From NCBI GenBank assembly GCA_944323285.1, contig CALURV010000030.1, positions 1 through 61,840 of the forward strand: a stretch of DNA of 61,840 nucleotides, read 5' to 3'. The first letter of the stretch is position 1. The number at the start of each line of letters is the position of its first letter. Shown here piece after piece: positions 1-61,840 of this stretch. Source of the DNA: Candidatus Gastranaerophilales bacterium. Lineage in GTDB: Bacteria; Cyanobacteriota; Vampirovibrionia; Gastranaerophilales; Gastranaerophilaceae. The notes under the pieces are model-generated. The model was given only the letters and a program-made list of their open reading frames with translations, did not search any database and had not been told where the DNA came from. The position numbers and the translations under genes are program-made.

Positions 1-2
1 TA

Positions 3-155
3 TATCAAGTATCAGTAAAAGAAAATGCAATAGAAATGGAAGTAAAAAGATTAGATACAATGGTAACAGCTCTGCAACAACAACTGGAAGCAGTAGAAGA
101 AGCAGAAGGTCAAGCTATAGACAGAGCCACACCGAAATTCAAAGGCGTTGGCTAG
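3..155 (+). CDS. C-terminal end of a hypothetical protein (TPKFxGVG family), cut by the window edge
   Basis: The last 50 codons of a gene that begins before the window; frame 3 is open from the edge to a TAG at 153-155. The sequence is a charged, Q/E-rich helix (ALQQQLEAVEEAEGQAIDRA) ending in ATPKFKGVG. The end is closely similar to the C-terminus of the minus-strand protein at 11116-11634, which ends AIERSTPKFNGVG, so the two are paralogs. It is followed directly by a strong intrinsic terminator, so it is not part of the bamA operon. Function unknown; the conserved tail is the only recognisable feature. Confidence 0.8.
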   Translation, partial: YQVSVKENAIEMEVKRLDTMVTALQQQLEAVEEAEGQAIDRATPKFKGVG

Positions 156-176
156 GGTTAGTTTTAATAATAAAAC

Positions 177-204
177 AGAGGAAACAAATTGTTTCCTCTT
201 TTTT
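177..204 (+). terminator. Intrinsic terminator
   Basis: A 9-bp perfect stem (AGAGGAAAC, 177-185, with GTTTCCTCT, 191-199) and a 5-nt loop, followed by a T run. It closes the gene ending at 155 and isolates bamA. Confidence 0.9.
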
Positions 205-259
205 ATATGAAATATTTTATCTATATTGATTTAATAACAATAATAATTTTTTTTGTATA

Positions 260-268
260 TGATATAAT
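260..268 (+). promoter_or_regulatory. Extended -10 promoter for bamA
   Basis: TGATATAAT at 260-268 is an extended -10 element (TGn plus a perfect TATAAT). No good -35 is seen at the usual distance. It lies about 28 bases before the likely bamA ATG, just after the preceding terminator, so it would give a short leader. Confidence 0.5.
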
Positions 269-295
269 CTTATTAAAATATTCTTGGTAGTGGAA

Positions 296-2161
296 ATGAA
301 AATCAAATCTAATCATTTATTCAAGTTTATATTATCAATAATCATAATAACTATATCGGCAAATAATTATTCATATGCTATACAAGAAAGTGACATAGCA
401 GAAATTTCTGATGATTCTAAAATTACAAAAATTGAATTTGAGGGAAACCACTTAATTAATGACTCAGATATCGTAAAAGTAATGAATATGCAAATTGGTG
501 ATATATATAGTAAAGAAATGGTACAACAAAATTTAAAAGCTATATATAAAACAGGTTATTTTTCAGAGAAGATGAAAGCAATTCCAATACCAACCTCACC
601 TGATTCATTAACCTTAAGAATATATTTGGAAGAAAATATACCTATAACAGGTTTCGCAATAACAGGGAATACAGTAGTATCAACAGGAGAAATATTAGAT
701 ATACTTAGTGATTTAGAAGGACAGCCTCAAAATTTAAATACATTATCTGAAGCAGTAAGTCAAGTTGAAGATTTATATGCTTCAAAAGGATATGTTTTAG
801 CAAATGTATCAGATGTTCAAGATGATCCTGACGGTTGTGTAAATATAAATATAGAAGAAGGAAAAATCAATTCAATATCATTTGAAGGTAATAAAAAGAC
901 AAAAGATTTTGTAATAGAAAGAAATATTTTATCGACCCCTGGAAGTGTATATAATGAAAATACATTAAAAGCAGATTTAATGAGATTATATTCTACACAA
1001 GCATTTAAAGATGTAAACCGTGCGATAGAAAGAAGTAATGAAGATCCAAATTCATACGATATAACAATAATACTAGAAGAGCAAAGAACCGGTACAATTT
1101 CACTTGGTGGTGGTGTTGATACGGCAACAGGATTATTTGGACAAGCCGGATTTGTTGAAAATAACTTTTTAGGTAATGGACAAAGAGTTGGTATAAACTT
1201 TATGGCAGGTACTGGTGTAATTATGTCAGACAGTTCTACATTAGATCATGCAAATTTACAAGCAGAAGTAAGCTTCTTTGAACCCAGGCTAAAAGGAACA
1301 GACAATGGTTTATTAGTAAAAGCCTTTGGAAGAGATTTTGGAAGTTATCAGGTTCCACTTGCAATAGAAAGAAGATATGGGGGAGAAGTAGTATTATCAA
1401 GACCATTTAAAAAATATAAAAATCTTCTAGGTGCAATTAAATTTGGCGGTGAATATATAAAAGTAAAAGAAGGAGACTTCAACAAAATTGCACAATTATA
1501 TGATCAACATAATATACCAATTTCAGAGCGTTCTAAGCAATTACAAGGCGGTACATATTTCACGCTCGGACCAAGTTTAGTCTATGATACAAGAGATAAT
1601 GTTTTAAACCCAAGGAATGGTGTTTTAGCAACATTAAGATTTAATGAAAATGTTAATATAACTGATTTTGATTATACACATGGAACTCTAACTGCCGGAA
1701 TAAAAAGATATTTTCCTGTTATGAAAAAATCATCATTCTCTCTATTAGCAAGAGCCGGAGGGAAAATCCACGGCGATATGCCTGAGGTTATGGCCTTTAG
1801 TTTAGGTGGTCCATATACGGTAAGAGGATACAGAATGAGCACAGTTGGTACAGGTGAAGGATTTATGTTAGCATCTGCTGAATTAACTACACCATTCTTT
1901 TTCTTAGATAGAATTGAAAAAGCAAAATTCTTAGATAATATTAAATTCTCAATGTTTGTTGATGCTGGTCAAGTATTTGGAGGTACAATTACCAACAAAC
2001 TATATAACAGACCTGAATATGGTATAGCTGGTGGTATTGGCGTTAAATTATTTATACCAGGTGTAGGTCCTTTATCTATAGATTATGGTATTCCATTCAC
2101 AAATGTTGGAGCCGGAAACAGAAGAGGTGCATTCTCATTTGGTGTCGGAGATGTATTCTAA
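296..2161 (+). CDS. bamA: Outer membrane assembly factor BamA / Omp85 family
   Basis: Core of the machinery that inserts beta-barrel proteins into the outer membrane. I place the start at ATG 296; an in-frame TTG at 284 would only add MVVE before the signal peptide (hydrophobic stretch, then NNYSYA). About three POTRA domains follow (roughly residues 40-115, 115-190 and 190-265; motif KITKIEFEGNHLI), then a C-terminal barrel from about 270. The loop-6 signature VRGY lies in GGPYTVRGYRMS, and the protein ends in an aromatic residue (FGVGDVF), as barrel proteins do. About 620 residues with three POTRAs resembles cyanobacterial Omp85 more than the five-POTRA proteobacterial form. The stop overlaps the tsaE start (TAATG), so the genes are translationally coupled. 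Confidence 0.93.
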   Translation: MKIKSNHLFKFILSIIIITISANNYSYAIQESDIAEISDDSKITKIEFEGNHLINDSDIVKVMNMQIGDIYSKEMVQQNLKAIYKTGYFSEKMKAIPIPTSPDSLTLRIYLEENIPITGFAITGNTVVSTGEILDILSDLEGQPQNLNTLSEAVSQVEDLYASKGYVLANVSDVQDDPDGCVNINIEEGKINSISFEGNKKTKDFVIERNILSTPGSVYNENTLKADLMRLYSTQAFKDVNRAIERSNEDPNSYDITIILEEQRTGTISLGGGVDTATGLFGQAGFVENNFLGNGQRVGINFMAGTGVIMSDSSTLDHANLQAEVSFFEPRLKGTDNGLLVKAFGRDFGSYQVPLAIERRYGGEVVLSRPFKKYKNLLGAIKFGGEYIKVKEGDFNKIAQLYDQHNIPISERSKQLQGGTYFTLGPSLVYDTRDNVLNPRNGVLATLRFNENVNITDFDYTHGTLTAGIKRYFPVMKKSSFSLLARAGGKIHGDMPEVMAFSLGGPYTVRGYRMSTVGTGEGFMLASAELTTPFFFLDRIEKAKFLDNIKFSMFVDAGQVFGGTITNKLYNRPEYGIAGGIGVKLFIPGVGPLSIDYGIPFTNVGAGNRRGAFSFGVGDVF

Positions 2162-2643
2162 TGCAAGTTAATATATTATGTAAAAACATTGACGAAACAG
2201 ATGAACTTGCTAAAAAATTTGCAAGATTAATTGAAGATAAAGGAGCTTTTATTTGTCTATATGGTGATGTAGGTGCAGGCAAAACAGCTTTCACAAAGTG
2301 TGTTTGCAAATATCTTAATGTAAAAGAAAAAGTAACCAGCCCCAGTTTTGTAATTTTAAATGAATATAAAACAGGGAAAATACCTATATATCACTTTGAT
2401 TTATATCGTCTTGAAAAAGAAGGAATTAGCACAATAATTAATGAACTTGAGGAGTATTCAGAAGGTAAAATTCTTACACTTGTTGAATGGGCTGAATTTT
2501 CCCAAAATGCCCTTCCTTTTGAAAGAATAGATATTAATATAAATTATATTGATGAAAATAAAAGAGAATTTATATTTACTCCTATTGGGGGGAAAAATAT
2601 AGAAATTATTAATGGATTAAAATATGAAAATACTAGTCTTTGA
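2161..2643 (+). CDS. tsaE: tRNA t6A biosynthesis ATPase TsaE
   Basis: ATPase that works with TsaB and TsaD to form N6-threonylcarbamoyladenosine at A37 of ANN-decoding tRNAs. The Walker A motif GDVGAGKT is at residues 35-42, followed by the family's VTSPSF and HFDLYRL blocks and an EWAEF segment. At 160 residues it has the usual length. Its start shares one base with the bamA stop and its end overlaps tsaB by 20 bases, so the t6A genes form one unit behind bamA. TsaD and TsaC are not in this window. Confidence 0.93.
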   Translation: MQVNILCKNIDETDELAKKFARLIEDKGAFICLYGDVGAGKTAFTKCVCKYLNVKEKVTSPSFVILNEYKTGKIPIYHFDLYRLEKEGISTIINELEEYSEGKILTLVEWAEFSQNALPFERIDININYIDENKREFIFTPIGGKNIEIINGLKYENTSL

Positions 2644-3298
2644 TACTTGTTTTAATAAATCTTATATAGTATTAAATGAAGATAATATAATCTTATCTTC
2701 AAAAATAATAAACAGCACTGAAGATAACTATCATAGTGCATACCTTATTCCGGAAATAAGAAATATATTAAGAGAAAATAATATTCAAATAAAAGATTTA
2801 GATGCAATTGGAATCAATATTGGTCCCGGAAGTTTTACAGGAATAAGAGCAGGAATAACAATAGCAAGAGTATTAGCACAGCAAGCAAGCTTAAAGCTTG
2901 TAGGCGTTGAATCTTTATTGATTCTTTCTAAATTAAATACAACAGAAAAAAAATCATTGATTATAACAGACGCAAGAAAAAATAAAGTATATATAGCTTT
3001 ATATGATAAAAAGAATACAATAATAGCACCAAAATTAGAAGATAAAGAAAATATAACAAAATACATTGATAATAGTACATTTATTGTTACAGATAGTTCT
3101 ATAAATAGATACTTAAAAGAACTAAATATAGAAAGTACAATATATGAAAATAATGACGAAAATTTCGGTTTATATTTATCTGAAATTGTACATACCAAAA
3201 TTAAAGAAAATAAAGAAGATTATAACTGGGCAAGAGTAAAACCATTATATATACAACAACCATCAATAACAAAACCCAAGGAACAGAGAAATGTATAG
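2624..3298 (+). CDS. tsaB: tRNA t6A biosynthesis protein TsaB
   Basis: Non-catalytic ASKHA-fold partner of TsaD in t6A synthesis. The N-terminus (MKILVFDTC) and the block IGPGSFTGIRAG near residues 66-78 are diagnostic of TsaB. At 224 residues it has typical length. The start lies inside the 3' end of tsaE in another frame, a tight overlap common for this pair, and the end overlaps the following small membrane protein by 8 bases. Confidence 0.93.
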   Translation: MKILVFDTCFNKSYIVLNEDNIILSSKIINSTEDNYHSAYLIPEIRNILRENNIQIKDLDAIGINIGPGSFTGIRAGITIARVLAQQASLKLVGVESLLILSKLNTTEKKSLIITDARKNKVYIALYDKKNTIIAPKLEDKENITKYIDNSTFIVTDSSINRYLKELNIESTIYENNDENFGLYLSEIVHTKIKENKEDYNWARVKPLYIQQPSITKPKEQRNV

Positions 3299-3575
3299 AA
3301 TTGAATTTTCAGGTTGCCTAACAACATTATTAATATTTTTCATAATACTATTTTTGGTAAAAGAATTATGGTGGCTTATTGTAGGAATCGCAATAGTACT
3401 AATTGTTTTATATTATGCAAGATTAATATATAAAACTTTCTTATTAAAAGGAGCAAATGACCAAGAAACATATAAACCAAAGATGGGAGAGGTATATAAA
3501 GTATGCCCATATTGCAATACGAAAGTAAAAGTAACAGCTGTTACATGCCCTGTATGCAAACATGCCTTAAACTAG
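3291..3575 (+). CDS. Small membrane protein with C-terminal zinc ribbon
   Basis: A 94-residue protein with two close hydrophobic stretches (residues about 9-45, rich in L, I, V and W), a short basic linker and a C-terminal zinc ribbon, CPYCNTKVKV...CPVCKHAL: two CPxC knuckles about 14 residues apart. It is probably a membrane-anchored cytoplasmic zinc ribbon. It overlaps tsaB by 8 bases and is the last gene of the bamA-tsaE-tsaB unit, ended by a shared terminator. Function not recognised. Confidence 0.8.
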   Translation: MYRIEFSGCLTTLLIFFIILFLVKELWWLIVGIAIVLIVLYYARLIYKTFLLKGANDQETYKPKMGEVYKVCPYCNTKVKVTAVTCPVCKHALN

Positions 3576-3581
3576 AATATA

Positions 3582-3613
3582 AAAAAACCGTTTGATTTCT
3601 CAAACGGTTTTTC
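3582..3613. terminator. Bidirectional intrinsic terminator between the tsaB operon and HU
   Basis: Stem CCGTTTGA (3588-3595) with TCAAACGG (3600-3607), extended by a flanking A run on the left and T run on the right, so it can end transcription from both sides. It lies exactly between convergent genes. Confidence 0.9.
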
Positions 3614-3627
3614 TATAAAGATAAAGC

Positions 3628-3900
3628 TTATTTCACAGCATCTTTGAATTTTTTACCAGCAGAGAATGCAGGAACAGTTTTAGCAGCAATTTTGATAGCT
3701 GCGCCAGTTTGAGGGTTACGACCTGTTCTAGCTTTTCTTTTGCGAGCTTCAAAAGTACCAAAGCCAACTAAAGTAACTTTTTTACCTTTAGCAACTGTTT
3801 TTTGTACTGTATCAATTGTAGCACTTAAAACATCTGCTGCAGCTTTTTGTGAAACTTTTGCTTTTTTTGCAACTTCTTTTACTAATTCTTCTTTGTTCAT
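3628..3900 (-). CDS. HU family nucleoid DNA-binding protein
   Basis: Histone-like protein that binds and bends DNA as a dimer. It has the standard 90 residues: an N-terminal helical body (MNKEELVKEVAKKAKVS), the core VGFGTFEARKRKARTGRNPQ and the beta-arm region ending in VPAFSAGKKFKDAVK. The Shine-Dalgarno is very strong (GAGGAGG, six or seven bases before ATG), fitting high expression. Its promoter is upstream at 3929-3956 and it shares a terminator with the tsaB operon. HU and IHF subunits cannot be separated with certainty by eye, but an HU homodimer is most likely. Confidence 0.95.
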   Translation of the reverse strand: MNKEELVKEVAKKAKVSQKAAADVLSATIDTVQKTVAKGKKVTLVGFGTFEARKRKARTGRNPQTGAAIKIAAKTVPAFSAGKKFKDAVK

Positions 3901-3928
3901 AAGAACCTCCTCTTGTATTACAAAGATT

Positions 3929-3956
3929 ATTATACTTATATTTCAAGTTTTGGCAA
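3929..3956 (-). promoter_or_regulatory. Sigma-70-type promoter for the HU gene
   Basis: On the minus strand, TTGCCA (3951-3956), a 16-bp spacer and TATAAT (3929-3934). The -10 is perfect, and transcription would start about 25 bases before the HU ATG. Confidence 0.65.
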
Positions 3957-3995
3957 TACTTTTAATATATTTTTTTTATTTTTTTCAATAAAAAG

Positions 3996-5537
3996 TTAAT
4001 TTATTGAAAAAATAACTATTGAAGCTGGCCTCATTTTCGCAGTATATGTTGATTTTACAAGCTTTCCGGAATCAATATCTTTTATAAAATTAATTTTTGA
4101 TTTTTTTGATATTTTCTTTACTTTAATATTTACATTTTCACTATTAATAAGATTTCTATTTATTATTACAACAATAGACTTATCTTTATATATTCTTTGG
4201 AAGGCAAAGATTCTTTCATTGTCCGACTTAAGAGGAACAAAACTGCCTTTAGTTATAACATCAAGATAGCTATTTCTTAATCTCATAGCTAAAACATGTT
4301 CATCTATTAAGATTTTTGAATCAGTACCCGGTTTCCTTGAAAAATTAAAAATGTCAATCTGTCCCTGATGAACATAGTAGAATTCATCATCGGTATAAGT
4401 TTCGTTAGCTTTCTTATTAGAATATTCATACATATAATCATCTGCTTGCAAAAAACCATCAACATAGTAAGGATTAAGAGGTAAAGTAGCATTTAGCCAA
4501 ATAATAATTTTAGAAAAATTTTCACCGCCAATTAACAGCGGACTAACCTCGTCATGGGTTTCAAAGCTGCCAATAACTGATTTTTTATCGGAATACTTAT
4601 TTAATATTTTTTGACGATTTATAATAGAATCAGAAAGATTTTTCATTTTTTTCCAATTTTTTAATTCGAAAAAGTCTCCATAATATCCATCAAAACCAGC
4701 TTCCAAGAGTTTTTTATAATCAGTAAAAAAAGCTTTATCTGAAGCAGGTTTTGTCCAACTTTCAGAAGCTTCAGCTAAAAATAATAATCCTTCTTTTTTG
4801 CTTCTTGCATAACTAATTAGTTCCTTCCAAAAGATGTAAGGTTTTAATGTTGCAACATCAGCACGAATACCATCAACTCCAATATTAATCATATAGTTTA
4901 CAAATATTTTATGAAGTACAAATATATCAGAAGACAAAAGTTCAGTAGGTTTATCAGAAATTTTAAATAATCTGACATCCATCCAATCAGCAGGAATAAA
5001 AGGGGATCCATCTTCACTTAAGACAAATAAATCCGGTCTATTTATATATAAATCATAAGCCCCACAGCTTGGTAAATCAACAATAACTTTTATTCCCCTA
5101 TTATGACATTCATCAATAAATTTTTTTGCTTGTTCTTTTGGCGATAAATCACTTTGAGCATCAACAAGCTGCAAATTAACAGAATGAAAATCAGCAAGCG
5201 CATATAAGGAACCTGCAGTTCCAAGAGCTTTTATTTTACCAACCGGGGTAATTGGCAAAAGATGAATAGTATTTATTTCAAGTTTTTTTAATTCATCTAA
5301 TCTATCAATAGCATTAATAAAAGACCCTGGTGTTTCACCTTCATAAAAGTCAATTATTCCATTACCATTTTTATCATTAGCATTAAAAGTTCTTAAATTA
5401 ATTGAATAAATTACAGCTTTATTATTTTGAAATAATTCTCTTAAATCAGATTTATTTTCAACATTTTCTTGTGCAAATACAATAACTGATTGAAATAGAA
5501 ATAAACAAGTTAATATAAATATTTTCTTCAAAGACAT
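3996..5537 (-). CDS. Secreted GH13 alpha-amylase-family glycosidase
   Basis: Exported alpha-glucan hydrolase or transglycosylase. A Sec signal peptide covers residues 1-22 (basic start, hydrophobic core, VFAQ). The (beta/alpha)8 barrel carries the GH13 triad in order: nucleophile Asp227 in GIRADVA, acid/base Glu256 in FLAEASE, and His328-Asp329 in FETHDE. A calcium-site-like stretch DKNGNGIIDF lies near residue 58, and a beta-rich C-terminal domain follows the barrel. At 513 residues it is complete. Substrate (starch, maltodextrin or other) cannot be read from the sequence. Functional partners could be the sugar SBP at 13 kb, the permease at 25 kb and GlgA at 58 kb, but they are not in one operon. 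Confidence 0.88.
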   Translation of the reverse strand: MSLKKIFILTCLFLFQSVIVFAQENVENKSDLRELFQNNKAVIYSINLRTFNANDKNGNGIIDFYEGETPGSFINAIDRLDELKKLEINTIHLLPITPVGKIKALGTAGSLYALADFHSVNLQLVDAQSDLSPKEQAKKFIDECHNRGIKVIVDLPSCGAYDLYINRPDLFVLSEDGSPFIPADWMDVRLFKISDKPTELLSSDIFVLHKIFVNYMINIGVDGIRADVATLKPYIFWKELISYARSKKEGLLFLAEASESWTKPASDKAFFTDYKKLLEAGFDGYYGDFFELKNWKKMKNLSDSIINRQKILNKYSDKKSVIGSFETHDEVSPLLIGGENFSKIIIWLNATLPLNPYYVDGFLQADDYMYEYSNKKANETYTDDEFYYVHQGQIDIFNFSRKPGTDSKILIDEHVLAMRLRNSYLDVITKGSFVPLKSDNERIFAFQRIYKDKSIVVIINRNLINSENVNIKVKKISKKSKINFIKDIDSGKLVKSTYTAKMRPASIVIFSIN

Positions 5538-5596
5538 ACAAAAAATCCTTAATTATCTAATTTTGAGTATACCATAAATTTCCATTGTAAAATTCA

Positions 5597-5625
5597 ATGA
5601 CAAGTAATTATATTTGTCATATAAT
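5597..5625 (+). promoter_or_regulatory. Promoter for pheS with an overlapping dyad
   Basis: ATGACA (5597-5602), a 17-bp spacer and TATAAT (5620-5625), about 30 bases before the pheS ATG. The -35 and the spacer end form an inverted repeat, ATGACAA (5597-5603) and TTGTCAT (5614-5620), so a dimeric repressor could cover the promoter. The promoter is fairly clear; the operator is speculative. Confidence 0.65.
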
Positions 5626-5654
5626 TCTTTTAGTAGATATACAAAGAGGCTTTT

Positions 5655-6689
5655 ATGAAAGAGAATTTGGAACTTATTTTAAAGAATGCATCAGAAGAAA
5701 TAAATAAAGCACAAACAATGCAAAATTTAGAAGATATAAAATTAAAATATTTAAGCAGAAAAGGTGAATTAAACTCAATAAAGAAGAATTTAAAGGACTT
5801 ATCAGACGAAGATAAAAGAATCATTGGTGCATTAGCAAATAAAGTTTCAAATGAATTGGAAGAATTAATAACAAAAAAGAATGAAGAAATATATAAAATA
5901 GAATTAAATAAAAAACTAAATGAAGAAAAGATAGATATAACTCTGCCATCAGATTTCAGACCACAAGGAAAAGTTCATCCATTAACACAAACAGTAAGTG
6001 AAATAGTTGAAATATTTCAAGGGATGGGTTTTTCTTTAGTGAAATCGGAAAATAGTCCTGAAGTTGAGACGGAATATATAAATTTTGACATGTTAAATTT
6101 CCCACCTGATCATCCGGCAAAAGACATGCAAGACACATTTTATACAAAAGTTGCACCAAATGTTATATTAAGAAGTCAAACATCAGGGGCCCAAATAAGA
6201 CAAATGCTAAATCAAAAACCACCAATAAGAGTAATATCTCCAGGCAGAGTATATAGATGTGAATCTGTAAGTGCACGAAAAAATAATCTTTTCCATCAAA
6301 TAGAAGGACTTATGGTTGATACAGATATTTCTTTTGGTGATTTAAAAGGAGTCTTGAATGAATTTGTAAGATTGTATTTTGGAGTAAACAGACCAACAAG
6401 GTTCAGAGCAAGTTATTTCCCATTTACAGAACCAAGTGCGGAAGTAGATGTACAATGTATAATGTGCGGAGGTAAGGGTTGCAGAACTTGTAGCGGTACA
6501 GGATGGCTTGAAGTATTGGGTTCGGGAATGGTACATGCCAATGTTTTAAGAAATGTAGGAATTGATCCTGAAGTATATTCAGGTTTTGCATTTGGTATGG
6601 GAGTTGAAAGACTTACCATGTTAAAATATGCTATTAATGATATAAGATTATTCTTTAATAATGATATTAGATTTTTGAAACAATTTTAA
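5655..6689 (+). CDS. pheS: Phenylalanine--tRNA ligase alpha subunit
   Basis: Catalytic subunit of the class II PheRS, which charges tRNA-Phe. N-terminal coiled coil (about 1-85), then the class II core with HPLTQT near residue 108, the acceptor block [10 protein letters not shown], and the C-terminal end [14 protein letters not shown]...[11 protein letters not shown] (motif 3). The Cys-containing [14 protein letters not shown] insert is normal for bacterial PheS. GAGGC precedes the ATG. The beta subunit gene pheT is not adjacent: hisF follows two bases after the stop. Confidence 0.97.
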
Positions 6690-6691
6690 TT

Positions 6692-7450
6692 ATGCTGGCA
6701 AAAAGAATCATACCTTGTTTAGATGTAAAAAATGGTGAAACTGTAAAAGGAATAAATTTTGAAAATTTACGCTATGCAGGTAATCCTGTAGCTTTAGCAA
6801 AAAAATATTCAGAAGAAGGCGCAGATGAACTTGTTTTTCTTGATATCACAGCAACAAATGAAGAAAGAAAAACAACAATAGAAATGGTAGAAAAAGTAGC
6901 AAAACAAGTTTTTATTCCCTTTACAGTAGGCGGGGGAATAAAAACCCTTGATGATATGAAAAAACTTTTACTTGCAGGTGCCGATAAAGTAGCCATAAAT
7001 TCAGCAGCAGTAAAAAATCCTGATTTGATAAGCAGTGCATCAATGTATTTTGGTTCACAATGTATTGTTGTAGCTGTTGATGCAAAAAGAGAAAATAATG
7101 ATTTTTATGTTCATACAAATGCAGGAAAAATTAATAGCGGAAAAAGGTTATATGATTGGCTGATAGAAATTGAAAAAAGAGGCGCAGGTGAAATATTGCT
7201 TACTTCTATGGACGCTGATGGAACACAAAATGGATTTGATATAGAAATGACAAAACTTGCCGCTTTAAATCTAAATATTCCTGTAATAGCTTCAGGCGGA
7301 GCCGGCCCTAACAAAAAACATTTTACAGATATCTTCAAATTGGGATTTGCAGATGCTGCTTTAGCTGCTTCTATTTTCCACTTTGACACGCTTAATATTC
7401 CGACATTAAAAAATTCATTAAAAAAAGAAGGTATTGAGGTACGATTATAA
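6692..7450 (+). CDS. hisF: Imidazole glycerol phosphate synthase cyclase subunit HisF
   Basis: With the glutaminase HisH it converts PRFAR to imidazole glycerol phosphate and AICAR, joining histidine and purine synthesis. The protein starts [12 protein letters not shown]; catalytic Asp11 and Asp130 (VVAVDAKR) fall at their canonical positions. Phosphate-binding loops are TVGGGI and IASGGAG. It is 252 residues and complete. It begins two bases after pheS, and no other his gene is in the window, so histidine genes are scattered here. The last base of its stop is the first base of the next start (TAATG). Confidence 0.97.
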
Positions 7451-8049
7451 TGGCAGAAGAAAAAGTAAAATTTGATCCGGGAATTGGTGAGCTTGTATTA
7501 AATTTAAATGATTTTGTAAATAATGTATATTCACAATTAATGTCCTTTCAAACAATTCATCAAAAAAGAGCACGTTTCAAATTATATGCAACTAAAATTC
7601 AAAAATATATAAAAAACAACATTGCATTTTATCTCGGATGCCTTTTATGGGCTTATTATATATACCAAAACAATATAAATTCTCCAAAAGAAATAGAAGG
7701 AAATGTTTTTCTAAATATGCCTAAAGAAGAAAAAGAAAAATATGATTATATGCTGCAAGTTAATTTCATAGAAAATTATATTGATTGTTTTGAAAGAGAT
7801 TCCCTATATTATACAGGTAAAAAAATTGTAATTCCAAGAGAATGGAAGAACATTTTAGAACTATATATTGAATTTATAGAATTAAATAAAGGTTTTATAG
7901 ACACTAAATATACAGCAGATATTAAACTTCCTGAAAAAATAAAAGAAGTCTCTATAAATTTAGATATAAATTCACTGATAAAAGAAGTAATAAAAAAAGA
8001 AGACCTTGAAATATTAATGAATATTGATAATTTACCCGATTTATCTTGA
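7450..8049 (+). CDS. Hypothetical alpha-helical protein
   Basis: A 199-residue protein of unknown function. It is mostly predicted helix, with one hydrophobic patch near residues 58-72 (AFYLGCLLWAYYIY) that could be a buried helix rather than a membrane span. There is no signal peptide and no motif I recognise. It is translationally coupled to hisF (TAATG) and followed 43 bases later by the HEAT-repeat protein, so it belongs to the pheS-hisF transcription unit. Confidence 0.75.
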   Translation: MAEEKVKFDPGIGELVLNLNDFVNNVYSQLMSFQTIHQKRARFKLYATKIQKYIKNNIAFYLGCLLWAYYIYQNNINSPKEIEGNVFLNMPKEEKEKYDYMLQVNFIENYIDCFERDSLYYTGKKIVIPREWKNILELYIEFIELNKGFIDTKYTADIKLPEKIKEVSINLDINSLIKEVIKKEDLEILMNIDNLPDLS

Positions 8050-8092
8050 TATAGTTTTATTTTTTATATATTCTATACATGTGTACTAATAC

Positions 8093-9082
8093 ATGCTGGC
8101 TATGGAAGAAAAGATAAATTTACCCTTTGAACAATTAGCAAATAAGTGTGATGTTATTAATCCGCAGAACCCTAAAGAAACAATAGAAAAAATTACAGGG
8201 CTAAGCGTAGATTTTCCTAGTGAACATTTAGTTTTAATATATAATTACTTTTTTGAGATTTCTAATTCATATGAAGTTTTAATGTTTTTATTACATAAAA
8301 TCGATAAATATAAAGATAAAACAAGCAGAGCATTATTAATAGATTCTTTATTAATGAAATCAAAACTTGCGCAAAGAATACCTGATCCGGATAATCTTAC
8401 ACGAATTAGAGTAAATATTACAAAGGCACTTGCTAATACAAAAGATTCACAAGCTGTGTATCCTTTATTATATTGTCTAAACAGCAAAGAAGAAAATTAC
8501 AAAGTAAAATTATCTTGTGCTGAAGCTTTAGGTAAAATTGGTGATAAATATGCAGTATTGCCATTAATGAAAATAGTAGAAGATGAAACAGAATCTTCTG
8601 TTTACGTAAAAGAGTCTGCTGTTTCAGCTCTTGGGATGATTGGAGATGATAAAGCTGTTGATTCTTTAGTATCTATTTTAGAGAGTAAAAAAGGGTTTTT
8701 GGATAAATTCACTTTTTTAAAAGAACGAGCGCTAGAAGCTTTAAACAAATTAAACTACAATTTAAAAAATGAACGAGTACATAATGCATTAGTAAAATCA
8801 TTACGAGATGAATCACCTCAAATCAGAATAAATGCAATTGAAGTATTGATGAATTCTGAAGATGAAAGAGCCGAAGATTTAATAAGAAATATGCTTAATG
8901 ATAATAATAGAGAAGTTGTTCAAAATGCTGTTATTGCTCTATATAATATGCTAGGTAATAATATTTTAAATGAGATTATTAATGGTGATGAATTTTCGGA
9001 TAAGGCAAGAACAGAAGCTTTAAAACTTCAAGAAGATATTATAGAAGAAGGTGTAGAAGAGGCAGAAAATAATGATGAATAA
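8093..9082 (+). CDS. HEAT-repeat protein
   Basis: A cytoplasmic scaffold-type protein of 329 residues. From about residue 100 it holds several PBS-lyase-type HEAT repeats, seen in the periodic phrases VYPLLYCLNSKEE, AEALGKIGDKYAVLPLMKIV, VSALGMIGDDKAVDSLVSIL and NAIEVLMNSEDERAEDLI. The C-terminus is acidic. In cyanobacteria such proteins include phycobilin lyases, but nothing else in the window supports a pigment role, so a protein-interaction role is safer. Start ATG 8093 or 8102 (MEEKIN) is undecided, as neither has a clear ribosome-binding site. The end overlaps queC. Confidence 0.85.
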   Translation: MLAMEEKINLPFEQLANKCDVINPQNPKETIEKITGLSVDFPSEHLVLIYNYFFEISNSYEVLMFLLHKIDKYKDKTSRALLIDSLLMKSKLAQRIPDPDNLTRIRVNITKALANTKDSQAVYPLLYCLNSKEENYKVKLSCAEALGKIGDKYAVLPLMKIVEDETESSVYVKESAVSALGMIGDDKAVDSLVSILESKKGFLDKFTFLKERALEALNKLNYNLKNERVHNALVKSLRDESPQIRINAIEVLMNSEDERAEDLIRNMLNDNNREVVQNAVIALYNMLGNNILNEIINGDEFSDKARTEALKLQEDIIEEGVEEAENNDE

Positions 9083-9758
9083 ATCAATTATTCTTCTCTC
9101 TGGTGGTTTAGATTCACTTGTAAGTCTTGCAATATGTAAAGAAAAATTAAATATAGAACTTGCAATTTTTTTTAATTATGGACAAAAATCTTATGAAATG
9201 GAGTATAAAGCATCTAAATCAATTTCTGAATTTTATAATATTAAATTGGAGGAAATTGACTTAAACTGGCTAAAAGCCATTTCCACTTCAAGTTTAAATA
9301 CAAATAAGACAGTTCCGACACTATCTGAAGAATTATTAAAAGAAATAAATATAACAAAAGAATCTGCTAATTCTGTTTGGGTTCCAAACAGGAATGCTCT
9401 ATTCATAAATATTGCAGCTTGTTATGCTGATGCACAAAACTATTCACATATAGTCATTGGTGCTAACAAAGAAGAAGGAAGAACGTTTAAAGACAACAGT
9501 ATACAATTTATAAATGCAATAAATAACTCTTTAAAAAAATCAACAAATAATATGGTAAAAGTGGAAGCTCCTCTTATTAGGTTTGATAAAGCAGAAATTG
9601 TAAGGCAAGGATTAATATATAACACACCTTTTAAATTACTTTATAGCTGCTATTTAAATAATAAAAAGCATTGCGGAAAATGTGAATCTTGCTTAAGACT
9701 AAAACGTGCTTTAGAATTAAATAACTGTTATGATATAATATCAGAGATATACAAATAA
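9072..9758 (+). CDS. queC: 7-cyano-7-deazaguanine synthase QueC
   Basis: Converts 7-carboxy-7-deazaguanine to preQ0 using ATP and ammonia, in queuosine tRNA modification. The PP-loop SGGLDSLVSLA is at residues 9-20 and VWVPNRNALFIN at about 100-111. The zinc-binding C-terminal block CYLNNKKHCGKCESC has four Cys. At 228 residues it is complete; the start is one of two adjacent ATGs (9072 or 9075), overlapping the HEAT gene by up to 11 bases. QueD, QueE and QueF are not in this window. The next gene is a DUF366 protein. Confidence 0.96.
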   Translation: MMNKSIILLSGGLDSLVSLAICKEKLNIELAIFFNYGQKSYEMEYKASKSISEFYNIKLEEIDLNWLKAISTSSLNTNKTVPTLSEELLKEINITKESANSVWVPNRNALFINIAACYADAQNYSHIVIGANKEEGRTFKDNSIQFINAINNSLKKSTNNMVKVEAPLIRFDKAEIVRQGLIYNTPFKLLYSCYLNNKKHCGKCESCLRLKRALELNNCYDIISEIYK

Positions 9759-9769
9759 AGGTTAGAAAT

Positions 9770-10333
9770 TTGGAAATATTATTTATAGATAAAGAAATAA
9801 AATATACAGGCACTCAACTAAGTCCTCATTGGATATATAAAAATTTTAAAATTAAAGGCAATGCAATTGTTTCTTTTATAGGAGAATGTGATGTTAATCT
9901 AAATCACATGGTAGACATAGAAGATGTAATAAACAATGAGCCAATATATAGCAAGAAAATGCTAAATTTTATTGAGGAAAATTATAATTCCTCCTTAGAA
10001 GAAATGGTATATAAACAGAGACTCTTAGTAACTATAACAAAAGAGTTAATAGAAAAAAAATCACCTAATATTAAGATAATAAGAAATGGTGATGATTTAT
10101 ACATAAATAATAAAAAATTATCAGTATCAATTGCAACAAAATCAATAACATCCACTCTTATCCACTTTGGATTAAATATAAATGCCCAAGGAGCTCCTAT
10201 AAATGCAGCTGACTTAATCGAAGATGCCAAAATTGATAATGTGGAATTATTTGCAAAAGAATTATTAAAAAATTATAAGGAAGAAACGGAAGATATAAGA
10301 TTAGCAACCTGTAAGGTAAGAGGAGTTATGTAA
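9770..10333 (+). CDS. DUF366 family protein
   Basis: A 187-residue protein that I match to DUF366 by its N-terminus (GTQLSPHWIYKNFKI), the phrase FIGECDV near residue 44 and the HMVDIEDV block. The function of this family is not established to my knowledge. The start is TTG 9770, preceded by AAGG at eight bases; no ATG fits the conserved N-terminus. It follows queC by 11 bases and shares one base with the next start (TAATG), so queC, DUF366 and the SPOR protein form one unit. A link with queuosine metabolism is possible from adjacency only. Confidence 0.75.
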   Translation: MEILFIDKEIKYTGTQLSPHWIYKNFKIKGNAIVSFIGECDVNLNHMVDIEDVINNEPIYSKKMLNFIEENYNSSLEEMVYKQRLLVTITKELIEKKSPNIKIIRNGDDLYINNKKLSVSIATKSITSTLIHFGLNINAQGAPINAADLIEDAKIDNVELFAKELLKNYKEETEDIRLATCKVRGVM

Positions 10334-11052
10334 TGGCCGATAAAGAAGTCCCTTTAAAAAGAAAAAAAAGAAAGAAAAAAAGCGGCATTGGATATGTACT
10401 TCTTTTCTTAGTTGTTTTTACTTCTGCTTTATTTTCTTTATCCTATTTAGTTAAGTCATATACTCCTGATGTTGATGTTGCTATAGGAAATAATGAAGCT
10501 TTAATACTTTCTGAATCTGATATAGATACGGAAATAAAAACAATTGATGAACGCCTAAAATGGATTCAAATGGAAGATGAACTTCCAACAGTTTCAATAA
10601 GAAGCCCTAAAGAAAAAGAAAAACAAAATAAAGATAATTCAGAATACAATAATACAGAAGAAGAAAAGAAAGAAATTTTAGATAGAAGTAAGAATATAAA
10701 AGACAAATCAAATAATAACGAATCCATTTTTGCTCCAAGACCAACAACTATCGATTTAAAAAAAGAAAATCTTAATTTTAGAATAAATCAGATTCCATCT
10801 GTTGAAGAAAAAAATAATACCATTGTAAAATCTGTGTCTAAAGTATATGTAGGAAACTTTGATGAAATTGAAGATGCTATAAGAATACAACATAAAATTT
10901 CTCAAGAAGAGTCAGATATTGTTCCATTTATAAAATCAATAAATGGAGTATATGTTGTACAAATAGGTTCTTTTAATGACCCAGAGAAAGCTAATTCTTT
11001 ATTAAATAGAATGAGAAATAAAGGATATAATTCAAGAATTGTAATAGAATAA
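10333..11052 (+). CDS. SPOR-domain membrane protein
   Basis: A single-pass membrane protein: a short, very basic cytoplasmic start (PLKRKKRKKKSG), one membrane helix at about residues 19-41, a low-complexity charged linker and a C-terminal SPOR domain (about 165-239, including VVQIGSFNDPEKANSLLNRM). SPOR domains bind denuded septal peptidoglycan, so it probably acts at the division site, like FtsN or DedD. It is coupled to the DUF366 gene through TAATG and followed by a terminator. Confidence 0.85.
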   Translation: MADKEVPLKRKKRKKKSGIGYVLLFLVVFTSALFSLSYLVKSYTPDVDVAIGNNEALILSESDIDTEIKTIDERLKWIQMEDELPTVSIRSPKEKEKQNKDNSEYNNTEEEKKEILDRSKNIKDKSNNNESIFAPRPTTIDLKKENLNFRINQIPSVEEKNNTIVKSVSKVYVGNFDEIEDAIRIQHKISQEESDIVPFIKSINGVYVVQIGSFNDPEKANSLLNRMRNKGYNSRIVIE

Positions 11053-11054
11053 AA

Positions 11055-11080
11055 AAAACGACCATTATGGTCGTTTTGAC
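11055..11080 (+). terminator. Intrinsic terminator after the SPOR gene
   Basis: Stem AAAACGACCA (11055-11064) with TGGTCGTTTT (11068-11077) and a 3-base loop. The flanking A run also lets it act for the minus-strand gene ending at 11116. Confidence 0.85.
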
Positions 11081-11107
11081 TGTGGTTAGTTAAATAAGTT
11101 AGTTATG
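11081..11107. repeat. Left inverted-repeat element beside the TPKFxGVG paralog
   Basis: TGTGGTTAGTTAAA, then AAGTTAGTTATG (11081-11107). A similar sequence lies in opposite orientation on the other side of the gene, at 11632-11674, and GGTTAGTT also follows the stop of the first paralog (157-164). The origin is unknown; it may mark a past duplication or insertion. Confidence 0.45.
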
Positions 11108-11115
11108 ATTATACA

Positions 11116-11634
11116 TTAACCTACGCCATTAAATTTAGGAGTTGATCTTTCTATTGCTTTACCTTCAGCCTCCTCAACAGCTTGTAGTTGCTGTTGTGCA
11201 GCAGATAATTTTGTTTCTATTCTTTTTTGCTGCATATCAAGTTGATTTTCAAAAGCCTCTAACTTTTTACAATATTGATTTGCATATTCCTGATTAACAG
11301 AAGTATTTAACATTTCTGCAATTGAAGCAAGATATTCTTCACTATTATTTTGCTCTGCAGCCATTGAACCTATTTCACCAATTGATGTAGCAGCACCACC
11401 TTCATCATCTGCGGTATTAATATATGCATCAGCTCCTTGCAAAAATTCTGAATAATTATTAAAGTTTGTCGGATCAGATGCAATTTCTTCTACCGTAACT
11501 TTCCCATCTGAAATATTTGCAGAAAAAGAAAGTAAATTATTTTTCTGTTGCATTATATTATCCAGCTGTGATTGAAGTGAAAAAATAAGATTTGTATAAT
11601 AAATCTTACGTCTGGCAAACATTGAGTAACCCAT
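11116..11634 (-). CDS. Hypothetical protein, paralog of the window's first protein (TPKFxGVG tail)
   Basis: A 172-residue protein without signal peptide or membrane span. The N-terminus is MGYSMFARRKIYYTNLIFSL; the middle is acidic and Ala/Ser/Asn-rich with helical stretches; the C-terminal third is a likely coiled coil (KKLEAFENQLDMQQKRIE, LQAVEEAEGKAIERS) ending in TPKFNGVG. The last 30 residues closely match the protein ending at 155. AAAGGTAGG precedes ATG 11634. Inverted-repeat-like sequences flank it. The helical body with a conserved short tail recalls secreted or polymerising proteins, but there is no direct evidence; function unknown. Confidence 0.8.
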   Translation of the reverse strand: MGYSMFARRKIYYTNLIFSLQSQLDNIMQQKNNLLSFSANISDGKVTVEEIASDPTNFNNYSEFLQGADAYINTADDEGGAATSIGEIGSMAAEQNNSEEYLASIAEMLNTSVNQEYANQYCKKLEAFENQLDMQQKRIETKLSAAQQQLQAVEEAEGKAIERSTPKFNGVG

Positions 11635-11904
11635 AACTAACCTACCTTTTCTAAATCTTTTTAACTAACCCACACTTTTATAAAAACATTTTAATTTCGC
11701 AAATTGCTTAATAAAGCATTAAATAAAGCAAACAACAATAAAAACAGCCAAAAGCCAAATAAAATCAATATTTTTAGATTATTTTAAATCTTCTTTGTTA
11801 TATATTTATTATATATTAAGTGTTAATCGAATAAATATAGATTAAATATTTTTTATATAAAAATAAAGTTGATTATTCTTCACATTTGTTAACAAAATTA
11901 ATAT
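11632..11904. other. Intergenic region with the right inverted-repeat element
   Basis: About 270 bases of very AT-rich DNA between two minus-strand genes. At 11661-11674 is TTAACTAACCCACA, and at 11632-11643 CATAACTAACCT; both are reverse complements of parts of the element at 11081-11107. No further gene is visible. The promoter of the 11634 gene should lie here, but I cannot fix its boxes. Confidence 0.5.
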
Positions 11905-13020
11905 TTAGATACTTTCTGCTTTTTTCTTATACATTAAAAAGCCAATAATACCAAGTATTATATTAGGTAAATTAGCAGCAAAGAAAGCAGGAATAGTATA
12001 ATTATAACCTAGCGACATTGAAAAGGCTCTAATTATATAGTAACAGAATATAATAGCAATACTGAATAAAAAGCCTCTATTATGTCTGACTCTTGGCGGA
12101 GTGATAGCGAGAGGAATACCTAATATAACAAAAACAACTGTTGTGATAGGTAAAGCAATTTTTTCCCAGAAACGGACCTGATATCTTGCCAAAATTTCAG
12201 GAGCAATATCTTGATTTATATTATTTAAATATGGCAATAGCTGAATAAAGTTGAAATCGGAACCATCATTTTTTTTATCAAGTTGTTTTTGAATATCACT
12301 TCCAAAATCAACAATAGTTTTTTCAATCCAAGACGTATTAAGCGTTTTACCAGCCTTAGATATTGTATAAACAGAGGCATTATCAAATTGCCAGCCTTCA
12401 ATGACAGAAGTACCGGTTTTAGCTTGTAATATTTGAATTTTTTCTTTATCTGATAAATCTAGAATTGAGACATTTGAAAATTGTTTATCCTCACACTTTT
12501 CAACATAAAATAAACGTTTTAAATAGTTTCCATCGGTTAATTCTTTCATTGAGAAGTTATGTTTACCCTCAGGTATATTTCTCTGAACAAGAGCATATAA
12601 AGCAAGTGTTTTTGACTGAGATGTAGTCATTGGAACAATTGTTTCGTTAATAAAAAATGTACAAAATGCCATAATTATTGCAAAAATAAAAATAGGTTTA
12701 GAAATTCTTTTTATACTTACTCCACAAGCTTTTAATATTGTAATTTCAGATTGTAAGCACATTTTATTAACGACCATTACTGTAGAAAATAAAACACTCA
12801 TTGGAATTGTCATAACAATAACAGCGGGAAGATTTAAAAGAATTATCATAAATGCTATTTTAAAAGGCATTCCATATGTTGATATTTGTTTTATTAAAGA
12901 TATAAAAGTATCTGAAGCAAAAATTATAGAAGTAAAAACAATAACACCTAAAACAAATACTTCTATAATCTGTTTTAATATATATCTATCCAAAATTGTA
13001 AAATTAAAAAATGATTTCAT
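11905..13020 (-). CDS. LptF/LptG (YjgP/YjgQ) family permease
   Basis: Inner-membrane component of the lipopolysaccharide export ABC transporter. 371 residues: three N-terminal membrane helices (about 15-120, with LDRYILKQIIEVFVLG and the LNLPAVIVMTIPMSVL block), a periplasmic beta-jellyroll (about 130-285), and three C-terminal helices (about 285-365, starting KIALPITTVVFVILGIPLA). It is typical in length for the family. Only one copy lies here; cyanobacteria also carry a single LptF/G-like gene, whereas proteobacteria have two. With BamA it indicates a diderm envelope. Confidence 0.88.
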   Translation of the reverse strand: MKSFFNFTILDRYILKQIIEVFVLGVIVFTSIIFASDTFISLIKQISTYGMPFKIAFMIILLNLPAVIVMTIPMSVLFSTVMVVNKMCLQSEITILKACGVSIKRISKPIFIFAIIMAFCTFFINETIVPMTTSQSKTLALYALVQRNIPEGKHNFSMKELTDGNYLKRLFYVEKCEDKQFSNVSILDLSDKEKIQILQAKTGTSVIEGWQFDNASVYTISKAGKTLNTSWIEKTIVDFGSDIQKQLDKKNDGSDFNFIQLLPYLNNINQDIAPEILARYQVRFWEKIALPITTVVFVILGIPLAITPPRVRHNRGFLFSIAIIFCYYIIRAFSMSLGYNYTIPAFFAANLPNIILGIIGFLMYKKKAESI

Positions 13021-13056
13021 ATGTAAATTTTAAAACAAAAAAGTTTCTTTTTGCAA

Positions 13057-14256
13057 CTATAGTTTTTCCCAATCTTGAGCAAATTTATCAAGGATTTGTT
13101 CTATATCTTTATTATTAATAAGAATTTCTTGAATACAATTTGAGGATAGAATATTTAAATCTTTCTTATTTTTTACATTTAATAAAGGAGGTTGAAGATT
13201 ATTCAATTGACTTGCGCTTATAATTCTTGCTTGAATTTGAATATCTTCATTTTGTATTGTAAAAAACTCATCTTCAAGGGCATATTTATTTACAGGAAGA
13301 ATTGAAGTTAATTTTGCAAGTTCTAATTGATTTAAAGAATTTGTAAGAAATAATGCAAATTTAAGTGCTATTTGTTTATTTTTAGCTTTTTGAGGAATTA
13401 CAAAATTCATCAAAGAGTAGTCATAAAGACCGTTATCACCGGTTAATTGCGGTAAAATTCTTGTTGATCTATATACAGAAGGAGCATTTTCTTTTATCAT
13501 ATTCAGAAAATTAGACCCAGTTACTAAAAAAGCTAATTGTCCTGACATATATTTTTCAAGAGCATCTCTATGGGTTTGAGTTATACATTCTTTTGGAATA
13601 TAACCATTTAAATATAAATTTTTAATTTTTGAAAATATCTCAATACTTTTTTCTGAATTAATATTATTATAAGAATTTATATTATACTTATATAAAATTT
13701 TTAATAATGTATCATTTTCAGTTAAACTAAACATCGTAACATATGTATTTTTTTTAGGAATAATTTTAAATAAATCATCATAAGATATTGGCAGATTTCC
13801 TAAATACAAATTAGAATTATATAAAGTAACCGCAGATGTTGCATAAAAAGGAATACCAAAAAATTTTCCATTATATTTTAAAGAATCTTTAATTGCAGGA
13901 ATATAATCATTTAAATATTTTTCATCAATATTATATAGCGCATTTTTTTGCGCTAAGAGAAGTGAAAAATCAGGAGTTAAATTAACTAAATCAGGGGGAT
14001 TATCTGTCAGAATAGAAGCTAACGTTCTTTTTTCACCTTCGGAATATGGAATATCTATCCACTTTATTTTACAATTAGGATTATCTTTTTCGAATTCAGA
14101 AATAACATTATTTATATATTTATCAAAAGTTCCGAGCTGCAAAGTCCAAAAAATTACCACTTGTTTAGAATTATCATCCTGATTTTTTAAAAACGAAGGA
14201 AAAACAAAACTCAAGAACAAAATAAATAATATAAATAATAAAAATCTTTTCATCAT
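13057..14256 (-). CDS. Extracellular solute-binding protein, family 1 (sugar type)
   Basis: Periplasmic binding protein of a carbohydrate ABC transporter. It starts with a basic, hydrophobic leader (residues 1-23) but has no lipobox Cys, so it is either cleaved or membrane-anchored. The mature part has SBP_bac_1 features: FEKDNPNCKIKW near 55, DLVNLTPDFSLLLAQ, a hinge region GIPFYATSAVTLYNS near 135, and LVTGSNFLNMI. It stands alone: no permease or ATPase is adjacent, and the only sugar permease in the window is 11 kb away at 24948. Ligand unknown; an alpha-glucan or maltodextrin is suggested by the GH13 gene nearby. Confidence 0.83.
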   Translation of the reverse strand: MMKRFLLFILFILFLSFVFPSFLKNQDDNSKQVVIFWTLQLGTFDKYINNVISEFEKDNPNCKIKWIDIPYSEGEKRTLASILTDNPPDLVNLTPDFSLLLAQKNALYNIDEKYLNDYIPAIKDSLKYNGKFFGIPFYATSAVTLYNSNLYLGNLPISYDDLFKIIPKKNTYVTMFSLTENDTLLKILYKYNINSYNNINSEKSIEIFSKIKNLYLNGYIPKECITQTHRDALEKYMSGQLAFLVTGSNFLNMIKENAPSVYRSTRILPQLTGDNGLYDYSLMNFVIPQKAKNKQIALKFALFLTNSLNQLELAKLTSILPVNKYALEDEFFTIQNEDIQIQARIISASQLNNLQPPLLNVKNKKDLNILSSNCIQEILINNKDIEQILDKFAQDWEKL

Positions 14257-14314
14257 AATAGAATATCCAATTTTAATGATAAAATATTATATAAGTAAAG
14301 GCTAATTTTTAACA

Positions 14315-15541
14315 ATGGATTTATTTGAAAATTTAAAAGAGAATAATAAGCAAACACCATTAGCAGAAATACTTCGTCCAAAAACAATTGAAGAATATCT
14401 TGGACAATATAGTATAACAGGAGAATCTTCTCCATTAATGAATTTATTAAAAACAAACAGATTATTTTCACTAATTTTATGGGGACCGCCAGGATGCGGA
14501 AAAACAACATTAGCTAGAATTATTGCAAATCATACAAACAGTTATTTTATTGAATTAAGTGCTGTTTCATCCGGAATAAAAGATATAAAAGAAGCAATAG
14601 ATACAGCAAAAGAAAAACTTATATATGGACAAAAAACCATATTGTTTATTGATGAAATTCACAGATATAATAAAACGCAACAGGATGCTCTTTTACCATA
14701 CCTTGAGAATGGAACAGTGTTTTTAATAGGATCAACTACTGAAAATCCTTCATTTCAAGTTAATGCCGCTCTTTTATCGCGAACTCAAGTTTTAAGATTA
14801 AGTCCTATTGACGATAAATCTATGAAAAATATAATAAACAAGGGGTTTCAATATCTTGCCTACAATTACTCAGAGATACAAATAGATAAAGATGTTAGTG
14901 ATTTTATCGTAAATTATGCAAGAGGAGATGCACGAAGTGCTTTGAACTTAATTGAGAACGTATATTTTTCTTCACCACTGGAAAATAACATAAGACACAT
15001 AAAAGTAGAAACTCTTGAAGAATTAGTACAAACATCATCAATAAAATATTCACTGCAAGAGCATTATGATATGGCATCAGCTTTTCAAAAGAGTATGAGA
15101 GGGTCAGATCCAAATGCTGCAATATATTGGCTGGCGAAAATGCTCACAGCAGGAGAAGACCCAAGATTTATAGCAAGAAGAATGATAGTTTGTGCTGCAG
15201 AAGATGTAGGTAATGCGGCTCCGCACGCACTTACTCTTGCTATTAATGCATTTAAAGCCGCCGAGATTTTAGGCATGCCTGAAGCAAGAATTCCATTGGC
15301 TCAAGCTGTCGAATATATTGCTCGCTGTCCAAAATCAAATAGAGCTTGCAAGGCTATAGATGCAGCTATGCAAGACATTTATAACGGATTAAACTTTCAA
15401 CCGCCAATGCATTTAAGAGATTCTCACTATAAAGATGCAAAAAAATACGGATTTGGTGAAGGTTATGTATATACTCACGATAATCCTGAGTATAATCAGC
15501 AGTTTATGCCGGATGAATTAAAAGATAAAAAATATTTCTAG
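14315..15541 (+). CDS. rarA: Replication-associated recombination protein RarA (MgsA) AAA+ ATPase
   Basis: Clamp-loader-like AAA+ ATPase acting at stalled replication forks. The N-terminus PLAEILRPKTIEEYLGQ is diagnostic; Walker A GPPGCGKTT is at about residues 56-64 and Walker B ILFIDEIHR at about 109-117, followed by sensor 1 GSTTENPSF. The C-terminal helical tetramerisation domain holds IYWLAKMLTAGEDPRFIARR. At 408 residues it is normal. It is divergent from the SBP gene; only about 58 bases separate the two starts, so both promoters must be close. Confidence 0.95.
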   Translation: MDLFENLKENNKQTPLAEILRPKTIEEYLGQYSITGESSPLMNLLKTNRLFSLILWGPPGCGKTTLARIIANHTNSYFIELSAVSSGIKDIKEAIDTAKEKLIYGQKTILFIDEIHRYNKTQQDALLPYLENGTVFLIGSTTENPSFQVNAALLSRTQVLRLSPIDDKSMKNIINKGFQYLAYNYSEIQIDKDVSDFIVNYARGDARSALNLIENVYFSSPLENNIRHIKVETLEELVQTSSIKYSLQEHYDMASAFQKSMRGSDPNAAIYWLAKMLTAGEDPRFIARRMIVCAAEDVGNAAPHALTLAINAFKAAEILGMPEARIPLAQAVEYIARCPKSNRACKAIDAAMQDIYNGLNFQPPMHLRDSHYKDAKKYGFGEGYVYTHDNPEYNQQFMPDELKDKKYF

Positions 15542-15630
15542 TTTAAAATAAATAATTAATATTTAATTAATTGGTCAATGTTTTTATCTAATTTAGATTT
15601 AAAATTAATTAATGAAAAGGAGAACTTATT

Positions 15631-16140
15631 ATGATTAATGAAAAACTGGAAAAAGCCTTCAATGATCAAATAAATGCAGAATTTTATTCTGAATACTTTT
15701 ATTTATCAATGTATGCATATTTCGAAAGAATGAATCTTCAAGGTTTTAAAAACTGGATGAATGTACAAATGCAAGAAGAACATGCTCATGCAATGGGAAT
15801 GTTTAATTACCTTCATGAAAGAGGCGGAAAAGTTACTCTTCAAGCTATTGAACAGCCAAAATCAGATTGGAATTCACCTTTAGAAGTATTTGAAGATGTT
15901 CTTAAACATGAACAATATGTTACATCAAGAATAAATGCACTTATGGATGTTGCAGATGAAGTCAAAGATAGAGCTGCAGTTTCCTTCTTAGACTGGTATT
16001 TAAAAGAACAAGTAGAAGAAGAAGCAAATGTAGGTAATGTTCTAAAAACATTGAAAATGATTTGCAATGACAAAAATTGCTTGTATATGCTTGATAAAGA
16101 ACTTGCAACAAGAACATTTGTAGCGCCTGTTATTGGTTAA
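15631..16140 (+). CDS. ftnA: Non-haem ferritin
   Basis: Iron-storage protein forming a 24-subunit shell. 169 residues in a four-helix bundle; ferroxidase ligands Glu17, Glu50 and His53 sit at exactly the positions of bacterial FtnA (QINAEFYS, QEEHAHA), and the third-helix EQVEEE block is also present. AAGGAG lies seven or eight bases before the ATG. It is a single-gene unit with its own terminator at 16161-16190. No Fur-type operator is evident in the AT-rich 90-base upstream region. Confidence 0.95.
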   Translation: MINEKLEKAFNDQINAEFYSEYFYLSMYAYFERMNLQGFKNWMNVQMQEEHAHAMGMFNYLHERGGKVTLQAIEQPKSDWNSPLEVFEDVLKHEQYVTSRINALMDVADEVKDRAAVSFLDWYLKEQVEEEANVGNVLKTLKMICNDKNCLYMLDKELATRTFVAPVIG

Positions 16141-16160
16141 ATATTTAATATTTTTAGAAG

Positions 16161-16190
16161 AAGAGAAGTTTATTAAAACTTCTCTTTTTT
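16161..16190 (+). terminator. Intrinsic terminator of the ferritin gene
   Basis: An 11-bp perfect stem (AAGAGAAGTTT, 16161-16171, with AAACTTCTCTT, 16176-16186), a 4-base loop and a T run. Confidence 0.92.
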
Positions 16191-16234
16191 GTATAATTAA
16201 TTAAAATTTGTTATCATTAACAAAAAGAGGCTTT

Positions 16235-16735
16235 ATGAATAATAACGTATTTAAAAATTTATCATATGGAGTTTACATTGTTTCTTGCAAAAACGATAAC
16301 AAATATACGGGCTGCACTGTAAACAGCATTATGCAAATTACATCAACTCCTCCAACAATTGCTCTTAGTGTTAATCACGAAAATTATACAAATTCTTGTC
16401 TTGAAAAAAACAAAAAATTTGCTGTATCCATTTTATCAGAAGAATCTAATCCCCTCTCCATAGGAACTTTTGGATTCAGAAGCGGACGTGATTTTAATAA
16501 GTTTGAAGCTATTCCATATATTATAATTGATGAACTTCCTATAATAAAAGATGCTTGTGCCTATCTAATTTGTGAAATTATTGATAAAATTGAAACAACA
16601 ACACATAGTGTATTCATTGCAAAAGTTTTAAACGGAGATATTCTAAACAACAAAATACCTATGACATATTCTTATTACCATAATGTTATAAAAGGGAAAA
16701 GTCCGAAAACTGCTCCAACTTATATTCCCGAATAA
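16235..16735 (+). CDS. Flavin reductase-like FMN-binding protein
   Basis: A small flavoprotein of the flavin reductase-like split-barrel family. Recognisable parts are YGVYIVSCKNDNKYTGCTVNSIMQI near the start, the STPPTIALSVNH strand and FGFRSGRD near residue 80. Proteins of this size in anaerobes often pass electrons to rubredoxin or O2-reducing flavodiiron enzymes; that role is inferred from the family. I choose ATG 16235, which has AGAGG five bases upstream, over an upstream in-frame TTG at 16208. Lying next to ferritin, it may take part in redox or iron handling. Confidence 0.85.
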   Translation: MNNNVFKNLSYGVYIVSCKNDNKYTGCTVNSIMQITSTPPTIALSVNHENYTNSCLEKNKKFAVSILSEESNPLSIGTFGFRSGRDFNKFEAIPYIIIDELPIIKDACAYLICEIIDKIETTTHSVFIAKVLNGDILNNKIPMTYSYYHNVIKGKSPKTAPTYIPE

Positions 16736-16843
16736 TATTAATTAACATTTCTTAATATTAGTTTTTTTTAGTCAATTTTTTGAATTTTGTGTTTTTACTA
16801 AAATATGAAAAGTGTTAGGTAATAAAAAAGGAAAGGTAACCCA

Positions 16844-17272
16844 ATGGAAATAGGAATTAATGGATCATTAGCACATGTATTAACAAATGATAACATGTCA
16901 ACAGCAAATAAATCAAAATGTTTAAAGGAAATAAGTAAAGAAAACTTAAAGGATACATTAAAAATAACAACTGTAGCTGCAGGAGCTGCCGGTATTGGAG
17001 CCTTGGCTTCTAAATCTAATAGATTTGTTGATGTATTGAAAAACGTAAGAACTCTAGTAGGAAATGCATTATCAAGAGTTAGTATAGACGATAAAAATCT
17101 AAAAGAATTAATCAAAAATTCAAATTTATACAAAAACTTTAATGCATTACCGAAACCAGCAAAAGCTGCAATTGCCACTGGAAGTGCTATTTTAGCATTA
17201 ATTCTACCATCTGCAGCTATTTCGTCAACAAGTAAATTAGGTTATATTGAAGGAAAACATGAAAATAAATAA
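16844..17272 (+). CDS. Small hydrophobic hypothetical protein
   Basis: 142 residues, no family recognised. The N-terminus is soluble (MEIGINGSLAHVLTND), with two hydrophobic Ala/Gly-rich segments at about 43-57 and 109-130 (AAIATGSAILALILPSAAIS) and a charged tail GYIEGKHENK. The ribosome-binding site AAAGG-AAAGG is good and a strong terminator follows, so it is a real, independently expressed gene. The pattern of two weak membrane segments around an amphipathic middle resembles the protein at 20236-20856. Function unknown. Confidence 0.8.
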   Translation: MEIGINGSLAHVLTNDNMSTANKSKCLKEISKENLKDTLKITTVAAGAAGIGALASKSNRFVDVLKNVRTLVGNALSRVSIDDKNLKELIKNSNLYKNFNALPKPAKAAIATGSAILALILPSAAISSTSKLGYIEGKHENK

Positions 17273-17284
17273 CTATCAATAAAA

Positions 17285-17316
17285 AAAGACCTTGGAAAAT
17301 CCAAGGTCTTTTTTTT
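17285..17316. terminator. Bidirectional intrinsic terminator
   Basis: Stem AGACCTTGGA (17287-17296) with TCCAAGGTCT (17300-17309), loop AAA, with a long A run to the left and T run to the right. It lies between convergent genes and ends both the 16844 gene and serA. Confidence 0.93.
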
Positions 17317-18908
17317 TATGCATTTAGTTTTATATATTGAGCATTTTGAATAGCATCGATTTTGTTAATAGTATCCATAGTAGAATCATCCACATCTCTA
17401 TCTATAGTAATTATCATAATAGAAACGTTATCTTTATTATTCGATTTTTGCGCTACCTGCATTCTATTTATATTTATATTATGTTCACCAATAACAGCTG
17501 CAACTTTTGCGACCATTGCCGGTTTATTTTCGTGTGGAACAATTAGCATGTGTTTTTCAGCTTCGATACTCATATTATAATCATTAATACGAACTATTCT
17601 TGGCATATTTTTAGCTATTAATGCGCCTGTTACAGTATTTTCTTCCATATCTGTTGTAAGTGTTACAGAAATAGAACCCAAAAATGTACAATCCTTCTGC
17701 GACTTAGATGTAACTATATTAATACCTCTTTTCTTAGCAATTAAAGGAGCATTAACAAAATTTACATTTTCGACTGATAATGAAAATACACCTTTTTGTA
17801 CGGCAACTTCAAGAGGAGCAACATTTAATTCGGATAAATTACCATTAACGGTAATATTTATATTTTTTAAATTTCCTTTAGACAATTGTTGAACAAGTTC
17901 ACCAAGATTTTCAGCAAGCTGCATATATTCTTTAACAGGTTCAATAACATCTGATTTTAAAGCAGGAATATTAATAGCGGCTTTTGCACTACCACCTGAA
18001 AGGACATCTCTAATTTGCTCTGCAACATCTATTGCAACATTAAATTGAGCTTCTTTTGTGCTTGCACCTAAATGAGGTGTCATTACAACATTACCTTCAC
18101 AAGAATAAAGAGGAGAAGCTTTAATATCCGGTTCTGTCTCAAAAACATCAATTGCAGCAGATTGAACTTGACCTGATTCAATTGCTTCTTTTAATGCAAC
18201 CTCATCAATTATTCCGCCTCTTGCACAATTAATAATTCTAACACCTTTTTTCATTCTGTTTAATGTATTTTTGTTGATTAAAGAAGTTGTTTCCTTCGTT
18301 TTTGGAGTATGTATAGTTATATAATCACAAAGAGGCCAAAACTCATCAAGGCTGGATGTATATTTAGCCCCTATCTTTTCAACAGCTTCTTTTGTAGTAT
18401 AAGGATCAGAAACAATTACATTCATTCCAAGTGCTAACGCAACATTTGCGACGTGATGACCTATTTTCCCAAATCCTATTATTCCAAGCGTTTTGCCAAA
18501 AACTTCACATCCTGTAAATTTGGAGCGTTCCCAATTACCATCTTTTGTAGAAGCTGCAGCTGCAGGAATATTTCTTGACATTGCAAGCATCATTGCAATT
18601 GTATGCTCTGCTGCTGCATTTGTGTTACCATCAGGCGAATTTACAACTATTATTCCATTCTGAGTTGCAGCTTCTATATCAATATTATCTACTCCAACCC
18701 CGGCTCTTCCAACTATTTTAAGTTTATCTGCACTATCAAGTATTTTCTTTGTTACTTTTGTTTGACTTCTAACCATTAAAGCATCATAACCTTTAATTTT
18801 TTGAGCAAGTTCATCTTCACTAAGTGTTGGAATGTATTCAACTTGAGCAACTCCATCTAAAATTTTACCTGCAGCTTCATTTATTTTATCCGTAATTAAA
18901 ACTTTCAT
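17316..18908 (-). CDS. serA: D-3-phosphoglycerate dehydrogenase
   Basis: First enzyme of serine synthesis, oxidising 3-phosphoglycerate with NAD+. 530 residues of the long form: substrate and nucleotide domains (1-310) with Rossmann loop GFGKIGHHVA, catalytic Arg230 (NCARGGI) and His279 (TPHLGAS); then an intervening ASB domain (about 320-450) and a C-terminal ACT domain (about 455-530, VPHENKPAMVAKVAAVIGEH), which usually binds serine for feedback control. It follows the class V aminotransferase by nine bases, so the two first steps of serine synthesis are co-transcribed. Confidence 0.97.
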   Translation of the reverse strand: MKVLITDKINEAAGKILDGVAQVEYIPTLSEDELAQKIKGYDALMVRSQTKVTKKILDSADKLKIVGRAGVGVDNIDIEAATQNGIIVVNSPDGNTNAAAEHTIAMMLAMSRNIPAAAASTKDGNWERSKFTGCEVFGKTLGIIGFGKIGHHVANVALALGMNVIVSDPYTTKEAVEKIGAKYTSSLDEFWPLCDYITIHTPKTKETTSLINKNTLNRMKKGVRIINCARGGIIDEVALKEAIESGQVQSAAIDVFETEPDIKASPLYSCEGNVVMTPHLGASTKEAQFNVAIDVAEQIRDVLSGGSAKAAINIPALKSDVIEPVKEYMQLAENLGELVQQLSKGNLKNINITVNGNLSELNVAPLEVAVQKGVFSLSVENVNFVNAPLIAKKRGINIVTSKSQKDCTFLGSISVTLTTDMEENTVTGALIAKNMPRIVRINDYNMSIEAEKHMLIVPHENKPAMVAKVAAVIGEHNININRMQVAQKSNNKDNVSIMIITIDRDVDDSTMDTINKIDAIQNAQYIKLNA

Positions 18909-18917
18909 TTAAATCCC

Positions 18918-20069
18918 CTATTCACTCATTTTCTCTATAATAGTAGCAACACCTTTTCCTAATTCAAACTTATGACCAAGTTTATGTAATGTTGCTTCTA
19001 ATGCGCCAACAGCAGTAATTGCATCCCTTTCTGATACAAAGCCCAAAGTACCCATTCTAAAAATTTTATCCTTTAGCTGATTCTGACCATTTGCTACCAC
19101 TATATCATAATCATTTTTTAATACTTTTCTTATGTCTGGAACTGAAATATTTTCCGGTGGTAATATTGCAGTTATCGAAGTACTTGCAATTGAATCATCA
19201 TCAACAAATAATTTAAGACCAATTTCCCTTAATGCGGCTCTTAGTGCTTTAGCTATTTTAGTATGACGATTAATTATATTATCAAGACCTTCTTCTTTCA
19301 TCATTTCTAAGGCAACTTTTAAACCGGCAATTAAACTAACAGCAGGAGTAAATGCGGTTGAATTCGCAATTACAGATTTTCTGTTTGTTTCCCAGTTAAA
19401 ATAGAAATCCGGTCTTTTACATTCTTTATGAACAGCCCAAGCTTTTTCACTTGCAGCTAAAAACGCCAATCCCGGTGGTATCATAAAGCCTTTTTGAGAC
19501 CCCGAAATAAGAACATCAATTCCCCATTCATCCATTTTACATTCCATAGCACCCAAACTGGTTACACCATCTACTACTGATAATGCACCATGTTCTTTTA
19601 TATAAGATACTAGTGTCTTCACGTCATTTGTAACACCTGTTGATGTTTCATTTTGTGTTAAGGTAACTATTTTTATTTCTTTATTTACATCTTTATCTAA
19701 TCTATCTTTTAGAACAGAAGGATTAATAGCATTACCAGGTTCAACTTCAATAGTTTCGACATCAGCACCTAAAGCTTTTGCTATTTTTGCCCATCTTTGA
19801 CCAAAATTTCCTATTACTAAAGATAAAACTTTATCTCCGGGATTAATTAAATTAGACAATGCTGCATCCATTGCGCCTGTACCACTTGAAGTATATACTA
19901 TAACATCATTCTTTGTTTGAAAAACATACTTTAAATCTACATATACAGACTCTAAAATCTTTGAAAATTCACTGCTTCTATGTCCCATAGGATGTTTGGC
20001 AATCTCAAGTAATACTCTCTCAGGTACTGGGGTTGGTCCTGGTATCATTAAAAACGTCTTATCTTTCAT
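18918..20069 (-). CDS. Class V aminotransferase (likely phosphoserine or serine/alanine-glyoxylate type)
   Basis: PLP enzyme of 383 residues. The start MIPGPTPVPERVLLE and MGHRSSEFSKI are typical of the serine-pyruvate/alanine-glyoxylate group, SSGTGAMDAAL binds the PLP phosphate, and Lys193 in GSQKGFMIPPG forms the Schiff base. It is not SerC-like in sequence. In organisms lacking SerC, this group makes phosphoserine and is often beside serA; here serA follows by nine bases, so a phosphoserine aminotransferase role is likely. This is inference from context; a serine-glyoxylate activity is the alternative. Confidence 0.88.
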   Translation of the reverse strand: MKDKTFLMIPGPTPVPERVLLEIAKHPMGHRSSEFSKILESVYVDLKYVFQTKNDVIVYTSSGTGAMDAALSNLINPGDKVLSLVIGNFGQRWAKIAKALGADVETIEVEPGNAINPSVLKDRLDKDVNKEIKIVTLTQNETSTGVTNDVKTLVSYIKEHGALSVVDGVTSLGAMECKMDEWGIDVLISGSQKGFMIPPGLAFLAASEKAWAVHKECKRPDFYFNWETNRKSVIANSTAFTPAVSLIAGLKVALEMMKEEGLDNIINRHTKIAKALRAALREIGLKLFVDDDSIASTSITAILPPENISVPDIRKVLKNDYDIVVANGQNQLKDKIFRMGTLGFVSERDAITAVGALEATLHKLGHKFELGKGVATIIEKMSE

Positions 20070-20235
20070 TAAATATAATCTCCACTGAATAACTACAAGT
20101 ATTATTTTCGCACAAATTATCCGCTTTAGTAACCTTTTGTTAAATTTGTAAACAATTGATATTTTTATGTAAATTCAATTATCTTCAATGTTTTTATATA
20201 TTTAGGTAAGTAAGTAAACATGCTGAAGGTAATTT

Positions 20236-20856
20236 ATGCCAAATGGGATTTCTTGTGCATATTTTGCAGGTAAAAATTTAATATACGGACAAAAAGAAAA
20301 AAATGTCTTTAAAGAAGGTATCGCAGGTATTCAGACAACAAGGACAATTGATAGTGCATCTCAATCAGGTGTTCTAAAAATTCCTTATGCGAAGCCATTA
20401 AGTGAAATTACACGTGTTTTAAAAAAGCTTTTATACCCACTTATTATATTATCTGGAGTATATAATACAATAAAATCTGATGACAAAGTAAAAACCGGCG
20501 TTCAACAGTCCGGCGGAATTTCTTCTATGTATGTATTTGAAAAACTTGCTGAAAAAGGATTAAATATCATAGATAATAAACTCCGTTCAACAAATATGAT
20601 AAAAAATAATAAAAAACTATCTGTTGGATTATATATTGTAAAAGGACTTACTTTTATTGCTGCATCATTATCTGGATACAATTTAGGAAGTAAAGTTTCT
20701 GGAATAGCTGTTGATAAAATAAGAAATAATGACAATTCTCAAACAATTGATTTACCAGAAATAGAAAAATTTTCTCAATCTAACAATGAAACTGATATAA
20801 TTGATTCTTTAAATAAAACTAAAATTGATGAAAAAGCTTTTGAAGACTTTATCTGA
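20236..20856 (+). CDS. Hypothetical protein with two hydrophobic segments
   Basis: 206 residues, family not recognised. The start MPNGISCAYFAGKNLIYG is followed by hydrophobic segments at about 66-78 (KLLYPLIILSGVY) and about 130-150 (YIVKGLTFIAASLSGY), then an acidic Ser/Asn-rich tail. GAAGG lies eight bases before the ATG. It stands alone on the plus strand, between minus-strand genes on both sides, and its end is eight bases from the converging repeat protein. Layout is similar to the 16844 protein. Function unknown. Confidence 0.75.
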   Translation: MPNGISCAYFAGKNLIYGQKEKNVFKEGIAGIQTTRTIDSASQSGVLKIPYAKPLSEITRVLKKLLYPLIILSGVYNTIKSDDKVKTGVQQSGGISSMYVFEKLAEKGLNIIDNKLRSTNMIKNNKKLSVGLYIVKGLTFIAASLSGYNLGSKVSGIAVDKIRNNDNSQTIDLPEIEKFSQSNNETDIIDSLNKTKIDEKAFEDFI

Positions 20857-20864
20857 TAAATTTT

Positions 20865-21758
20865 TTAAAGCAAAATAGCAAGAATCATTAATAAAATACC
20901 ACCTATTTGAGAAAATGTTGCAAAGTTTTGCATTTTTCTATTATTTTCATATTTGTAACTATTTTTCTTTGCATCATAAGCAACCATTATCCTCTGCAAG
21001 CGGCTAATATCATTATCAGATTGAAATGTTCTCTTAAAAAGTTTCTGCTCTAATCTAGTCAATCTGTTTGCTATATTATCATTATTATAATTATTCTTCA
21101 ACAATTCTTGTTCTAATACGGCTAATTGAAAAGGAATTGATTGTTCATTAACAGTTTCTAAACCGCTCCTTGCATAATATTCATTTAAATCATCTGAACT
21201 ATATGAATACGAGTTCATCTTTTTACCTGTATTTTTCATAGGACTAATTACAGATGCCAATCTATTTACCCTTTCATTTAAAGGAGCTGTCGACTTTGAA
21301 TTAAATACTTTTTCTTCTAATCTGTCTAATCTTTTATAAATATTTTCATCTTTATATGTTGTTTTAAAAACCTCTGTCTCCATACTGTCAACAATTGGAT
21401 AATCAACAGTGGAATCTTCTTTTAGATTCATTAATTCATTATTTAAAGATTGATTAAGATTATCACTAAGTTTTTTTTCAGGGTCAGTTGATTGCTTTTT
21501 TTGCTGAGACCTCTTACTTGAAAACCCTATATCAGATTTAATTTCACTCAATCTTTTTTCAATATCACCATTTTTTTTAGTGCCATATAAATATTTTTCA
21601 AGCCTTTCAATACGCACTATATCAGATTCATTTTTATAATCATATCCAAATACAGAAGTTTCAACTTCCGTTATACTGCTGTTTGCGGCAATAGAAATTA
21701 TTGGAACTTGTATATTCATTAATAATAATATTAAAAATATTATAATTTTATTTTTCAT
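20865..21758 (-). CDS. Exported protein with three RLxRLE repeat modules
   Basis: 297 residues from ATG 21758; an upstream in-frame extension to 21827 is rejected because it overlaps the preceding gene and hides a clean signal peptide (MKNKIIIFLILLLMNIQVP, cleaved near IAANS). The mature protein repeats a module of about 45 residues three times. Its core reads VFGYDYKNESDIVRIERLEKY, then VFKTTYKDENIYKRLDRLEE, then LLKNNYNNDNIANRLTRLEQ, each followed by a second RΦxxΦ helix. A C-terminal hydrophobic stretch (about 18 residues) may anchor it. A fourth copy of the module is in the exported protein at 53614. Function unknown; envelope location likely. Confidence 0.82.
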   Translation of the reverse strand: MKNKIIIFLILLLMNIQVPIISIAANSSITEVETSVFGYDYKNESDIVRIERLEKYLYGTKKNGDIEKRLSEIKSDIGFSSKRSQQKKQSTDPEKKLSDNLNQSLNNELMNLKEDSTVDYPIVDSMETEVFKTTYKDENIYKRLDRLEEKVFNSKSTAPLNERVNRLASVISPMKNTGKKMNSYSYSSDDLNEYYARSGLETVNEQSIPFQLAVLEQELLKNNYNNDNIANRLTRLEQKLFKRTFQSDNDISRLQRIMVAYDAKKNSYKYENNRKMQNFATFSQIGGILLMILAILL

Positions 21759-21768
21759 ATTTATTTCT

Positions 21769-22347
21769 CTATATTGAGAATATATATCCCATTTTAATAA
21801 AAAAACATACCGTCCAATATATGGCAAAAAAGAAAGAAATAAACGGTAAAAATATTAACATAAAAGAGCGTGATAAACTTATATTATATGCAGCTCTAAG
21901 AGAATAAGCATATAAAAAAATAATCCAAAAGTATAATAAAAACTCAATTATTGAACCGAAAAAATAGCCCAAAAGTCCTGCTTGTTTTACTAGATTTAAA
22001 GGTGCATAAAAAATATAAGGAATAGGGGCAAATGCCGTATAATATAGTATTTTTGACAAATTATTTTCATTATTAAAAATCTTAAAACAATACTCAAAAA
22101 ATAATGCAGTAAAAAACCATAAAAATATTGTTGTTACTATGTGAAAAAACATTGAAGAGAAAAAAGTTAAAGTCATTATGGAACCATCAAAAATTGATGA
22201 AGTTAGTTTTATCAAAATTGAGATGAAAAATATAGTTCCTAAAGCAACTCTTATTGATATCTTTACATCTTTATTCTCATAAAATGCTTTGGGTGAAAAT
22301 ATTACACTATAAATATTTTCAAAAAATTCATCAGTTGTTATTCCCAT
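21769..22347 (-). CDS. YIP1-family integral membrane protein
   Basis: 192 residues with about five membrane helices. The Yip1-like features are the start FSPKAFYENKDVKISIRVALG, a first helix with ISILIKL, the WFFTALFFEYCFK helix and the block ILYYTAFAPIPYIFYAPLN. The function of bacterial YIP1 proteins is unclear. It overlaps the sppA end by ten bases and is followed by the RLE-repeat gene, so phosphohexomutase, sppA, yip1 and the repeat protein form one minus-strand unit. Confidence 0.78.
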   Translation of the reverse strand: MGITTDEFFENIYSVIFSPKAFYENKDVKISIRVALGTIFFISILIKLTSSIFDGSIMTLTFFSSMFFHIVTTIFLWFFTALFFEYCFKIFNNENNLSKILYYTAFAPIPYIFYAPLNLVKQAGLLGYFFGSIIEFLLYFWIIFLYAYSLRAAYNISLSRSFMLIFLPFISFFFAIYWTVCFFIKMGYIFSI

Positions 22348-23363
22348 AAGTATAAAGGCTTTCTATTTAATATCATACTAGTTGGCAAAAAATCAGTAAT
22401 ATTAATACTATTCCTTGCACCATATTCCGTAAAACTTGAAAAATACTCAGTAAAAGTACTTTTCTTATTGTAATTAACAAGTTTTGCACTATATAAATTA
22501 TTAAACTTTTCCTGTGCCATTTTTTCAATCATTTGCTGTGCAGTATCAATATCTCCAATTGAATCAACAAAACCCAATTTAAAAGCTTGACGACCAGTAA
22601 ATATTCTGCCATCAGCATTTTCTTTTAATATATTTTTCTTTAATTCCGTTTTTGCAGCACTATACTTATCAGATCTATTTATTCTTCCAATTGTAATAGC
22701 TTCAATAAATTGATTGTATGAATCATTAATTATATTTTGCATAAGCTTGCGTTCTTCATCTGTCATTTGCCTTAAACCAGAACCTATATCTTTATATTTT
22801 CCGCTTTTTATAACAACAGGATTTATGTTTAATTTATCAGTGAGTAAATTATGATAATCCATAAAAGAGAAAATAACACCAATACTTCCTGTTAAAGAAC
22901 CGTTCTGAGCAATAATTCTATCTGCAGCAGAAGCAATATAATAACCGCCTGACGCAGCTACATCATCAAAAACTACTACTACAGGTTTGTTTCTTCTTAT
23001 AGTAATAATTTGATTATATATATTTTGTGACATAGCAACTGTTCCACCGGGAGAATTAATTTTTATAATTATTCCTCTAATATTATTATCAATAGCTGCT
23101 GATTTTAAAGATTTCAAAAGATTTGAAGCGGTTGCCTCTTTTGAAAAAAAGCCTGATTCATATGATGATACAATCGTTCCTTCAAGTTCCATTACAGCGA
23201 TTTTATTAACATTGCTTATTATATTTTTCCCAGAAGAATGATTTAAATCCATTTCGCCATATAAAGAATCCTTATCTATATTAAAGAATCCAATAAATAA
23301 AGCTATAATACATAATATAATAACTAATTTTGCAACAGTCGATGTCTTCATTTTTCCTCGCAT
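22338..23363 (-). CDS. sppA: Signal peptide peptidase SppA (short, 36K type)
   Basis: Membrane-bound serine protease that degrades cleaved signal peptides. One N-terminal membrane helix (about 10-28), then a ClpP-like fold. The catalytic dyad is Ser138 (DVAASGGYY) and Lys191 (GKYKDIGS); INSPGGTV lies near residue 104. 341 residues matches the half-length form of Bacillus and cyanobacteria. It overlaps the phosphohexomutase by 16 bases and the YIP1 gene by ten. Confidence 0.95.
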   Translation of the reverse strand: MRGKMKTSTVAKLVIILCIIALFIGFFNIDKDSLYGEMDLNHSSGKNIISNVNKIAVMELEGTIVSSYESGFFSKEATASNLLKSLKSAAIDNNIRGIIIKINSPGGTVAMSQNIYNQIITIRRNKPVVVVFDDVAASGGYYIASAADRIIAQNGSLTGSIGVIFSFMDYHNLLTDKLNINPVVIKSGKYKDIGSGLRQMTDEERKLMQNIINDSYNQFIEAITIGRINRSDKYSAAKTELKKNILKENADGRIFTGRQAFKLGFVDSIGDIDTAQQMIEKMAQEKFNNLYSAKLVNYNKKSTFTEYFSSFTEYGARNSINITDFLPTSMILNRKPLYLWE

Positions 23364-24838
23364 TCCGATACTTTTTTAATGCTTTCATCTAATATTGAAA
23401 TCAAAATATTTTTATAATGCAAAGCCTTCTTCTTTGTTTTTGCTTCGAATCTTAATGTAAAAACAGGCTCAGTATTACTTTGTCTGATTAAAGCAAATCC
23501 ATCAGAAAAAATTATTCTCAACCCATCTAAAGTTACTATGTTATTTATTTTTGTACCAAAAATATAATTATCAGAATTAATCTTATCCGTAACTTCTTTT
23601 AAAACTGCTTTTTTTAACTCATTTTTACAGTCATGTCTTACTTCATTTAAAGTGTATACAGAATCAAAAGGAGTTAATAAATCAGATATATGAAAATCAG
23701 GATTATTAACTTTGTTTTTTGCAATAATTTCTATTGCTCTGCATCCCGCATATAAAGCATCATCAAAACCATAATATCTGTCTTTAAAGAACATGTGCCC
23801 AGACATTTCTCCTGCTAAAATAGCACCTGTCTCCTTCATTTTTGACTTAATGTATCCATGACCAGTTTTTGCCATAATCGCAATTCCACCTTGCTTATTT
23901 ATTTCATCGAATAAAACTTGTGAACATTTTACCTCTGAAACAATAACAGGTTTTTCTCCTCTCAAAGCCAAATCTTTTATTAAATATTGAGCATATATAT
24001 ATAAAAGCTTATCTCCTGGAATTGCATTACCATCAGAATCTATCACCCCAAGCCTGTCAGAATCACCATCAAAAGCAATACCTAAATCTGCTTTTGTTTC
24101 TACTACTGTTTTCTTAATATCTTCTAATGTAGATAAATCACTCGGATTAGGATGATGGTTAGGGAAATTTCCATCGGGTTGTGAATATAACTCTATAACT
24201 TCACATCCCAGCTCTCTATACAGCTGTGGTGCAACAACTCCTGCAGTACCATTAGCACTATCAACAACTACCTTTATTCCCTTTCCTATGAATGGAAACT
24301 TTGAAGCTACTGTATTTATATATTGCGGTACAATATTATACAATCTTGATTCACCATGCTTGGTTGAAGAAATATCTACAGACATTTCTTCAGATGTATA
24401 TTTTTTTACCAGTTTAATTTCTTCTTCATTTAAAGACGCTTTATTAAATGTCATTTTTAATCCGTTATACTCCGGCGGATTATGACTTGCAGTTACTATT
24501 AATGCCGCAGATATTTTTATATCTTTACATATATCATCTGGATATGAAGCAAACTCAGAATAATACCCTAATGGAGTCGGAACTAAATCTAAATTAATGA
24601 CATTTGCTCCTGAATGCACAATTCCCTTTGTTAAAACTTTTGCCAAACACTCAGAATGCAATCTTGCATCCCTTGATAATGTAATCCAAATATCTTTTGG
24701 CTTTAATCCTGATTTTTCTTCAATATATTTAACAAATCCTTTTCCTACATAATAGAAAAGTTCTTCGTTAATATTTTCTCCATATATTCCCCTTATATCA
24801 TTTTTTCCAAAAGCACTAAAATCACTTGTTTTTATCAT
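23348..24838 (-). CDS. Phosphomannomutase/phosphoglucomutase
   Basis: Interconverts hexose 1- and 6-phosphates, feeding glycogen or sugar-nucleotide synthesis. The phosphorylated Ser118 is in VTASHNPPEYNG, the metal site in FDGDSDRLG (near residue 257), the sugar loop in GEMSGHMFF, and the phosphate-contact block in RQSNTEPVF near the C-terminus. 496 residues of the alpha-D-phosphohexomutase superfamily; glucose versus mannose preference cannot be told by eye (the GEMSGH loop fits dual PMM/PGM enzymes). First gene of the unit with sppA and yip1. Confidence 0.93.
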   Translation of the reverse strand: MIKTSDFSAFGKNDIRGIYGENINEELFYYVGKGFVKYIEEKSGLKPKDIWITLSRDARLHSECLAKVLTKGIVHSGANVINLDLVPTPLGYYSEFASYPDDICKDIKISAALIVTASHNPPEYNGLKMTFNKASLNEEEIKLVKKYTSEEMSVDISSTKHGESRLYNIVPQYINTVASKFPFIGKGIKVVVDSANGTAGVVAPQLYRELGCEVIELYSQPDGNFPNHHPNPSDLSTLEDIKKTVVETKADLGIAFDGDSDRLGVIDSDGNAIPGDKLLYIYAQYLIKDLALRGEKPVIVSEVKCSQVLFDEINKQGGIAIMAKTGHGYIKSKMKETGAILAGEMSGHMFFKDRYYGFDDALYAGCRAIEIIAKNKVNNPDFHISDLLTPFDSVYTLNEVRHDCKNELKKAVLKEVTDKINSDNYIFGTKINNIVTLDGLRIIFSDGFALIRQSNTEPVFTLRFEAKTKKKALHYKNILISILDESIKKVSECEEK

Positions 24839-24947
24839 TTTATAAAATCCTTGTTAATATTAAAAAAAACGACTATACTTTAACATTATAAAAAAGAATA
24901 TAAGTAAAATCAAAATTAATAAGAAATAATAATAAAAAAAATAAAAA

Positions 24948-25799
24948 ATGAATAATAAAAGTTTAATTATATTGTTTATATTTCCATCTTTTTTAGGTAG
25001 CTTTATTTTTATATTTATACCATCTTTCGCTTCTTTTCTGTTAAGTTTTTGTAACTGGAACCTTATTAATGATATAAAATTTAGCGGAATTGATAATTAT
25101 ATCGATTTATTCTCATCTAAAGACTTTTGGTTCATTTTGAAGAATACCATATTTTATGCATTTAATGTAACTGTTTTTGCTACAATATTGCCGCTAATAC
25201 TTGCATCTTTACTACACAAAAAACTTACGGGGAAAGAATTTTTTAAAACATCATATTTCCTTCCATTCATAACTCCAATGATTGTAATTGCAATGATATG
25301 GCAATGGTTTTTTGATCCAAATATAGGTTTTATTAATAATTTATTAAAATGTAATATCCAATGGCTGTATGATACAAAAACAGCAATGTTTGTTCTAATT
25401 TTCGTTTCTGTTTGGAAATTAATAGGATATAATATGATAATTTTTCTATCGGGATTTTCAACAATTAATGAACAAATATTTGAAGCAGCAAAAATTGATG
25501 GCGCTAAAACACAAGATATATTTCTTAAAATAACCCTGCCATTAATGTCTCCTACTATTTTGTTTGTTATATTAATAACAACTATTAGCTCTTTTCAAGT
25601 ATTTGATTTAATATACCTTATGACACAAGGTGGACCTGATAATTCCACTAATATACTTGTATTTTGGCTTTATAAAAATGCTTTTGAATATTTTAACATA
25701 GGGAAAGCATCTGCAATTGCTTATATCTTATTCTGCATAATATTTATTTGTTCAATAATACAATGGAAAAGTAGAAAAAAGTGGGTAATTAATGAATAA
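24948..25799 (+). CDS. Sugar ABC transporter permease, MalF/UgpA type
   Basis: Inner-membrane permease of a carbohydrate uptake ABC transporter. 283 residues with six membrane helices; the EAA loop EAAKIDGAKTQDIFLKITLP (near residues 180-200) contacts the ATPase, and FQVFDLIYLMTQGGP is typical of this family. The partner permease is missing: an ATG at 25792 overlaps the stop in the usual coupling arrangement, but that frame closes after 24 codons and runs into an oppositely oriented gene. It may pair with the binding protein at 13057 and genes elsewhere. Confidence 0.92.
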   Translation: MNNKSLIILFIFPSFLGSFIFIFIPSFASFLLSFCNWNLINDIKFSGIDNYIDLFSSKDFWFILKNTIFYAFNVTVFATILPLILASLLHKKLTGKEFFKTSYFLPFITPMIVIAMIWQWFFDPNIGFINNLLKCNIQWLYDTKTAMFVLIFVSVWKLIGYNMIIFLSGFSTINEQIFEAAKIDGAKTQDIFLKITLPLMSPTILFVILITTISSFQVFDLIYLMTQGGPDNSTNILVFWLYKNAFEYFNIGKASAIAYILFCIIFICSIIQWKSRKKWVINE

Positions 25800-25802
25800 T
25801 TT

Positions 25803-26072
25803 TTATGCTAAAACAGAAAGAAGTTGTTGTTTTGCAGACTTCTTATCATATATATCATCAATTTGAGATTTTATTACTTTTGCTTCTTTTGTTACTTCCG
25901 GATGAAATAAATCTGCAATCTTAGTAACAATGTTTGAAATTCTATCTTGTAAATCATATTGCTTTATATCATAAGCATCTTTATATTCAGGATAAGGAAC
26001 AGCAGTATGCTTAAAACTTGGCTGTTTTAAAGAGTATGTTTTATTTATTGTATTGATAGAATTTATTTTCAT
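25803..26072 (-). CDS. Small hypothetical protein with MKINxI...PSFKH N-terminus
   Basis: 89 residues. The start MKINSINTINKTYSLKQPSF matches in layout the protein at 34237 (MRINAIST...VQFGK): a basic hydrophilic start with a short Phe-containing peptide at about residues 19-25. The rest is soluble and helical (ISNIVTKIADLF, IDDIYDKKSAKQQLL). It has a strong ribosome-binding site (GAGGTGA) and a clear promoter at 26126-26154, so it is expressed alone. It ends four bases from the converging permease stop. Function unknown. Confidence 0.75.
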   Translation of the reverse strand: MKINSINTINKTYSLKQPSFKHTAVPYPEYKDAYDIKQYDLQDRISNIVTKIADLFHPEVTKEAKVIKSQIDDIYDKKSAKQQLLSVLA

Positions 26073-26125
26073 AATTCATCACCTCGTTGTTTAAGTGTTT
26101 TAACTACACTTTATTTTATACATTC

Positions 26126-26154
26126 ATTATGTAATAGAAAAAATATTTTGTCAA
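26126..26154 (-). promoter_or_regulatory. Promoter for the 89-residue gene
   Basis: On the minus strand, TTGACA (26149-26154), exactly 17 bases, then CATAAT (26126-26131). A consensus -35 with a near-consensus -10; start of transcription about 45 bases before the ATG. Confidence 0.75.
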
Positions 26155-26397
26155 TACTATCACTTCACAAATTTTAGTAATTGCTAAAATTCAATAATAT
26201 AAAATCTTTTAGCATTAAGTGTATTTTTACCACTTATTTTCTAAAAATAATATTAGCCAAGGGGATTATTTTTTTTTAGCCCATGTGGCGAATTGTTAAA
26301 TAAGTATTTATTTCGTTATATATAATTATCTTTTTCATACTTCCAACTATTCTTAATTCCAGACAGTAGGGCTAAATAGCCCTCTTTTTTTATTACA
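26155..26397 (+). other. Intergenic region, possible small RNA on the plus strand
   Basis: No gene of useful length is visible here. The region holds an inverted repeat AATTTTAG (26170-26177) / CTAAAATT (26184-26191), an imperfect hairpin GCCA-GGG / CCC-TGGC (26256-26289) and, at its end, a plus-strand terminator (26368-26391) with no plus-strand gene before it other than the permease. This arrangement fits a short non-coding RNA, but no known family is recognised. Confidence 0.3.
26368..26391 (+). terminator. Intrinsic terminator without an obvious gene
   Basis: AGGGCT (26368-26373), AAAT loop, AGCCCT (26378-26383), then C and seven T. It points along the plus strand; the minus side has no T run. 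Confidence 0.75.
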
Positions 26398-26958
26398 TTA
26401 ATTAAATTTATTCTGAGCTTTATATATATTGTTTTCTAAATAATATGTAAATGCCTCTATTGCATTATTTAATGTATCATTAAGGATTTTTAGCTCATTT
26501 TCAGGAAAAGTTTGAAGAACATAGCTTTCTGATTTCATATAAGGCGGCTGTGGACCAATTCCTATTTTTAATCTGTCAAACTTTTCTGTTTGTGCATGTT
26601 TTATTATTGATTTTACTCCATTATGACCGCCATCAGAACCTTTTTGTCTAAATCTAATTTTCCCTAAATCCAATGATATGTCATCATATACCAGAAAAAG
26701 CGTTCCTATATCAATTTTATAAAAATTTTTTAATAGAAATAAAGCTTCGCCTGAAAGATTCATATATGTTTGAGGTTTAATAAGCCATATTGCTTCATTT
26801 TTATATATTAACTTTGCAATTTCTGACTTAAATTTAGATTCATATACAAAATTTGTATTAAATGCAGCTGCCAATTTATCTGCAAACATAAATCCTGTAT
26901 TATGTCTTGTTTTCAAATAGTTAATTCCGGGATTCCCTAAACAAAATACAAGTTTCAT
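26398..26958 (-). CDS. pth: Peptidyl-tRNA hydrolase
   Basis: Releases tRNA from peptidyl-tRNA dropped from ribosomes. The protein begins MKLVFCLGNPG with RHNTGF (catalytic His near residue 19), has QTYMNLSGEAL, the VYDDISLDLGKIR block and GSDGGHNGVKSII: all family signatures. ATG 26958 is preferred because AGGCAGG lies six or seven bases upstream and the family starts there; the ATG at 26976 would add six residues. 186 residues is typical. Confidence 0.96.
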   Translation of the reverse strand: MKLVFCLGNPGINYLKTRHNTGFMFADKLAAAFNTNFVYESKFKSEIAKLIYKNEAIWLIKPQTYMNLSGEALFLLKNFYKIDIGTLFLVYDDISLDLGKIRFRQKGSDGGHNGVKSIIKHAQTEKFDRLKIGIGPQPPYMKSESYVLQTFPENELKILNDTLNNAIEAFTYYLENNIYKAQNKFN

Positions 26959-27066
26959 TGCATGCCTGCCTTTCATTATTTAAAAATTATCCCATAGTTT
27001 TAATCATGTTACCAGTTAAATTCTCTTTAAAATATTTGATTATATTTAGAAACAGGAGATAAAAAC

Positions 27067-27642
27067 ATGTCTACGAAAAAAGATTCTATAATCACAATGA
27101 AAAGCAGTGAAATGCTTTATAATTTTCTCGAAAACACCCATTTGCACAAAAAAGATTTTGCTCAAATGATTGGGGTAACTCTTTCTTATGTATACAATCT
27201 AATTGATGAAACTATTCCTTTTTCAACCAGAAGTACTACATTAGAGAGAATTGCAACTGTTATGGATATTTCGCCTGAGGAATTCGTCGAATACAAAATT
27301 CCACAAGATCCGATTGTTATTGATGATGCAACAGAATTTATTAGAGAAAAACAAAAAGAAAAAAATTTAACTACTGTTCAATTTTTAAAATCTTTCCCAA
27401 GAAAACAAAGACTTGAAATTGTTGATATATTAAGAGGTGCAAGACCAATACCTTTAGACTGGGAAAAAGTTAGTATTATAGCCCAAGTACTAGATATAAA
27501 TAAAGAAGAAATGTATGATTATTGGGAAATGAGGTTAAGACAGCTACTTCAAAATTCGGGATTTAATTTTGACAGTAATCAAGAACTTGCAAAAGCAATA
27601 TTTGGATGTGCAAGAGATTATGTATACAAAACTTGTATATAA
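27067..27642 (+). CDS. Tandem helix-turn-helix (XRE-like) DNA-binding protein
   Basis: 191 residues with two Cro/C1-type domains. The first, about residues 13-75, includes DFAQMIGVTLSYVYNLI and LERIATVMDISPEEFVEY. The second, about 88-150, includes TTVQFLKSF and VSIIAQVLDINKEEMYDYW. The C-terminus (ELAKAIFGCARDYVYKTCI) looks like the start of a third such helix pair. ACAGGAG precedes the ATG. It is probably a transcription regulator; its target is unknown. Its stop is directly next to the stop of the converging phosphoesterase. Confidence 0.8.
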   Translation: MSTKKDSIITMKSSEMLYNFLENTHLHKKDFAQMIGVTLSYVYNLIDETIPFSTRSTTLERIATVMDISPEEFVEYKIPQDPIVIDDATEFIREKQKEKNLTTVQFLKSFPRKQRLEIVDILRGARPIPLDWEKVSIIAQVLDINKEEMYDYWEMRLRQLLQNSGFNFDSNQELAKAIFGCARDYVYKTCI

Positions 27643-28470
27643 CTATACTTTTATTTTATTTACTATTACCTGTACATTTTTTGGAGTTTTATAATTATCT
27701 TCATCATAAATAATCTTTATAAGTTGATAGGAATGGGGTATATCTTTAAATGCAGGAGCTGATATATGCCTTATTCCTGTTTCATCTTCTGTTATAAAAT
27801 CTTGATGATAATGACCGGATGAAATAACAACTACATTTGAATGTTTTTTTAAAATACTTTCATATTTTTCCGTATCCAACATTGATAATTCATATTCTAA
27901 TCTTGGCGGAAGTAAAGGACAATGGTGAAATATTATAAATAATTTTTTGCTGTATTTAGTTAAAAGATTATCCAACCATTCAATTTGTTCTTCAGAAATT
28001 TTACCATGTTTCGATTGTGCAAAATTCGGGGTTGCATCTAATACTACACAAATAAAATCACTATTTGGTTTAAAGTAATAATAGCTTTTTCCCTCATCTT
28101 GATTTCTATTAAATGTAGTAACTATATCAAGATATATCTCTTTTTCAAGTCCACTTAATTGATGTGCATCGTTATTTCCAAGAACTAAATAATATGGAAG
28201 TTTTAAAGAATGTATTGCTCTCATAAATCCAATAACATCTTCTTCTCTTGATTTATCAACATTATCTCCTAAGAAAACAACAAAATCCGGATTTTTCTTT
28301 CTTATTGAAGAAGAAAGAAAATATAAATACTTATCCATATATTTATCATCTAGAGAATAATGAACATCACTAACTTGAGCAAAATTTAATTCTTTAGAGA
28401 GCACACTGCTATCAAAATTAAAAAATGCTATACATAAAATAAATATAATAGTTATTATCTTTTTATGCAT
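27643..28470 (-). CDS. Exported calcineurin-like metallophosphoesterase
   Basis: 275 residues with a signal peptide (about 1-24) and the metal-binding motifs of the family in order: FAQVSDVHYS (DxH), VVFLGDNVD (GDxxD-like), LVLGNNDAHQ (GNxD), FIIFHHCPLLP (H) and VVISSGHYHQD (GHxH). GNND replaces the usual GNHD, as in purple-acid-phosphatase and cyclic-nucleotide phosphodiesterase-like members. Substrate unknown; it would act outside the cytoplasm. Its start overlaps the end of the MshEN-like gene by eight bases (ATGCATAA), so they are coupled. Confidence 0.88.
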   Translation of the reverse strand: MHKKIITIIFILCIAFFNFDSSVLSKELNFAQVSDVHYSLDDKYMDKYLYFLSSSIRKKNPDFVVFLGDNVDKSREEDVIGFMRAIHSLKLPYYLVLGNNDAHQLSGLEKEIYLDIVTTFNRNQDEGKSYYYFKPNSDFICVVLDATPNFAQSKHGKISEEQIEWLDNLLTKYSKKLFIIFHHCPLLPPRLEYELSMLDTEKYESILKKHSNVVVISSGHYHQDFITEDETGIRHISAPAFKDIPHSYQLIKIIYDEDNYKTPKNVQVIVNKIKV

Positions 28471-28702
28471 TATTGCATCTCTTCTGTATTGACTCTTGTA
28501 AAAAAAGTGCCTGAATTAAATCTTCTTCGCTTATAACTTTCATAGCTAAAAAAAGTTCACCCAAAGGCATTTTTTTAAACTTTTGAATATCTAATGCCAT
28601 CGATAAATGGTACAAATTTATCTTGCCTGCTTCAAGTAAAATTTCACCTATACGAAGATAAGAGACGTCTGCCCATTCATCAATATTATACAGATTCTTC
28701 AT
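28463..28702 (-). CDS. Stand-alone MshEN-like (type II secretion ATPase N-terminal) domain protein
   Basis: 79 residues. The sequence LRIGEILLEAGKINLYHLSM then FKKMPLGELFLAMKVISEED and LIQALFLQESIQ follows the pattern of the N-terminal domain of GspE/PilB ATPases, with LGxxLΦxxGxI helices repeated twice; in MshE this fold binds c-di-GMP. Here the domain occurs alone, without an ATPase. It precedes the exported phosphoesterase by an eight-base overlap. A ligand-binding or adaptor role is a guess. Confidence 0.6.
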   Translation of the reverse strand: MKNLYNIDEWADVSYLRIGEILLEAGKINLYHLSMALDIQKFKKMPLGELFLAMKVISEEDLIQALFLQESIQKRCNNA

Positions 28703-28740
28703 ATAACTATTATATTAAAAATAATATTTTTAATCAAATA

Positions 28741-29049
28741 TTATGCATATAAATCAAGTTTATTTGCACGATATTCGTCTTGATGTTGTGGTTTAAGAAT
28801 GTTTGCATCCATTCTATCCAAACGACCAACTAAACCTTCACCTGCTTGAGATGCAACACCTGAGACTGCAGTTGATTCACCTGAAATATTTGCACCATTT
28901 ATACCGCCAACAGATGAAGAAGTAAATATATTTTTTTCTTCATTTTGAACAGGATTGAATGGTTGTTGATTTTGTCCTGCAAAAGAGATACCACCTGAGC
29001 TTGCTCCGGCTGCTTGCATATTCAAGAAATTTAATCCAGAAATTGCCAT
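28741..29049 (-). CDS. Small Gly/Ser/Asn-rich hypothetical protein
   Basis: 102 residues, low-complexity, rich in G, S, N, A and Q, with no signal peptide. The start MAISGLNFLNMQAAGASSGG is followed by ISFAGQ, a short Phe-containing peptide like those in the 26072 and 34656 proteins. The C-terminus EGLVGRLDRMDANILKPQHQ and YRANKLDLYA looks conserved and structured. AGGAG precedes the ATG. It may be a substrate of a dedicated secretion route or a surface filament component, but nothing proves it. Confidence 0.7.
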   Translation of the reverse strand: MAISGLNFLNMQAAGASSGGISFAGQNQQPFNPVQNEEKNIFTSSSVGGINGANISGESTAVSGVASQAGEGLVGRLDRMDANILKPQHQDEYRANKLDLYA

Positions 29050-29185
29050 TATACATTTCTCCTGTAAACATATATATAAACAATTTCTAAAAAATAAAAT
29101 TGCTATCTTTTTATTTTTTTTTACAATTGTTACAATTAAAATTCTTCTTGAAATTTAAAATTTATATGTTTTAATAAAGTTATAA

Positions 29186-29259
<74 letters not shown>

Positions 29260-29382
29260 TTTTTTTATCTTAAAATAGCTTGGTTTATGGAAATTCTATA
29301 ATATTTTATATTATTTTTATTCTTAACTCGACAACTCTGTATTTTTATAATAGAAAATGTATATCTTGCTATTTTTTATAAT

Positions 29383-29411
29383 TTGACATTAATATTTTTA
29401 AATACTAGTAT
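29383..29411 (+). promoter_or_regulatory. Consensus promoter before the SGNH gene, possibly leaderless
   Basis: TTGACA (29383-29388), 17 bases, TAGTAT (29406-29411). The predicted start is seven bases after the -10, which is the A of ATG 29418, so the transcript could lack a leader. Confidence 0.65.
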
Positions 29412-29417
29412 GTAAAA

Positions 29418-29502
29418 ATGAAAAAAATTATTATATTAAACTTTTTTATTTTTTTATTATTATTAATTTTTTTAGATTTCATTTTGTTTTCTATTGAAAA
29501 AA
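29418..29502 (+). other. Detached N-terminal signal-anchor segment of the SGNH protein
   Basis: From ATG 29418 a frame encodes MKKIIILNFFIFLLLLIFLD and then FILFSIEK, a typical signal peptide or anchor, but it is one base out of phase with the hydrolase frame starting at 29516. Adding one A to the A6 run at 29497-29502 would join the two frames without a stop (SIEKNKYIDMCKNSNG). So this is probably the true N-terminus, broken by a one-base deletion, a sequencing error or slippage. Confidence 0.6.
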
Positions 29503-29515
29503 TAAATATATTGAT

Positions 29516-30325
29516 ATGTGCAAAAATTCAAACGGTATATTTAAAATTTCTGATATAGTACATTATGCAAAAAGTGTACCCCATTCAGATATTAACGTAG
29601 ATGAAAAAAGAAGTATAATAATTAACAACAATGATGCGATATTATTATTAGGTTGTTCTTACACTTATGGTACTGGGTTACAAGAAAATGAAACATTCTC
29701 TTTTTATTTATCAAAATATTTAAATAAAAATGTTTATAATTTGGGAATACCAGGTGGCGGAGCAACTCAAGCATATTTATTGACTAATGATAAAAATTTT
29801 TATAAGAACTATCCTAAAGTAAATTTAGTAATATATACATACATTGGAGATCATATTAATAGATTAAATGAATTTTTAAAATGCGAAGTTTTTCAACCAT
29901 ATTGTAATGTACGTGTTATAAAAAAAGGAGATAAATACATTAAGCAATCTGAATGGTATACTAGTCCGTCCAAGTTTTATATATTTAGATTTATATTAAA
30001 AAAAATAACCAATTTTAAAAATAGCAATATCTTTTATAAAAAAAATACATATAAATTTGTAGACTTAATAAATAAGACTAACGATAACATAAAAAAGAAT
30101 TATCCAAATGCGAAATTTGTTTTCCTTATATATAATGAAGAAAGAAAAAATTGGATGGATAATCTTGATGATGATATTTATATACTGACAACAAATGAAC
30201 TAACAGATAAAAATTTAAACAATCCTTTTTATCAACATAATCAAGATCCACATCCTTCCAAATATGCTTGGGAAGAAATAGTACCTAAATTAGTTGCAAA
30301 ATTAAAAGAAAAAAAATTAATCTAG
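29516..30325 (+). CDS. SGNH/GDSL-like hydrolase (apparently frameshifted N-terminus)
   Basis: 269 residues in the intact frame. The block I motif LLGCSYTYGTGL (nucleophile Ser) is near residue 47, GIPGGGATQA corresponds to the Gly/Asn blocks II-III, and the C-terminal DPHPSKYAW supplies the catalytic Asp/His. Such enzymes often remove or add acetyl groups on surface polysaccharides. ATG 29516 has no ribosome-binding site; a signal-anchor in another frame lies just upstream (29418), with a strong promoter before it. The gene is AT-rich with long Lys/Asn/Ile runs compared with neighbours and stands alone. Substrate unknown. Confidence 0.75.
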   Translation: MCKNSNGIFKISDIVHYAKSVPHSDINVDEKRSIIINNNDAILLLGCSYTYGTGLQENETFSFYLSKYLNKNVYNLGIPGGGATQAYLLTNDKNFYKNYPKVNLVIYTYIGDHINRLNEFLKCEVFQPYCNVRVIKKGDKYIKQSEWYTSPSKFYIFRFILKKITNFKNSNIFYKKNTYKFVDLINKTNDNIKKNYPNAKFVFLIYNEERKNWMDNLDDDIYILTTNELTDKNLNNPFYQHNQDPHPSKYAWEEIVPKLVAKLKEKKLI

Positions 30326-30571
30326 TATCGCACTTTGTTTCTTTCTCCTCCTCTCTAACAAAGTACTTACCGTTAGAAAACTCTGCTCACCTTCGTTTCA
30401 CTAAGAATACAAGTTCACTAAAAAACAAAGTTTTTGATTCGTTTTGTACAAAAAATTCACTCACATTTTTAGCTTATCATGAATTTTTTCTCGGACAAAC
30501 TAATTTAAAAATTTTTAATAAGTTGACAATTATTATACAAATAGATAAATTTATAGAAAAGAAAGATAATT
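30326..30571. other. Intergenic region with an unexplained coding-like stretch on the minus strand
   Basis: About 245 bases. Bases 30326-30465 are less AT-biased than their flanks. On the minus strand GTG 30464 opens a frame reading VSEFFVQNESKTLFF and 10 further codons to a TGA at 30389-30387, after which the same frame stays open (AEFSNGKYFVREEE) to the SGNH stop. It has no ribosome-binding site and is not called a gene; it may be a decayed gene or a repeated intergenic element. The right part holds the next promoter. Confidence 0.4.
30523..30551 (+). promoter_or_regulatory. Promoter for the small membrane protein-SPFH unit
   Basis: TTGACA (30523-30528) and, after 17 bases, TAAATT (30546-30551). 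The -35 is consensus, the -10 weak. It precedes ATG 30572 by about 20 bases. Confidence 0.5.
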
Positions 30572-30763
30572 ATGGCACTTAGGGTATTATTATTTTTATT
30601 GACTCTTTTTATTTTGATTAATATTGTTATAACAATTGTAAGTGTTATATGCAATGTAAATTTATACAAAAAACATGGCGATAAAATTATAAAAGGTTAT
30701 GGAATTTTTATATTATTTATTGTTGCTATTTATGTTGTATTTGCAATACTTGGACTTACTTAA
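30572..30763 (+). CDS. Small two-helix membrane protein
   Basis: 63 residues with two membrane helices (about 5-27 and 44-62) and a short basic loop (LYKKHGDKIIKGY). No family recognised. It has GAAAGA upstream of ATG and is followed 18 bases later by the SPFH-domain gene, so the two are co-transcribed; small membrane partners are common for SPFH proteins. Function unknown. Confidence 0.7.
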   Translation: MALRVLLFLLTLFILINIVITIVSVICNVNLYKKHGDKIIKGYGIFILFIVAIYVVFAILGLT

Positions 30764-30781
30764 TAAGAAAGGTTTTATAAT

Positions 30782-31582
30782 ATGAATAAGAATGAACTTG
30801 CAACTCCAATTATGATAATTGCTTTATTAATATTGTTTATTATTTTCTGCAACCCAATTGCAATGGTAGGAGTGGGACAAAGAGGTGTAAAAGTTACTTT
30901 AGGTGTTGTTTCTGATCAAAGTTTTTCCGAAGGCATACATTTTGTAACTCCTTTCATTTCGAAAATTGTAACAATGGATGTTAGAACTCAAAAAAGATCT
31001 ATTACAACTTCTGTTTACACAAAAGATATTCAACAGGCGAAAATTTCCTATGTTATAAACTACAATTTACAGCCAGAAAATGCATATAAAATGTATAGAG
31101 AAGTAGGTAATGATTATGAAGATAAAATTTTAATGCCGGTTGTTGAAGGTAGTATAAAAGATGTTATAGGTAAATGGAATGCTCAAGACCTTGTTGCAAA
31201 TAGAGAACAAGCTACTAGCGAAATTTTAATTAAACTTCAAAACCATTTAAAAGATAATTATATTAATGTTACTGACTTCCAAATTACTGCTATAAATTAT
31301 TCTGACGTATTTGAAAGAGCTATTGAAAGCAAGGTAACAGCGGAACAAGATGCACTAAAAGCAAAAAATAAAACTGTCCAAATTCAGGAAGAAGCAAAAC
31401 AAAAATTAATTTCGGCAGAAGCTGAAGCAAAATCTATGGCAATTAGAGCTAATGCTCTTTCTCAAAATAAATCTTTAGTAGAATATGAAGCCGTTCAAAA
31501 ATGGGATGGAAAACTTCCTTATTATATGCTTGGTAATTCTGTTCCTTTTATAAATATAGGTTCTAACGGCAGAAATAGATAA
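30782..31582 (+). CDS. SPFH/prohibitin-family membrane protein
   Basis: 266 residues: one N-terminal membrane helix (about 8-28), the SPFH/PHB domain (about 30-195: VGVGQRGVKVTLG, GIHFVTPFISKIVTMDVRTQ, IYVINYNL-like strand) and a C-terminal helical region rich in A/E/K (about 185-235) that drives oligomerisation. The end EAVQKWDGKLPYYMLGNSVP is characteristic of bacterial prohibitin homologues. It likely forms membrane microdomain cages and may restrain FtsH-type proteases; that is family knowledge, and no FtsH gene is here. Confidence 0.9.
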   Translation: MNKNELATPIMIIALLILFIIFCNPIAMVGVGQRGVKVTLGVVSDQSFSEGIHFVTPFISKIVTMDVRTQKRSITTSVYTKDIQQAKISYVINYNLQPENAYKMYREVGNDYEDKILMPVVEGSIKDVIGKWNAQDLVANREQATSEILIKLQNHLKDNYINVTDFQITAINYSDVFERAIESKVTAEQDALKAKNKTVQIQEEAKQKLISAEAEAKSMAIRANALSQNKSLVEYEAVQKWDGKLPYYMLGNSVPFINIGSNGRNR

Positions 31583-31594
31583 ACCCATAAGATA

Positions 31595-31622
31595 TTGTAC
31601 ATTATTATATAATTTGTATAAT
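31595..31622 (+). promoter_or_regulatory. Promoter for the CNNM/HlyC gene
   Basis: TTGTAC (31595-31600), 16 bases, TATAAT (31617-31622), with TG immediately before the -10. It lies 30 bases before ATG 31652. Confidence 0.6.
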
Positions 31623-31651
31623 ATATATATTTCAGTTTTTAATGAGGTTTT

Positions 31652-32947
31652 ATGATTTTATTTAATTTATTAATTATATTACTACTGTTGTTAGCAAACG
31701 GATTTTTCGTGGCTTCAGAATTTGCACTTGTGAGTGTAAGACAAACCCGTATAAATCAGCTTGCAAATGAAGGAAATAACACAGCTAAAATTACAACATC
31801 TGCTTTAAAAGAGCTTGATAAATATATAGCTGCAACTCAGCTTGGGATTACTATTGCCAGTATAGGTCTTGGCTGGGTTGGTGAAGCTACTTTAGCTAAA
31901 ATTATTCATCCATTGTTTGATTTTCTTCCTTATGTATCTAATACTATAGCTACTCACACTATAGCTGTTGCAATTGCTTTTGTTTTAATTACTTTTATGC
32001 ATGTTGTACTTGGAGAATTAATGCCAAAATCAATAGCGCTTCAATATCCTGAAGAAACAGCTCTTAGCATAACAAGACCTCTTGTTTTTGCAGCTAAAAT
32101 ATTTACACCTTTCATATTCCTTTTAAATGGATTTGGAAACTTTTTATTAAAACTTTTAAAAATACCTCCGGCACATCCGTCTCACTCTGTCCATACTGAA
32201 GAAGAACTTGATATGATTATTGATGCAAGTTATAAAGGCGGTGTTCTTAATGAAACTGAAAACTTTTTACTAAAAAATACTTTAAAATTTACAGACTTAA
32301 CTGCTAAGCAAATTATGATTCCAAGGTGTGATGTTATATCTCTTCCTGTTGATATTGATTTAGAAGAATTAAAAGAAATTATTTTAGAAAATCAATATAC
32401 AAGATATCCTGTTTATGAAGAAAATATTGATAATATTTTAGGTATTTTACATGTAAAAGATTTATATTCTTGTAAAATGAGAGATAAAGATATTGTTATT
32501 AAAGATATTCTAAGAAAACCATTATTAGTACCAGAGACAATGACTACCGATTTACTTTTGCAAAATTTTAAAACTAATAAAACTGAAATTGCTATTGTAA
32601 TTGATGAATTTGGAGGAATGTCAGGTATTATATCATTAGAAGATGTTCTTGAAGAAATATTTGGAGACGTTCAAGATGAATTTGATGAAGAAGAAAAAGA
32701 TATTAAACAAGTAGCTGACAACAAATATATTATTAACGGTCTTTTAAGAATTGATGAATTCTTCGAATTCTTTGATATTGAACAAAAGGAAGAGGAAGAA
32801 GAAGTTGAAACTATGTGTGGACTTATACAAAAACATCTTGGAAGACTTGCTAAGGTTAATGATGAAATTGTTATTGAAAATCTAAAAATTAAAGTTCTTG
32901 AATTTAAAGGAAGAAGAATTAGGAAACTATTAGTCGAAAAAATATAA
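31652..32947 (+). CDS. CNNM/CorC (HlyC/TlyC-type) transporter with CBS domains
   Basis: 431 residues: an N-terminal DUF21 membrane domain (about 1-185, with LLLLANGFFVASEFALVSVR), a CBS pair (about 205-330, MIPRCDVISLPVDI, YPVYEENIDNILGILHVKDL, IVIDEFGGMSGIISLEDVLE) and a C-terminal CorC/HlyC domain (about 345-431). Proteins of this kind are linked to Mg2+/Co2+ export in bacteria and to CNNM transporters in animals; the old name hemolysin is misleading. GAGG precedes the ATG. Single-gene unit. Confidence 0.92.
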   Translation: MILFNLLIILLLLLANGFFVASEFALVSVRQTRINQLANEGNNTAKITTSALKELDKYIAATQLGITIASIGLGWVGEATLAKIIHPLFDFLPYVSNTIATHTIAVAIAFVLITFMHVVLGELMPKSIALQYPEETALSITRPLVFAAKIFTPFIFLLNGFGNFLLKLLKIPPAHPSHSVHTEEELDMIIDASYKGGVLNETENFLLKNTLKFTDLTAKQIMIPRCDVISLPVDIDLEELKEIILENQYTRYPVYEENIDNILGILHVKDLYSCKMRDKDIVIKDILRKPLLVPETMTTDLLLQNFKTNKTEIAIVIDEFGGMSGIISLEDVLEEIFGDVQDEFDEEEKDIKQVADNKYIINGLLRIDEFFEFFDIEQKEEEEEVETMCGLIQKHLGRLAKVNDEIVIENLKIKVLEFKGRRIRKLLVEKI

Positions 32948-33001
32948 TTTTATTCCTCATATATTTTTTTATTGTAGAATTAAAGAAAAGAGGATATAAC
33001 C

Positions 33002-34210
33002 GTGGTATTAAATATAGCAAAAATTTATGATGCAGCAAAAGTTTTAAGTAAAGTAGCACGAAAAACAGATTTGATATTATCTAGAACTTTAGTAGAAAAC
33101 AGTGAAATATATTTAAAATCTGAAAACTTACAATTAACAGGCTCTTTCAAATTAAGAGGGGCCTATTACAAAATTTCAAAATTAACAGATGAACAAAAGA
33201 AAAAAGGTATAATAGCATGTTCTGCCGGCAACCATGCTCAGGGTGTTGCTTTAGCAGCTCAAAAAAATAATATTAAAGCTACTATCTTTATTCCGGCTAC
33301 AGCACCAATATCAAAAGTTGAAGCAACAAGAAAATATGGTGCTGAAATAAAATTAATAGACGGTGTCTATGATGATGCATATGAAGCTGCTTGTGAATTT
33401 CAAAAAGAGACTCAAGGCGAGTTTATACATCCATTTAACGATGAAGATGTTATTGCAGGTCAAGGCACTATCGGGCTTGAAATTTTAGAACAATTACCTG
33501 AACTTGAAGCAGTTATTGTTCCCATAGGCGGCGGAGGTCTTATTTCTGGTGTTGCTTATGCTGTTAAACAATTAAAACCTTCCTGCAAAGTATATGGGGT
33601 GCAAGCACAAGGTGCCGGAAGTATGTATCAATCATACATTAATAAAAAAGTATTGGAATTGCCTGTTGTCCATACCTTTGCTGATGGTACTGCAGTTAAA
33701 TGTCCCGGAGATGTTACTTTTGATTTATGTATGAAATATGTTGATGATATTGTAACTGTAACAGATGATGAAATAGCTTCTGCTATTCTTTCCTTAATGG
33801 AAAGACAAAAATTAGTAGCTGAAGGTGCCGGTGCTTTAAGTGTTGCTGCTGCTATGTTTTCTAAACTTCCTATTATTAATAAAAAAACAGCTTGCATTGT
33901 CTCTGGCGGCAATATTGATGTTAATATTTTATCAAGAGTTATAAACAGAGGGCTTTTAAAATCAGGAAGATTATCTCATCTTACAATTGAATTATTGGAT
34001 AAACCGGGCCAGTTAAAAGATGTTTCTTCTATTATTGCAGAATATGGAGCTAATGTTATTAGAGTAAGACACAATCAAGGCGGGGAAAATACCGATATTA
34101 ATGATTGTTTCTTAAAAATATCTATGGAAACAAAAAACCAAGCTCACTTTGAGGAAATTCAAAAAGCTCTTATTGATAGAGGCTACAGAATAGCTTCTAA
34201 TGTACAATAA
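33002..34210 (+). CDS. ilvA: Threonine ammonia-lyase (threonine dehydratase) with ACT domain
   Basis: PLP enzyme making 2-oxobutanoate from threonine, the first step toward isoleucine. Lys50 in TGSFKLRGA binds PLP, CSAGNHAQGVA follows near residue 77, and the glycine-rich loop IGGGGLISGVA binds phosphate. The catalytic core (1-315) is followed by one ACT domain (about 325-402: IELLDKPGQLKDVSSIIAEY), the 400-residue form found in Clostridia and cyanobacterial relatives rather than the 510-residue E. coli IlvA. The start is GTG 33002 with AGAGGA at eight bases. No other branched-chain genes are nearby. Confidence 0.93.
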   Translation: MVLNIAKIYDAAKVLSKVARKTDLILSRTLVENSEIYLKSENLQLTGSFKLRGAYYKISKLTDEQKKKGIIACSAGNHAQGVALAAQKNNIKATIFIPATAPISKVEATRKYGAEIKLIDGVYDDAYEAACEFQKETQGEFIHPFNDEDVIAGQGTIGLEILEQLPELEAVIVPIGGGGLISGVAYAVKQLKPSCKVYGVQAQGAGSMYQSYINKKVLELPVVHTFADGTAVKCPGDVTFDLCMKYVDDIVTVTDDEIASAILSLMERQKLVAEGAGALSVAAAMFSKLPIINKKTACIVSGGNIDVNILSRVINRGLLKSGRLSHLTIELLDKPGQLKDVSSIIAEYGANVIRVRHNQGGENTDINDCFLKISMETKNQAHFEEIQKALIDRGYRIASNVQ

Positions 34211-34236
34211 ATGTTTTTTGTTTTTTTATTTGATAT

Positions 34237-34656
34237 TTAGTCCCATAGCATATAAGCTTCAAGACGGCTTTTTTCTTTATCTGTTAATATAGACATATCA
34301 CCGCCATTCATTAAATATAAAAGAAGAAGACCATCTGACGGATTTTCTCCAAGTTCGTCTCTTGATGCCATATTTTCAATTCTTCTTATTTCTTCTCTTG
34401 AAAGAGAAGTAGAAGGTTTAATAATATTTTCTTCTAATATTTTTGACATATCAACAGGTTTCATACGCCCTTCAAGCAATGCCTGTTCTCTTAAATATTG
34501 TGAATATGAACACGGTTTTGATTTATTTTCTATTTCTCTTAAATATATATCATCTTTATCAGGCTTTATTCTATTAATACATTCTCTATTCTTCCCAAAT
34601 TGAACATTATTTATCCTTTTATTTGTAAAATTAGTTGAAATAGCATTTATTCTCAT
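34237..34656 (-). CDS. Hypothetical protein with MRINAIS...VQFGK N-terminus
   Basis: 139 residues from ATG 34656 (AAGGAG at seven bases); an in-frame extension to 34686 is rejected as it has no such site. The N-terminus MRINAISTNFTNKRINNVQF then GK recalls the 26072 protein (MKINSINTIN...PSFKH). The rest is soluble and helical (EIENKSKPCSYSQYLREQAL, LSREEIRRIENMASRDELG). No domain recognised. It sits between ilvA (convergent) and the UvrD helicase start, without an obvious functional link. Confidence 0.72.
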   Translation of the reverse strand: MRINAISTNFTNKRINNVQFGKNRECINRIKPDKDDIYLREIENKSKPCSYSQYLREQALLEGRMKPVDMSKILEENIIKPSTSLSREEIRRIENMASRDELGENPSDGLLLLYLMNGGDMSILTDKEKSRLEAYMLWD

Positions 34657-34727
34657 TATAAACTCCTTTTTTTTTCTTAAAACCAAACATATTTTATTTT
34701 GCTATATTAATAAAAATAATTAATTAA

Positions 34728-36692
34728 TTATTCTATAATCCACTTTTCCAAAATATCTTGGCTTATTCCATCTAAAAATCTTGAGGGTTTAGATAAAACC
34801 ATATTTGTTGAGTAGTCAAACATATCAATGGGGTATGTTATAGAAAGATGTGTTTTTGCCCTTGTTATTGCTACATACATTAAACGAAGTTCTTCCTCCA
34901 TTTCTTCTGTTGAATTAAAAGAAAATAAAGACGGGAATCTGCCGTCAACTGCTCCTATTATAAATACAGCTTTATATTCTAAACCCTTTGCACTATGTAT
35001 TGTTGATAATGTTAAATATTCATCCTTTATATATCCCGACTCTATATCTTCTACAGAAGAATCAGGAGGCTCTAATGCTAAATCACTTAAAAAATCTTCC
35101 AAACTTGAATATTTTTCACTCAACATCAAAAAATGCTCTAAATCTTTTTGTCTTTTTGTATAGTCATCATATTTGTTTATCAATATCGGTTCATAATAAT
35201 TTAATATGTTTCTTACCAATTGAGCAGGATTATATATATCTTTTTGGCAGGAATTAATTAGTTGAATTAAATTTATTACAGATTCTGAATTTTTCACCGG
35301 CAAATTCTTTTCATCTATTGTTTCCGATGACATTATAAAGGGCAAAAGTTTATTTGCACTTTGGTTTCCAACACCATCCAACAAAAGAAGAATTCTTGTA
35401 TAACTTATTACATCTGATGGATTTAGAATAACCCTCATATATGCAATAACATCTTTAATATGAGCTGTTTCTATAAATTTCATCCCGCCAAATTTCTTAT
35501 AAGGAATATTCTTTTTAGAAAGTTCAATTTCAAGGTTATATGTCATTCTTGCACTTCTTGCAAGCACGCATATCTCATTTAAAGGAATATTTTCTTCTTC
35601 TGACAGTTCTAAAACTCTTTGAACTATAAATTCAGCCTCAGTTTTACTGTCTTTTGCAACAATTATTGCAGGTTTAATTTGATTTTCAATTGTAGAAAAT
35701 AAATTTTTAGTATATTTTTCTTTAGCTTTTTTTAGTACTTCATTTGCTAGAGCAAGAATATTTTGAGAACTTCTGTAATTTTGTTCTAATTTTATAATTT
35801 TTGTATTTTCATACATATTTGGGAAATCAAGAATATTTTTAAAATTTGCGCCTCTAAATGAATATATGCTCTGCGAATCATCTCCTACTGCCATTACATT
35901 ATTATGTTCAGACGCTAACAGTTTTACTATTTCTGCTTGGATTGTATTTGTATCCTGATATTCATCAACCATTATATATTTATATTCATTTGAAAGTTTC
36001 TTCCTTACATTTGAATTAGATTCTAATAAAATTTTTAAATATAAAAGCAAATCGTCATAATCCAATACAGAATTACTTCTTTTATAATTATTATACTGTC
36101 TTATAATTTCATTAATTTTATCAGTACAATGTTCAAAATGTTTATATTCTTTCTCAATTATTTCAGAGGATGGAATATTCTTATTTACAGCTTTTGAATA
36201 TATTTCTATAATTGTATTTTTTTTAGGAAATCTTTTTTCTTGTTTATCTATAACTTTTGCTCTTATATGATTTATTATATCTTCACTATCTGCTCTATCT
36301 GTAATAGTAAAATTATTCTTTAGCTCTAATAAAGAAGAATATTTTCTTAAAATAACATTTGCAAAAGAATGAAAAGTTCCACCTGCTACTTGTTCGCATC
36401 TTGAATCTAGAACAATTGAAGCTCTTGATAACATTTCCTGAGCTGCTTTTTTTGTAAAGGTCAATAACAAAATATTTTTAGGATTTATCCCATCTTCAAT
36501 TAATCTTGCAACTCTATATGTTAATGTTCTTGTTTTGCCGCTTCCTGCTCCTGCTATTACAAGTACAGCACCTTCTTTTTGAATAACAGCTTCTAATTGA
36601 GACGGATTCAACTCTTTTTCATAATCTATTTTATATTCTGTATCGGTACTGATTTTCTTCAGTGTATACTTCTTTAACGTAACTTCATTCAT
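34728..36692 (-). CDS. UvrD/PcrA-family DNA helicase
   Basis: Superfamily 1A 3'-5' helicase for repair and replication restart. Motif Q/Ia NPSQLEAV, Walker A IAGAGSGKTRTL (about residues 46-57), YIMVDEYQDTN (motif II), GDDSQSIYSFRGA (motif III), LEQNYRSSQNIL (motif IV), and the C-terminal STIHSAKGLEYKAVFIIG (motif V) and EELRLMYVAITRAK (motif VI) are all present. At 654 residues it lacks much of the C-terminal extension of PcrA/UvrD, so it is close to the short Rep-like or cyanobacterial form. Exact name (UvrD, PcrA or Rep) not fixed by eye. Confidence 0.93.
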   Translation of the reverse strand: MNEVTLKKYTLKKISTDTEYKIDYEKELNPSQLEAVIQKEGAVLVIAGAGSGKTRTLTYRVARLIEDGINPKNILLLTFTKKAAQEMLSRASIVLDSRCEQVAGGTFHSFANVILRKYSSLLELKNNFTITDRADSEDIINHIRAKVIDKQEKRFPKKNTIIEIYSKAVNKNIPSSEIIEKEYKHFEHCTDKINEIIRQYNNYKRSNSVLDYDDLLLYLKILLESNSNVRKKLSNEYKYIMVDEYQDTNTIQAEIVKLLASEHNNVMAVGDDSQSIYSFRGANFKNILDFPNMYENTKIIKLEQNYRSSQNILALANEVLKKAKEKYTKNLFSTIENQIKPAIIVAKDSKTEAEFIVQRVLELSEEENIPLNEICVLARSARMTYNLEIELSKKNIPYKKFGGMKFIETAHIKDVIAYMRVILNPSDVISYTRILLLLDGVGNQSANKLLPFIMSSETIDEKNLPVKNSESVINLIQLINSCQKDIYNPAQLVRNILNYYEPILINKYDDYTKRQKDLEHFLMLSEKYSSLEDFLSDLALEPPDSSVEDIESGYIKDEYLTLSTIHSAKGLEYKAVFIIGAVDGRFPSLFSFNSTEEMEEELRLMYVAITRAKTHLSITYPIDMFDYSTNMVLSKPSRFLDGISQDILEKWIIE

Positions 36693-36727
36693 GAAAATAT
36701 TATACGATTTAATTTATTACGTGAAAA

Positions 36728-37990
36728 CTATTTTAATGGAATTGCAATTTCAAACAATGTTTCAACATTATTTGAATGAACTAAAGATATACTTCCATTA
36801 ACAAGTTCCATTTGCTTTTTACATACCGCCAAACCTATTCCGTTTCCTTTCTCTTTCGTAGTAAAATCAGGTTCAAATATCTTATTTTGTATATCTTTTG
36901 GAATCTTATCTCCGTTATTCTTAACAAAGACTTTAACTACAGTTTTTTCTATAAAACAATCAATTGCAATACTATTTCCTTTACTGCAAGCTTCTATAGC
37001 ATTAAAAATTAAATTCAACAATGCACATTGAAATTTGGTTTTATCAGTATTTACTATGTACTCATCAAATTTATTAACAATAACATCAATTCCTTTTAAT
37101 CTTGCTTTTTCCTCGCACTGCATAACAATTGATAAAATTGCATTTCTTAATTCAAATTCTGTTTTGTATGGAGAAGAAAGACATCTTAAATCATTTATAT
37201 ATGAAGAAATGCTCTCTGATGCTGTTACTATATTATTTAAAGCATTATTAATTGATTTAATAACATCTTCTTGTATTACAACATTTTCCAATCTTTTTTG
37301 TGTAATTTTGGTATATAAATTAATAATAGAAAGATTATTCTTTATTTCATGAGCAATAAATTTTGCCTTATCTGCAACTATTGAAGCAGTTTCCAATCTA
37401 TCATCGTTTTTAAGTATCTGTTTTTTTTCAATTTCAGAGAACTTAATTTCTTCTATCTTACTATCTAACTTTGAAGCTATTTCATTTATTGATCTGTTTA
37501 ATAATCTATTTTCACGCCTATCAGCTTGAAATTTAAACAATATATCTTTTATATCGAGATTAGAGTTATCATATATTTTTTTTGCTATTTCTGTTATTAA
37601 TTTAGAATTATATAAAAAACAAACAGGTGAACAATCCGTTTTATCAGACAATGTATAATCCCATATAAGACAAGAAGAATATCTGTCTCCTAAAATCAAT
37701 ACAAACTCTGTGCTGCCCCAAATATCTTCTTTTTGGATATTTTCATATTCAAATTTATCTAAAATTTCAGAATATGAATATATAGATGACCTTGAAAAAG
37801 CCAGTCTTTTAATTATTGACTCTTTTTTTTCTAAATCAAACAATCTGAATAATATACAATTCTCAAATTTCTGATTTTCTATAACCGGAACTAAAATCGC
37901 ACGAAAGAGACCATCAATGGTCTCTTTACAGCATTCCTTTATTGAATTTTCTACTATATATTTATGCAGAGTATTATAATTACTTTTCAT
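36728..37990 (-). CDS. Cytosolic sensor histidine kinase
   Basis: 420 residues, without membrane helices or signal peptide. The N-terminal half (1-190) is a sensory region with no recognised domain, followed by a short coiled coil. The H-box HEIKNNLSIINLYTKI carries the phospho-accepting His214; N-box LLNLIFNAIEA, G1 IFEPDFTTKEKGNGIGLAVC and the following ATPase motifs are complete. It follows the response regulator by seven bases, so they form a two-component pair. ATG 37990 is preferred over TTG 38008. A perfect 11-bp inverted repeat lies in codons about 22-29 (37904-37927). Confidence 0.9.
   Translation of the reverse strand: MKSNYNTLHKYIVENSIKECCKETIDGLFRAILVPVIENQKFENCILFRLFDLEKKESIIKRLAFSRSSIYSYSEILDKFEYENIQKEDIWGSTEFVLILGDRYSSCLIWDYTLSDKTDCSPVCFLYNSKLITEIAKKIYDNSNLDIKDILFKFQADRRENRLLNRSINEIASKLDSKIEEIKFSEIEKKQILKNDDRLETASIVADKAKFIAHEIKNNLSIINLYTKITQKRLENVVIQEDVIKSINNALNNIVTASESISSYINDLRCLSSPYKTEFELRNAILSIVMQCEEKARLKGIDVIVNKFDEYIVNTDKTKFQCALLNLIFNAIEACSKGNSIAIDCFIEKTVVKVFVKNNGDKIPKDIQNKIFEPDFTTKEKGNGIGLAVCKKQMELVNGSISLVHSNNVETLFEIAIPLK
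37904..37927. repeat. Perfect inverted repeat inside the histidine kinase gene
   Basis: AAAGAGACCAT (37904-37914), two bases, ATGGTCTCTTT (37917-37927). As RNA it would form an 11-bp stem, about 70-85 bases into the coding region. It encodes KETIDGLF in the kinase. It could be an operator, an attenuating hairpin or chance. Confidence 0.6.
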
Positions 37991-37997
37991 AAAATAA

Positions 37998-38708
37998 TTA
38001 TATAGCAATTTTTAATTTTTTTCTATTCAAAAATCCATTATTTATAGCATATAAAACAGCTTGAGTTCTATCGTTAACTTGAAGCTTTTGAAAAATATTA
38101 TTTACGTGAGTTTTTACTGTTGTTTCACTTATAAATAACTGCTGAGCTACACCTTTATAAGTAACACCTTGTGTTAACAATTCTAAAACTTCTTCTTCTC
38201 TTTGTGTTAAATATTGAAGCAAATTTTCTTGATTTGTATTTGTTGCTGTTTCTTCCTTAAATGATTTTTGAAAATATTCAAAGAAACGAGAAGAAAGACC
38301 TGAAGGAAGATAAATTTTTCCTTGCATTACTTCTTCTATTGCATATATTAATTGCGCAGAGGCCATTGTTTTAAGAATATAACCTTTAGCACCTATTTTC
38401 ATAGCTCTAAAGATTAAATCAGGATCATCATATCCTGTTAAAGCGATGATTTTTGTCCCCAAATTCAAGCGTTCTATTTCACTTATTGCTGTTAAGCCAT
38501 CTTTTTCTGGCATATTAATATCCATTAAAATAACGTCGGGTTGATACTTTTTTACCAGATTGATTGCAATATTTGCATTTGTTGCTGTGGCTATTACTTC
38601 AAAATTTCCTTCTAAGTTTACTAATTCCCTAATCCCCAACAAATGATCAAAATTATCATCAACTAAAATTATTTTGATTTTTTTGTTAAATTCAATATTT
38701 CTTCTCAT
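37998..38708 (-). CDS. LuxR/NarL-family response regulator
   Basis: 236 residues from ATG 38708 (AAGG at seven bases); a GTG at 38714 with AGGGAG is an equally good start. The receiver domain (about 10-130) has IILVDDNFD, phospho-acceptor Asp63 in VILMDINMPEKDG, and IALTGYDD then AKGYILK with the conserved Lys. The C-terminal HTH (about 165-230) reads LTQREEEVLELL, GVAQQLFISETTVKTHVNNI. It lies seven bases before the histidine kinase and is thus its likely partner. Target genes unknown; the nearby CpaE/CpaF-like pair is a candidate by position only. Confidence 0.93.
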   Translation of the reverse strand: MRRNIEFNKKIKIILVDDNFDHLLGIRELVNLEGNFEVIATATNANIAINLVKKYQPDVILMDINMPEKDGLTAISEIERLNLGTKIIALTGYDDPDLIFRAMKIGAKGYILKTMASAQLIYAIEEVMQGKIYLPSGLSSRFFEYFQKSFKEETATNTNQENLLQYLTQREEEVLELLTQGVTYKGVAQQLFISETTVKTHVNNIFQKLQVNDRTQAVLYAINNGFLNRKKLKIAI

Positions 38709-38954
38709 ATACACACCTTAGCTCCCTGTAAATACCATGCCTGTACTATTTATATTACATGTGTATATATGAGTACTCATCCACACTAAGATTTATTTAT
38801 ATATAGTAAAAGATTTATTTTGTTATCTAAATCCAAAGATCAATAAATCCTCCCTAAATATTGATTTTCTGTCTTTCTAACCATAACATCCTAATTTTTT
38901 ATTTTATTTATTTATAATAATAATCTTTCAAATATTTGTATGATTTATATTAAG
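38709..38954. other. Intergenic region upstream of the response regulator
   Basis: About 245 AT-rich bases, between the response regulator start and the end of the CpaF-like gene. On the minus strand GGGAGG (38845-38860 region) precedes a TTG frame of only six codons, too short to call. The promoter of the two-component pair should be here, but I cannot fix its boxes. No gene or known RNA seen. Confidence 0.4.
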
Positions 38955-39776
38955 TTAAATACTTCTCTTCTTTGATTTTAATTTTTCTTTTAGTAATTTA
39001 TATTTATTAATTTTTACTTCTTTAGTATTATCTAGCTCTTTATTTTCTATTTCTACAGGTTCTTTTAAATCATTTAATTCGTCATTATATAATGTTTCAT
39101 TTTTTATGTTATTAGATAAATCAGAAATAACCTCAGTGAAATTGCTACATTCTTCCTCTGTATTATTATTTACACTTTTAGGATATAAACAAACTAAAGA
39201 TAAATTTTTATCTTTATATTCAATAGTCCCAATATTACTTACATAAAATAAACCATCTGCATTTTTATTAATATATACAATAATAGAATTAGATAATCCT
39301 AATAAGTTCTCAACAGCACAATCTGTCAAATTTTTATAATAAAGCATTATCAAAGTTTTTATACTTTCTAATATATTTTCATAAGTTTTTATATCTATGG
39401 TATAAATAAAACTTTTATATCCATACAATATAAATTCTAATATTTTAACAAAACCTAATATATCAATATCTGGAACAATTATTCTATTAGCCTTAATAAA
39501 TTGTATATCTTTATTAATATCATACAATAACTCTACATTATCAGTATCTTTTATAAACATTTTAATATATTGAGCACAAATAGTATTATCACAATCAATA
39601 CTACTTGCAACAATTATATTTTTATTATTACAAATAGCATCCTCTATAATAATATTAACATCACTATTTGGAAGAAAAATGTCTAATACATCAACATCTT
39701 GCTTAAATTCAATTTGATTATTATTTTCTGATATTATAGACTCTTTATATAAATTTAATCTATCTTTAAATTTCAT
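38955..39776 (-). CDS. Degenerate CpaF/TadA-like protein without a P-loop
   Basis: 273 residues. Residues about 36-215 follow the layout of the CpaF/TadA secretion ATPase: DVNIIIEDAICNNKNIIVAS, then an Asp/Glu region ELLYDINKDIQFIKANRIIV, GFVKILEFILYGYKSFIYTI, TLIMLYYKNLTDCAVENLLG and a final NADGLFYVSNIGTIEY. But where CpaF has GxxGxGKTT this protein has ASSIDCDNTICAQY, so it cannot bind ATP normally; the Walker B GE and LR arginines are also missing. The rest, about 215-273, is a charged tail. It follows the CpaE-like gene by two bases. It could be a pseudo-ATPase regulator or a relic. Homology is by eye only. Confidence 0.55.
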   Translation of the reverse strand: MKFKDRLNLYKESIISENNNQIEFKQDVDVLDIFLPNSDVNIIIEDAICNNKNIIVASSIDCDNTICAQYIKMFIKDTDNVELLYDINKDIQFIKANRIIVPDIDILGFVKILEFILYGYKSFIYTIDIKTYENILESIKTLIMLYYKNLTDCAVENLLGLSNSIIVYINKNADGLFYVSNIGTIEYKDKNLSLVCLYPKSVNNNTEEECSNFTEVISDLSNNIKNETLYNDELNDLKEPVEIENKELDNTKEVKINKYKLLKEKLKSKKRSI

Positions 39777-39778
39777 AT

Positions 39779-40897
39779 TTATACTCTATTAACAATATAT
39801 TTTGCTACCTTATTATAACTTTTTACTATATCTAAATCAGAATTTATTTCTCTAATTGTTTTTCCTCTATTTGAAGCAGCAGAAGTTACCATTAAATTCA
39901 TTGGTATTTTATAAAATATTTCTCTTTTTAATACTGTTTCTATTTCATTTAACTTTACATCATCTTTTGAACGATATTTATTTAATAAAACTCTAACTCT
40001 TTTATGTGATAAATTCGTACTAATAAACCTACTGCTTCTTTGATTTGCAGTTATACTTGAAGTTATAATATAAAAAATAACATCAGAATTATTAAATATT
40101 GTTTCATTAGTAACATCCATTGACAAATTAACATCTACAATAACATATTTAAAATAATTTTTAGCAAAGTTAAAAAAGTTTTGTACATTATCAAAAGCCA
40201 ATCTTGTACCACTACTTTTATATAACCCGTTTGAAATGATATATAGAGAAGATTTTTTATAATTAAATACTCTTGAGAATAAAACTTGCGCATTATTTTC
40301 AGTAATATTTTGAATATAATAGTTAGTATCAAAAACAGGATCAATATCTAATGAGAAAGTAACATTATTTAAGTTATCATTAAAATCGATAAGTAAAACT
40401 CTTTCTCTGGTAATACCTGCCAGTTCTCTTGCTATATTAATAGAAAAGAATGTTTTTCCACACCCTCTTTCATAAGATGTAACTGCAATTATTTTAGATT
40501 TATTATCTTTTGCAGGAACCAACATTTCTTTCTTATATTGTTTTTTTATAGCAGTTAAAAAATCTGCTTTTACTAAAGGTTTTCTTAAATACTCTTTAGC
40601 CCCTGCTCTTAATGCTTTTACATATATATCAGTATTTATTTCAGATGTCATTATAAAAAATATATTTCTAGGATTATCAGACAATATTTTTAAATCTTCT
40701 AAAATAGAAATATTTCTTTTGCTAATATCTATAAAAATAAATTTATATGATATCTCATCTTTTATTAATGATTTATCAAATTCATTATAACGCAATATTT
40801 CATAAGGGAAATCACACTCTTCTATATATCTTTCAATAAGAGTTCTAGATAAATCATCTTGATCAAAAATTAAGATTTTAATGTTTGCTAAATCCAT
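39779..40897 (-). CDS. CpaE-like protein: receiver-like domain plus MinD/ParA ATPase
   Basis: 372 residues from ATG 40897 (MDLANIKILIFDQDD); an in-frame extension upstream crosses the trmFO start and is rejected. Residues 1-125 are a receiver domain (Asp11-12 region, IFIDIS phospho-site, IMTSE, KEYLRKPL). Residues about 140-370 are a MinD-type ATPase: KIIAVTSYERGCGKTFFSIN, VLLIDFNDNLNNVTFSLDI and VIVDVNLSMDVTNETIF. The P-loop reads ERGCGKT, lacking the signature first Lys of KGGxGKT. CpaE proteins localise Tad pilus machines. No other Tad gene except the adjacent CpaF-like one is here. Confidence 0.82.
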   Translation of the reverse strand: MDLANIKILIFDQDDLSRTLIERYIEECDFPYEILRYNEFDKSLIKDEISYKFIFIDISKRNISILEDLKILSDNPRNIFFIMTSEINTDIYVKALRAGAKEYLRKPLVKADFLTAIKKQYKKEMLVPAKDNKSKIIAVTSYERGCGKTFFSINIARELAGITRERVLLIDFNDNLNNVTFSLDIDPVFDTNYYIQNITENNAQVLFSRVFNYKKSSLYIISNGLYKSSGTRLAFDNVQNFFNFAKNYFKYVIVDVNLSMDVTNETIFNNSDVIFYIITSSITANQRSSRFISTNLSHKRVRVLLNKYRSKDDVKLNEIETVLKREIFYKIPMNLMVTSAASNRGKTIREINSDLDIVKSYNKVAKYIVNRV

Positions 40898-40968
40898 GAA
40901 ATATATTTTACTATATTTTTGAAAAAAAAGCTTGTTTTTTATAAGATAATTACAAAAGATGAGGAAAA

Positions 40969-42285
40969 ATGAGAAGGGTAATAATAATAGGAGCAGGACT
41001 TGCAGGTAGTGAAGCCGCCTTGCAGCTTGCAAAAAATAAAATATATGTAGATTTATATGAGATGAGAGACAAAAAAACAACCGGAGCTCATAAAACAGAT
41101 AAATTTGCAGAGTTTGTATGTTCAAACAGTCTTGGTTCTTATGATATAACAAATGCTTCAGGGCTTTTAAAACATGAAATGGAAAAACTTGGTTCTGTCT
41201 TAATGCCTGTTATATTAGAATCTAAAGTCCCGGCAGGGTGCGCTCTTGCTATAGACAGAGAATATTTTTCTTCTAAGATTACCTCCTTAATTGAAAATAA
41301 CCCATATATTAATGTTATACGAGAGGAAGTAACTACTATTGAGGAAAATACCCCTACAATTATAGCTTCAGGCCCATTAACTTCTGATAATTTAGCCGTT
41401 GAAATAAAAAACTTTATAGGTGAAGATTATCTATACTTCTTTGACGCTATTGCTCCTATTATAGAAAAAGATTCGATTGATTTTAGTAAAGCTTTTTATC
41501 TTAATAGATACAATAAAGGCAATGCTGATTATATTAATTGTCCTATGACAAAAGAAGAATATGAAAAATTTTATTCTATTTTAATTAATTCTCCCAAAAT
41601 AGAACTTAAATCATTCGAAAAAAATGCAAAATTCTTTGAATCATGCCTGCCAATAGAAGTTATCGCCTCAAGAGGAATAGATACACTAAGATTTGGACCA
41701 TTGAAACCAATAGGACTTATTGATGAAAGAACAAAACAAGAAAATTATGCAGTTGTTCAATTAAGACAAGATAATAAAAATGCTACTTTATATAATTTAG
41801 TTGGTTTTCAAACAAATCTTAAGTGGGGAAGTCAAAAAGAACTTATTCACTCTATTCCAGGGTTAGAAAACGCCAATATAATCAGATATGGTGTTATGCA
41901 CAGAAATACTTTTATAAATAGTCCAAAAACACTAAAATCATCTCTTCAATCACGAAAAAATAATAATATATTTTTTGCAGGTCAAATCACAGGAACAGAA
42001 GGTTATACAGAATCAATAGCATCAGGTCTTTTATGCGGTATTAATATGTCCAGATATATAAACAATCTTGAATTAATCGAGCTGCCATCTACAACTATGT
42101 TGGGCGCTTTAACCCATTATATTTCTTTTGAAGGACATAAAAACTTTCAACCCATAAATTCAAATTGGGGTATAATTGATTCCATAGAACTTGATAAAAA
42201 AATCAGAAAAAATAAAAAATTAAAAAATGAAATGCTTGCAAACAGAGCACTAAATACTATTGATTCTTTTTTAAATAATCTTTAA
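40969..42285 (+). CDS. trmFO: Folate-dependent tRNA (m5U54) methyltransferase TrmFO
   Basis: Flavoenzyme that methylates U54 of the T loop with methylenetetrahydrofolate. FAD motif IIIGAGLAGSEAALQLA at residues 4-20, then YEMRDKKTTGAHKTDKFAEF and CSNSLGSY, the family's signatures; FAGQITGTEGYTESIASGLL is near the C-terminus. 438 residues is normal. TrmFO replaces TrmA in Firmicutes, cyanobacteria and some others. It is divergent from the CpaE-like gene (about 70 bases apart) and its last 29 bases overlap the converging YkgJ gene. Confidence 0.96.
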   Translation: MRRVIIIGAGLAGSEAALQLAKNKIYVDLYEMRDKKTTGAHKTDKFAEFVCSNSLGSYDITNASGLLKHEMEKLGSVLMPVILESKVPAGCALAIDREYFSSKITSLIENNPYINVIREEVTTIEENTPTIIASGPLTSDNLAVEIKNFIGEDYLYFFDAIAPIIEKDSIDFSKAFYLNRYNKGNADYINCPMTKEEYEKFYSILINSPKIELKSFEKNAKFFESCLPIEVIASRGIDTLRFGPLKPIGLIDERTKQENYAVVQLRQDNKNATLYNLVGFQTNLKWGSQKELIHSIPGLENANIIRYGVMHRNTFINSPKTLKSSLQSRKNNNIFFAGQITGTEGYTESIASGLLCGINMSRYINNLELIELPSTTMLGALTHYISFEGHKNFQPINSNWGIIDSIELDKKIRKNKKLKNEMLANRALNTIDSFLNNL

Positions 42286-42667
42286 AAGATTTATCCGGTT
42301 CAAAATAATATCCGCATCCATCTAATGGTTTACCTCCATTTATAAGAAAATTTGAATCTATTTTAGGATATAATCTGCAACCAAGTCCTCTAAAGAAGTA
42401 TACTTTACATCGGTTATTCTCATCTATCTCTTTGCAAGTAAATAAAAGAGCTCCTTTTTCACTTTTTCCTGATATATAAAAATTATTAAAATGTTTATCC
42501 CATTTTTTAACATTTTCAAATTGCTCTTCATTAATAATGGGTAAATTTTTCTCTGTATATAGTAATATATTCCTACAGCAATTTCCGCATCTATTGCACT
42601 TACCTTTTTTTATAAATTTTGAAGAATTATATTTTTGGAATAAAAACTTTATATAACTTATAATCAT
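42257..42667 (-). CDS. YkgJ-family cysteine-cluster protein
   Basis: 136 residues with the CxxCGxCC signature (KGKCNRCGNCC) near residue 24 and later Cys in LLFTCKEI, NRCKVYFFRGLGCRLYP and GCGYYF: the eight-cysteine zinc or Fe-S binding pattern of the UPF0153/YkgJ family. Function is unknown; some members are linked to methyl-accepting or flagellin lysine methylation. The 3' end overlaps trmFO by 29 bases in convergent orientation. Its start overlaps the upstream lipoprotein-like gene by four bases. Confidence 0.85.
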   Translation of the reverse strand: MIISYIKFLFQKYNSSKFIKKGKCNRCGNCCRNILLYTEKNLPIINEEQFENVKKWDKHFNNFYISGKSEKGALLFTCKEIDENNRCKVYFFRGLGCRLYPKIDSNFLINGGKPLDGCGYYFEPDKSFKDYLKKNQ

Positions 42668-43068
42668 TGAACAAAAAATTCTTTATGTATAAATGGATAC
42701 CTTTTATTATTTAAATAGAAAAATTGAATTATGTATTTCCCAGGTCGTTGTATAACAATATAATTTCTGTATATCTGATCTGATTTTACTATAGATATAT
42801 CATTAGATTGAATTATAGAAAATCCCCAATTAGAAGTTTTTTCATTCTGCGACGATATTTGCATACGCATACCCGAATATTTAAAACCAGCCGGAACTAC
42901 GACAGTATAATATATTCTTTGACCGCAAGAAAATACCCTCTCTATCCTTTTCATACTCTCTATATTTGCATATGAAGAAGATAATAAAACATATGGTTTT
43001 TCTTTGTTCTTAAAACCGCAAAAAAATATTGTCAGAAATATTAAAAATACAATTGATATTTTTTTCAT
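42664..43068 (-). CDS. Exported hypothetical protein
   Basis: 134 residues with an N-terminal hydrophobic leader (MKKISIVFLIFLTIFFCGFK); the Cys at 17 could be a lipobox but the preceding residues (IFF) are not ideal. The mature part looks beta-rich (RIYYTVVVPAGFKYSGMRMQ, KYIIQFFYLNNKRYPF) and may be an Ig-like or protein-binding fold. It is linked by four-base overlaps on both sides (TPR gene, YkgJ gene). No family recognised. Confidence 0.78.
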   Translation of the reverse strand: MKKISIVFLIFLTIFFCGFKNKEKPYVLLSSSYANIESMKRIERVFSCGQRIYYTVVVPAGFKYSGMRMQISSQNEKTSNWGFSIIQSNDISIVKSDQIYRNYIVIQRPGKYIIQFFYLNNKRYPFIHKEFFVQ

Positions 43069-45092
43069 TCTTCACTTGTTTTTTCAACTTTTTCTATTTG
43101 TTTTTTTAAGTTATTTATTTTGTTTTGTACATTATTCTTTAAACTTTTATCTTGAGAATATTCAACAAATTGTTCATAATTTTCAATACTTTTATCTATA
43201 TTTTTTTCTTTCTCATAAGCAAGACCTAATGCATAATAAGCATAAGCATAATCTTTTTGAAGTTCAATTACTTTTAAAAAACTTTCCTTTGCGGCTGTTA
43301 AATCATTTGATTCCGCTTCGCATAAACCAATATTAAAAAATGCATCAGGATTATTTGGATTTATTCTTATTGATTTTTTATAAGATTCTATTGCTTCATC
43401 TAATTTTGATAATCCTTTATTTGCATTACCAATTTTAATATATAAGTATTCATCGTTATTCTTAAGAACTTCTGCTTTATTATAATTTAAAAGGGCATTA
43501 TCATAATCTTTATTCTTATAATAATTATCTGCCATTTGTGTATAATAATTGTATTTGTCATCAACAGAAACAGATGAAGTATTCATTGCTTTTTCATATA
43601 CCAATTTTGCTTCTTCTGTTTTATCGTACTTTGTAAGAGCTTTGGCATAAGAAGATAATACATCACCATTTTCAGGAGCAATTTCCATTGCTTTTTCATA
43701 ATACTCGATTACTTTTGATTTTGAACCTATTTTATCATAAGCATTTGCAATATTTATGTATAATAATGGGTTGTTACTATCCATTTTTAAAGCTGATTCA
43801 TAACTTAATACAGCTTTCTTGTAGTTACCGCTCTCGTACAAAAAATCACCTTGAGCAACATATGCTTTTAATAAATATCCTTTTATCTTCTCGTTAGACG
43901 AATCTTTTTCTAAAAGTGATTTATATATATCAATTGCTTCCTGATACTTCTTTTGAGCGTGATAAGCAACTGCCTTATTTAAAAGTAAATCTGTGTTTTC
44001 TGGTTCCATCGATAATAAAGAATCATATATAATAATTGCTGATTCATAGTTTTTATCTAGGTGATAGGCTTTAGCAAGTTCCATTTGTATATCAACGTTC
44101 TTAGGCGCCATTTGACGACCTAAAGACAATATTCTTTCTGCATTTTTATAATCACCTTTTTGTGAATATAGTATTCCTGCATTTAAATATGCTATTTCAT
44201 TATCTTTGAAAGTTTTTAGATACTCTTCATATTGAACTATAGCTTCATCTTTGTTGTTATTGTCTGCAAGTAAATTAGCATAATCGAATCTGATAGAATT
44301 CATCTCCGGGTTTAAAGCAAGAACCTTAGAAAATTCCCCTATTGCTTCTTTCTCTTTATGCTGAGCCAAATATACGTATGCTAAATTAGCCATGGCTACA
44401 TAATCTTTACTATCTTTTGCAATTGCTTTTTGCAATATTCTTTCTGCATTATCATAATCAGAAATTCTATACAAAGCTAAGCCATAATTAGAAAAATCTG
44501 TAAATGAAGACGGGTCTTTTAAATATATTTCATTATATATTTCAACAGCATCTTTTGGTTTATTCATTCTTAAATACAAAGAAGCCATATTTTCTCTGGC
44601 ATCAAGTGCTTCAGGATAATATGTTAAAAACATTTGATAATATTTTATAGCTTCTTCGTCTTCTTTTAAATAAGCCTTTACACTTGCAAGATTTAAATAA
44701 TTGTATTTATATTCAGGAAACATCTTAAGAGCTTGATTATACGCTGTATATGCATTTTTATAATCTTGCATTTGTTCAAAAATATTGCCAAGACTAATAT
44801 AAATAAAAGCATCGTCAGGATTTATTTTTAAAGCCTTTTTATACGCATCAACTGCATCTTCCCACTTCCCAAGTTCAGAATACATACCTGCAAGTTTTGT
44901 ATATAAAAGAGCATCATCAGAAGATAATTGAATTGCTTTATTCAAATTTTCTACAGCTTCCGTATATTTACCGTCATCGCCAAGTTTACAAGCATTTCTA
45001 TAATATTTATTTGCTTCAACTGTCATAGCAAAAGCACTTGATGCCATAAATGAAGATACTATAACTATCGATATAATTAATTTTATATTAAT
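43065..45092 (-). CDS. Large exported TPR protein, probably with an ATT start codon
   Basis: About 675 residues. From ATG 45047 the protein would begin MASSAFAMTVEANKYY, in the middle of a signal peptide. Reading upstream in frame, codons from 45092 give INIKLIISIVIVSSFMASSA then FA, a perfect Sec signal, and AGGAGG stands eight bases before the ATT at 45092-45090; no ATG, GTG or TTG occurs in frame in between. So initiation at ATT is likely. The mature protein is about 17 tetratricopeptide repeats (consensus ...A...YE+AL..+P.N...Y...G), ending in a basic/acidic coil KINNLKKQIEKVEKTSEE. A periplasmic scaffold is likely. It overlaps the next gene by four bases. Confidence 0.88.
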   Translation of the reverse strand: MNIKLIISIVIVSSFMASSAFAMTVEANKYYRNACKLGDDGKYTEAVENLNKAIQLSSDDALLYTKLAGMYSELGKWEDAVDAYKKALKINPDDAFIYISLGNIFEQMQDYKNAYTAYNQALKMFPEYKYNYLNLASVKAYLKEDEEAIKYYQMFLTYYPEALDARENMASLYLRMNKPKDAVEIYNEIYLKDPSSFTDFSNYGLALYRISDYDNAERILQKAIAKDSKDYVAMANLAYVYLAQHKEKEAIGEFSKVLALNPEMNSIRFDYANLLADNNNKDEAIVQYEEYLKTFKDNEIAYLNAGILYSQKGDYKNAERILSLGRQMAPKNVDIQMELAKAYHLDKNYESAIIIYDSLLSMEPENTDLLLNKAVAYHAQKKYQEAIDIYKSLLEKDSSNEKIKGYLLKAYVAQGDFLYESGNYKKAVLSYESALKMDSNNPLLYINIANAYDKIGSKSKVIEYYEKAMEIAPENGDVLSSYAKALTKYDKTEEAKLVYEKAMNTSSVSVDDKYNYYTQMADNYYKNKDYDNALLNYNKAEVLKNNDEYLYIKIGNANKGLSKLDEAIESYKKSIRINPNNPDAFFNIGLCEAESNDLTAAKESFLKVIELQKDYAYAYYALGLAYEKEKNIDKSIENYEQFVEYSQDKSLKNNVQNKINNLKKQIEKVEKTSEE

Positions 45093-45167
45093 GGTTCTAC
45101 CCTCCTGTTATTTTATTAAATTATCTTATCTAAAAAAAAAAATCAATTTTGTTAAAAACAATTTTAA

Positions 45168-46004
45168 CTATTCTTTTTTTATTAATTTTTCATAAACCCT
45201 TGAATTAATTTCTCCTCCAATTAAAAGAATTAACGAAGTATAATAAAGCCATACCATTAAAATAGCAAAAGCTCCTATCGTACCATAAACTTTATTATAT
45301 GCATTTAAATTACTTAAATATATAGAAAAACACCAAGAACCAAGCATCCAGAACAAACAGAAGAAGAATGTTCCCGGAAGTACACTTTTAAATTTAATTT
45401 TATCATTACCCTCTATGGCAGGCAAAATATAATAATTACCTATTGCAAGGAAGGATAAAGCCAAATATGAAACAGGCCACCTTATTACAGAAATTATATC
45501 TATTGAAAGCTTTGATAATATTGTATAGTCCAACATAAAATCTAAAAAAACTTTTCCTAAAACTATTAAATTTACAGCTAAAAATAAAACTAAAGAATTC
45601 ATAAAAACCATTATTATTGAAAGGACTCTTGTATATAAGAAATTTCTTGTTTCTTCAATTGCATAAGCTCTATTAAGTCCTTTTATTATAACGGCAATGG
45701 CATTAGAGGCAAGTGCAATTGTAATAATAAGACCAAATATTGCAATTAATTTACCTTGTTTGAATATCATTGCTTCATTTAGTGTATTTAAAATTAAAGA
45801 AGCAACATCTTTTGGTGCAATGTTAGTTATAAATTCTAAAATCGGAACAATTAATGTTTTCTTACCAAGCCAAGCAAATAGAGAAGTTAAAAATAATAAA
45901 AAAGGAAATAAACCTAATATAAACCAAAATGCCATTTCTGCAGCTACTCCGCAAAAATCCTGGTCAATTATTTTTTTTATTAGAGTTTCTATATATTTTC
46001 TCAT
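45168..46004 (-). CDS. YihY/BrkB family membrane protein
   Basis: 278 residues with six membrane helices. Family marks: FCGVAAEMAFWFILGLFPFL near residue 18, LNRAYAIEETRNFLYTR, the LPGTFFFCLFWMLGSWCFS helix and the end LYYTSLILLIGGEINSRVYE. The old annotation as ribonuclease BN is wrong for this family; function is unknown, perhaps lipid or envelope transport. Its first four bases overlap the stop of nrnA (ATGA), so it is coupled to it. Confidence 0.9.
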   Translation of the reverse strand: MRKYIETLIKKIIDQDFCGVAAEMAFWFILGLFPFLLFLTSLFAWLGKKTLIVPILEFITNIAPKDVASLILNTLNEAMIFKQGKLIAIFGLIITIALASNAIAVIIKGLNRAYAIEETRNFLYTRVLSIIMVFMNSLVLFLAVNLIVLGKVFLDFMLDYTILSKLSIDIISVIRWPVSYLALSFLAIGNYYILPAIEGNDKIKFKSVLPGTFFFCLFWMLGSWCFSIYLSNLNAYNKVYGTIGAFAILMVWLYYTSLILLIGGEINSRVYEKLIKKE

Positions 46005-46972
46005 TTTATTTCACTTTGAACACGTTTTAGTAATTTATCAAATGCTATAGCTATAGGTTTTTTTATAGTACAACCCGCTGCAAAAGAATGACCACCGCCT
46101 CCAAAATCTATAACTATTGGAGTTAAATCAACTGTCTTACTTCTTAAACTTACTTTTGTATATCCCTCTTTTGTTTCCTTTAAAATTGCAGCAATTTCTA
46201 CAGTTTTCACTGTTCTTAAAACTTCAACAATTCCTTCTGTATAATCATCAGATGCGTTAAACTTACTCATATCGCTTCTTGTAATTTTTGAAAAGGCAAT
46301 TGTCCCTTCATTATAAAAAACTGTATTAGAAACTACATACGCTTGAAATTGAACCATTGATTGAGGTTTTGTTTCATAACAAGCTCTATACTCTTGCGTC
46401 GGAGAAACACCTAATTTTACAAGTTCAGATGCCAATATAAAGGTTTCGGGTGTTGTATTTTCATATTTAAATCCGCCGGTATCTGTCATTAAAGAAGAAT
46501 ATATACATCTTGCAACATCTTTTGTAATTGCAAAATTCCATTCTTTAAAGATTTTATAAAGGATACTTCCTACACAGGCTGCATCACCATCTATTATATT
46601 TAATTTACCATAACCAATATTGGTTTTATGATGGTCTATATTTACACTATTCTTTGCTTTATCATATATAACAGAACCTAAGACCATCCTGTCTTTTGAT
46701 GCAACATCAACGGCAATAGCAAGGTCATATATTTTTTTAGAATCAATATCAGATACATTTTTAAACCTGTTAAATTGAGGCAAATAAGAATATAAAACAG
46801 GTAAATTACCCACATAAACAGAATCTACCTTCTTATTAAAATACTTTTCAATCATTAAACTTATAGCAATGTTTGATCCTAAAGTATCTCCATCAGGATT
46901 AACATGTGAAAAAACAATTATACTGTCTGATTTTTCTATTAAATTTTTTAATTCTATATAATTATTTTTCAT
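46001..46972 (-). CDS. nrnA: Bifunctional oligoribonuclease/pAp phosphatase NrnA (DHH family)
   Basis: Degrades 2-5 nt RNA oligomers and dephosphorylates pAp. The DHH domain (1-190) has SHVNPDGDTLGSN, DLAIAVDVA and the NIDHHKTN motif with Asp113-His114-His115, plus SLMTDTGGFKYENT. The DHHA1 domain (about 230-323) has the substrate loop FGGGGHSFAAGC. 323 residues is typical of NrnA. It is coupled to yihY by a four-base overlap. Proteins of this type replace Orn in Firmicutes and cyanobacteria. Confidence 0.93.
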   Translation of the reverse strand: MKNNYIELKNLIEKSDSIIVFSHVNPDGDTLGSNIAISLMIEKYFNKKVDSVYVGNLPVLYSYLPQFNRFKNVSDIDSKKIYDLAIAVDVASKDRMVLGSVIYDKAKNSVNIDHHKTNIGYGKLNIIDGDAACVGSILYKIFKEWNFAITKDVARCIYSSLMTDTGGFKYENTTPETFILASELVKLGVSPTQEYRACYETKPQSMVQFQAYVVSNTVFYNEGTIAFSKITRSDMSKFNASDDYTEGIVEVLRTVKTVEIAAILKETKEGYTKVSLRSKTVDLTPIVIDFGGGGHSFAAGCTIKKPIAIAFDKLLKRVQSEIK

Positions 46973-47015
46973 ACAAATATTTCAACTCTTCTTGATACAT
47001 TATACTATAAAAAAT

Positions 47016-48053
47016 TTAAGGCTTAATTAATACTTTAACAGCACGGCCATTCATATGTTTAATTAATGCTTCTTCAGCTCTTTCAAGAGGAAGCGTTTCT
47101 GTTATTAATTTTTCTACAGGAACCTCATTTTCTGCAATTAATCTTAATGCTTCTCTAAAATACACAGGAGTATGATGAAATATGCTGATAACTTTTAATT
47201 CATCATAATGAAGTCTTCTTGTATCTATGTTAATAGAAGTACCATCCTTGCAGCCACCAAACAAATGAACAATTCCGCCTCTTCTTACAAAAGTAAACAT
47301 TCTCTCCCAAATTTCGGGCAAACCAACACACTCAACAGCAACATCCAAGCCTTTTTTTGAATCTGAAAAATCTATAAATATTTTTTCCGGATTTTTATAT
47401 CTGTTTAAATCTATAATTTCATCAGCACCGCCAAATTCTTTTGCTAATTTCAATTTTAAAGGATTTCGTCCTGCTGCAATAACTCTAGCTCCTTTTAATT
47501 TTGCCAATTTAACAAACATTAAACCAATAGGTCCTATTCCAACAACTCCTACAGACTGCCCCGGTTTTATTCCTGTCTTCTCTATGCCGTGAACTACATT
47601 TGCTAAAGGTTCTGCAAATGCTGCTTTTTCGAAATTTAAATCATCAGGCAAATGAAGTAGATTTCTTTTTACTATTGATTTTGGAACATTTATGTATTCT
47701 GCATACGCACCATTTAAAAATTCTAATTTTTCACACAAATTATAATCGCCGCGTTTACAGAAAAAACATTCTCCACAAGGAGCAGAATTAGCAGCAACTA
47801 CTCTATCTCCTACTTTAAATCCCTCAACATTTTTTCCCACTTTAGTAATTATTCCGGAAAATTCATGCCCGAATCCTGATGGTACTTTTTTTATTAAAAC
47901 GGGATGTCCTCTTCTATATGTCTTAACATCGGTACCGCAGGTAAGTGCCGCCATTATTTTAACCTGGACTTCTCCTTCTTTTGGATCCTTTATTTCTACT
48001 TCTTCATATTCAACCTTTAATGGTGCATAAAATTGTAATGCTTTCATTTTCAT
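47016..48053 (-). CDS. Zinc-dependent medium-chain alcohol/polyol dehydrogenase (first of a pair)
   Basis: 345-residue MDR oxidoreductase. Catalytic zinc ligands: Cys in LTCGTDVKTY, His-Glu in GFGHEFSG, Glu near 148 (FAEPLANVVH). Structural zinc lobe: CGECFFCKRGDYNLC with four Cys. The NAD(P) fold is GVVGIGPIGLMFVKLAK. It is close to sorbitol, threonine or galactitol-1-phosphate dehydrogenases; the substrate cannot be assigned. Its start overlaps the end of the next dehydrogenase gene by four bases; the two proteins are diverged paralogs. Confidence 0.9.
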   Translation of the reverse strand: MKMKALQFYAPLKVEYEEVEIKDPKEGEVQVKIMAALTCGTDVKTYRRGHPVLIKKVPSGFGHEFSGIITKVGKNVEGFKVGDRVVAANSAPCGECFFCKRGDYNLCEKLEFLNGAYAEYINVPKSIVKRNLLHLPDDLNFEKAAFAEPLANVVHGIEKTGIKPGQSVGVVGIGPIGLMFVKLAKLKGARVIAAGRNPLKLKLAKEFGGADEIIDLNRYKNPEKIFIDFSDSKKGLDVAVECVGLPEIWERMFTFVRRGGIVHLFGGCKDGTSINIDTRRLHYDELKVISIFHHTPVYFREALRLIAENEVPVEKLITETLPLERAEEALIKHMNGRAVKVLIKP

Positions 48054-49060
48054 AATTTTATAAATGCTTTCATTATTTTATTTGAAATAGTATCACTAAT
48101 AGCTTCATTTAAATTCTCTAAAGAATATACTTTTGATAAACCTGATACTTTTACTTTTCCTTGTTCTATAAATTTAATTGAATCTTCTAAATCTATAGGA
48201 GAGGGAGAATAACTTCCCATTACAGTTAATTCTCTGTAATAAATTTGGTTATTTAAAAAGCCTGCATTATCTTTAACACTTGAAAATACAACAATTTTCC
48301 CGCCATCTCGTACTGTTTTTACAGCAAGTTCTAAAGCCTTAGAGGCACCTGCTGTAAGAAATATTGTATCAAAACCTATTGAAGCATATTCTCGCATTTT
48401 ATTTATTATTTCATCTTCATCATCTAATAAAAAAGAATATTCAAAACCATAACTCTTTGATAAGTTAACACGTTCTGCTTTTAAATCACAACCATATACT
48501 TTATAGCCAAATGCATTTAGAGCACCACCCATCAATATTCCGACAGAACCTAAACCAATAACTAAATTTTTTGTATTATGATTTATATCTGCTCTTCTAA
48601 CAGCACGTATACAACACCCTAAAGGTTCCATAAAAGATGCTTCTATATCACTTAAATTTAAATTAACATTGAACACTGTATTACTTAAATGTTCTTCAGA
48701 TACATATATGTATTCAGCAAAACCGCCAGGTTTTATATTAGTAGATTTAAAATGTCTGCACATTGAATAACTGCCATTATGGCAATAATGACAACTAAAA
48801 CAAGGAACGTGATGACCTAATACAATTTTATCTCCTATTTCAAATCTTGATTCAGTATTAATGTCAACAATTTCTCCAACTACTTCATGCCCTAATACAT
48901 CACCATTTTTAGCTTTTCCATTTTTAATTTTTACAATATCAGAACCGCAAAGTCCACAACCTATAACTTTTACTATTGCTCCTGTTTTAAATACATCAAG
49001 TGACGGCTTTTCTACTTCCTTTACTATAAAATTATTATTTTCTAATATTGCCGCTCTCAT
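48050..49060 (-). CDS. Zinc-dependent medium-chain alcohol/polyol dehydrogenase (second of a pair)
   Basis: 336-residue MDR enzyme, upstream member of the pair. Catalytic zinc: CGLCGSDIVKIK and LGHEVVGEIVD; structural zinc lobe CFSCHYCHNGSYSMC; cofactor fold NLVIGLGSVGILMGGALNAF, where the first Gly of GxGxxG is kept. The conserved glutamate appears in FMEPLGCCIRAV. It reads in the same unit as the 47016 gene and lies 35 bases after trmD, so trmD, rimM and the dehydrogenases may share transcription. Two sequential polyol-type oxidations are a possible role. Confidence 0.9.
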   Translation of the reverse strand: MRAAILENNNFIVKEVEKPSLDVFKTGAIVKVIGCGLCGSDIVKIKNGKAKNGDVLGHEVVGEIVDINTESRFEIGDKIVLGHHVPCFSCHYCHNGSYSMCRHFKSTNIKPGGFAEYIYVSEEHLSNTVFNVNLNLSDIEASFMEPLGCCIRAVRRADINHNTKNLVIGLGSVGILMGGALNAFGYKVYGCDLKAERVNLSKSYGFEYSFLLDDEDEIINKMREYASIGFDTIFLTAGASKALELAVKTVRDGGKIVVFSSVKDNAGFLNNQIYYRELTVMGSYSPSPIDLEDSIKFIEQGKVKVSGLSKVYSLENLNEAISDTISNKIMKAFIKL

Positions 49061-49094
49061 CTTTATTCCTTGACTGACTCTTTTAAACTATAGT

Positions 49095-49832
49095 TTAAAA
49101 CAATTGTGAATTTTTTTCTATTATTTTTTTATCAAATAAAGTCAATTCTGAATTTATAAATTTTTCGAATAAATCCGGTCTTTTATTTTTTGTAACAATA
49201 AATTGTTGCAATCTTCGCCATTCTTTTATTTTTTCATGATTTCCGGATAATAATACTTCAGGAACTTCAAGTCCTTCATATTTTCTTGGTTTTGTATAAT
49301 GAGGGTATTCTAATAACCCGTCATAATGAGAGTCAAATTCTGATGATTCGTCATCTCCCAATACCCCTTTTAATAATCTTGATACACTGTCAATAATACT
49401 CAGAGCCGGTAATTCTCCTCCTGTTAAAACAAAATCTCCAATTGAAACTTCTTCTGCTTGAGTTATTTCTATAATTCTTTCATCAAAACCTTCATAATGT
49501 CCGCATATAATAATTAATTGTTCATAAATTGAAAATTCTTTAGCCATTTCTTGATTAAAGACTTTCCCTTTTGGTGACAATATTATAGTCTTCGAGTTTC
49601 CCATTTTATCAACTGCATTATAAGCATCAATATATGGTTGACACATAAGAAGCATTCCGGCACCGCCGCCATATGGCGTATCATCAACTTTTTTATGTTT
49701 ATCATTTGTATAATCTCTTGGATTTACAACATTTATATTAATAAATTTCTTATTTAAAGCTCGTTTTATAATGCTATAATTACAAGCACCTAATATAAAC
49801 TCAGGAAATAAAGTTAATACATCAAATCTCAA
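49095..49832 (-). CDS. trmD: tRNA (guanine37-N1)-methyltransferase TrmD
   Basis: Methylates G37 next to the anticodon to prevent frameshifting. SPOUT (trefoil-knot) enzyme of 245 residues, starting MRFDVLTLFPEF, with DDTPYGGGAGMLL, ILSPKGKVFNQ, ICGHYEGFDERI, SIGDFVLTGGELPAL and HYTKPRKYEGLEVPEVLLSG. All are standard. It overlaps rimM by four bases, the classical arrangement, but rpsP and rplS, its usual neighbours, are absent. Confidence 0.97.
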   Translation of the reverse strand: MRFDVLTLFPEFILGACNYSIIKRALNKKFININVVNPRDYTNDKHKKVDDTPYGGGAGMLLMCQPYIDAYNAVDKMGNSKTIILSPKGKVFNQEMAKEFSIYEQLIIICGHYEGFDERIIEITQAEEVSIGDFVLTGGELPALSIIDSVSRLLKGVLGDDESSEFDSHYDGLLEYPHYTKPRKYEGLEVPEVLLSGNHEKIKEWRRLQQFIVTKNKRPDLFEKFINSELTLFDKKIIEKNSQLF

Positions 49833-50344
49833 CTTATAAGACCTTCTATATTATTAACAACAACCCTATTATTCTTTAAATCTACAACAGGTACAAGTTC
49901 TTTTACAAATGGAACCAAATGTTCTTTTCCATTACTATCTCTAACAGATAAGAGATTATTAGCCGGATTTTCCCCAATTGCAGTTATATTACCTAATAAA
50001 CAACCATCTTCGTCAAAAACATCCATGCCTATTAAATCACTAATTAAGAATTCATCTGAGTCAAGAAATTCTTCTACTTTCTCCTTATCTAAATATATGT
50101 CACACCCTTTATATTCTTCAACATCATTAACAGTTTTAAATTCAGCAAATTTTACTATAGCAAAATGTTTATGAAATCTAACAGATAAAACATTTAATTC
50201 TTTATAATTTTTGTCTTTAAGAATAAAAACTTTTTCAATAGAGGCAATTTGTTTTTCTTTTCCTTTAGAAAACCCAAGTTTTGCCTCACCTTTAATTCCA
50301 TGAAAGTTAAGAATTTTTGCAATTGAAATTAAATTTTCACTCAT
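49829..50344 (-). CDS. rimM: Ribosome maturation factor RimM
   Basis: Assembly factor for the 30S head, binding S19. 171 residues: N-terminal domain with IAKILNFHGIKGEAKLGF and a C-terminal PRC-barrel domain (about 95-170) with LIGMDVFDEDGCLLGNI and HLVPFVKELVPVVDL. Complete. It overlaps trmD by four bases and follows the zinc-ribbon protein by two, so all three are one operon. Confidence 0.95.
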   Translation of the reverse strand: MSENLISIAKILNFHGIKGEAKLGFSKGKEKQIASIEKVFILKDKNYKELNVLSVRFHKHFAIVKFAEFKTVNDVEEYKGCDIYLDKEKVEEFLDSDEFLISDLIGMDVFDEDGCLLGNITAIGENPANNLLSVRDSNGKEHLVPFVKELVPVVDLKNNRVVVNNIEGLIS

Positions 50345-50346
50345 AA

Positions 50347-51180
50347 TTATGTTGTCTTTTTATATTCAGAAGGAACATCTTCACGCTCCTGATTCCATCT
50401 ATCAAGTCCCATTTGTTTTCTAATCAAACCAATACCAACATGAACTCGCCACTCATCCATCTTTAGTTGTGCAGCAATTATTTTATGACAACCTATAGGA
50501 GGTAAAGGTAATAAAGGCTCATACAAATTTTTTATAGCAAATAACTGATCCGGAGAAACAGCCAACTTCCTTTTTGGAAAAGGTAATTTAGGGAGCATTA
50601 ATTTTTGTCTTACTAAATTTATACCAAAAAATACTTTTCTGGGTTCTAAACCAATAGCTTGACCTATAATTTCATGAATATCAGGATTTGGAAGAGGAAG
50701 TGCTTTTTTGTATAGAATTTCTATTTGTTCTATTTGCTCCTTACTAACTAAAAGTTGCTTTTGACGCTGCGGCTTTGATTTAAATCCACCAGGACGATTT
50801 TTAGAGAAATGACCTTGTTTATTAAAGTTATTTCTACTTCTTTGATTATCATTCCTGTTTTTATTAAAGGTTTTTTGATATCCGTTTTGAATACGATTGT
50901 CTCTTGGTCTATCATTACTATTCTTATATGAAAAACTTTTATTATATGAAGGACGCTCTGGTCTTTCAAAACTCCTCATTTTTCTTTCATCATTTGAACC
51001 GTCTGTATAATATGAATTTTTTTTCAAAGGAGAATCTTGAGATAAAGACGCATTTTGAGCTTCTTGAGATAATTCTTCGGTGTATTTCTTATCTGAATAT
51101 AAACAATTCGGACAAATAACTCTTTTTGGATTCTTTGTTTCGAACTCAGCACCACATTTTATACACTTATTTACATACAT
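50347..51180 (-). CDS. Zinc-ribbon protein with two C-terminal repeats, first gene of the rimM-trmD operon
   Basis: 277 residues from ATG 51180 (AAGGGGC at seven bases); TTG 51207 is a less likely alternative. A zinc knuckle pair at 4-25 (CIKCGAEFETKNPKRVICPN CLY), a long disordered Arg/Asn/Ser-rich linker (about 30-160), and two related domains of about 55 residues at the end: VSKEQIEQIEILYKKALPLP...GINLVRQKL and VSPDQLFAIKNLYEPLLPLP...GIGLIRKQM. Lysine/arginine content and position suggest RNA or ribosome binding. The protein takes the place of rpsP in the usual rpsP-rimM-trmD order. Function not known to me. Confidence 0.8.
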   Translation of the reverse strand: MYVNKCIKCGAEFETKNPKRVICPNCLYSDKKYTEELSQEAQNASLSQDSPLKKNSYYTDGSNDERKMRSFERPERPSYNKSFSYKNSNDRPRDNRIQNGYQKTFNKNRNDNQRSRNNFNKQGHFSKNRPGGFKSKPQRQKQLLVSKEQIEQIEILYKKALPLPNPDIHEIIGQAIGLEPRKVFFGINLVRQKLMLPKLPFPKRKLAVSPDQLFAIKNLYEPLLPLPPIGCHKIIAAQLKMDEWRVHVGIGLIRKQMGLDRWNQEREDVPSEYKKTT

Positions 51181-51415
51181 CAGATATGCCCCTTTTTCTA
51201 AAAGCAAAAATAAATTCTCTCTCCTGTAATATCAGAAATTTTGCTCTATTACCAATTTTAAATACTATGTTGATTAGATTAATAATTCTACCTTACATTT
51301 ATTATAGTTTATTTCCAAACTTGTAATTGAAAATAAAAAACTTGTGAACTATGTATTATAATTTTAACCATAAAAATAAAACATGACAAGTTTTTAATAA
51401 TCTTTTTTAAGAAAA
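51181..51415 (-). promoter_or_regulatory. Long leader and promoter of the zinc-ribbon-rimM-trmD operon
   Basis: On the minus strand TTGTCA (51384-51389), 17 bases, TAAAAT (51361-51366): a good promoter right after rlmN. This gives a 5' leader of about 170 bases before ATG 51180, longer than normal here. A second TATAAT lies near 51300. An AGGAGAG sequence inside the leader precedes the alternative TTG 51207. A regulatory element in the leader is possible, but no known riboswitch is seen. Confidence 0.5.
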
Positions 51416-52447
51416 CTATTTATTTTTCATCTTTGAACTAAGTTGTCCGCAAGCTGCATCAATATCGCCGCCTCTTTCTAAGCGTATTGTGACTTTTTTG
51501 CCTGAAGCTTCAAGAATATATTTAAATTTCATTACATTTTCCTTTAAAGGTTTTTTATACTGACTATACTCATTTTGATTATAAATAATTAAGTTTACAT
51601 TACTTTTTAACTTCGCTATTGAATAAGCTAACTTTTTAGCATCCTCTAGTGTATCATTAATATCTTTTATAAGAACATATTCTATTGTAACTCTTCTACC
51701 GGTTTTTTCAGTATACATTTTTAAAGCATCAATAAGTTTATCATAAGGATATTTATTTGAAACAGGCATAATTTGTTTTCTTTTTTCGTTATCAGAAGCA
51801 TGCAAAGAAATTGCTAAAGTAGATTGGAAATCTAATTGTGCCAACTTCTCAATTTGAGGAATTATACCACACGTTGAAACTGTAATTCGTCTTGCACCAA
51901 TTTGAAAATTTTCCCTGAATATTTTTATTGAATTTAAAAGATTATCAAAATTTAACAAGGGTTCACCTTGTCCCATATAAACAATATTTGTAACTTTTAA
52001 ACCAGTATCAGCTTGGATTAAAAATATTTGTTGAACTATTTCATCTGTTTCTAAATTTCTTTTAAATCCCAATTTTGCCGTGGCACAAAAGCTGCATCCC
52101 ATAGGACATCCGACCTGTGTACTAATACAAGCTGTAAGATTAGCCCTATTATCAAATCTCATTAGAACAGCTTCTGCATAGTTCCCATCTTTTAACTGAA
52201 ATAAAAATTTTATTGTACCATCTTTGCTTACTTGCTTATCTTTTATTATAAGCTCACAAAATATAGTTTTTTCTTTTAATAATTCTCTTGTGTCCAAGGA
52301 TAAATCTGTCATCTTATCAAAAGAAGGAACAGATTTTAAATATATCCAATTATAAAGTTGTTTTGCCCTGAATTTAGATTGATTATAGTCCAACATAAAT
52401 TTTTCAATCTCATCAAGGTTTTTACCAACTAATACAAATTTATCCAT
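51416..52447 (-). CDS. rlmN: 23S rRNA (A2503-C2)/tRNA (A37-C2) methyltransferase RlmN
   Basis: Radical-SAM methylase. The CxxxCxxC cluster is Cys114-Cys118-Cys121 in GCPMGCSFCATA; VYMGQGEPLLNFDN and STCGIIP bind SAM, and the C-terminal RLERGGDIDAACGQL carries the second catalytic Cys. 343 residues, complete. It starts divergently from rpsF; a 16-bp perfect palindrome lies between them. Confidence 0.97.
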   Translation of the reverse strand: MDKFVLVGKNLDEIEKFMLDYNQSKFRAKQLYNWIYLKSVPSFDKMTDLSLDTRELLKEKTIFCELIIKDKQVSKDGTIKFLFQLKDGNYAEAVLMRFDNRANLTACISTQVGCPMGCSFCATAKLGFKRNLETDEIVQQIFLIQADTGLKVTNIVYMGQGEPLLNFDNLLNSIKIFRENFQIGARRITVSTCGIIPQIEKLAQLDFQSTLAISLHASDNEKRKQIMPVSNKYPYDKLIDALKMYTEKTGRRVTIEYVLIKDINDTLEDAKKLAYSIAKLKSNVNLIIYNQNEYSQYKKPLKENVMKFKYILEASGKKVTIRLERGGDIDAACGQLSSKMKNK

Positions 52448-52521
52448 ATTTTCTTTCTTTTATTAACATTATTCACACAAATTTTAACATAAAAAGGCAT
52501 AAGTATTTGTATTTAAAAATG

Positions 52522-52537
52522 TTCATGTTAACATGAA
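52522..52537. promoter_or_regulatory. Perfect 16-bp palindrome between rlmN and rpsF
   Basis: TTCATGTTAACATGAA, self-complementary, 40 bases before the rpsF start and 75 before rlmN. It looks like an operator for a dimeric regulator. No T run follows, so it is not a terminator. Confidence 0.5.
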
Positions 52538-52576
52538 TTTTGAAAATTATAAAAATATAAGTCAAGGAGAACTAAA

Positions 52577-52873
52577 TTGAGAAAATACGAATTATTATCA
52601 ATAATTAAACCAAACATTGATTCAGAAGAATTTGATAAAGTTGTTGCTAAAATAGAAGAAACTATAGTTTCTTTAGAAGGGAAAGTTATACTTACTGATA
52701 AAATGGGACGCAAAAAATTATCTTATGACATTCAAGACTATAGAGACGGATATTTTGCAGTTCAAACTTTTGAAATGGATCCAAGCCAAGTGGAAAAATT
52801 CAGAAGACAATTAAGATTAAATGAAAACATTTTAAGAATAATGCTTCTTGAAATTTCAGAAGTTAAAGCATAA
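52577..52873 (+). CDS. rpsF: 30S ribosomal protein S6
   Basis: 98 residues beginning MRKYELLSIIKPN, the standard S6 start, followed by GRKKLSYDIQDYRDGYFAVQ. The start codon is TTG 52577, with AAGGAGA seven or eight bases upstream and no alternative ATG compatible with the N-terminus. First gene of rpsF-ssb-rpsR; S6 and S18 bind each other in the platform of the 30S subunit. Confidence 0.97.
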   Translation: MRKYELLSIIKPNIDSEEFDKVVAKIEETIVSLEGKVILTDKMGRKKLSYDIQDYRDGYFAVQTFEMDPSQVEKFRRQLRLNENILRIMLLEISEVKA

Positions 52874-52889
52874 AAATTGGAGTTAAATA

Positions 52890-53288
52890 ATGTCAATAGC
52901 TAAAGCAGTTATTTCAGGTATAGTATATAGAAATCCGGAAAAAAGATTTACAGGAAATAATATCCCTGTAACTTCTTTTACTTTAAATATTGACGAAAAA
53001 GAACAATCACTAATAAGAGTTGTTGCAAGAGGTAATTTGGCAGAAACAATAGAATCTGCAATTACTAAAGGTGACAAAATTGTTGCGGAAGGAAGACTTC
53101 AAGTATCTACTTTCCAAGCTGAAGACGGTAGTGAAAAGAAAGTAATGGAAATTGATTTATCAAGCTTTGAAGTTATCAATTCAATAAAAACTAATTCAAC
53201 TGTTTCTAATTCTACAGATGATGTTGTTAAATTTGCAGAAGTAGAAATGGACGATGTTTTAATTGGTGAAGAAGAAATACCTTTTTAA
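52890..53288 (+). CDS. ssb: Single-stranded DNA-binding protein
   Basis: 132 residues with an OB fold (about 1-105: AVISGIVYRNPEKRFTGNNI, VVARGNLAET, KVMEIDLSSFEVI) and an acidic C-terminal tail ending in DVLIGEEEIPF, the protein-interaction tip typical of bacterial SSB. Lying between rpsF and rpsR is the ancestral order. It is slightly short for SSB because the linker is short. Confidence 0.95.
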   Translation: MSIAKAVISGIVYRNPEKRFTGNNIPVTSFTLNIDEKEQSLIRVVARGNLAETIESAITKGDKIVAEGRLQVSTFQAEDGSEKKVMEIDLSSFEVINSIKTNSTVSNSTDDVVKFAEVEMDDVLIGEEEIPF

Positions 53289-53318
53289 GAAATACAATAG
53301 AAAATAGAGGAAAATATA

Positions 53319-53552
53319 ATGGCAAAAGAACAATTAGACAAGAAAAAACGTAAAAATTGCAGTTTCTGTGCAGACAAAGTTGAAGTAATTGATTATAAAG
53401 ATGCTCAAAAATTAAGAAAATATTTAACTGAAGCAGGAAAAATTCTTCCAAGAAGAATTACAGGTACTTGTGCTGATCATCAAAGAATGCTTGCAAAAGC
53501 TGTTAAAAAGGCAAGAGAAGCATCTTTGCTTTGTTACGTTTTTGAATCTTAA
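53319..53552 (+). CDS. rpsR: 30S ribosomal protein S18
   Basis: 77 residues with the core [20 protein letters not shown] then [16 protein letters not shown], typical of S18. It keeps a zinc-type CxxC pair (NCSFC) at its start and one Cys in GTC, so this is a C+ form. GAGGAAA precedes the ATG. It is followed by an intrinsic terminator. Confidence 0.97.
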
Positions 53553-53574
53553 TTTTATAAAATAATATTTAAAT

Positions 53575-53602
53575 AAAAGAGAACTAAAAAAGTTCTCTTT
53601 TT
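53575..53602 (+). terminator. Intrinsic terminator of the rpsF-ssb-rpsR operon
   Basis: Stem AAAAGAGAACT (53575-53585) with AGTTCTCTTTT (53591-53601), A5 loop, T run. The A run on the left allows use by the minus-strand gene ending at 53614 as well. Confidence 0.88.
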
Positions 53603-53613
53603 ATTTTATAATA

Positions 53614-54360
53614 TCAGTCCTGTAGTATATGAACAGAAGACCTGGTTGCAATATTTGTGGATATATCAGTTGGTAAAAAACCATTTCGACTATATGGATT
53701 ATATCCATAATGATTATATGGTAGATTAGGTCTATATGGTCTGTATGGTCTATTTAATCTATTTGGTAATCGATTATTCCTATTGATAACATTATTTGTA
53801 TTCATAGCAGGAAGAATTGAACTTATTTTATTTCTAATCGGTCTATTATTTCTAAAATACCTATTATTGTTATAAAAAGGATTATTATATCCAAGATAAG
53901 GATTACCATAAGGATGATAATTATTGTATCGATTTAATGAATTAAAATAATTATTATCATATACAGAGTCATAATAATATCCGCTTCCTGTTAAAGAAGG
54001 AGTATAACCTGTAATATTCCCAGGATCGTAAAAAGAGTAAGTTACATTATCAAAAAAGCGTCTAATTGCACTTTTTTTCTCTCCGGGATAAAAATTATCT
54101 TCAGGAGGCATTATTGCACTATAATTACCAACTCCTGCAACTTGTTGTAAATTATTAATTCGTGAATTAACATCTCCTGTTTGAGACATACCCAAAATAT
54201 CCATTTCCAAACGTCTTAATCTTGAACCTAAATCTTCATTCGAATATATTTTCCCGTACTTTGAATATTCAAGATTTTCAATTGTATTATCAGTATATGC
54301 AAAACTAATTATAAAAAATTGAAAAAATAAAACTACAATAACAAAAATTTTTTTAAACAT
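53614..54360 (-). CDS. Exported Asn/Tyr-rich protein with one RLxRLE module
   Basis: 248 residues with a signal peptide (MFKKIFVIVVLFFQFFIISF, then AYT). Residues about 25-75 carry the module seen three times in the 20865 protein (IYSNEDLGSRLRRLEMDILG followed by VNSRINNLQQ). The rest is low-complexity, rich in N, Y, R and P (RPYRPYRPNLPY region), likely disordered and surface- or wall-associated. The C-terminus ends RSSVHILQD. Function unknown. Confidence 0.8.
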   Translation of the reverse strand: MFKKIFVIVVLFFQFFIISFAYTDNTIENLEYSKYGKIYSNEDLGSRLRRLEMDILGMSQTGDVNSRINNLQQVAGVGNYSAIMPPEDNFYPGEKKSAIRRFFDNVTYSFYDPGNITGYTPSLTGSGYYYDSVYDNNYFNSLNRYNNYHPYGNPYLGYNNPFYNNNRYFRNNRPIRNKISSILPAMNTNNVINRNNRLPNRLNRPYRPYRPNLPYNHYGYNPYSRNGFLPTDISTNIATRSSVHILQD

Positions 54361-54433
54361 ATTTTTCTCCTAATTTAATTTAAGAGAAAATTAACATTAA
54401 ATATAATAGACATTAAGATAACTGAAAGTATAA

Positions 54434-55045
54434 TTACTCTAAATTCTTTAAAATAAATAAAGTTTCATTAACATTATTCAATAAATCATTTATTTTTTTA
54501 TCTGTAGTTTCTTTAGTATAAACATTATTAGAAGAAGTGTAAGGAATATATTTTTCACTGCGCATACCTTGCATTCTATAATTTGCAACAGCACGCGCAG
54601 AATCTGAAACATATATTAAACGGGAATAAGAAAGATAATTACTTTCGGGTTTATCTTTATATTCTTGTTTTATATACTCAACATTATCAATCAAATTACT
54701 AACAATTGCATTAAATTTTTGTATATTTTGATCTGTATTCAAACATCTTCTAAGTTTTTCAAGTATTAATATAACAGAATTAACATCTTTTAAATACTGA
54801 GTTGTTTTATCCTTTTTTATGATAATATCTACATAATTATCATTCTCTCTTGGAATAGTACGTAATTCTTGTTCGTTTTTTTTATCAAGTTCTTCTATGC
54901 TGTAGGGGGCCATAGCATTTTCACTGCTTTGTTTTCTTAAATAACTAAATTCAGCATCAATATCAGGCAATGTACCCATATATCCTGCACCTGAAGTTAT
55001 AAAAACAATAATTATTAAAGAAATTATTATAAGTATCTTTTTCAT
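54434..55045 (-). CDS. Exported hypothetical protein
   Basis: 203 residues from ATG 55045 (MKKILIIISLIIIVFITSGA, signal peptide or anchor); an in-frame upstream extension of 17 codons is rejected as it precedes the signal. The mature part is helical and soluble, with DAEFSYLRKQSSENAMAPYS, SVILILEKLRRCLN and NDLLNNVNETLFILKNLE, so probably a helical bundle in the periplasm. No domain recognised. It is divergent from the binding lipoprotein gene and not obviously linked to it. Confidence 0.75.
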   Translation of the reverse strand: MKKILIIISLIIIVFITSGAGYMGTLPDIDAEFSYLRKQSSENAMAPYSIEELDKKNEQELRTIPRENDNYVDIIIKKDKTTQYLKDVNSVILILEKLRRCLNTDQNIQKFNAIVSNLIDNVEYIKQEYKDKPESNYLSYSRLIYVSDSARAVANYRMQGMRSEKYIPYTSSNNVYTKETTDKKINDLLNNVNETLFILKNLE

Positions 55046-55171
55046 ATTTATATTATACTGATATTTTTTTGAAAGTGAACATTCTTCACCTCTCAAAGGT
55101 TTTGAACTAATTACATCTTTAATAGTATTTTGTTTATAAAAAATTATGTTTTAATAAAATAGAGGAAGTAT

Positions 55172-55951
55172 ATGAAAAAATTAATTTTACCATTATTACT
55201 TTTTATAATTATTTTTTTAACAGGATGCAGCAAAAAAGAAACTATCTCTCAAGTAGATAAAATTATTCAACGAGATACTCTTATTGTAGGTGTAAAAACA
55301 GACTCAAAGCCTTTTGGCTATATCAATAAAAATACCGGAGAAATAGAAGGTTTTGATATCGATATAGCAAAATATATTGCTAAAGACATTCTTGGAAATG
55401 AAAGAAAAATAAAATATATACCTGTAACTCCGGCAACCAAAATTGAAGCTATTACATCTGAGCAGGTAGATATGGTTATTGCAACTATGTCAATTACGCC
55501 CCAAAGACAATTTCTAATTGATTTTACGACACCTTATTATATAGCAGGACAAACAGCCATTGTTAAAAATGATAGCAATATACATACATTTTCAGATTTA
55601 AGAAGAAAAAAAATAATTGTTGTACTAGGAACTACTGCTGAACAAAATTTAAGAAGAATTATTCCAACTGCTAAACTTATAGGCTATAAAAATTATGAAG
55701 AAGCTTTTAATGCATTTAAAAATGGTGAAGCAGACGCCATAAGTAGTGATAACACTATTCTTTCAGGATTCCTAATAGATAACAAAGGTTTTAGAATTTT
55801 AAAAAATAAAATTTCTCAAGAACCATATGCCATTGGAATAAAAAGAAATGAAGATGATGAATCTTTAAAAAAGAATTTAAACATAATCATTAATAGAATG
55901 CAAAAAGATGGTACGCTTAAAGCTTTAAGAAAAAAATGGCAATTAAAATAA
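55172..55951 (+). CDS. Amino-acid ABC transporter substrate-binding lipoprotein
   Basis: 259 residues, family 3 solute-binding protein. A lipobox LTGC with Cys19 anchors it. Mature motifs: DTLIVGVKTDSKPFGYIN, IEGFDIDIAKYIAKDI, VDMVIATMSITPQRQFLIDF, and the end RMQKDGTLKALRKKWQ. It probably binds a polar or acidic amino acid, glutamine-type by resemblance. No permease or ATPase is adjacent, so the rest of the transporter is elsewhere, or it is an orphan receptor. GAGGAAG precedes the ATG. Confidence 0.93.
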   Translation: MKKLILPLLLFIIIFLTGCSKKETISQVDKIIQRDTLIVGVKTDSKPFGYINKNTGEIEGFDIDIAKYIAKDILGNERKIKYIPVTPATKIEAITSEQVDMVIATMSITPQRQFLIDFTTPYYIAGQTAIVKNDSNIHTFSDLRRKKIIVVLGTTAEQNLRRIIPTAKLIGYKNYEEAFNAFKNGEADAISSDNTILSGFLIDNKGFRILKNKISQEPYAIGIKRNEDDESLKKNLNIIINRMQKDGTLKALRKKWQLK

Positions 55952-55952
55952 C

Positions 55953-56114
55953 CTATACCCTTTGTAAATTAATTAAAGACATATTTTGAAGTCCAACTAA
56001 ATCCATTGAATACCAAAATTTAAATCTTGCTTTAGATTCTTCAGGATTCTCCTTTAATTCAATAGGAGAAAAATATATTTCTTTCATTTTACAATTTATT
56101 AATTTTGTTGTCAT
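55953..56114 (-). CDS. Small hypothetical protein
   Basis: 53 residues from ATG 56114 (AAGGA at seven bases): MTTKLINCKMKEIYFSPIEL, then a basic/aromatic stretch KARFKFWYSMDLVGLQNMSL. An upstream in-frame extension to 56183 is judged unlikely. No family recognised. It lies one base from the converging lipoprotein stop. It may be a real small protein, but confidence is limited by length. Confidence 0.5.
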   Translation of the reverse strand: MTTKLINCKMKEIYFSPIELKENPEESKARFKFWYSMDLVGLQNMSLINLQRV

Positions 56115-56209
56115 AATAATATCCTTGTATATATAAAGTATATACAAAAATATATATTGCAATTTTATTTTATTTTGATACAAAACTTAATAATAGATTT
56201 TAGTAAAAA

Positions 56210-57106
56210 TTAAAATCCACAACTTGCAATAATATCTTTGAAATCATTGCAAAGGACTTTTGCAAATACTTTAGGATCGATTTGAGTTGCAATAAGAGCC
56301 ATAATTTCCTGAGGAAGTTCTTCCATCATCGGAAGAAACTCTTTTGGTTCAAGAACTTCTAAAGATTTTAATACATCTTCTTTTTGCATAAATTTAAAAG
56401 GATAAACCATTGCCTCCGCTGAAAATTCTTCAAATAACTCAGGCTTTTCCTGCAATAAATTAGAAATCAATTGTTGTTTTCCTTCAGGTTCAAAACTAAA
56501 TACTGCTTTCATAAAATTATCATCATTAAAGCCGCTCATAGTTTGAAGTATTGTATCTTTATCATCATAACAAGCCTGACCTGTAAAATTTTCCATCATT
56601 TTCTGAAGCTGTTCTTCATCAACATCTTCCATAGCCTTCAGCAGAATTTTTCTATCTATTTTATCAGAAGACAAAAATTCATCTAGAAATTTTTCAGGTA
56701 TTGATTTTAAAAACTTATCAACATTCATTTTTTCCAAAACAACAGTTGCAAGACTCTCAGGTTCTAAAAATGTCATAAGTTTTATGATTGCTTCTTGTGT
56801 AAAAATACTAAGACCTAAAATAAATTCATCAGTTTTAAGAAATTCCATAACTTTCATTAAGTCATCTTCATTCATATTCATTAAAATCAAGTATCTGTTT
56901 TTAGGATTAATAAGCTGAAAAACTTTAGCAAGTTCTTCAGGATCAGAAGTAACTTTCAATAAAAATTCAGCAGCGGATCTATTACCCTTAGATGCCTCTA
57001 TTTGCATTATTTGAGTAATACTCTTATTTTGGTACTGTTCTAAAATATTAGTACCAATATTATAAAATCTGCTTAAATATGATAAATCTATATCTAAAGT
57101 AATCAT
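56210..57106 (-). CDS. Alpha-helical repeat protein, MgtE-N-like
   Basis: 298 residues, soluble, all helix. Short helical repeats recur: PEELAKVFQLINPKNRYLIL, EDDLMKVMEFLKTDEFILGL, PESLATVVLEKM, QKEDVLKSLEVLEPKEFLPM and PKVFAKVLCNDF. This superhelical pattern resembles the MgtE N-terminal/FliG-like fold without any membrane or CBS part. Function unknown; a scaffold role is possible. It is a single gene with about 150 bases of AT-rich DNA before the divergent TPR gene. Confidence 0.75.
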   Translation of the reverse strand: MITLDIDLSYLSRFYNIGTNILEQYQNKSITQIMQIEASKGNRSAAEFLLKVTSDPEELAKVFQLINPKNRYLILMNMNEDDLMKVMEFLKTDEFILGLSIFTQEAIIKLMTFLEPESLATVVLEKMNVDKFLKSIPEKFLDEFLSSDKIDRKILLKAMEDVDEEQLQKMMENFTGQACYDDKDTILQTMSGFNDDNFMKAVFSFEPEGKQQLISNLLQEKPELFEEFSAEAMVYPFKFMQKEDVLKSLEVLEPKEFLPMMEELPQEIMALIATQIDPKVFAKVLCNDFKDIIASCGF

Positions 57107-57255
57107 ATTTGCCTATCGTGTTTAGTCTTATATTATAATAAAGTTTTTTTTTTATAATTAATTTAAGTAAAAATTAAAAATGTTATAAAATTTTACAATT
57201 ATTTTTTTCCATAGAAACAATTTATTTATTAAAATATAATGTATTAAGGTGTAAT

Positions 57256-57852
57256 ATGAAAAGAAAAATACAAACTGTTTTATTCATAATATTAACAATA
57301 TTTTCATTAAATAATTGTTATGCAAAAGAACAATCAATAGACGAACAAAAAAAAGAAATTATTGCTGTTTATAATTCTAATAATTTAGAAGAAGCTTATA
57401 AAATGATTTCTAAAATTATGGAAGAAGATAGAGATTATGAATTGTGGTATCTTCTTGCAAATATATCTCAAGATATGAACAATGAAGAAAATGCTATTTT
57501 CTTTTTAGAAAAATCAATCATATTAAATCCGGCATTTGATAAAGCCCATTACAATCTTGGAAATATTTATTTAAAAAATAATAAATATAACAGTGCTATT
57601 AATGAATATAAACTTGCAATAAAATACAAGAAAGACTATGCTTTTTATTATTATAATTTAGGTTATGCATACTACAAACAAGAAGAATATAAATATGCAA
57701 GAACTGCTTTCAAAAAAGCTATATCACTAAAAAACAATGAACCATCATTTTATTATAATCTTGCACTCGTAAATAAAAAACTAGATAGAATAAAAGATGC
57801 CCAGGAAGCACTTGATAAATACAATGAATTAACAAGAGAAGAAAATTTATAA
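57256..57852 (+). CDS. Exported TPR protein
   Basis: 198 residues: signal peptide (about 1-23, ending NCYAKE) and four tetratricopeptide repeats (about 50-190), for example AHYNLGNIYLKNNKYNSAIN and YYNLGYAYYKQEEYKYARTA. Probably a periplasmic interaction module, possibly related in role to the larger TPR protein at 43065. It precedes ruvA by two bases and shares its unit with ruvA and glgA. Confidence 0.85.
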   Translation: MKRKIQTVLFIILTIFSLNNCYAKEQSIDEQKKEIIAVYNSNNLEEAYKMISKIMEEDRDYELWYLLANISQDMNNEENAIFFLEKSIILNPAFDKAHYNLGNIYLKNNKYNSAINEYKLAIKYKKDYAFYYYNLGYAYYKQEEYKYARTAFKKAISLKNNEPSFYYNLALVNKKLDRIKDAQEALDKYNELTREENL

Positions 57853-57854
57853 CA

Positions 57855-58490
57855 ATGTTTGATTATTTAAAAGGTACTATTATTGCAAAACAAATAAATT
57901 CATACAGAGGAACACATATTGTTCTTGAAGTTAATAATATCGGTTATCTTATTAATACTGGAAGAAGTACAATAGAAAGAATACAAGAAGAAACAAATCA
58001 GATAAAAATATATGTATCTCTCCAACATAAAGAAGATATAATGTCTCTCACGGGATTCATAACAAGAGAAGAAAGAGATATTTTTAATATTTTGCAAAGT
58101 GTCTCGGGAATAGGAGTAAAACTGGCCCTTTTAATATTAGATGAATTTTCAATATCAGAACTTGTTGATATTATGATTAGAGAAGATTTTAAAGAGCTAT
58201 CAAGAGCAAAAGGTGTAGGAACTAAAGTTGCACAAAAAATTATTCTTGAATTAAAAGATAAATTAATCAATTGGTCAAATGTAACACCTACAGATATATC
58301 AGACATACAAACAATAAAAGAAATAGAACAAGATGCTATTATAGAAGTGCAAAGTGTATTAATATCACTTGGATATAGTGCAAATGAAGCGAAAAATGCT
58401 ATAAAAGAAGTATTAAATTATAAGAAAGAATATACAAAAACCGAAGATATATTAAAATATGCACTTGAATATCTTTCAAGAAATTTATAA
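57855..58490 (+). CDS. ruvA: Holliday junction DNA helicase subunit RuvA
   Basis: Binds Holliday junctions as a tetramer and loads RuvB. 211 residues: OB-like domain I starting MFDYLKGTIIAKQ and holding VLEVNNIGYLI; helix-hairpin-helix domain II with LQSVSGIGVKLALLIL and SRAKGVGTKVAQKIILELK; a domain III of about 45 residues at the end (DAIIEVQSVLISLGYSANEA). Complete. The gene lies between a TPR gene and glgA, with ten bases before glgA; ruvB and ruvC are not here. Confidence 0.95.
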   Translation: MFDYLKGTIIAKQINSYRGTHIVLEVNNIGYLINTGRSTIERIQEETNQIKIYVSLQHKEDIMSLTGFITREERDIFNILQSVSGIGVKLALLILDEFSISELVDIMIREDFKELSRAKGVGTKVAQKIILELKDKLINWSNVTPTDISDIQTIKEIEQDAIIEVQSVLISLGYSANEAKNAIKEVLNYKKEYTKTEDILKYALEYLSRNL

Positions 58491-58500
58491 GAGGCAATAA

Positions 58501-59952
58501 ATGAAAATATTATTTGTGACATTTGAACTTGCACCATTTACAAAAGTAGGCGGACTTGCTGATGTTATGGGGAGTTTGCCCAAATATATACAATCAGAAG
58601 AAACCGAAATGGCTATTTTTACCCCGCTTATAGGAAGTATTGATAAAGAAAAATATAATATAAAAGAAATTGAAAACTCACAGCTTACAATACAATTTGG
58701 TTATGCTAAATATGTATTTAAACTATATATAAGTAAATTACCAAATACGAATATTAATGTTTTTTTTATTGATAATCCTAAATTTTTTTCTTGCTTTAAT
58801 TGTGTATACCCAACAGGAATTGATAGCTGGTATGAACAAGAAAGATTTATTACATTTTCAAAAGCAGCACTTGAATATTCAAGATTAATAAATTTTAAAC
58901 CAGATATTATACACTGCAATGACTGGCATACATCAATGATTCCGGTATGGCTGAAAACTTCATATAAAAATGATGAATTTTTTAAAAATACAAAAACCGT
59001 TTTTTCAATACATAATCTGGCATATCAAGGAAAATATTTCCCCGAAATACTTGATTTTGCTCAAATAAGTAGAGAAGAAGTATTTCATCAATATGGGCTT
59101 GAACACTACGGCAGTTTAATTTGGATGAAAGGAGCAATAAATTATTCAGATAAAATAATTGCAGTATCACCTAAATATGCACAAGAAATTCTGACTTATG
59201 ACTACGGAGAAGGACTGGATTGGACATTAAGAAATAACCAAAATAAACTTATCGGTATCTTAAATGGCATTGACTATGAAGAATTTAATCCTCAAACAGA
59301 TAAGAAAATACCATTTAATTATGATTTTACTTCTTTAGAAAATAAAGAAAAATGCAAAGTTAATATTATAAAGGACTATTGGCTTGAATATAAAAAAGAT
59401 AGACCTCTAATAGCAATCATTTCAAGACTGGTAGAACAAAAAGGAATAGATTTATTAAAGTTTGCTGAAAAAGAATTAATGAATCTAAATGCTGATATTA
59501 TAGTTCTCGGAACAGGAGAGAAAAGATACGAAGACTTTTTTGTATGGTTAAGTTATAACTCTAAGAACGTAAGAGCGAAAATTGAATATAGGGCAGACCT
59601 AAGTAACAGAATATATGCCGGGGCTGACATGTTTTTAATGCCTTCAAGATTTGAGCCTTGCGGTTTATCTCAATTAATAGCACTAAAATATGGAACAATT
59701 CCTATTGTAAGAGCAACAGGCGGACTTGACGATACAATAAACGGTTATCCAAATAATAATGCGGACGGATTTAAGTTCTATAACTATAATGCAGATGATA
59801 TGTTAAACTCAATAAAACAAGCAATTGAAATATATAAAAACAAAAAAGAATGGCAAAAAATAATACAAAATGCTATGAATGCAGATTTTTCCTGGTCAAA
59901 AAGTGCAGAGAAATATCTAGAAGTATATAAATCTTTAGTAAAAATCAACTAA
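58501..59952 (+). CDS. glgA: Glycogen synthase (ADP-glucose type) GlgA
   Basis: GT5 enzyme that elongates alpha-1,4-glucan from ADP-glucose. 483 residues with the N-terminal KVGGLADVMG motif (the KxGG nucleotide-sugar site), the acceptor-binding region HCNDWHTSMIPVWL, HNLAYQGKYFP, VSPKYAQEI, and C-terminal domain ISRLVEQKGIDLL and PSRFEPCGLSQLIALKYGTI with catalytic Glu. A complete glycogen-storage enzyme. It is in one unit with a TPR gene and ruvA. GAGGC precedes the ATG. glgB, glgC and glgP are not in this window. Confidence 0.96.
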   Translation: MKILFVTFELAPFTKVGGLADVMGSLPKYIQSEETEMAIFTPLIGSIDKEKYNIKEIENSQLTIQFGYAKYVFKLYISKLPNTNINVFFIDNPKFFSCFNCVYPTGIDSWYEQERFITFSKAALEYSRLINFKPDIIHCNDWHTSMIPVWLKTSYKNDEFFKNTKTVFSIHNLAYQGKYFPEILDFAQISREEVFHQYGLEHYGSLIWMKGAINYSDKIIAVSPKYAQEILTYDYGEGLDWTLRNNQNKLIGILNGIDYEEFNPQTDKKIPFNYDFTSLENKEKCKVNIIKDYWLEYKKDRPLIAIISRLVEQKGIDLLKFAEKELMNLNADIIVLGTGEKRYEDFFVWLSYNSKNVRAKIEYRADLSNRIYAGADMFLMPSRFEPCGLSQLIALKYGTIPIVRATGGLDDTINGYPNNNADGFKFYNYNADDMLNSIKQAIEIYKNKKEWQKIIQNAMNADFSWSKSAEKYLEVYKSLVKIN

Positions 59953-60018
59953 AAGATATATTTATTAATAAAAAAAAATATATATACTATTATTGTGAAG
60001 ATATTAGTAGGAGCACTT

Positions 60019-61008
60019 ATGACAAAGACCATTTTATTAATATTAATATTATTTTTATTAACAAATTTATATAATAAAGCAAATGCAGAGTTTACATACG
60101 GATTTGCTCCTGCTCCTACAAATAATTATAATACGACAAATGTAAATAATAATGCATACCAAAATAATACAAATTCATCTATATACGGATTTGCACCGGC
60201 ATATGAACAAAGACCTGTAAATAATTATTCAAAACCTATAAATACCTATACAATACCTCAAACGACTCAAACAGCACAAACAAAAAATAAAACCGAAAAT
60301 GCAATAGATTCATATAAGAAAAATGAAGTTACAATGAAAAAAGCCGCAAAAGAAGTAAATGATACTATATACACAACAAATCAAACAAACAGCAGTGTTT
60401 CTTTCTTTTACTACATTCCTGCACAATTGGAAAGTAATCCTTCAAAGCCATATCCTGTAATAATATGGATACCGGGATTAGATGGAAATGGAGGAGAAAG
60501 TATTAGTGAAGAACTATACAATCTTGCAAATACAAAGGGGTATGCAATACTATCTCCAACATTTAAATTTAATGAAGAAGATTTTAGAAATGAAAAAAGC
60601 TATCAATATCCACAAGCTTGGTCAGCAGATGCGTTAGTAAGTATGCTTGAGAAAGCAAAAGGAAACGGGTTAAATTATTCTAAATTATATATGGTTGGCT
60701 TTTCTGCAGGAGCTCAATTTGCATCAAGATTTTCTTTTATAAAACCTGAGCTTATTGATGCATGCGCATTATTAGGAAGCGGTGCAAGAGTTAAACCGAC
60801 AAAGAATACCGGAGTAAAATATTTTATTGGTATCGGAAATTTGGATGACGAATTTAGACGTGAAAATGCGGAAATATTTAATAATGCGGCAAAGAACCTA
60901 GGAATCACAACTGTATATAAAAAATATGATATAGATCACACCACAAGTGAAGAAGAAATGAATGATGTAGTTAAATTCTTTGAAGATGTTAGAAATGGAC
61001 TGATATAA
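60019..61008 (+). CDS. Exported alpha/beta-hydrolase (esterase-like) with YGFAPA repeats
   Basis: 329 residues from ATG 60019, which has TAGGAG seven bases before it; a GTG at 59995 would add eight residues before the signal peptide. The signal ends near NKANAEF. Residues about 25-110 are an Asn/Thr/Tyr/Gln-rich linker with two copies of YGFAPA. The hydrolase domain (about 125-329) has the oxyanion-side PVIIWIPGLDGNGG, nucleophile Ser229 in VGFSAGA, acid Asp276 or 277 and His307 (DIDHTT). It resembles feruloyl/PHB-depolymerase-like esterases. Substrate unknown. Confidence 0.87.
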   Translation: MTKTILLILILFLLTNLYNKANAEFTYGFAPAPTNNYNTTNVNNNAYQNNTNSSIYGFAPAYEQRPVNNYSKPINTYTIPQTTQTAQTKNKTENAIDSYKKNEVTMKKAAKEVNDTIYTTNQTNSSVSFFYYIPAQLESNPSKPYPVIIWIPGLDGNGGESISEELYNLANTKGYAILSPTFKFNEEDFRNEKSYQYPQAWSADALVSMLEKAKGNGLNYSKLYMVGFSAGAQFASRFSFIKPELIDACALLGSGARVKPTKNTGVKYFIGIGNLDDEFRRENAEIFNNAAKNLGITTVYKKYDIDHTTSEEEMNDVVKFFEDVRNGLI

Positions 61009-61016
61009 AAATAAAG

Positions 61017-61595
61017 CTAATTTAATTCATCGTAAACTTTTTTAACTTCCTTAATATCTTGCCACATTAGCCATTTTGGACTGCCAACTTCTCTTGAATC
61101 ATTTCTTAGAAGATATGAAGGGTGAAATATTGGCATCATTTTAGATGCATACGGTCCATCAAACCATTTCCCTCTGACTTTTGTAATACCTTGAGCATCA
61201 GGCAGCATAGAATTAAGCGCTACACGACCACATATTAAAATAATTTTAGGTTTTAAAATTTCAATCTGAGCATCTAAATACTCTCTACATGCACTCTTCT
61301 CTTCAGGCAAAGGATCTCTATTCTCAGGTGGTCTGCATTTTATTGTATTACATATATATACATCTTTTTCTCTTGATAAACCTACACAATTAAATATTTT
61401 ATCTAATAATTGACCAGCTTTTCCAACAAACGGCTCCCCTCTCTGATCTTCCCAATAACCTGGAGCTTCTCCAATCAACATTAATTTGCTATTTTCTGCC
61501 CCGCTTGAAAAAACAATATTAGTCCTTGTCTTCGATAAATGGCACTTATGACAATTTTCACATTTATTTTTTAATTCAGCTAACTCTTTATTCAT
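61017..61595 (-). CDS. Uracil-DNA glycosylase, family 4 (Fe-S type)
   Basis: 192 residues. Removes uracil from DNA. Four Cys for the 4Fe-4S cluster: two in CENCHKC at the N-terminus and two in IKCRPPENRDPLPEEKSACR. Motifs GEAPGYWEDQRGEPFVGKAG and the C-terminal IFHPSYLLRN are diagnostic for family 4. It converges with the esterase gene, eight bases apart. Confidence 0.95.
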   Translation of the reverse strand: MNKELAELKNKCENCHKCHLSKTRTNIVFSSGAENSKLMLIGEAPGYWEDQRGEPFVGKAGQLLDKIFNCVGLSREKDVYICNTIKCRPPENRDPLPEEKSACREYLDAQIEILKPKIILICGRVALNSMLPDAQGITKVRGKWFDGPYASKMMPIFHPSYLLRNDSREVGSPKWLMWQDIKEVKKVYDELN

Positions 61596-61840
61596 AAAAT
61601 AATTTTATTCTAAATTAATTAACAAATACAAATAAAATTTAGAAATACTAATATATCAATCAAAAAATCATTAACTTTTGTAAAGATAGAATATATACTG
61701 GTTTAAGCCAATACAACATTGATTTATCAGCGTTTTTTATTTTATTTGTATATTCTTTGTATATACTCTTTATGGCAATTATGCATATGTTTTTGTTTTT
61801 ATTTATATACAAGATACGAAAATGAGGATTTAATCTATGG
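61596..61840. other. End region with the start of a further plus-strand gene
   Basis: About 240 AT-rich bases after the UDG start. It holds two copies of TTTGTATAT close together (61747-61772 area), part of an AT-rich promoter-like stretch. At 61824-61828 GAGGA precedes an ATG at 61837, so a plus-strand gene probably starts there, but only four bases are inside the window. Nothing else seen. Confidence 0.4.

Follow-up and report, generated by a model that had tools for sequence, protein, structure and literature searches.

In the Tad pili of Caulobacter, six dimers of CpaE have been modelled around the CpaF hexamer, with contacts predicted, and CpaE is held responsible for the localisation of the secretin (PMC13170226). 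When the disordered N-terminus of Caulobacter CpaF is truncated, ATPase activity is intact and only pilus dynamics are reduced (PMC12019362). Partner proteins of ParA/MinD ATPases, including ParB, MinE, and PomX, stimulate the ATPase via a short N-terminal or near-N-terminal peptide with essential positive residues (PMC13170346). A deviant Walker A is known in TadZ, from structural work on E. rectale TadZ (PMC13170226), and Ssd (Rv3660c), an Actinobacteria homolog of CpaE, is described as acting on septation/cell division and not on pilus assembly (PMC3095998). Here, we describe a gene pair made up of members of known families (CpaF fold and CpaE), for which Ssd of mycobacteria is the nearest precedent found of a CpaE-like protein with another job. 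No description of a CpaE without tad genes and with an eroded CpaF was found in the open-access literature searched.

The window (the whole 61,840-nt stretch of DNA analysed) lies on a contig of the 1.86-Mb genome G000, and the named relatives that carry the pair's second gene are Candidatus Gastranaerophilales genomes assembled from gut metagenomes. The minus strand was found to encode, in order: (i) gene A, a CpaE/TadZ-type protein of 372 aa (39779-40897); (ii) gene B, an eroded CpaF of 273 aa (38955-39776), separated from A by 2 nt; (iii) a NarL/LuxR-type response regulator (37998-38714) about 240 nt downstream of B; and (iv) a histidine kinase (36728-38008) that overlaps the regulator. Both open reading frames of the pair were thus recovered as in the preliminary description of this DNA, which had placed them right after a two-component system; A and B are in fact upstream of the regulator and kinase. 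Farther out, a few genes from A and B and beyond TrmFO, the window also carries a 660-aa TPR-repeat protein (43065-45047) with 92% identity in G140, the nearest relative.

Database searches with the B sequence alone were of little help, with no credible Pfam match and, as the best of NCBIfam, an uninformative VirB11 hit (7e-4, residues 20-65). Assignment of B as an eroded CpaF was based on profile alignment, predicted structure, and a bridging homolog. The AlphaFold model has a confident RecA-like core at residues 30-200 (39177-39689, minus strand; pLDDT 85-96 per 10-residue block), a linker predicted to be disordered at residues 202-253 (39018-39173; pLDDT <50), and a final helix at residues 258-272. 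This basic C-terminal helix is conserved in the genus alignment (38958-39017; consensus NKYKLLKEKIKxKK). The top Foldseek PDB matches to the model were CpaF structures (8rkd, 9e24, and 8rjf; E 1.2e-8 to 1.3e-7), and VIA-align superposed B residues 28-204 on CpaF 247-459 (Z 17.2, rmsd 2.8, 177 residues), with Z-scores against the three CpaF structures (17.2, 16.8, and 16.0) higher than those for VirB11, FlaI, PilT, and GspE. An hhalign comparison of 25 B orthologs from the genus and 12 of the order's intact CpaFs gave an E-value of 2.5e-4 over 164 columns at a modest probability (43). The two families are bridged by L047 of genus g41, which matched the B profile at 3e-20 and the CpaF profile at 1e-42.

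The core of B corresponds to the C-terminal ATPase domain of CpaF devoid of its catalytic motifs. At the P-loop position, the hhalign alignment to CpaF places SSIDCDNTI where GGTGAGKTT is expected (39579-39605, minus strand), and NIIVASSIDCDNTI stands in B at the CpaF position of NIVISGGTGAGKTT. The Walker A sequence GxxGxGKT was absent from B of the window and from 28 of 28 aligned orthologs of the genus; therefore, the window copy is no chance mutant. The Walker B (IIxGExRG) and His box (GHDGSxxTxHAN) were likewise not detected in B, which reads IIVPDIDI and GYKSFIYTIDI at the respective columns, and both are lost in all eight genus proteins placed on the CpaF alignment. The CpaF N-terminal domains, which include the arginine-rich nucleotide-contact region, are absent from the B alignment, B being 273 aa long versus about 500 aa for CpaF. 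What B shares with CpaF/TadA (PDB 8rjf, 8rkd, and 9e24) is the RecA-like C-terminal fold with its order of strands and helices, a position after CpaE, and the N-terminal start of the order's own CpaFs, with MKFKDRLN (39753-39776, minus strand) as the counterpart of MSLKDRL. Unlike CpaF/TadA, B has no P-loop, Walker B Glu, His box, or N-terminal domains, is half the length, lacks TadB/TadC partners, and has acquired a new conserved basic C-terminal helix. On this combination of sequence and modelled fold, B is a CpaF-derived pseudo-ATPase; it lacks the catalytic features that define CpaF, and the name of CpaF motor does not apply to it. The preliminary description, which had proposed a CpaF/TadA-like fold with a lost P-loop, was borne out on both counts: the CpaF fold was matched and no genus ortholog was found with an intact GKT.

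Of 58 relatives searched, 31 gave a match to B, a set that is in essence the genus of the window, and B adjoins A in the genus loci that were read, so that the same pair does recur in relatives. Conservation of B across the genus was found to be concentrated at its two ends. Mean entropy was 1.03 bits over the first 8 residues (M1 and R6 invariant in 28/28) and 1.04 bits over the last 17 (N257, K258, L262, and K265 invariant in 28/28), versus 1.4-2.8 bits for the rest of the protein, including 2.25 bits at the P-loop site.

Gene A consists of an atypical receiver (residues 8-117) followed by a ParA/MinD ATPase domain (residues 134-372), as supported by Pfam (AAA_31 1e-8, CbiA 5.5e-9, and Response_reg 2.6e-5), an AlphaFold model of pLDDT 89, and VIA-align matches of this model to the ParA-family structure 3ea0 (Z 28.4) and to MinD (Z 24-26.1). 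Furthermore, a profile built on A retrieves the CpaE of intact tad loci. With CpaE/TadZ, A shares the domain order, the GKT, and a location directly upstream of a CpaF-derived gene. It differs in the loss of the signature Lys, seen in 26/27 CpaE of the genus, in a receiver Asp that is mostly replaced by Asn there (23/27, with Asp still present in A of the window), and in the lack of a Tad apparatus in the genome. Like Ssd, A is a CpaE-like protein that would serve something other than pilus assembly; however, the NCBIfam Ssd model gave a weak match to A (23 bits against a cut-off of 154), and we know of no eroded CpaF partner for Ssd.

The deviant Walker A of A, ERGCGKT (40451-40471, minus strand), is real as first noted, with the signature Lys replaced and the GKT kept. 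This lysine is normally needed in MinD-type ATPases. Outside the genus of the window it was present at 108 of 109 CpaE loci, compared with 1 of 27 within, and both the lysine and GK[TS] are kept at the 89/89 remnant-bearing and 8/8 CpaE-alone loci outside the genus. For most of the family, CpaE thus has the appearance of a functional switch. In the genus itself, 26/27 retain GK[TS], and, because the GKT core is retained, A can probably still bind ATP. The earlier suggestion that both proteins lose key ATPase residues therefore stands for B, while for A it is limited to the signature lysine, and the corollary that A is likely dead as an ATPase is not supported. Still, the missing lysine makes stimulated hydrolysis doubtful in this genus, and, as judged from sequence, an ATP-binding scaffold with slow or no turnover is as likely there as an active ATPase.

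The tad locus was surveyed by profile searches across 192 genomes of the order, 170 of them in the same family as the window; families and genera are given by working labels, with g1 the genus of the window. The genomes are mostly metagenome assemblies, so that gene absences are stated as profile-search results, and the family counts of CpaE, CpaF, and CpaB were tallied by hand from tables. CpaE was detected in 175/192 genomes of the order and 159/170 of the family. An intact CpaF was found in only 11 of these 170, and the same 11 carried the CpaB of a tad locus; one genome of g30 had an additional weak match to the CpaB model (E 3e-4) of doubtful meaning. A complete locus (CpaB-RcpA-CpaE-CpaF-TadB-TadC) was present in families f2-f4, in f5 on part of a contig, and in genera g33, g35, g38, and g43 of the family itself, with CpaB, CpaE, CpaF, TadB, and TadC in the distant f8. 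Except in f8, the CpaFs of these tad loci start with M/L-S-L/I-K/R-x-R-L, like B. In most genera of the family the tad machine is lost and CpaE is kept, usually with a CpaF remnant directly behind it. The transition can be followed at one position, between genes identified from their sequences as CinA and RibD, where g35 and g43 have the full tad locus, g34 has only CpaE and a remnant, and g40 has only CpaE. This shows that the tad locus was eroded in place. The tad-bearing genera are split between two parts of the CpaE tree (deep support is weak, 51-72), which indicates at least two losses. CpaE is also found with no CpaF remnant in five genera (g31, g36, g37, g40, and g44) and hence can act alone.

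In the genus of the window, the profile search detected no CpaB in any genome, and no match of TadB/TadC size was seen beside A and B or among the matches listed for g1. The CpaF profile found no second CpaF in the window genome, whose PF00437 matches comprised PilB, two PilT-like proteins, one GspE/PilB-like protein whose P-loop is poor, and two hits below threshold; a hidden second CpaF was rejected since this profile scored none of them like a CpaF. The GspE/PilB-like protein (L077 976-2364, G000:C15; P-loop GSSLSGKTH) adjoins a response regulator and a histidine kinase and may represent another degenerate secretion ATPase of this genome. With neither CpaB nor another CpaF in the genome, the proposal of the preliminary description that the pair is repurposed rather than part of a Tad apparatus is supported. 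A new sensory or localisation system had also been suggested; the pair is not an isolated new sensory system but one stage of an erosion of the tad locus that runs through the family.

CpaF remnants were next to CpaE at 117 loci in 18 genera, including the B set of the window's genus. These remnants range from 98 to 491 aa and variously lack the P-loop, the Walker B, the His box, or the entire ATPase. A P-loop-like G-x4-GK[TS] persists in g20, g24, g26, and g32, with many others devoid of it, and g22, g23, g30, and g39 have lost most or all of the ATPase domain. Common to nearly all is the N-terminal motif. When scored by a strict pattern within the first 20 residues, [S/N]-L-x-x-R-L was present in at least 114 of the 117 remnants, compared with 15.9 of 117 on average after shuffling and with 9% of internal windows; two of the three misses were mis-picked start codons (L115 and g45). 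As a control, although limited to a single genus and two genomes, g42 has a CpaF remnant with no CpaE at all; here the motif is absent and GQTKSGKTTL is kept. A further, C-terminal copy of the motif is seen in about half of the genera (of 127 best secondary matches, 54 fall within the final 25 residues, versus 12.4 expected). The two-end arrangement is not claimed for B, since C-terminal copies in the window's genus are at the level expected (2/28 versus 2.2). Beyond the group, Burkholderia CpaF (MSLREQL) resembles the motif and Rhizobium (GIMGRF) does so loosely, while it was not found in the CpaFs of Photobacterium, Cupriavidus, Priestia, and Azospirillum; a universal SLKDRL in CpaF is therefore unsupported, the CpaFs of other phyla being mostly without it.

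We consider it probable that A and B are the residue of a tad locus, with CpaE kept as a switch of the ParA/MinD type and CpaF kept only as its partner. The platform of the pilus, its secretin, its alignment protein, and the activity of its motor were lost, and by this model the N-terminal peptide of B (M-N/S-L-K-D/E-R-L, with the invariant Arg6) would dock on the CpaE dimer by analogy to the N-terminal basic peptides with which ParB, MinE, and PomX bind to ParA/MinD ATPases and stimulate them. The dead RecA domain of B would serve as a scaffold or spacer, and in the genus of the window the disordered tail and basic C-terminal helix may hold cargo or membrane; stimulation of the ATPase and a role in positioning would be expected by the same analogy. 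At the level of sequence, B resembles ParB, MinE, PomX, and McdB in being encoded beside a ParA/MinD ATPase and in its short N-terminal peptide, of which one basic residue never varies; it differs from them in its secretion-ATPase origin and in having no recognised DNA- or organelle-binding domain. The persistence of SLKDRL, with its invariant Arg, for as long as CpaE itself persists is in keeping with a docking or activating role. Counting against the model are the genera in which CpaE has no CpaF remnant, the loss of the signature lysine in the genus of the window, the scarcity of the motif among CpaFs of other phyla, and the Caulobacter CpaF whose N-terminal truncation leaves ATPase activity unaffected and only reduces pilus dynamics (PMC12019362).

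Service to a type IVa pilus, in which CpaE would position the T4P machine and B would contact PilB/PilT-type hexamers or PilC, is unlikely. In its favour, the secretion-ATPase fold oligomerises and is retained in B, and the genome keeps PilB, two PilT-like ATPases, and PilC-type proteins. However, A and B were not linked to T4P genes at any locus read, and the remnants of g22, g23, g30, and g39 are retained without the ATPase fold; hence, hexamer mixing is not the general role.

Slightly less probable is that A and B regulate the adjacent two-component system, with A or B binding the LuxR-type regulator to control its output. FleN, which is MinD-like, acts in this manner on FleQ, and the model of A matches FleN (VIA-align Z 23-24) and includes a receiver domain. 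The regulator follows B in nearly all loci of the genus, as do regulator and kinase in g41, a close relative; outside g1 and g41 the neighbours of the pair are instead CinA/RibD or UvrB. The 240-nt gap suggests a separate transcript, and the regulator has remained frozen (dN 0.002) while B changes fast, which argues against a tight interface. The link to the two-component system that had been drawn at the outset is thus weak. In g41 (L047 2713-6259), homologs of the regulator and kinase adjoin genes named by sequence as FlgB, FlgC, FliE, and FliF; this two-component system is therefore possibly a flagellar regulator that outlasted the canonical flagella.

Other flagellar-type genes were observed outside the window. 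At G000:C28:52557-57935 (L186), a divergent FlhA (~700 aa) is encoded together with proteins resembling FliF (555 aa), FliE (113 aa), and a lytic transglycosylase. A FliF-family protein was detected in 190/192 genomes of the order, and a better-scoring FliF (E ~1e-55) in some of them, g1 not included; the L186 genes are possibly a universal second flagellar-type export apparatus. In addition, a protein of ~490 aa (G000:C8:61448-62461) that matches only the C-terminal half of FlhA (321-652), found in almost all of the order's genomes that were searched, appears from its sequence to be a soluble FlhA-C paralog.

That B is a functionless relic, decaying with a tad locus on its way out, is improbable. 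Its rapid evolution is in keeping with decay (about 62% identity versus 99.6% for the neighbouring regulator and 94.5% for UvrD), as are the five genera with no remnant beside CpaE. Against this, the frame of B is open in every genus ortholog read, the tight A-B spacing is kept, and the terminal motifs are nearly invariant. Estimates of dN/dS between G000 and G140 were 0.26 for B, 0.10 for A, and 0.02 for the response regulator, and over all finite pairs they ranged from 0.01 to 0.48 (all <0.5, with some dS values near saturation). Ratios remained low where the ATPase domain is gone, at 0.011-0.024 for the 107-aa remnant of g22 and 0.011-0.031 for the domain-less remnants of g22 and g30 together. 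These values disfavour a pseudogene; A, B, and the remnants are maintained genes under purifying selection. The response regulator (37998-38714) stands out in the same comparison as nearly frozen, with 99.6% protein identity and a dS of 0.08 versus 0.3-0.96 for its neighbours, a pattern suggestive of a recent transfer or of constraint on the DNA itself. Finally, that B is an ordinary CpaF motor damaged in this assembly, as its CpaF fold and start motif might imply, was rejected as next to impossible given 28/28 orthologs without a P-loop, the missing CpaF N-terminal domains, and a genome with no CpaB and no other CpaF.

Returning to the retained CpaE and its CpaF-derived partner, the decay of the motor in one lineage after another, with its front-end tag surviving, suggests that the motor is now no more than a docking partner. 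In the genus of the window A and B have both moved further, and the pair there may be a static scaffold. The chances are about even that, repeatedly and in parallel within one family, a pilus motor was turned into the partner of a ParA/MinD-type switch, with the ATPase discarded and the N-terminal docking peptide (plus a C-terminal repeat in about half of the genera) kept by selection, to yield a stand-alone two-protein spatial or regulatory system. The family amounts to a natural deletion series for CpaE-CpaF communication in Tad pili, as every piece except CpaE and a short CpaF peptide is missing from some lineage, while the one genus that lost CpaE has lost the peptide as well. The contact it predicts, of SLKDRL with the CpaE dimer, would be testable in any Tad system of the group. 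Overall, the findings suggest an independent function for CpaE in common gut bacteria devoid of a Tad pilus.
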